The notes beneath the pieces were generated by a model. That model was not told the origin of the DNA. It was given only the letters and a program-made list of their open reading frames with translations, and made no database searches. Below, in pieces: positions 1 through 20,456 of a DNA stretch of 20,456 bases. The translations under genes were made by a program, and so were the position numbers. This DNA is from a virus, in the IMG/VR virus record IMGVR_UViG_3300046517_000079, positions 1 to 20,456 of that record; one strand, 5' to 3'. Every line of letters begins with the position of its first letter. Position 1 is the stretch's first letter.

Positions 1-1116
1 CATATGAGAACCAAGTTGAAAATCAATAGGAAAATTAGAATCAGTAAATGCAAGGGTATTTTGGTCAACATTTGAAGGAAGTTCTGAATTTCTCCAGTCG
101 TCAAAATCTAATTCAAAAGTATTATCAGTGCCAGGGTCTAACCATCTACCTACTTCACTTCTACCGTGAGTAGTAGAAAATCCACCAGCTTGTGTAAAAT
201 TACCAAAATCTACACCGTTTAAAAATACATGTCCAAAACTAGGAGTTGGACTATCATTCATTCTAACAAAAATGTCTGCTCTGAACCACTTATTAAATTC
301 AAACTGTGGAAGTGGTCCGCCTGCTGAAGCTTGTAGAATAGTTCCTAAACTAGTTCCTAAGGGGTCAGTAACACGTAATGTTCCATCAGTAAATACTGCT
401 AATCCAATACCTATAGCAGTTCCGCCAGTTCCTTGAGTTCGCCATATTCCAAAATTTCCTAATGTTGGTAATTTCCTAAGTCTAAAATAAAAACGTTCCC
501 ATGAAGTGCGTGGGTTAGTAACAGCCCCAAGCATATTAGTATTAACAACAAAACTTGCAAAGTTAGTTCCTGCGCGAAATGGATAACCTAATCCATCAAT
601 AGTTCGCGAAGAATCTCGACAAAATGCAGCAGAAGTTCCATTATTAACTACAGGAATAATTTCTAAACCATTTGAAAGTTCTCTACCCATAAGCCATCTA
701 CGTTTAGAAATGGCAGTAACAGGTGGAGCTAATGATGCACCAGCACCGTGATTTAGGATGATATTACCAGACCAAGTAAATATTCCATCGTTAGTTGGAA
801 GTGCAGGCCAAATAGATGCAGGATTACCAGCTTGAGCAGAAACGTTAGTATTTAGAATAGTATCGTCAATTACTACACCAGAATCGTTTGGATAAAAAAT
901 ATGTAGACCAGGAGTAAAAGGAGGAATGAAATAAATTCCCTTTGGAATACTTACAATAGGTCCAGTAGGATAAGGAAATGGAATTCCAAATTGAGATGCT
1001 GCGCCGCGAGGAGTCATTAATAGTAAACCAGTATTATTTGAAGCTGCTAATGCTTGGGCATACTCTGATTGATTTGAAAAATAGATGACATAGTTCATGT
1101 AATATTGAATAGCCAT
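1..1116 (-). CDS. Lectin-like virion protein, probable tail or fibre component (partial, C-terminus cut by window edge)
   Basis: The reading frame is open from an ATG at 1116 to the window edge, giving at least 372 residues with no stop, so the C-terminus lies outside. The N-terminal 130 residues are rich in Pro, Gly and Asn with short beta-like stretches. From about residue 200 onward, alternating hydrophobic strands appear (WERFYFR near 206, FNKWFRADIF near 274, HVFLNGVDFGNF near 296). This pattern is typical of concanavalin A/LamG-type jelly-roll domains that bind carbohydrate. There is no signal peptide or membrane segment. The ATG shares its A with the stop of the preceding gene (TAATG) and no strong Shine-Dalgarno is seen, so translation is probably coupled. 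Its place after the adaptor and long beta-rich genes fits a tail fibre, receptor-binding or minor virion protein. The fold and role are inferred from sequence character only. Confidence 0.8.
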   Translation of the reverse strand, partial: MAIQYYMNYVIYFSNQSEYAQALAASNNTGLLLMTPRGAASQFGIPFPYPTGPIVSIPKGIYFIPPFTPGLHIFYPNDSGVVIDDTILNTNVSAQAGNPASIWPALPTNDGIFTWSGNIILNHGAGASLAPPVTAISKRRWLMGRELSNGLEIIPVVNNGTSAAFCRDSSRTIDGLGYPFRAGTNFASFVVNTNMLGAVTNPRTSWERFYFRLRKLPTLGNFGIWRTQGTGGTAIGIGLAVFTDGTLRVTDPLGTSLGTILQASAGGPLPQFEFNKWFRADIFVRMNDSPTPSFGHVFLNGVDFGNFTQAGGFSTTHGRSEVGRWLDPGTDNTFELDFDDWRNSELPSNVDQNTLAFTDSNFPIDFQLGSHM

Positions 1117-1526
1117 TAAAATTGACTCTGTGCTGAATATCTAGGAAGAATAAGAATTTCACTACCTGCAATAGGAACAAATGGAACGTTAGCAGGTGGA
1201 AATCTTTCAGCCCACATTAATTTACCATCTGAATCTCTAGTTACATAATATCCATAAACAGTTCCTGGCGCACTTGAAGGTCCAGTAAAGATAAAGATTT
1301 GATTTGAATTATAAGTTGCTTGAGATGGGTCTCCTGCAACTATAGTCCAATTAGCAAAAGTTAATGGAAATGCAGCATATCCACCACCTGCTACTTCTGT
1401 AAATGATGCAGCAGAACTCGTATGCACAGGTGTAACGTTATTACTAAATAACCTAAGATGTAAAGCGGGAGTTAAAGTATTAGTTAAAACTTCTACTTCT
1501 TCTACGTCTGGAACGATTAAACTCAT
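1116..1526 (-). CDS. Small beta-rich virion protein, function unknown
   Basis: 136 residues, mostly short hydrophobic strands separated by Gly, Asn, Thr and Pro turns. Features include LHLRLFSNNVTP near residue 22, a GGGYAA turn near 47 and a closing ILILPRY stretch. No catalytic motif, signal peptide or membrane helix is visible. Its start overlaps the stop of the 505-residue gene by four bases (ATGA), and its stop shares one base with the start of the lectin-like gene, so it belongs to the tail-region cassette. It could be a tail appendage, fibre-attachment or decoration protein. I do not recognise a characterised family. Confidence 0.85.
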   Translation of the reverse strand: MSLIVPDVEEVEVLTNTLTPALHLRLFSNNVTPVHTSSAASFTEVAGGGYAAFPLTFANWTIVAGDPSQATYNSNQIFIFTGPSSAPGTVYGYYVTRDSDGKLMWAERFPPANVPFVPIAGSEILILPRYSAQSQF

Positions 1527-3040
1527 ACTTGGTCAGTCCCAAAAAGAAGGTCATTAACGTTTGCGAGACATAACGTATTTATAAATACTTTGAATGACCA
1601 AGGTGCCCAACGAACATTCTTTGGGTCTAAACCATTCATATAATTACAATATAGAACATTTCTATCAGTTGTAACACAATAAATATTTTGTCCTACTGAA
1701 TCATTTACCATTTGAATTAATCGATTCTTTTGTTTAAAATTTTGTGCAATCCATAATGCTTGAACTTTCCAACTTAATTCAGGTAGCATATATCTACCAT
1801 TAAATAGTGTAATTCCTTTATAAGTAGCTACAATCAAGTAGTCAATATTCGTTGAACCAGAATCAAGATTAGTCGCAATACCATGAACACCAGTTCCCAT
1901 GCCAGTATCGATAGTAGAAAGTTGCCAACTAGTAGGGTCGTCACCGTTATCCACAAAGGCAACGGTTTTATTTCTCTTTGTGAGATATAAAACGTCGCGT
2001 AATTCAGCACCATTAGTAAGAGGATTACCATCAGGTGGGACGAGAAGAAGTCCTGTAATTTGATTAATAGCTTCAGGCTCACCAACGGCAGATACGCGAG
2101 CCACCGATATATTGTCATGTTCTGCCCATGACACTAAACGATTATGATAAAGACAAAGACCTACGCCTGCTGGTATATGATTAAAATTATCTAGTAAATG
2201 AGTAGCATCTTCAAATAAATCTTGGTCAAAAAATGAAATAGCTGATAAAGTTGTAACTGTATTGTTATTAATAGTCGCACCAGGAATAAAAAATAGGTCA
2301 TAGCCAGTTACATCACCATTAAAATTTTGTATTACTGCAGAAGCAACAATATGTTTTTTAACGACGAAAGCATCAGGGCTATTAGCAACGCCAGTGAAGT
2401 CAACAGCGTGGACACCATCAGTAGTAAAAGCAACCAACCCCCCTGGTGGTGTAAGATATCCAGTATCAGTTTCGTACACATAGCCAAAGACATGCACACC
2501 AGCATCATTAAAACCAGCAATACCATTGGCGACAGAAATATTTGATGATGGGGGAGTTCCACCTGTGGGTCTTGCAGCAGTACCGTCACCTTTATAAACA
2601 TATACAAAGTCACCTGATAATCCTCTTTCTATATTTAATCCAGAAGTTCCAGCGGGTTCAGTAGTAAAAGGAGTAATATATGCTCGTCCTGCATAAGGAG
2701 CAAATCCAAAATCTGTCATTGCAGGAATAGTTAAAATAGGTCCAAAAATAGTAGTTGAATCAATTACATGAAAGATTTGTCCACCGGCAGTTAGAACAAG
2801 AATAGTCTGTTGAGTATTAGTAGGATAGTTATACATTCGCAAAATACTAGCTACGGGACTGCCTACATTTTGAGAAGGTCCAATCCCGTATCTAGAACCG
2901 AAAGAGTTATTACCAAAATACCGTAAGTTATTAGCTTCAGAAAAATGGTCTAATGGCGTATTCTCAGGGTCACCCCTTTGCCATAAACCACCAAACTTAT
3001 CTACAACGAACGGTGAATGGTCTCTTACGGAAATGGTCAT
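1523..3040 (-). CDS. Long beta-rich virion protein, possible beta-propeller tail/plug protein
   Basis: 505 residues with almost continuous short beta-strand segments and no enzymatic motif. The N-terminus (FGGLWQRGDPENTPLDHFSE then NNLRYF and FGSRYGI) resembles the opening of phage structural proteins that fold as propellers or stacked beta-sheets. Blocks such as ILVLTAGGQIFHV, DVLYLTKRNKTVAFVDNG and DYLIVATYKGITLFNGRY recur like blades. By position (two genes after the adaptor candidate) and length it could correspond to the P22 gp10 plug, about 470 residues. That is an inference from order and size. The start at 3040 lies just after the stop of the 99-residue gene and has no clear Shine-Dalgarno, so coupling is likely. 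A tail-tube or hub role is equally possible. Confidence 0.88.
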   Translation of the reverse strand: MTISVRDHSPFVVDKFGGLWQRGDPENTPLDHFSEANNLRYFGNNSFGSRYGIGPSQNVGSPVASILRMYNYPTNTQQTILVLTAGGQIFHVIDSTTIFGPILTIPAMTDFGFAPYAGRAYITPFTTEPAGTSGLNIERGLSGDFVYVYKGDGTAARPTGGTPPSSNISVANGIAGFNDAGVHVFGYVYETDTGYLTPPGGLVAFTTDGVHAVDFTGVANSPDAFVVKKHIVASAVIQNFNGDVTGYDLFFIPGATINNNTVTTLSAISFFDQDLFEDATHLLDNFNHIPAGVGLCLYHNRLVSWAEHDNISVARVSAVGEPEAINQITGLLLVPPDGNPLTNGAELRDVLYLTKRNKTVAFVDNGDDPTSWQLSTIDTGMGTGVHGIATNLDSGSTNIDYLIVATYKGITLFNGRYMLPELSWKVQALWIAQNFKQKNRLIQMVNDSVGQNIYCVTTDRNVLYCNYMNGLDPKNVRWAPWSFKVFINTLCLANVNDLLFGTDQV

Positions 3041-3045
3041 ACCAT

Positions 3046-3345
3046 TTATGCGCTAAGTGATGGGAACCACAACTGCTGAGACTTAGACCACATAATCTCA
3101 GAGAACTTATTCTGAGGTAATGAACCTGTAGTTGCGAAGTTTCCACCACCAATAATTGAAACAGCACCGCTAATAGGGATTAGAATATGATTCAAATCAT
3201 AAACAAATCCACCAAACATTGGAACAACAATCTGAATAGAAGTGGTTCCAGTAAGAATGATAACATCACTCTTAAATGGACCCATAGAATTTGCAGTAGC
3301 CGCAATTTCTTCTGATAATCTAGATAGCTTACCGGGAGCTGCCAT
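3046..3345 (-). CDS. Small virion-cassette protein, function unknown
   Basis: 99 residues. The first 20 form a probable amphipathic helix (KLSRLSEEIAATANSM). The rest is hydrophobic beta (DVIILTGTTSIQIVVPMFGG, then HILIPISGAVSIIGGG), ending with Trp-containing WSKSQQLWF. The ATG is preceded by one of the strongest Shine-Dalgarno sequences in the window (GGTGGAGGAGG, 3355-3365), suggesting high translation. It lies between the adaptor candidate and the 505-residue protein, so a role in the head-tail junction or tail is likely. The hydrophobic stretches are interrupted by Thr and Gly and look like sheet rather than a membrane span. Family not recognised. Confidence 0.85.
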   Translation of the reverse strand: MAAPGKLSRLSEEIAATANSMGPFKSDVIILTGTTSIQIVVPMFGGFVYDLNHILIPISGAVSIIGGGNFATTGSLPQNKFSEIMWSKSQQLWFPSLSA

Positions 3346-3365
3346 TGACCTAAACCTCCTCCACC

Positions 3366-3391
3366 TATTGAGAACTTACTACGTCTCAATA
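3366..3391 (-). other. Intercistronic hairpin between adaptor candidate and 99-residue gene
   Basis: A perfect 8-bp inverted repeat, TATTGAGA (3366-3373) and TCTCAATA (3384-3391), with a 10-base loop. It fills the space between the stop of the upstream gene at 3392 and the strong Shine-Dalgarno of the next gene. No T-run follows on the minus strand, so it is not a typical terminator. It could be an mRNA processing or stability element that sets expression of the downstream gene. Confidence 0.5.
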
Positions 3392-4111
3392 TTAGGTCAT
3401 CCAACCACGTTTCTTATATCCTGAACGGAAAGGCCGTCGCCTAGTCATAATATTCTGTCTACCTTTAACACCAATTCCAGTAACTCTATCCAAACCTAAA
3501 GTAGCGTATGAATTGAGTCCCTGCGCGCTGGTAATATTTCTCTCAATAAATTCTGCCATTAATGCAGCAGTTCTATATTCAAGAAATGTAGTTGCATTAA
3601 TTACATTGATTTGAGTATTCTGGTCTAAGTTTGGAATATTATTGAATATCTGACGAACGTAATCAATTTTAATATCATTAAACGAAATAGATGGGAGGAA
3701 CTTAATTTGCTGGTCTTCCCAAACATAATAAATATATTGTTCAGTCTGAATACCTTCCAAGTAATGCGGAAGATAATCACGCTTAGTCATAGGAATAAAT
3801 GGGTCAATATTGTGTGTACGTTCCCAAACTTGTGCAGGTTCTACTAAATCATCAGGTAATTTAGGACTAGCAGCAGTTCCGGCAGCATCAAAAGTAATAG
3901 CTGTAACTCCAGGATTAACAGGTATTACAGCAGATACTTCCTGAGTTACAGGAATATTATTTAACTCAAAATACTCTTGTAACTCCTGCATAGCGATTCG
4001 AAGATAAGGAATTTGAGCAGCATACGTATAGACTGATTTCGCAGAATCATTCAATAACGTTGCTGAACCATCCATTACCGTCGAAGCTGCTAAATCTGCT
4101 GTAGATGACAT
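3392..4111 (-). CDS. Probable head-tail adaptor/connector protein
   Basis: 239 residues. The N-terminal third is helical (YAAQIPYLRIAMQELQEYFELN, residues about 29-51). A beta section follows (EVSAVIPVNPGVTAITF), then PAQVWERTHNIDPFIPMTKRD, and a long C-terminal helix (FLEYRTAALMAEFIERN). The tail is strongly basic (TRRRPFRSGYKKRGWMT). Helical connectors of about 200-250 residues in this genomic position, after coat and before long tail proteins, commonly form the ring below the portal (the P22 gp4 or T7 gp11 role). The assignment rests on position and architecture. The start is supported by AAGGAT ahead of the ATG. The basic C-terminus could contact DNA leaving the head. Confidence 0.85.
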   Translation of the reverse strand: MSSTADLAASTVMDGSATLLNDSAKSVYTYAAQIPYLRIAMQELQEYFELNNIPVTQEVSAVIPVNPGVTAITFDAAGTAASPKLPDDLVEPAQVWERTHNIDPFIPMTKRDYLPHYLEGIQTEQYIYYVWEDQQIKFLPSISFNDIKIDYVRQIFNNIPNLDQNTQINVINATTFLEYRTAALMAEFIERNITSAQGLNSYATLGLDRVTGIGVKGRQNIMTRRRPFRSGYKKRGWMT

Positions 4112-4117
4112 AAATCC

Positions 4118-4831
4118 TTACTGATTTGGACCCATCTTGGAACGCATTTCCAAAAGGGATTTTGTCATAGGGTGGTCTGGGTCTGGGAAATGACATGCCG
4201 CGCAAATAGGATATAGTGGATTCTTGAGAGAACCACAAGCCTTGCAGCGGACCATTTCAACCATACTAAAGTCTTTCATCCAATCTTTATTAGCAGTTAC
4301 GTTCATTTCGCGAGCAGCCAATCGCATATCATCACTGATAGCGAGAGGATTTCCGTTAGAACGTGCCCAAAGTGAATCAGCTAGTTTAATAAGCATTTGA
4401 TACCATTTTCTCTGTTTAAGGTCAGCTTCTTCTAATTTCTTGGAATAGTTCTTCTTAATATCATCTGAAGTATGTTCGCCTGTAACATAAAAGAAACCAG
4501 GCATAACATCATTCATATTGCTGCCAAGAATTCCATTGCACCAATCTCTTACAACGGAATTTGCAACTTGAATTGAAGATACTGGAATTTCCAATAATGG
4601 TTGGTCTTCGTCAATATCTCTCCACCAACTACTAGGACCAACAACTAGAATAGATGGTTTAACCATAGTGCCTGGGTCTAGATGAAAATGACCAGGTTGA
4701 ATAGTACATTTTCTATCATCCAAAACACATGGACAAATAGAAACAATAGTAGACTTATCCATAGGGTTTACTTCCCCGCGGATAGTCATACGCTTCCAAT
4801 TCATTCCCGGAAATGCGCCTACTACAGACAT
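4118..4831 (-). CDS. Virion-cassette protein with C-terminal four-Cys zinc ribbon
   Basis: 237 residues. The C-terminal part carries C196-x2-C199 and C210-x2-C213 (RCKACG...YPICAACHF), the pattern of a treble-clef or zinc-ribbon site. An N-terminal Cys/His patch (SICPCVLDDRKC and GHFHL, residues about 31-51) may bind a second metal. Between them is a charged helix (DDIKKNYSKKLEEADLKQRKWYQ). An AGGAG lies seven bases before the ATG, overlapping the upstream stop. The sequence looks like a small structural or assembly protein rather than an enzyme. Zinc ribbons in phage virion-region proteins usually stabilise a fold or mediate contacts. The exact function is unknown. Confidence 0.85.
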   Translation of the reverse strand: MSVVGAFPGMNWKRMTIRGEVNPMDKSTIVSICPCVLDDRKCTIQPGHFHLDPGTMVKPSILVVGPSSWWRDIDEDQPLLEIPVSSIQVANSVVRDWCNGILGSNMNDVMPGFFYVTGEHTSDDIKKNYSKKLEEADLKQRKWYQMLIKLADSLWARSNGNPLAISDDMRLAAREMNVTANKDWMKDFSMVEMVRCKACGSLKNPLYPICAACHFPDPDHPMTKSLLEMRSKMGPNQ

Positions 4832-4834
4832 TAT

Positions 4835-5416
4835 CTACTCCTGACTGGCTTTAATCTTGGGCTCGCCAGTATAAGCCACCGCTTCACCTGTAATCGTTCT
4901 GCCAAGTAAGTCGGATTCATCTCCAAATAATTCATTCATTAGTTCTTGAATATTACGTTCCTGAACTTCTTTAGGATTTGCAGCCATTTCATCTACATAT
5001 CTACGCATACTTCTCTTACCCATCGCGGCATAGACAGTATCGACAACAAATCTACATGCACGAAACGTAGGAACAATCATTTGATTAGTTCGCGCATGTT
5101 CAAAAGTTTGCATATTTTCATATGATTGCTTTTGACTTGGTAATTCTGATTCATGAATTTCAGGAATACCAACAAGTCTTTCCAGAATCCATCTATCTCT
5201 ACAATGTTGATATTTAGGAAGTAATTGAACCTCAGCATGTAATAATTGAAGTCCTTCCGGAGTATATTCAGAAAGACGTTTTTCATATTGGTCAGTAGAC
5301 CATGAAACACGCCAAATAGGGTCATTACTAACCGTATCAATACCGAAATATTCCTTTAGTTGCTTATTGATTTCTTTTATTTCGAAGGGAAGTGATTCGG
5401 GAGTTGGATATAGCAT
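4835..5416 (-). CDS. Conserved-looking phage protein of unknown function
   Basis: 193 residues, largely alpha-helical and charged. The N-terminal segment (PFEIKEINKQLKEYFGID, then PIWRVSWSTDQYEKRLSEYTPEG) is followed by PKYQHCRDRWILERLVG near residue 70 and a second helical region with EHARTNQMIVPTFRACRFVV near 106-125. The C-terminal end is acidic (NELFGDESDLLG). No catalytic motif or membrane segment is visible. It starts by a TAATG junction with the glycosyltransferase gene and is followed closely by the zinc-ribbon gene. The repeated aromatic and Arg-rich helices would fit an assembly factor or internal virion protein. No family is recognised. Confidence 0.85.
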   Translation of the reverse strand: MLYPTPESLPFEIKEINKQLKEYFGIDTVSNDPIWRVSWSTDQYEKRLSEYTPEGLQLLHAEVQLLPKYQHCRDRWILERLVGIPEIHESELPSQKQSYENMQTFEHARTNQMIVPTFRACRFVVDTVYAAMGKRSMRRYVDEMAANPKEVQERNIQELMNELFGDESDLLGRTITGEAVAYTGEPKIKASQE

Positions 5417-6108
5417 TATTCATCCTTAAATGAATATTCAACATTATCTGCAATCTGTGGAGTTAAAATTGCACCTGTTCCGCCTGTATCATATTTAGTA
5501 TACCATTTTCCATCTTTATATTCAGGCCATACAGTAATTCTACCCATATGACCAAGAGTAACATTCATATCACAGTATGACCGGATTCCTGCCTTACGAA
5601 CACGATTAAAGAATCCAATATCGTCACACCATTGTTCACTATTCAATTCACCTAATCTAATATATGGTTTTTCTAAAAATTCAAAAATAGCAGTCTTAAC
5701 TAGTAGAAAACCAAATCCAGCAGCTACAATTGGCTTTAAATGTGGTTTATCCATTAGATACATTGGAGCACAGGAACCATCATCATCAGCTAAGTCAAAA
5801 ACAACAGGCTGATGAGGATATCCCCTTCCAACATATAATCCAGAAACAATATCAACATCATGTTCAAGTAGTTTGACTAATGCATCTGGCCCAAATGCCA
5901 TATCATCATCAATGAATAGAATAAAATCACATTTATTCTCTTGTGCAGCTTTAATTAGTTCGTTTCTGCCATGCGCAGGTGACTTATCATGTGAAGGAAG
6001 AATAACACTTCCTTCTGGCTTATCTAACATATTAAAAAAGTCATAGAAATCTGGTCTACGAACTTCTTCACCAGTAGTGTAAGTGATTAAGATTTTTCTG
6101 TCCACCAT
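5416..6108 (-). CDS. GT-A family glycosyltransferase (GT2-like)
   Basis: 230 residues. The FILFIDDDM segment (residues about 63-70) contains the DxD-type motif (Asp67-Asp69) that binds the nucleotide-sugar diphosphate through a metal. Upstream HGRNELIKAA (46-55) matches the helix before the motif in this fold. Downstream GFGFLLVK (131-138), WCDDIGFFNRVRKAG (160-174) and GHMG (186-189, likely third metal-ligand His) complete a GT-A active site. It lacks membrane segments and is short, so it is a cytosolic single-domain enzyme. An AGAGGAT Shine-Dalgarno supports the ATG at 6108. The start overlaps the end of the methyltransferase gene by 22 bases, so the two are co-translated and probably act on the same product. 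Substrate unknown: virion protein, host surface glycan or nucleotide are possible. Confidence 0.9.
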   Translation of the reverse strand: MVDRKILITYTTGEEVRRPDFYDFFNMLDKPEGSVILPSHDKSPAHGRNELIKAAQENKCDFILFIDDDMAFGPDALVKLLEHDVDIVSGLYVGRGYPHQPVVFDLADDDGSCAPMYLMDKPHLKPIVAAGFGFLLVKTAIFEFLEKPYIRLGELNSEQWCDDIGFFNRVRKAGIRSYCDMNVTLGHMGRITVWPEYKDGKWYTKYDTGGTGAILTPQIADNVEYSFKDE

Positions 6109-6638
6109 ATAGTATCCTCTAATTGAATTTTTCCAACATATTCATCCACAGCTTGCTTTACACCAGACCAATTAGGATGACCATAATCATGTCCGCATAT
6201 TAAACCTCCAGGTTTCAATAGCTCGAAAGCTTTCTTAATATCTTTCACTACCGTTTCATATCTATGGTCTCCATCAATAAAGACCATATCTATTTTGTAT
6301 GGTAGCGAAAACTGATAAGAAAACATTCGAACCGCAACAACATGATTAAGATTAATGTGGTCCTGAAGATTATGAATAAATTGTGGCATTACATATGTAG
6401 AGATAGGAATAGGATTTCCTTCTTCACTATAATAATCACCAGCCCAAGGGTCTACTGCCCATATCTTACCAAATGGATTATTATTATCTGCAATCGCGCG
6501 AGTAGAACGTCCATGTAATGAACCAAATTCTACTATATGTAATCTTCTCTGAGCTTGAAAAGCTAGCCACAGTAATTCTTTCTCTGTCATCCAACCACCG
6601 ATGGTTAATGCTTTTGAAATGTTTACCGTGGCTAGCAT
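6087..6638 (-). CDS. Class I SAM-dependent methyltransferase (Methyltransf_24-like)
   Basis: 183 residues. VEFGSLHGRST (36-46) is the glycine-containing motif I that binds S-adenosylmethionine. IWAVDPW (59-65) supplies the acidic ribose contact. VFIDGDHRYE (119-128) and LLKPGGLICGHDYGHPNW (140-157) are the signature of the small-molecule and sugar methyltransferase group that includes cephalosporin CmcI-like and Methyltransf_24 proteins, in which Asp and His residues often bind a metal. The start at 6638 has AGGAGT six bases upstream; Met17 is a less likely alternative. Pairing with a glycosyltransferase suggests O-methylation of a sugar added by its neighbour. It does not resemble a DNA methyltransferase: no DPPY, NPPF or PC motif is seen. 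Confidence 0.9.
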   Translation of the reverse strand: MLATVNISKALTIGGWMTEKELLWLAFQAQRRLHIVEFGSLHGRSTRAIADNNNPFGKIWAVDPWAGDYYSEEGNPIPISTYVMPQFIHNLQDHINLNHVVAVRMFSYQFSLPYKIDMVFIDGDHRYETVVKDIKKAFELLKPGGLICGHDYGHPNWSGVKQAVDEYVGKIQLEDTIWWTEKS

Positions 6639-6646
6639 ATTTACTC

Positions 6647-6979
6647 CTATGCAGGGGTAACAGTCAAGCTACCCGCATAATACTTATTTTCAATGGGATT
6701 CCACGTCAACAAGACCGGGGAATTTGTTTTTGGTGTTACGACGTTCTTAATGTTACCAGTTGTGGTAAATGCAGTAGGTGTAGTAGTTGTGAAGACAAAT
6801 GCCAACATATGGCATCCATCAGCAGGTGGAGTAATAGTTGCAATAGCTACAGTTCCTGTAATGAACGTTAGGAATGTAGATGGTGCAACAATAGCAGCCG
6901 AAGCAATAGTAACAGGCTTCGGCATAATTCCTGATTGCGGCAGGTCTAGGGTATTGAAATTGAGGTCATTGCTAGGCAT
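6647..6979 (-). CDS. Small beta-rich protein following the major capsid gene, possible decoration protein
   Basis: 110 residues from the ATG at 6979, three bases beyond the coat stop codon. An upstream start at 7060 would add 27 Cys-rich residues read out of frame across the end of the coat gene, so I reject it. The protein is rich in Thr, Val, Ala and Pro with alternating hydrophobic strands (TIASAAIVAPSTFLTFITG, VAIATITPP) and ends YAGSLTVTPA. It has no Cys-rich, catalytic or helical region apart from a GCHMLAF-like patch. Position directly after the capsid gene and its composition fit a capsid decoration or stabilising protein. This is inference. Confidence 0.8.
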   Translation of the reverse strand: MPSNDLNFNTLDLPQSGIMPKPVTIASAAIVAPSTFLTFITGTVAIATITPPADGCHMLAFVFTTTTPTAFTTTGNIKNVVTPKTNSPVLLTWNPIENKYYAGSLTVTPA

Positions 6980-6981
6980 AG

Positions 6982-8244
6982 TTAATATCCAGTAGGAACA
7001 GCCAACTGGTCTATAAATGCACAGGCAGCAGGGTTTGATACAAACGTCTGCATACCGCACACCATATAGAAGATGTCGGCTGTAGTTACACCACCAGAAG
7101 GTCCGCGGATTTCAAAGATTCGACGACCATCAGTTGTATAGAATCCAATGGGAAGAATCTCACCACGTCCCCACACTTCGTCAACGACAAAGTCAATTCT
7201 AGTTTTATCCCAGTTAAATGAGCCGGTAACTCTTGCACCGGCCATTTGCATACCTTCACCCTTACCATTACCGAAATACATATCCAAGGCTTCATCCTTG
7301 GCAGACTTCGTGATAAGGATTACAAGCTGTCCAATTTCCTCATATGCCTGAACCTGTGCGGGATGCATCCAAGCGCGAGGATTGAAAGTATTGTCAATGC
7401 CTACTCTATTTCCAATCTTATTGATAGCAAGACGTGGAAATGGTAGTGCAAGTGAAGCATTATTCGCGTTAACTCTATTGGCGCGAATTTCAGGAGTTGC
7501 AGCACGGCTAAAACCTAGCCATGTTCCCGCTGATGCATTAGAATGATGATATGGCACACCATACAATGCAGGCAAAGAAGCAGGCGAAGCAATACCGTTT
7601 ACAACGATTACGTCTGTAGCAACTGCACCTGCAATAGCTGGTGTAACAGAAATAGTCTTATTCTCAACGTCCCACTGAGTGATAAGACCTGTTCCACGCA
7701 GTGTTGCAAGTGTAGTATCGAATACCTGAATAGTTTGGCCGAATCTTACAAGTCTCGCACCAAAACCATCGGTAGTAAGTGTATAAGTATCAACACCAGC
7801 AGTGGTGGATACAGTAGTAATGGTTCCGACAACGCCGGTTCCATTCTGCATCATTTGTGCGTCAAGCTGCCTACGCAATTCATCCAATGCTGTAGCTGTT
7901 AGGCGTCGAACGCCATTAGTAACAGCTTTCCGCTCATCATCAGTTGACCACTGAGTGAGCTTTGTATACTCGATATTCTCTGAAACGAATACCGGAGTAA
8001 TAACAGCCTTGTCGAAAGTAGGACCGCCACCACGTCCCAAATCTCCACCATCAGCATTAAAATACTGAAAGCTTCCACCAGGACGAAGTTCCAGAGGAAT
8101 ACGCATTTGTCTGTTAGAGATTTTTTCTACGTCGCGCTTCTTAATGTTGGCGTAGAACTTATCATCTCTTTCAAACAATACGCGAATCTTCGGGATAACG
8201 CGCTCAAGTTCAAGCGCCGCTACCTGAGATTCAACTACAGCCAC
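6982..8244 (-). CDS. Major capsid protein, HK97 fold with inserted beta domain
   Basis: 420 residues. The N-terminal part contains a long charged helix region (VAALELERVIPKIRVLFERD) and an E-loop-like section with RPGGSFQYFNADGGD (54-67). A Thr/Val-rich insert spans about residues 139-217 (TYTLTTDGFGARLVRFGQT, then TISVTPAIAGAVATDVIVVNG), comparable in place to the P22 coat I-domain. The C-terminal half has the P-domain/A-domain pattern (FNPRAWMHPAQVQAYEEIG, then FVVDEVWGRGEILPIGFYTT). P22 coat is about 430 residues. The start is GTG at 8244 with AAGGAGAT (8251-8258) overlapping the upstream stop. Neighbours are the scaffold and small beta proteins, as expected. Confident as capsid; the insert comparison is inferred. 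Confidence 0.93.
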   Translation of the reverse strand: MAVVESQVAALELERVIPKIRVLFERDDKFYANIKKRDVEKISNRQMRIPLELRPGGSFQYFNADGGDLGRGGGPTFDKAVITPVFVSENIEYTKLTQWSTDDERKAVTNGVRRLTATALDELRRQLDAQMMQNGTGVVGTITTVSTTAGVDTYTLTTDGFGARLVRFGQTIQVFDTTLATLRGTGLITQWDVENKTISVTPAIAGAVATDVIVVNGIASPASLPALYGVPYHHSNASAGTWLGFSRAATPEIRANRVNANNASLALPFPRLAINKIGNRVGIDNTFNPRAWMHPAQVQAYEEIGQLVILITKSAKDEALDMYFGNGKGEGMQMAGARVTGSFNWDKTRIDFVVDEVWGRGEILPIGFYTTDGRRIFEIRGPSGGVTTADIFYMVCGMQTFVSNPAACAFIDQLAVPTGY

Positions 8245-8256
8245 TAAAGTATCTCC

Positions 8257-8610
8257 TTATGTCCACATTATTCTGAGCAGGTTAATAACACCACCTGCAT
8301 TCAGAACAAAACTTACAGGTGCAGTTTCAAATGAGATACTGCAAGGGTCCAACTTACTAATTGGAAGTCCAGTATCTGCACCAGCACCTTTAAGTATTAG
8401 TGCTTGAGCGTTTCCAGTAGGAGGAATTATAGTAGCTCCTTTTACGGTGCTTCCACCCGTAGGGACTGTAATGGTATTATCTCCGGCAGCTAAACTATGA
8501 ATAGTTATACTACCTGGAGAAACTGCATTAGCAGCCGCTGGCAGAGTTTCACTACCGTTTACATCACCAGAATAAACAATAGTAACTGTCCTAAGTGCGT
8601 TTACAGCCAT
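8257..8610 (-). CDS. Small Gly/Ala/Thr-rich beta protein between scaffold and major capsid genes
   Basis: 117 residues, composed of short strands and turns (SITIHSLAAGDNTITVPTGG near residue 33, GATIIPPTGNAQALILKG, then SFVLNAGGVINLLRIMWT at the end). There is no catalytic or transmembrane feature. A clean AAGGAG precedes the ATG at 8610, and the stop overlaps the capsid gene's Shine-Dalgarno. Head decoration proteins are often encoded between scaffold and capsid genes. The sequence resembles other small beta proteins in this window in composition but not clearly in alignment. Possible decoration protein; unproven. Confidence 0.85.
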   Translation of the reverse strand: MAVNALRTVTIVYSGDVNGSETLPAAANAVSPGSITIHSLAAGDNTITVPTGGSTVKGATIIPPTGNAQALILKGAGADTGLPISKLDPCSISFETAPVSFVLNAGGVINLLRIMWT

Positions 8611-8625
8611 GAAACTCCTTGAAGC

Positions 8626-9978
8626 CTAATCTGAATTAAGGAACTCTAATGTTGTCATTCCTTTTGGAATTTCTTTTGCGCTCGTGATTTTGCCAGTATT
8701 AGTTTGGGAACGTGGCCGTCCCGGCGCAATTGGACCCTGTTTTAGGGTCGTTTCTTCTTGTTCGTCACCATCTTTTACACGCTTACCCATACCACGCAAA
8801 GCTTCATTTCTAGCCTTTTTAATGACTGAAGGCAACAGTGTTTTTGCTTTGCTAACATAGGCAGATTTAATCCGTTCAGTTGCTTCTCTGCTAAAGTTAC
8901 TCTTGAATACTGATTCCCAAAGTTTGTCAATTAATGATTTAAATCGAGTATCTTGATTGATAAGTCTTTCAAGAGTATCTAGCGCCTCACGAGAAGCAGT
9001 TTTCCTGATATACTCAGTCATTGACTGTTTAGGGTCAATGTTAGCCTCAATCGTATTGCGTAGTGTATTATTCACACGAGAATTCAACTCTCCACGCGCA
9101 GTTTCAAATTGCTGTCTAATAAAACCTTGTTCACGTTCAGAAAGCTGTTTCTCACGAGTATTATCTTCTGGTTTTTCATCTCGTGAAAGATTTGTCGGAG
9201 GCTTCCATTCTGAACTTCCAAATACAAACTGATTCAGAATATGAGCACCCTGTTGTAGTGCCATTCCCTGACCAGGTTCTTTTTCAGTTCCTACGCCTAG
9301 TCTACGTGATTCTTGAATCATAGTCATAATGGTATGCTTTGCAACGTTTCCTAGAATGTGAAGATAAGCTTTTTCATCAACAGCATTGAGAGTCGAAAGA
9401 TATCCATCCACAATACGATAGAAAGCGTTCTCATTAGTATCTTTAATTGATTTGAGAATAGTTCCAATATTCCCATTCATTACATCGCGTTCAAATCCAT
9501 CGAGAATATTAGACTTCTCAACAGCAGTTTTCGCGTCTTCAATAGTTGGAAGTAGTTCCGTATATTGCTGTTCACGATAATAGGCTTTCTCAAGATATGG
9601 AAAGTCTTTAAAGAGTTGAGGATACTTAGCTAGAATTTCACGTCGTCTAACAGGTGTAACTAGTTCAAGTTGGTCATCAGAAGGTTCTTCTAATTCTTCT
9701 TCTAGTAATTCTAATTCGTCAGGTTCTTCTTCCTCTGACTCATCTCCTTTAGCAATAATTTTATCATCATCTTTACCTTCCTTCGGTAAAGTCTTATCTT
9801 TTCCGATTTCTTTAGAGTCTCCAAGTGGTATTGTTTCTGGCTCGTCATCATCAGCCAGAAATTCAATAAAATCCTCCTTACTATCACCAGCAGGTAGGAT
9901 TTTAGTATCGCCAGCAGGTCCACCACCAGCGCCACTATCTGTAGCTTTACTGAACAGTTGCAGATGCTTGATGAACAT
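8626..9978 (-). CDS. Probable scaffolding protein
   Basis: 450 residues in the classic scaffold position between portal and capsid. Residues about 35-105 are extremely acidic with long Glu/Asp runs. The middle is helical (EILAKYPQLFKDFPYLEKAY near 115, AFYRIVDGYLSTLNAVDEKA near 188). The C-terminal third is charged coiled-coil-like (EREQGFIRQQFETARGELNS) and ends in a basic/polar tail (KKARNEALRGMGKRVKDGD). P22-type scaffolds are helical, highly charged, and bind coat through a basic C-terminal region, which fits. GGAG seven bases before the ATG supports the start at 9978, which overlaps the end of the portal gene by 32 bases. No protease motif is seen inside, so it may be recycled rather than cleaved. 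Confidence 0.85.
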   Translation of the reverse strand: MFIKHLQLFSKATDSGAGGGPAGDTKILPAGDSKEDFIEFLADDDEPETIPLGDSKEIGKDKTLPKEGKDDDKIIAKGDESEEEEPDELELLEEELEEPSDDQLELVTPVRRREILAKYPQLFKDFPYLEKAYYREQQYTELLPTIEDAKTAVEKSNILDGFERDVMNGNIGTILKSIKDTNENAFYRIVDGYLSTLNAVDEKAYLHILGNVAKHTIMTMIQESRRLGVGTEKEPGQGMALQQGAHILNQFVFGSSEWKPPTNLSRDEKPEDNTREKQLSEREQGFIRQQFETARGELNSRVNNTLRNTIEANIDPKQSMTEYIRKTASREALDTLERLINQDTRFKSLIDKLWESVFKSNFSREATERIKSAYVSKAKTLLPSVIKKARNEALRGMGKRVKDGDEQEETTLKQGPIAPGRPRSQTNTGKITSAKEIPKGMTTLEFLNSD

Positions 9979-12298
9979 CGGATTCTCCGGTTATGGGTGC
10001 TTCTTTTGTTTTAGTTGAATCTGGCTTTTTAGCAGGCGCTGCACCTTGCGCTGCCTCAGCTTGTGCTTGTTGTTGTCCCTGCATTATTAATTGTTGATGA
10101 TGCATATTACCATATAGCAAGACATTCTTATATCCTTGCTCATTAGTAATCTTAGCATCACGCCCTGTTTCACTAATTACCCACTTACGAACAATTTCAA
10201 ATGCAACCTGATGATTATCATAAATAGGGTCAATATCTACTGATGGTACTTCTGGATTTTGTGGGTCACCAGTTTCAATAGGTGCAGAATTCAAAAGTAG
10301 TTTAATATCATCGTATGTCTTTTCAACATCATCTTCACCTGGAACAAAGAAATCTTCCAATCCAATATGGTCTTTAAGGAGTGGTAGATTTTCTGGAGCA
10401 CCAAGCATTTGTAGAATTTCAGGATTAGCACCCTGTAATAGTTGCATGAGCACATCTCTCTGTTGTGCCCAAGTCATTGGAAGATTTTCATTAGATTCTA
10501 GTTCAATCTTTCCAATCTTTCCTTCCATTTCAGCCTTACGAATAAAGACATTAACAAAATTTCCATCTCTATTAAGTTGAACATCTTTATCGTCTCCTTG
10601 GTCTCTAGTTTCCTCAATATACATCGGAATAACTTTACCGAAGATATTCTTCCACCAAAGAGTAAACATTTTCCAAGTATTCTGAAGTCTCTGTAATGCC
10701 TGCGCGCGGGACATAGAATATTGTGATGCAGTCTCAGAACCCTGAATAGCTCCACCAAATAGACTTGGCAGAGCACCAGATACTAACTGACCTAATGTCT
10801 GGATATTCTGAGAGAATGGCATTACTTCAGGTGAAAGACTAGAAGTCTTAACTTGATAGAATGCATCCCCAATAGCTTTACCAGTTTTAGGAGTAGCTTC
10901 ATATATCGCACCTGGAACAGTTTCCATTTGACGATATGAATTAAAATTCAAAACAGCAGGGTCAGCAAACGTTTGACCAATACCATGCTCAATAGTTTGA
11001 ATAGTTAATGAGATTAAGTCGTTTGTTATCTCCTGAATTGAAACAAGCAACAATCCAAGAGGGTCGTGATGTAGATAATCAGAAAGAGGATTATGAGTAA
11101 GAGTCCACCTATCGTCGAGATTTTCATCTTCCGCTTCACCAAATGCATCGTTCACCAATACAACACGAGCACCATTAGGGTAAAGTTTCTTGAGCTTTCC
11201 AACATCTTCTTTATTTTTAAGAACTTGGAATGCTGATGGTCTAAGCCAAGCATTCCTAATAGTCACAGCATTGATAGGATATTCACCTTGATATTGAGGA
11301 GATAATCTACCCCATTGTTCATATGGGTCTTTTGGACCTAGTTCAGTAGAAATTTTAGCATTCAATTTTTCATTATCAAGATGTTCAAATCTCTCTAATG
11401 CATTAGTATAATGAGTTTCATAACTAAAAATTAGATATGGAATATCACATTGTTTCTTTGCGTAATTGGGAATCTTAACATAAAGACCACCATACGCTTC
11501 CATCATCATTCTAGTTTTAGGTTCTCGTGTAGTTCCAATTAATTTAGTAATAGTAAGTGTTTCCTCAGAAATTTGAGGCATTACAGATTGTAGACATGCA
11601 GGACACAAATCAGTTCCATCATTCTGAACGATGTCTTGTATATCTACATCTGATGGTCCTGGGTCAAACTTATCTCTCTGTTGTTGTAATTTCTTTTGCG
11701 CAGCTTGAACTTCAGGAGTAATAGTCTGGTCATCAATGGCATGTCCACAATTAGGACAAGTAGTATATTGATGAATTTCTTCTTCATCTTCATAATGTGG
11801 TGAATCATAACTTCCATACTCATCATCCTGTTTAGGATAAGTATAACAAGCTACCATTCCTTCTGTACAGTAAATAAATAATGCGTGTAGCCAAAGTAAA
11901 GCTATATCATTATGTCTATAAATTAGTTTAGCAATCTTATCCCCTGTTTTCGCTGTCGATACATCCAGCGGATTTGTCGCATCGTCAGGATAACACTTGA
12001 CTGGAGGAACAGTTATACTTAAAGCTGCAATAATTGATTCAAGATAAGCACGGAATATGTTAATAGGCTTATCGTAATAAGACTGGTCAGTATCAGAATC
12101 ATCTGATTCTTCATTCCAAATTCTCCAATCATGTGCTACTTCAGAATACCAAGCTTTCTGGAATCCTTCCCAAAATAGTTTAAGTCTACGCCATGTGCGT
12201 ATTTGTCGTTCGCGCACAGCTGTATCTTCTTTATCAAAATGTGAAACTACTTCTTTAAGTAATCTCTGAATTTCTTCAGACGGTAGTTTTTTCGACAT
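9947..12298 (-). CDS. Portal protein with four-Cys insertion
   Basis: 783 residues, close in length to the P22 portal (about 725). The N-terminal helical region (KLFWEGFQKAWYSEVAHDW, residues 40-58, and KPINIFRAYLESIIAALS) and the later stem/crown-like part (EITNDLISLTIQTIEHGIG, then ETASQYSMSRAQALQRLQNT) are portal hallmarks. An insertion around residues 160-240 carries CPNC (181-184) and CPAC (232-235), a possible zinc site interrupted by a charged helix. The C-terminus is Gln/Ala-rich (QGQQQAQAEAAQGAAPAKK), probably extending into the barrel. Neighbours, terminase upstream and scaffold downstream, agree. The start shares one base with the previous stop (TAATG). Confidence 0.92.
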   Translation of the reverse strand: MSKKLPSEEIQRLLKEVVSHFDKEDTAVRERQIRTWRRLKLFWEGFQKAWYSEVAHDWRIWNEESDDSDTDQSYYDKPINIFRAYLESIIAALSITVPPVKCYPDDATNPLDVSTAKTGDKIAKLIYRHNDIALLWLHALFIYCTEGMVACYTYPKQDDEYGSYDSPHYEDEEEIHQYTTCPNCGHAIDDQTITPEVQAAQKKLQQQRDKFDPGPSDVDIQDIVQNDGTDLCPACLQSVMPQISEETLTITKLIGTTREPKTRMMMEAYGGLYVKIPNYAKKQCDIPYLIFSYETHYTNALERFEHLDNEKLNAKISTELGPKDPYEQWGRLSPQYQGEYPINAVTIRNAWLRPSAFQVLKNKEDVGKLKKLYPNGARVVLVNDAFGEAEDENLDDRWTLTHNPLSDYLHHDPLGLLLVSIQEITNDLISLTIQTIEHGIGQTFADPAVLNFNSYRQMETVPGAIYEATPKTGKAIGDAFYQVKTSSLSPEVMPFSQNIQTLGQLVSGALPSLFGGAIQGSETASQYSMSRAQALQRLQNTWKMFTLWWKNIFGKVIPMYIEETRDQGDDKDVQLNRDGNFVNVFIRKAEMEGKIGKIELESNENLPMTWAQQRDVLMQLLQGANPEILQMLGAPENLPLLKDHIGLEDFFVPGEDDVEKTYDDIKLLLNSAPIETGDPQNPEVPSVDIDPIYDNHQVAFEIVRKWVISETGRDAKITNEQGYKNVLLYGNMHHQQLIMQGQQQAQAEAAQGAAPAKKPDSTKTKEAPITGESDVHQASATVQ

Positions 12299-12759
12299 TA
12301 GAACATCACTGGTCTATTAAGTCCTGGAACTTGACTTCCACCTTGCATTGGTGCGCCCATACCTTGTGGTGGCATACCTCCACCCATTTGTGGCGGTGGT
12401 CCACCTTGCTGATATGGATTCCACATAGGACTAATATTAGGATTATTTTGTGGTCCACCCATCTGAGGAGGCCCACCCATACCAGGCATTCCACCCATAG
12501 GAGGTTGACTACCCTGTGGAGGAGCACCAAATTGTACTTTACTATATGGATTACCAGGAGCACCAGCTGAAGGATTAACACCTGGTCCCTTACCCCTCTT
12601 ACGACGATTCATCATTCCACCAACAGTAGCACCTATTGCATCGCCTAAATTAGGTTGTTGCTGTTGTGGACTACCACCCATAGCACCAGCCATAGATGGA
12701 GCAGCTTGACCCATTCTATTCCAGAAACCACCGCCCATAGGTCCAGTATCCATAGGCAT
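12298..12759 (-). CDS. Pro/Gly/Met/Gln-rich low-complexity protein
   Basis: 153 residues dominated by Gly, Pro, Met and Gln. Imperfect repeats of the type PPMGGMPGMGGPP and PPPQMGGGMPPQGMG fill the C-terminal half. A basic patch MNRRKRGKG lies near residue 51 and a QQQQ run near 32. It is likely disordered. It is joined to both neighbours by TAATG junctions, between the 58-residue basic protein and the portal gene. No known domain. It could be a head-interior, connector or assembly protein that tolerates disorder. The coding frame is supported by tight junctions on both sides. Confidence 0.8.
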   Translation of the reverse strand: MPMDTGPMGGGFWNRMGQAAPSMAGAMGGSPQQQQPNLGDAIGATVGGMMNRRKRGKGPGVNPSAGAPGNPYSKVQFGAPPQGSQPPMGGMPGMGGPPQMGGPQNNPNISPMWNPYQQGGPPPQMGGGMPPQGMGAPMQGGSQVPGLNRPVMF

Positions 12760-12935
12760 TATACACCACCTAACTTCTTAAAGAATTTATTGGAAGGACC
12801 AGTATCTATAGTATTACCAGCTCTCATTTTCTTTTGATTCTTAGTAGCTTGAGGATTATCTTTCCTTCTTTTCATTGCAGGAAAGGCACTTAAATCGCTT
12901 TTATTACCCTTAACAGCAAATTTTGGAAATGGCAT
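12759..12935 (-). CDS. Small basic protein, 58 residues
   Basis: An ATG at 12935 opens a 58-residue frame ending in TAA that shares one base with the next start. Only one base separates it from the stop of the metallopeptidase gene. The product begins MPFPKFAVKGNKSDLSAF and is strongly basic, with MKRRKDNPQATKNQKKMRAG in the middle and FFKKLGGV at the end. It has no acidic cluster, Cys or membrane segment. Its place in an otherwise gapless operon makes it a real gene even though it is short. A nucleic-acid-binding or virion assembly role would fit the charge, but no family is recognised. Confidence 0.8.
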   Translation of the reverse strand: MPFPKFAVKGNKSDLSAFPAMKRRKDNPQATKNQKKMRAGNTIDTGPSNKFFKKLGGV

Positions 12936-12936
12936 A

Positions 12937-13476
12937 TTACTTCCCCATGAATGATGGTCCTGTGTTAATTCCCCTTTGTTTAGTTTGACTAGGTAATTGT
13001 AAATCTCTAGAACCAGTAACAGGGTCAGTATAGTAAGGAATATTCATCTTACCAGCACGGTCACGTTCTGCTTGATATGCTTCCATTTCTCGTGGACGCC
13101 ATTGATATGGGTCATTCATAGGACTACCAGCAGGAATACCAGCAGGAACTTTTTCATCTGGTGCAAATAATGATAGAGCAGTCTTATACCAAGGAGTAGT
13201 TTGTGCTTGTTTACTATGAGTAAGTTCATGCATTAATACTTGTTCAGGGTCTTGTCCCTGCATCATATCACGATTATAAGTAACATTCCCTGAGAATGGA
13301 TTAGTAACTGCTATAGCTCCGCGAGGCATCATCCATCCAGTTAAAGACATTGAATTAGATGGAGATGCAGACACAGGTTTAATGTCTGGACGTTCAGCCA
13401 ATACCTTCCTCAATGCACGTTGCATTGATTCATCAATTACTTGATTCTGCGGAACGTTCGCGTTCGGTTGCGGCAT
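12937..13476 (-). CDS. Predicted zinc metallopeptidase (HELTH zincin)
   Basis: 179 residues. VLMHELTHSKQ (80-90) contains the HExxH signature: His83 and His87 as zinc ligands and Glu84 as catalytic base. About 45 residues later, PREMEAYQAERDRA (128-141) offers a glutamate third ligand (Glu130 or Glu132), as in gluzincins. The segment before the motif (GNVTYNRDMMQGQDPEQ) resembles the strand-helix lead-in of such domains. There is no signal peptide or membrane helix, so it acts in the cytosol or virion. It starts inside the coiled-coil gene (44-base overlap, GAGAT ahead of ATG). Possible roles are processing of scaffold or virion proteins, or cell-wall-related peptide cleavage. The substrate is unknown and catalytic activity is inferred from the motif. 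Confidence 0.8.
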   Translation of the reverse strand: MPQPNANVPQNQVIDESMQRALRKVLAERPDIKPVSASPSNSMSLTGWMMPRGAIAVTNPFSGNVTYNRDMMQGQDPEQVLMHELTHSKQAQTTPWYKTALSLFAPDEKVPAGIPAGSPMNDPYQWRPREMEAYQAERDRAGKMNIPYYTDPVTGSRDLQLPSQTKQRGINTGPSFMGK

Positions 13477-13840
13477 TATCCATCTCTTTTTCTAGTTCTT
13501 CAACAGATTTCTTATTAATTTCAGGAGTATCAGCTTTAGCCGCTTCCTTTATAGCTTTAGCTCTAGCCCTATCTTCAGCTTCTAACATTTGCCTACGAAC
13601 ATTCCAAGGAACCATTCGTGGCATAGTAACTGGTGCCAAAGGCACATTAGGAATAGGTTCTGGCTTTTCCATAATACGAGCTAATAGTTTTTCTCTTTCA
13701 TGATTAGCAATAGATAGTTGTTCCTTTAGAGTTTCACATGAGTCACATGGTTTTTCAATCTCCTTATTCAACATAAGTTGTTTTTCCTTATGTTCAATAC
13801 GAAGGTCTAACCATTGTTTATACCAATCTAGTAATAACAT
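13433..13840 (-). CDS. Coiled-coil protein with CxxC, function unknown
   Basis: 135 residues. The N-terminus (WYKQWLDLRIEHKEKQLMLNK) is an amphipathic helix. CDSC at residues 32-35 is followed by heptad-like ETLKEQLSIANHEREKLLARI. A Pro-rich linker (KPEPIPNVPLAPVTMPRMVP) separates it from a second charged helix (QMLEAEDRARAKAIKEAAKA and VEELEKEMDNAATERERSAE). This two-helix, linker architecture suggests oligomerisation. GGAGAGG eight bases before the ATG at 13840 supports the start. It overlaps the metallopeptidase by 44 bases at its 3-prime end. No enzymatic motif is present. It may be an assembly adaptor or a partner of the peptidase. Unrecognised. Confidence 0.82.
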   Translation of the reverse strand: MLLLDWYKQWLDLRIEHKEKQLMLNKEIEKPCDSCETLKEQLSIANHEREKLLARIMEKPEPIPNVPLAPVTMPRMVPWNVRRQMLEAEDRARAKAIKEAAKADTPEINKKSVEELEKEMDNAATERERSAESSN

Positions 13841-14187
13841 TATGACACCTCTCCATTAGTAATAAATCCATGCCACTCGCCAGGTGAATCACGACTAATA
13901 TCAATAGATGGAGTCAAAGTTAAATCTTTATAATCAGTTCCACTGACGTTCCATCTAGTAGGTTGTCCTTCCTTATTATGTGAACCCAAATCATCAGGAA
14001 CATCTTTTCCTATAAAGGTTACAATTATTCCATGTGTTCCTATTGGTCCATTATTCTTTTTAAAACAAACTGGACATAGAAAAAATATTCCTGTTGCTTC
14101 ACTTAATAATTCTGTATAAACATCTATTTTATCTTCATTTCTTTTTGTATGTATTACAAAATGAGGTTCTAATTCACTAAGATTCAA
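13840..14187 (-). CDS. Small CxxC protein resembling a phage family of unknown function (DUF6527-like)
   Basis: 115 residues. CPVC at 38-41 is followed by RWNVSG (78-83), DLTLTPSI (88-95) and WHGFITNGEV (105-114). This order (metal-binding CxxC, RW-x-G, L-x-PS-I, His-x-Phe-I-x-x-G) recalls a short protein family common in phages, often called DUF6527 and sometimes misnamed ammonia monooxygenase. I make the match from memory of motif order, not a search. The start is probably TTG at 14187, giving a TTGA overlap with the phosphatase stop. No in-frame ATG exists before the CPVC motif. Function unknown; His106 and the Cys pair may bind zinc. Confidence 0.75.
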   Translation of the reverse strand: MNLSELEPHFVIHTKRNEDKIDVYTELLSEATGIFFLCPVCFKKNNGPIGTHGIIVTFIGKDVPDDLGSHNKEGQPTRWNVSGTDYKDLTLTPSIDISRDSPGEWHGFITNGEVS

Positions 14188-14801
14188 GATACACCCGCTG
14201 AAGTTTTTCTAGCATTTACAATAGCGAATTGATTCTTATCTCCATTCGCCACAGCATAACCACCATGTTCAGTTGAGATATCAGTCTTTGATAGAAAATC
14301 ATTATCATACTTATAATTATTGCCTAATTTCATGTCTGCTTTGGTGAGCAGGATGTTCCTACCATGAGTGACAAAAATATAATTATCATCAGTTTTATCA
14401 TATAGAAACTTATTTGCAAACGGTATATATTTCTTTGCCCACTCGTCAACAGTTCCCCCGTTTGGAATTTGTTCTTTAGGATTCTTTAGAAAATGCTGAA
14501 CATCTTCTTGATATGTATCTGTAGATTTCCCGACATATTCTCCCAAATCAAGTGGAAGTAATTCATTACGTGATTCAACTTGTAATCCAGTTGCTTCAGA
14601 AATAATATCGGCAGTATCTCTAGTCCTTGATAATGGTGATGTAAAAATCTTTTTAAAGTCAACTTTAGATTTAGCTAATTTGTCACCAATAGCAACGGCT
14701 TCATCTACACCTTCTTTAGTTAGTGGAACATCTTTTAGTCCATGAAACTTACCTTTAGTTCCCTTAGCATCACCATGTCTTACTAGATATACATTAGCCA
14801 T
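14184..14801 (-). CDS. Histidine phosphatase superfamily protein (phosphoglycerate mutase-like)
   Basis: 205 residues. VYLVRHGDA (4-12) contains the RHG signature with catalytic His9. FTSPLSRTRDTADII (53-67) provides the phosphate-binding Arg, and VTHGRN (144-149) the second His. In many family members an acid Glu sits in an LxExxxGxWxG motif. Here LPLDLGEYVG (82-91) puts Pro83 at that place, with Asp85 and Glu80 nearby, so catalysis may be altered. There is no signal peptide, so it acts in the cytosol. The gene is coupled by TAATG to the large terminase and by TTGA to the next gene. Substrate unknown: nucleotides, phosphosugars or phosphoproteins are possible. Confidence 0.88.
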   Translation of the reverse strand: MANVYLVRHGDAKGTKGKFHGLKDVPLTKEGVDEAVAIGDKLAKSKVDFKKIFTSPLSRTRDTADIISEATGLQVESRNELLPLDLGEYVGKSTDTYQEDVQHFLKNPKEQIPNGGTVDEWAKKYIPFANKFLYDKTDDNYIFVTHGRNILLTKADMKLGNNYKYDNDFLSKTDISTEHGGYAVANGDKNQFAIVNARKTSAGVS

Positions 14802-16474
14802 TAGTATCGCCTCTTATGAAATCTACTAACTACTTGCATCTTGTTGGTAGACTCCACAGTTCGCATATTACGATAGTATGCTGTCCAATCTTTGTTATCT
14901 TGCAAAGCTCTAGTTATTGCATCGCGCTTCTGTATTTTGGCAAATTCATTACTAGCTTCCGTAAAATATCTATCTGCTGTATCACAAGCATAACGTAAGT
15001 CATCATAGGGGTCATCCCCATCAAACTCCGCTACGTCTTCAGCAGGTTTACCATCTTTAGTTTTTCTATCATATGAGCACGCGCGAATAGTATCAATCAT
15101 TAATGGACAACAGTTAGGATGACCTTCGTGAAAAGGTTCCTCGCAACAGAATATTTGTAATCTAGGAATATCAGTCTCAGGTTCTGGTGGGTCGAATAAA
15201 TGCAGGTAATCCTTGTATGATTCTAATCCCTTATTCCTAAGAATCCACATAGCATATTCTTCGGAATAGACTGGCATCTCAGATGGAGGAATAACAGGAC
15301 GTGGCTTCCATCTAAGATATTCGTGAACCATCATTTTACCAGAGATCCGCGAACCTGGTGTATTAGCTGATAGTTCAATAGGCTTCTCTAATTCCTGTTC
15401 AATCTGTTGCTGAATAGTATGTTCTTGTCCTCTGTCTTGATTAGCTGAACGACAGAACTTAATTATTCTAGGATTCTCTTTATCAATATCATCTTTAACT
15501 ACTGGTCCCCATTCCGCTATCTTAGTCTTGAGCCAATACCGTTCACGATAAAGATATACTCTCCCTTGAGGCGATACGGCATAATATCCAATATATGCCA
15601 TAGCCGCAAATCCCCAATCACCTATTACAAATCTAGGCCACCATTCAGGGATTTCGAAAGGTTGCACTACGTGTAATGCGTTCGCAGGTTCATCAGGATA
15701 TCTTTTCTCTCTAAACTCATCAAAGACTTGTCCTTGATAAGAATCCCAATCTCCATACTTTCTAGCTTTACGTTCTGCTTCATTTGGAATACCATCTAGT
15801 CTCTTAGAATATTCTGGGTCCGCGTGTGGATTATCTGCTACAGTAGAATGAATATAAATTCGTTTTACTCCACCTTTCCCAATGATGATTTTACCACCTT
15901 CAGGATATGGAGCGACGAATCGCTTTTTAACAAATGTATGTCCAATACCTCCAGGCATTCCCGCTGCTCTAATGATAGCAGGAAGGTTTCTAACAGAGGT
16001 TCTAACTCTGGTGAATCCAATATAAAGATATATGTATTCTGTAGAAGATGTGAGTTCGTCAGGAGTAAAGAGATTAATTTCCATTGAGTCGTATTTATGG
16101 ACATCGTTTTCTTCCTCGCAATGCGCAAGGAAAATCATAGCACCCTGATTAGCTAATCCAGTTCCACCGTATTGGTCTAATCTAGGGAATGTCCAAGTCA
16201 TGTCTGTCTTATTGAATGATGCACCAAACTTAGGATATATTTCGCGACTCCGCGGGACTATTTCATTACGTAGTTCAGGAAATGTTCTTCTAAGAAATAC
16301 TTGTTTGAATGCGGGATTCTCATGCCATCGATGCACAAGACCATACATTAATAATACGTCTGACTTACCAGAAGCGTTTCCTCCACCATATAATCCTTCG
16401 AATATAGATAGAGGTAGAGAAAGAAATTGTTCTTGTTTAGGAGTTGGCCTCCAGAATCCTTTATCAAAGGCCAC
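14801..16474 (-). CDS. terL: Terminase large subunit (DNA packaging ATPase and nuclease)
   Basis: 557 residues. YGGGNASGKSDV (29-40) is the Walker A of the packaging motor. A Walker B-like MEINLFTPDEL (131-141) supplies Asp139 and Glu140. The C-terminal RNase H-like nuclease is marked by RFVIGDWGF (281-289, Asp286) and by DDPYDDLRYACD (487-498). A Cys/His-rich stretch (FCCEEPFHEGHPNCC, 442-456) could bind a metal. It cuts DNA and drives it through the portal. Start is GTG at 16474, which overlaps the preceding TAG stop (TAGTG). The preceding small genes include the likely small subunit, separated by three intervening small genes, which is unusual. Confidence 0.96.
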   Translation of the reverse strand: MAFDKGFWRPTPKQEQFLSLPLSIFEGLYGGGNASGKSDVLLMYGLVHRWHENPAFKQVFLRRTFPELRNEIVPRSREIYPKFGASFNKTDMTWTFPRLDQYGGTGLANQGAMIFLAHCEEENDVHKYDSMEINLFTPDELTSSTEYIYLYIGFTRVRTSVRNLPAIIRAAGMPGGIGHTFVKKRFVAPYPEGGKIIIGKGGVKRIYIHSTVADNPHADPEYSKRLDGIPNEAERKARKYGDWDSYQGQVFDEFREKRYPDEPANALHVVQPFEIPEWWPRFVIGDWGFAAMAYIGYYAVSPQGRVYLYRERYWLKTKIAEWGPVVKDDIDKENPRIIKFCRSANQDRGQEHTIQQQIEQELEKPIELSANTPGSRISGKMMVHEYLRWKPRPVIPPSEMPVYSEEYAMWILRNKGLESYKDYLHLFDPPEPETDIPRLQIFCCEEPFHEGHPNCCPLMIDTIRACSYDRKTKDGKPAEDVAEFDGDDPYDDLRYACDTADRYFTEASNEFAKIQKRDAITRALQDNKDWTAYYRNMRTVESTNKMQVVSRFHKRRY

Positions 16475-16662
16475 TAATCATCCTTAGATTCTTTCACAGA
16501 ATCAGAAGTTTCAGTAAAGAGATTACAACAACCTTCAGCGTCTATATCACCTTCAACAATTTCACATGAGTTAGGCTTCTTAAAGTAATGACAATTTTCA
16601 CATTCAAATGGACCATCTTCAGGTGGAAGATATCCAGAGATTACTTTGGTTAGTTTAATCAT
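16474..16662 (-). CDS. Small Cys-rich protein, possible metal-binding
   Basis: 62 residues. Five cysteines are arranged ECENCHYF (Cys21, Cys24), NSC (Cys33) and EGCC (Cys45, Cys46), a spacing seen in small zinc or iron-sulphur phage proteins (a CxxCxYF...C...GxC pattern reminiscent of HiPIP-like domains). The C-terminus is acidic and polar (TETSDSVKESKDD). AGGT lies just upstream of the ATG. It is directly coupled to the large terminase by TAGTG. It may be a terminase accessory or a redox/metal-binding factor. The identity of the metal is unknown. Confidence 0.82.
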   Translation of the reverse strand: MIKLTKVISGYLPPEDGPFECENCHYFKKPNSCEIVEGDIDAEGCCNLFTETSDSVKESKDD

Positions 16663-16663
16663 A

Positions 16664-16909
16664 CTAACCTGCTCTAACTGCGGTTACTATTACAGTTCCC
16701 GCGTTACATCTAATGAATGCCCTACCAACTACAAACTGACTATTACCAGTCTGAAAGAATGCCCCAAACGCAGGGTCATTAGAAGTATCGAAAGTATTAA
16801 CTCCAAACGACGATTGACTAATCTGAGCCACAGAATCAGAAGGAAGTGCAAAGATTTGATTCTGTAGCATAGTTGTCGGTACGCCAAAATCTAGTATAGG
16901 GAAAGCCAT
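16664..16909 (-). CDS. Small beta protein, paralogue A (between terminase genes)
   Basis: 81 residues from ATG 16909, which shares one base with the stop of its paralogue (TAATG). A start at 16921 would add four residues, but the TAATG junction makes 16909 more likely. Shared blocks with the neighbour are LQNxI, LPxD, a TF turn, SNDPxF and AFIR. The sequence is mostly hydrophobic strands with Thr, Asn and Gly turns (VVGRAFIRCNAGTVIVTAV). No catalytic motif. It could be a decoration or minor virion protein; no family recognised. Confidence 0.82.
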   Translation of the reverse strand: MAFPILDFGVPTTMLQNQIFALPSDSVAQISQSSFGVNTFDTSNDPAFGAFFQTGNSQFVVGRAFIRCNAGTVIVTAVRAG

Positions 16910-17157
16910 TATGCATGCCACTTCTTACAACAGATTGTTGCATCTTTATTAGTTACGCGAATGAAAGCGAAAGCATTATCAAATCCACTTCCTGATAATG
17001 TTGCTGGATTATTCACCGCGAAGGTGGGGTCATTACTTACTTGAAATGTAGCAGTTGCATCATCACATGTAAGACGATACAATCCATCAGTTGGAAGTGA
17101 TACTATTGAATTCTGAGTTAATAAGAATGGAAATCCTACTGATGCTTTAAATGTCAT
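16909..17157 (-). CDS. Small beta protein, paralogue B (between terminase genes)
   Basis: 82 residues with the same framework as the neighbouring gene: LTQNSIVSLPTDG near residue 13, TFQVSNDPTFAV near 37-48 and FAFIRVTN near 63-70, ending in CCKKWHA. Conserved residues in order with the paralogue are QN, I, LP, D, TF, SNDP, F and AFIR. AAGGA precedes the ATG, and the stop is coupled to the paralogue by TAATG. Tandem duplication of a virion-type beta domain is the simplest explanation. The Cys pair and His at the C-terminus are absent from paralogue A. Function unknown. Confidence 0.82.
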   Translation of the reverse strand: MTFKASVGFPFLLTQNSIVSLPTDGLYRLTCDDATATFQVSNDPTFAVNNPATLSGSGFDNAFAFIRVTNKDATICCKKWHA

Positions 17158-17159
17158 CT

Positions 17160-17711
17160 CTATTCCTTAGCCTGGATAACTTCAAAGTGTTCTTCCTTCT
17201 TATATTGTGGTGCATAGATAATATATTTAGGTCCATCACTAGTTGCTGCAATCTTGGGTTGTTCAGGTTCCATTTCTTTAACTACTGCGGACAAATCTCT
17301 AGCTATGCTAGATAAGTCTTTCGCTTTAGAACCACTTAATTTTTCTTCTGTAATCTGTTCTAAGGCTGCGAATAGTTTAACCCTCGCGCGTTTAGATATT
17401 CGTTCCTTAGCTTTATTAATGTGATTTAAGTTAGGTTGTTCATTGTATGATTTAGTGGATGTTGAACCATTAGTATATGCTGATACAGATGATGGACTGA
17501 TACCGAAAGATTCAGCTAATTTAATAGCTTCATCACGTCCATCTAGATTTGCAGTCTCACCAATAACTTTACGTAATGAATCAGGAACTTCAACGTTTCC
17601 TAATCCTCTGCCACGATTAATTTCTTTAATAGTTCCTTGTGATATATCATCAGACTGATTCTTTCTTAATTCATTTTCAAAATCAGTATCCGAAACTATT
17701 CCCATTGGCAT
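17160..17711 (-). CDS. Probable small terminase subunit (helix-turn-helix protein)
   Basis: 183 residues. DGRDEAIKLAESFGISPSSV and the following SAYTNG (57-82) form a helix-turn-helix of the kind used by small terminases to recognise DNA. The middle is a helical oligomerisation segment (INKAKERISKRARVKLFAAL, 97-116, then EEKLSGSKAKDLSSIARDLS). The C-terminus is a possible large-subunit contact (DGPKYIIYAPQYKKEEHFEV). Small terminases are 150-200 residue HTH plus helical proteins upstream of terL, which matches, although three small genes intervene here. A transcriptional regulator is the alternative. The start at 17711 has only a weak AGG upstream; Met3 is possible. Confidence 0.75.
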   Translation of the reverse strand: MPMGIVSDTDFENELRKNQSDDISQGTIKEINRGRGLGNVEVPDSLRKVIGETANLDGRDEAIKLAESFGISPSSVSAYTNGSTSTKSYNEQPNLNHINKAKERISKRARVKLFAALEQITEEKLSGSKAKDLSSIARDLSAVVKEMEPEQPKIAATSDGPKYIIYAPQYKKEEHFEVIQAKE

Positions 17712-17720
17712 AATATAAAC

Positions 17721-17960
17721 CTATGATTTATTCAGAGCCATTCTATATTGTGATAGACAAGTCCAATAATCATGCGTAAGTCCAATATTTGATTCTAGTC
17801 CGTCATGTGCAGTTAGATATAATCCGAGCTTGCGCAATAGTAATGTTGGGTCAGTGATAGTTAATGTATCCATTTTCAACAATGCATCATCTGTTACTTT
17901 AGATGTAGGGGAGGTAGGAGTTGGTGTGCTAGGGATGGGAGAAGGTGTTGTTGATGCCAT
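17721..17960 (-). CDS. Small Thr/Ser/Pro-rich protein, function unknown
   Basis: 79 residues. The first 22 are a disordered Ser/Thr/Pro tract (STTPSPIPSTPTPTSPTS). The rest is helical and leucine-rich (DPTLLLRKLGLYLTAHDGLE, then GLTHDYWTCLSQYRMALN). TAGGAG lies six bases before the ATG. The gene sits at the start of the minus operon, between another small gene and the small-terminase candidate. No membrane segment, catalytic motif or known family. The short helical C-terminal part may be a protein-binding module. Confidence 0.75.
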   Translation of the reverse strand: MASTTPSPIPSTPTPTSPTSKVTDDALLKMDTLTITDPTLLLRKLGLYLTAHDGLESNIGLTHDYWTCLSQYRMALNKS

Positions 17961-17968
17961 TATTACTC

Positions 17969-18157
17969 CTACAATTTAATGGATTGCAACACTATGGGGA
18001 GGAAAGTATCGACAGCTTCTATTACAATAGCTTCGATATTTGGGTCTACTTTTTTCTGGTCAAGAATATGTTTAAGGAAATTTCCAGCTAACATAGGATT
18101 AGCTGTGGCTTCCTTTTGTAGAAATGCTAGCAATACTGCAACTAACTGTGGACTCAT
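17969..18157 (-). CDS. Small helical protein, 62 residues, function unknown
   Basis: The ATG at 18157 has a strong GGAGG eight bases upstream and gives 62 residues (MSPQLVAVLLAFLQKEATAN, then DTFLPIVLQSIKL at the end). A TTG at 18196 would extend it by 13 residues (first eleven GKKKLSETEV after the start) but has no Shine-Dalgarno, so I choose the shorter form. The sequence is amphipathic helical, with hydrophobic stretches at both ends (LVAVLLAFL; FLPIVL) that are too short for a confident membrane span. Family not recognised. Confidence 0.75.
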   Translation of the reverse strand: MSPQLVAVLLAFLQKEATANPMLAGNFLKHILDQKKVDPNIEAIVIEAVDTFLPIVLQSIKL

Positions 18158-18215
18158 TCCTATAACCTCCGTCTCAGATAATTTTTTCTTACCCAAGATT
18201 ATTAATTAAAATAAA

Positions 18216-18449
18216 TTATGAAACAGTAATAGATAGAGTCTGACCCGTTCCGCTAATAGTTCCAGTAATAGTAGTAACACCAGTCAAGTCAAATTCCTTC
18301 TCAGGCGGACTATTAGTATCTCCACCTGTGAATGCCTGAAGGATTCTCCTATCTGGCAAAAATAGAAGAGCCCCTAAGTTAGGAAATACAGCAGCAGTAT
18401 TCTGAATATTGGGACCGGACTTAGCTGTGATTGTGAGTGTAGCAGGCAT
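18216..18449 (-). CDS. Small beta protein, first gene of the minus operon
   Basis: 77 residues. AAGGAG lies nine bases before the ATG. The sequence is Thr/Gly/Ile-rich with beta strands (TLTITAKSGPN, then VTTITGTISGTGQTLSITVS at the end) and a central FPNLGALLFLPDRRILQAF. It resembles in composition the other small beta proteins of this window (near the capsid and terminase genes), but no shared motif is clear. It is the first gene after the 670-base control region, so it is probably transcribed from there. Virion or moron function possible. Confidence 0.8.
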   Translation of the reverse strand: MPATLTITAKSGPNIQNTAAVFPNLGALLFLPDRRILQAFTGGDTNSPPEKEFDLTGVTTITGTISGTGQTLSITVS

Positions 18450-18660
18450 CTTTCTTTCTCCTTATCTAACCTATCCTAAAAATAATATTGTCCGTTTTTC
18501 AGTCGGACCATTGGATTCGATAGTCTACCATACCTTAGACTGAAAGTCAAATTTCTGTGTATGTATAATATTATCATGTTACTATATATGGGACCCTATT
18601 TTTAAACTTTATATACATTTTAATTTATACAATTGTTTCCCGTCTGATGATTGGAATATC

Positions 18661-18922
18661 GCGCAATTGTGTGCACATATGGTACCTACTGTGCAGATGT
18701 GTATAGGAGTGTGAAGGGTCATTGTGTATAATAGTGTGCAATTATGCGCAACAATAACCATGCCATTTATTTTCGTACAGAACTGCACATCATTGCACAG
18801 TATTGCATAAGTATTTCCTTATGCCAGGTGCAACCGTGTGCATGTTGGCATGAATAATAAAGTGTGCAATTATGTATAGTTATGTGCAGTTCAGATACCA
18901 TGCCATAGTGCAATTATGTGCA
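18661..18922. repeat. Iteron-like array, consensus GTGCAATTATGTGCA
   Basis: Six 15-bp units read from the sequence: 18661-18675 (2 mismatches), 18736-18750 (1), 18784-18798 (on minus, 1), 18828-18842 (3), 18864-18878 (2) and 18908-18922 (exact). Each is two GTGCA half-sites separated by 5 bp (one helical turn apart). A weaker GTGCA copy lies at 18691-18705 and single half-sites at 18886 and 19090. Spacings vary from 36 to 75 bases. This fits binding sites for an initiator protein or a cooperative DNA-binding regulator. Confidence 0.8.
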
Positions 18923-18958
18923 ATCGTAGGAAGAAATGTAAACACGCGGAAATTGTAA

Positions 18959-18988
18959 TTGGCATAAGAAAAATAAAATGTGTATAAT
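18959..18988 (+). promoter_or_regulatory. Candidate sigma70 promoter toward the plus-strand genes
   Basis: TTGGCA (18959-18964, one mismatch to TTGACA), an 18-base spacer, then TATAAT (18983-18988, exact). TATAAT is embedded in the palindrome TATAATATTATA. The predicted start near 18995 would give a long leader before the first plus gene. It overlaps a TTGGCAT motif, which could allow repression. Confidence 0.5.
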
Positions 18989-19010
18989 ATTATAAATCTG
19001 AGCAAATCTG

Positions 19011-19060
19011 TGATGACACTATTTGGTTGACAAAAGGTGTCAAAGTGACGTACTTTGTCA
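19011..19060. promoter_or_regulatory. Operator-like TGACA/TGTCA cluster
   Basis: A perfect palindrome TTGACA-N5-TGTCAA lies at 19027-19043. Around it are TGACA at 19014-19018, TGAC at 19046-19049 and TGTCA at 19056-19060, the last two forming a second, shorter inverted pair. The TTGACA halves also look like divergent -35 boxes but no good -10 follows at 16-18 bases. A repressor-type operator just upstream of the plus-strand genes is the best reading. A further CTGACA occurs near 19099. Confidence 0.55.
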
Positions 19061-19119
19061 GTTCAAAATTATACACTATTACATATGATTGCACACTCTG
19101 ACATTCCATTATAGTTGGC

Positions 19120-19326
19120 ATGTCGTATGCTCTATATTATTGTATGAATTACATCACAGTCACAATCGACCAAGCACCAGCAGGAACTTCGCGTTACATT
19201 TATGTTCCTGCCAAGTATGTAAGTTTCGCTAATGGTTTTATTTGGGCCATGGGCGAATGGGGAACTTACAAAACTGTTCAAGAGCTTGCGCAAATTCCCG
19301 GCGCATTTTTTCCGAAAGGCAGGTGA
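19120..19326 (+). CDS. Hypothetical 68-residue protein, first plus-strand gene
   Basis: 68 residues from ATG 19120; a second start, Met9 at 19144, is possible and is where G+C visibly rises. Neither has a good Shine-Dalgarno. The C-terminal 60 residues look protein-like: VTIDQAPAGTSRYIYVPAKY, then SFANGFIWAMGEWGTYKTVQ and ELAQIPGAFFPKGR. The family is unrecognised. It lies directly after the operator-like cluster and just before a strong promoter, so it may be an early protein expressed from the control region. An opposite-strand frame over the same bases is poorer in composition and is not called. Confidence 0.6.
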   Translation: MSYALYYCMNYITVTIDQAPAGTSRYIYVPAKYVSFANGFIWAMGEWGTYKTVQELAQIPGAFFPKGR

Positions 19327-19333
19327 AATATTC

Positions 19334-19362
19334 TTGACATCGTTCGCGAGTTGTGATAGAAT
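19334..19362 (+). promoter_or_regulatory. Strong sigma70 promoter with extended -10
   Basis: TTGACA (19334-19339, exact), a 17-base spacer, then TAGAAT (19357-19362, one mismatch). TG at 19354-19355, one base before the -10, makes an extended -10. The predicted start is near 19369, leaving a leader of about 39 bases before the ATG at 19408 with AGGAGA at 19395. It is the clearest promoter in the window. Confidence 0.85.
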
Positions 19363-19407
19363 CATTTCGTCGGTTGGGCAATTCCGCCCATGTTAGGAGA
19401 ATCGAAA

Positions 19408-19758
19408 ATGGAAACCAAGGTCGCGTCTTTCACGTTCAAGGTTCCCGAGGGTCATCCTGAACAGGGTAAGAAAATCGAAAAGGCTTTCGATTACAAACTC
19501 TGTAACACTCTCGACGAAGCACAGAATGTAATGACTGAAAAGGAATGGTCATTGCTGGATATGGTAAATGATACGCTCAAGGCTAACGCGCGTAGCAATG
19601 CGTATCAGGCTGCACTTCTGCCATATCGTCCGTCTGAAGTTTCTGCCGATGACATTAAGGAGCGTATGATTCGGGATTATATCCGTTTGGGTATTCCCGA
19701 GGATACGGCGCGTAAGCAAGTCGAAGCTTTGCTTGCTGCTAGCTCGGCCGCGAAGTAA
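19408..19758 (+). CDS. Hypothetical early protein, 116 residues
   Basis: Starting at ATG 19408, seven bases after AGGAGA, rather than the ATG at 19390, which lacks a Shine-Dalgarno. 116 residues. The N-terminal part is beta-rich (VASFTFKVPEGHPEQGKKIE). A helical C-terminal region follows (EKEWSLLDMVNDTLKANARS, then DIKERMIRDYIRLGIPEDTA and RKQVEALLAASSAAK). The C-terminal helices could be a small three-helix or winged domain. G+C is visibly higher than in the minus-strand genes. It sits behind the strongest promoter, so it is probably highly expressed early in infection. Function not recognised. Confidence 0.85.
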   Translation: METKVASFTFKVPEGHPEQGKKIEKAFDYKLCNTLDEAQNVMTEKEWSLLDMVNDTLKANARSNAYQAALLPYRPSEVSADDIKERMIRDYIRLGIPEDTARKQVEALLAASSAAK

Positions 19759-19763
19759 CAACA

Positions 19764-19792
19764 TAGGGGATAGGACATCAAACTATCCCCTA
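19764..19792 (+). terminator. Hairpin after the 116-residue gene (terminator or attenuator candidate)
   Basis: A perfect 10-bp inverted repeat, TAGGGGATAG (19764-19773) and CTATCCCCTA (19783-19792), with a 9-base loop. It is followed by CTTTACTA, only a short T-run, so termination may be partial. It separates the strongly transcribed gene from the two tiny genes downstream. Confidence 0.55.
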
Positions 19793-19811
19793 CTTTACTA
19801 CTGAGGAATAT

Positions 19812-19931
19812 ATGATTTTAACTGATAGTGAGAAGCTTCTAATCAAGTTAATGCGCGTGTATCTTGAGTATGGATATACACGAGCAGAGACATTACAGAA
19901 AATTGCTGACTTAGCAAAAAAGGTAAAATAA
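19812..19931 (+). CDS. Hypothetical 39-residue protein
   Basis: An ATG at 19812 after GAGGA (19803-19807) opens a 39-residue frame (MILTDSEKLLIKLMRVYLEY, then AETLQKIADLAKKVK). It is an amphipathic helical protein with a basic C-terminus. It ends in TAA overlapping the next ATG by one base (TAATG), the same junction used throughout the minus operon, which supports both small frames. Function unknown. It could be a small regulator or toxin-like peptide, but nothing specific supports that. Confidence 0.65.
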   Translation: MILTDSEKLLIKLMRVYLEYGYTRAETLQKIADLAKKVK

Positions 19932-20068
19932 TGACACTCAGAACACTGTGGATTCTTGAATATCGTTTTGCGCCATTCTACGATAATGAGCTTTCATGGC
20001 AGCGCGATTATGAACGATTCTGCGATGCGCTGCGACGATTCGACGTAATGAATCAACAGTCTAACTAA
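19931..20068 (+). CDS. Hypothetical 45-residue protein
   Basis: A 45-residue frame coupled by TAATG to the preceding gene. The sequence is charged and aromatic (LWILEYRFAPFYDNELSW, then RDYERFCDALRRFDV). No motif recognised. It is followed directly by non-coding sequence containing a hairpin. Confidence 0.6.
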   Translation: MTLRTLWILEYRFAPFYDNELSWQRDYERFCDALRRFDVMNQQSN

Positions 20069-20079
20069 TAGACTGAGAC

Positions 20080-20098
20080 ATAAGCTCCCCCAGCTTAT
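20080..20098 (+). terminator. Hairpin after the last plus-strand gene (weak terminator candidate)
   Basis: ATAAGCT (20080-20086) and AGCTTAT (20092-20098) form a perfect 7-bp stem with a CCCCC loop. The following bases (CTTAAAATAC) lack a T-run, so intrinsic termination is doubtful. It lies 11 bases after the stop of the 45-residue gene. Confidence 0.4.
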
Positions 20099-20255
20099 CT
20101 TAAAATACTCGGAGCCATGCTAAATGCGTAGCATAGGTTGTAATCCGAAGTCTGCCTATCAATAAATAACAATATTATTAGTTATAATATTATATTGTAT
20201 GTTGTTAGTGTAGAACATATGCTCAATAACACTATTCGAACCTACATATAGCTGA

Positions 20256-20289
20256 TTCTAGGCTAATACCCGTCGCTTTCTAGGCCAAT
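20256..20289. repeat. 12-bp direct repeat TTCTAGGCYAAT
   Basis: Two copies, 20256-20267 and 20278-20289, 22 bases apart start to start, differing at one position (T or C). CTGATTCT also occurs twice nearby (20252 and 20297). It may be a protein-binding pair; no function can be assigned. Confidence 0.5.
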
Positions 20290-20355
20290 CCTAACCTGAT
20301 TCTCACCGATGAAAACGCCGTAAGTGACTGACTGACAGTGAGTTAGCCGATAGGT

Positions 20356-20374
20356 GGGAGGGAGGGAGTAGGGG
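20356..20374 (+). other. G-quadruplex motif
   Basis: Four G-runs GGG-A-GGG-A-GGG-AGTA-GGGG with loops of 1, 1 and 4 bases meet the usual four-run G-quadruplex pattern on the plus strand. It stands out against the A+T-rich surroundings. It is 50 bases upstream of the long T-run. Confidence 0.65.
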
Positions 20375-20423
20375 CAATTCATCACTTTTGACTACAGTTA
20401 GGGAGTCTGGGTGTTGTTATTTA

Positions 20424-20446
20424 TTTTTTTTTTTTTTTTTTTTTTT
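20424..20446. repeat. Homopolymer run of 23 T
   Basis: An uninterrupted T-run ten bases from the window edge. It is unusually long for a phage genome and could be real, a sequencing artefact, or an end-of-contig artefact. On the minus strand it is a poly-A tract. Confidence 0.75.
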
Positions 20447-20456
20447 AATAATATAA

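Follow-up and report, generated by a model that had tools for sequence, protein, structure and literature searches.

The TGTGCA array of this phage is best explained as a multi-site operator or enhancer within a divergent control region at the early/late junction, a reading in which we place moderate confidence. The window, meaning the whole stretch of DNA analysed, is the complete IMG/VR record IMGVR_UViG_3300046517_000079 (20456 bases), a tailed-phage fragment. Its 670-bp gap at 18450-19119 contains 11 TGTGCA/TGCACA sites, and the array is flanked by a pair of conserved sigma70-type promoters that point away from each other, leftward into the structural operon and rightward into the F6 operon. 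The repeat unit is the 6-mer TGTGCA, placed head-to-tail with a 10-bp period, and the 15-mer GTGCAATTATGTGCA is made of two such units. The array comprises the following features:

18661 to 18922, no strand assigned: TGTGCA array of 6-bp units, head-to-tail with a 10-bp period, in both orientations, conserved among relatives
18908 to 18922, plus strand: best 15-mer, 0 mismatches, two half-sites
18784 to 18809, minus strand: reverse-oriented run, the exact pair TGTGCAATGATGTGCA and a third unit (TATGCA) 10 bp further
19080 to 19095, minus strand: outlying paired site TGTGCAATCATATGTA, 2 mismatches
18642 to 18718, minus strand: promoter-proximal conserved block CACTCCTATACACATCTGCACA..GGTACCATATGTGCACACAATTGCGCG..CCAATCATC, with several units in 10-bp phase

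When searched at ≤3 mismatches, the 15-mer matched nine times in the window, at 18661, 18736, 18784(-), 18794(-), 18828, 18864, 18874, 18908, and 19080(-). The first-pass annotation had listed six copies with 0-3 mismatches, one of them reversed, at 18661-18922, and these were recovered at 18661, 18736, 18784(-), 18828, 18864, and 18908. It had also placed the repeats exclusively in the gap; this holds for all nine 15-mers, but the outlying site at 19080-19095 extends beyond the 18661-18922 interval. The gap is not the only large non-coding stretch, as had been thought, since approximately 20069-20456 at the contig end is also without a convincing gene. Dinucleotide shuffling of the gap gave a mean of 1.17 TGTGCA/TGCACA sites (maximum 6) against the 11 observed; for the 15-mer the shuffle mean was 0.11 (maximum 2) against nine, and for 10-bp pairs at ≤2 mismatches it was 0.22 (maximum 5) against 12. 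None of 2000 gap shuffles reached any of the three observed counts, and the array thus passed the shuffled-sequence control proposed for it. Shuffling the whole window gave a mean of 0.93 15-mers (maximum 5), compared to nine. The proposed separation of half-sites by one helical turn, as a cooperative DNA-binding protein would use, was borne out by the head-to-tail 10-bp units.

Presence in related genomes had been set beforehand as a further test of the array. A terminase search yielded 53 relatives and a search with the F6 protein yielded 67 loci; the F6 loci and the window were reduced to 55 non-redundant upstream regions. We called a locus array-bearing if it held ≥4 TGTGCA sites, a threshold of our own choosing on which some counts depend, and 22 of the 55 loci, the window counted, had an array in the corresponding gap. 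The pair TGTGCA-N4-TGTGCA at ≤1 mismatch was found in 17/22 related records, against a single hit overall for the reversed-pattern control. In array-bearing loci, averaged flanks of the TGTGCA sites reveal a second unit at ±10 bp, and same-strand spacings peak at 10, 20, and 30 bp, while another class falls at 25, 35, 45, and 55 bp. When spacings of up to 80 bp on one strand are counted in these loci, 42 of 141 equal 5 modulo 10, a class partly inherited among related loci, which places some sites on opposite DNA faces. The units were more conserved than the remaining array DNA in 6/6 informative pairwise alignments (p from 0.19 to 0.0016, near or below 0.05 in four of the six), for example 87% vs. 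75% between the window and the relative L021; one additional alignment was left out because the pair was too alike. The promoter-proximal block is also conserved in sequence among relatives. The array always lies between F6 and F3 in the relatives, with its core approximately 80-220 bp upstream of the structural promoter at a distance that varies among them. The phages carrying this locus are an undescribed group.

In the relatives the gap is bordered by F3 and F6, the genes that open the leftward structural operon and the divergent rightward operon, respectively, and the leftward genes in the window comprise the terminase large subunit and structural genes. Rfam and tRNA scans were empty. The setting of the array is as follows:

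18522 to 18550, minus strand: structural-operon promoter, TTGACT-N17-TAGACT with TG before the -10, sigma70-type
18538 to 18548, no strand assigned: inverted repeat GACT-TTC-AGTC (minus strand), conserved, overlapping the -35 hexamer of the structural promoter
18545 to 18640, no strand assigned: AT-rich segment between array and late promoter
19028 to 19042, no strand assigned: palindrome TGACA-N5-TGTCA, present in array-bearing and array-less relatives alike
19120 to 19326, plus strand: small conserved ORF of 68 aa, between array and F6 promoter
19334 to 19362, plus strand: F6-operon promoter, TTGACA-N17-TAGAAT with TG before the -10, sigma70-type
19408 to 19758, plus strand: F6, first conserved gene of the opposite operon, unknown family, 54-84% identity to relatives
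18216 to 18449, minus strand: F3, first gene of the structural operon, 77 aa
17160 to 17711, minus strand: F4, helix-turn-helix-bearing protein, probable small terminase from its gene position
14801 to 16474, minus strand: terminase large subunit

The F3-side promoter (AAATTTGACTTTCAGTC...TGnTAGnCT) is conserved in 47 loci; of the 37 with a measurable spacing, 36 have 17 bp. On the F6 side the form TTGACA-N17-TGnTAGAnT occurs in 21/55 loci with drifting spacer sequences. The inverted repeat at the structural promoter is a possible separate operator.

We favor the operator reading because the array far exceeds shuffled controls, recurs in relatives, and has units better conserved than their surroundings, and because both flanking promoters are conserved, with a fixed 17-bp spacing and drifting spacer sequences, and the array always lies between F6 and F3. 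A small protein would occupy successive half-sites, each a helical turn from the next and all on one side of the DNA, cooperate with its bound neighbors, and bend or coat the region. Binding of this kind could shift activity between the structural and F6 promoters during infection, with either activation or repression as its net effect on the structural promoter. The variable distance between array and promoter is looser than expected of a classical activator and counts against this reading, as do the 5-modulo-10 spacings and the lack of a binder among the genes scanned. A protein that binds the array would be either a newly recognised sequence-specific DNA-binding protein or a host regulator without a known role in phages.

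No gene confined to array-bearing phages was found. The winged-helix-like small protein C14 was rejected as the binder; it occurs in four array-bearing genomes and one array-less genome and is missing from two other array-bearing ones. F4 was rejected as a type-specific binder, its helix-turn-helix being nearly invariant with and without the array, and F6 gave a middling structural model (pLDDT 77, pTM 0.36) with no fold match. None of the early and late protein trees separated the array types convincingly; the low change count of the C27 tree was set aside, C27 being a shadow ORF of C25 and one of 43 tests. In 18 relatives, most of them fragments or of uncertain completeness, we found no integrase (0/18), no phage-encoded sigma54 activator, and no matches above cut-off to RHH_1 (ribbon-helix-helix), to the OmpR-type domain, or to HTH_17, the model used for AlpA/excisionase-type proteins. 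With no integrase in these relatives, a lytic life style is likely. Since no phage gene tracks array type, the binder may be host-encoded, or it may be a shared phage protein with an unrecognised fold. One of the contigs (G017, 62483 bases, behind locus L047) carries tail and polymerase genes in two diverged copies, probably because two phages were joined in its assembly.

Precedent for the operator reading comes from phage 186, where the operators of Apl lie between promoters as 6-bp direct repeats spaced by a helix turn and are bound cooperatively, with bending of the DNA (PMC7498355). The array resembles these operators, and Cox/Xis-type sites, in having direct repeats of approximately 6 bp one helical turn apart, several in a row. 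It differs in having more sites, in both orientations, and in its flanking promoters, which diverge whereas pR and pL of 186 converge. Further, the phages studied here have lytic gene content, and neither an attachment site nor a recognisable Apl/Cox/Xis gene was found. The resemblance is one of working mode only, and membership in the Apl type fails because neither an integrase nor an excisionase-type gene turned up in the 18 relatives.

Two other regulators use sites of comparable layout. Lambda CII sites (TTGC-N6-TTGC) flank the -35 hexamer and occur once per promoter. The array reads the same wherever T precedes TGCACA, but its sites are many and lie approximately 100 bp or more upstream, and a CII homologue was not found. 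In OmpR/PhoB-type response-regulator boxes, too, short direct repeats follow one another at intervals of about one turn, often several in succession; the array shares this repeat layout, and no OmpR-type domain scored above cut-off in the 18 relatives.

The first-pass annotation had called the array iteron-like and proposed a replication initiator as one possible ligand. A replication origin, in which a phage or host initiator binds the array and opens the adjoining AT-rich segment, is in our judgment unlikely. As in iteron-type plasmid and phage origins, the repeats sit beside an AT-rich stretch, and divergent operons are a natural origin location. The 120-bp segment centred at 18579 is 76% AT, fourth highest among the separated AT peaks in the window, but similar peaks occur elsewhere. 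The most AT-rich 120 bp of the whole record are found immediately upstream of the structural promoter in three relatives (G011, G019, and G027), and elsewhere in most other records. The iteron label does not fit the repeats themselves: iterons are tandem, of one orientation, and approximately 17-22 bp long, whereas the array is built of 10-bp units in both orientations, variable in number and in spacing, with spacings in multiples of 5-10 bp. DnaA boxes were rejected because only TGCACA is conserved and the TTWT part is not (flank table). The array is also dispensable, being absent from close relatives that keep the same replication genes, and array type does not follow the replication-protein trees. 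Type required five changes on the DNA polymerase tree (shuffled mean 4.7) and four on the tree of the DUF3987 primase/helicase-like protein (shuffled mean 5.6). Early gene content had to be taken from relatives, as the window reaches no further than the margin of the early region. The 57 early-region proteins scanned in three relatives included no replication initiator (Rep) family and no ParM-like gene; among those identified were cold-shock proteins, a SNF2-type helicase, a DUF3987 protein, an AAA_24 ATPase, a PD-(D/E)XK nuclease, and a DNA polymerase A whose N-terminal part is a uracil-DNA glycosylase domain (L057:10693-13248 and relatives).

Array-less relatives mostly carry a different element in the same place. 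The core TGGCAYG-N4-TTGC was found in 27/33 array-less loci vs. 2/22 array-bearing loci (p = 7e-8, which overstates independence because the loci are related). The two elements are thus almost mutually exclusive, and only two loci hold both. The core mostly sits where the proximal array unit would be, in a shared context with GGTCCCATA upstream and GCAATCATCTGACT downstream. By sequence it matches the -24/-12 core of sigma54 promoters, with a variable N4, and we refer to it as sigma54-type; as the core was itself the search pattern, only its position and flanks count as independent evidence. Unlike usual sigma54 promoters, which have A/T after TTGC, 85% of the array-less relatives' matches have C/G there, and these phages encode no recognisable activator. 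The window gap contains no match to TGGCAY-N5-TTGC. On the terminase tree array and sigma54-type loci are interspersed, and well-supported branches force at least four to five changes.

It is possible, though doubtful, that the early/late junction holds an exchangeable control cassette, either the TGTGCA array or a sigma54-type promoter, each tuned to the host transcription system. If so, close phage relatives would hand structural-gene control to different host regulators. It would be unusual for phage structural genes to be preceded by a sigma54-type promoter, and no such case appeared among the titles and abstracts listed in our literature searches. The related proposal that the array is the target of a host transcription factor, with phages re-tuning the region to their host by carrying the array in some cases and the sigma54-type promoter in others, we regard as quite unlikely. 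It draws on the near-exclusive alternation of the two elements, the repeated type changes on the TerL tree, the lack of any phage gene that tracks type or of a phage sigma54 activator, and two Bryobacterales metagenome-assembled genomes (MAGs), behind L304 (G036) and L364 (G038), that contain 162 and 33 exact TGTGCA-N4-TGTGCA pairs against 0 for the reversed control. It is weakened by the C/G bias after TTGC and by the 60 other genomes of the order, which hold 0-1 pairs each. The pairs in the two MAGs are clustered and partly within repeated intergenic elements, and may be coincidence. A terminase search of bacterial genomes for a host found no relative, and with two pair-rich MAGs against 60 others at 0-1 we rejected Bryobacterales as the host and claim none.

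The array also lies upstream of an operon with the large terminase and the probable small terminase F4. A packaging (pac/cosB-like) site, touched once per helical turn by a ring-shaped small terminase, would account for this position and is very unlikely in our view. The helix-turn-helix of F4, a protein assigned as small terminase by position, does not differ between array-bearing and array-less phages, and small terminases of pac phages are reported as weak or non-specific DNA binders (PMC9611059). P88-like P2 phages likewise have TGCACA arrays close to the portal gene, and certain other phages have them close to terminases, but the P88 parallel is ambiguous because ParM and a partition protein adjoin that array. 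The same P88-like gene content, together with the likeness of the 10-bp direct repeats, in their two opposed clusters, to ParR-type sites, would suit a centromere-like partition site with a ribbon-helix-helix protein as its ligand. That explanation is highly improbable given the likely lytic life style, the lack of RHH_1 matches above cut-off, and the absence of ParM-like genes from the set of early proteins scanned. In three P88-like phages (L222, L252, and L411) a three-unit TGCACA array lies between the ParM/partition genes and the portal gene. We make no claim of cross-phage enrichment of three-unit arrays because P2-like prophages dominate among the matches listed and the reversed control holds a CpG.

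This control region is conserved, its repeat code is clear, and close relatives carry a swapped alternative to it; it thus offers a direct route to how lytic phages time the expression of their structural genes and to whether they borrow host regulators.

Some further features were observed around the locus. The contig end of the window (20069-20456) is non-coding with a T run, and in most near-full-length relatives, too, the contig stops after F6 and before the early gene that follows, which suggests a repeat-rich or genome-end region. The upstream regions of L006, L007, L011, L012, L044, and L054 contain many intergenic copies of the palindrome CTTCCGGAAG, and the regions upstream of F6 in L009, L030, L041, and L056 carry a second repeat family (GGATTAGC/CTAATC) in non-coding DNA beyond F6.
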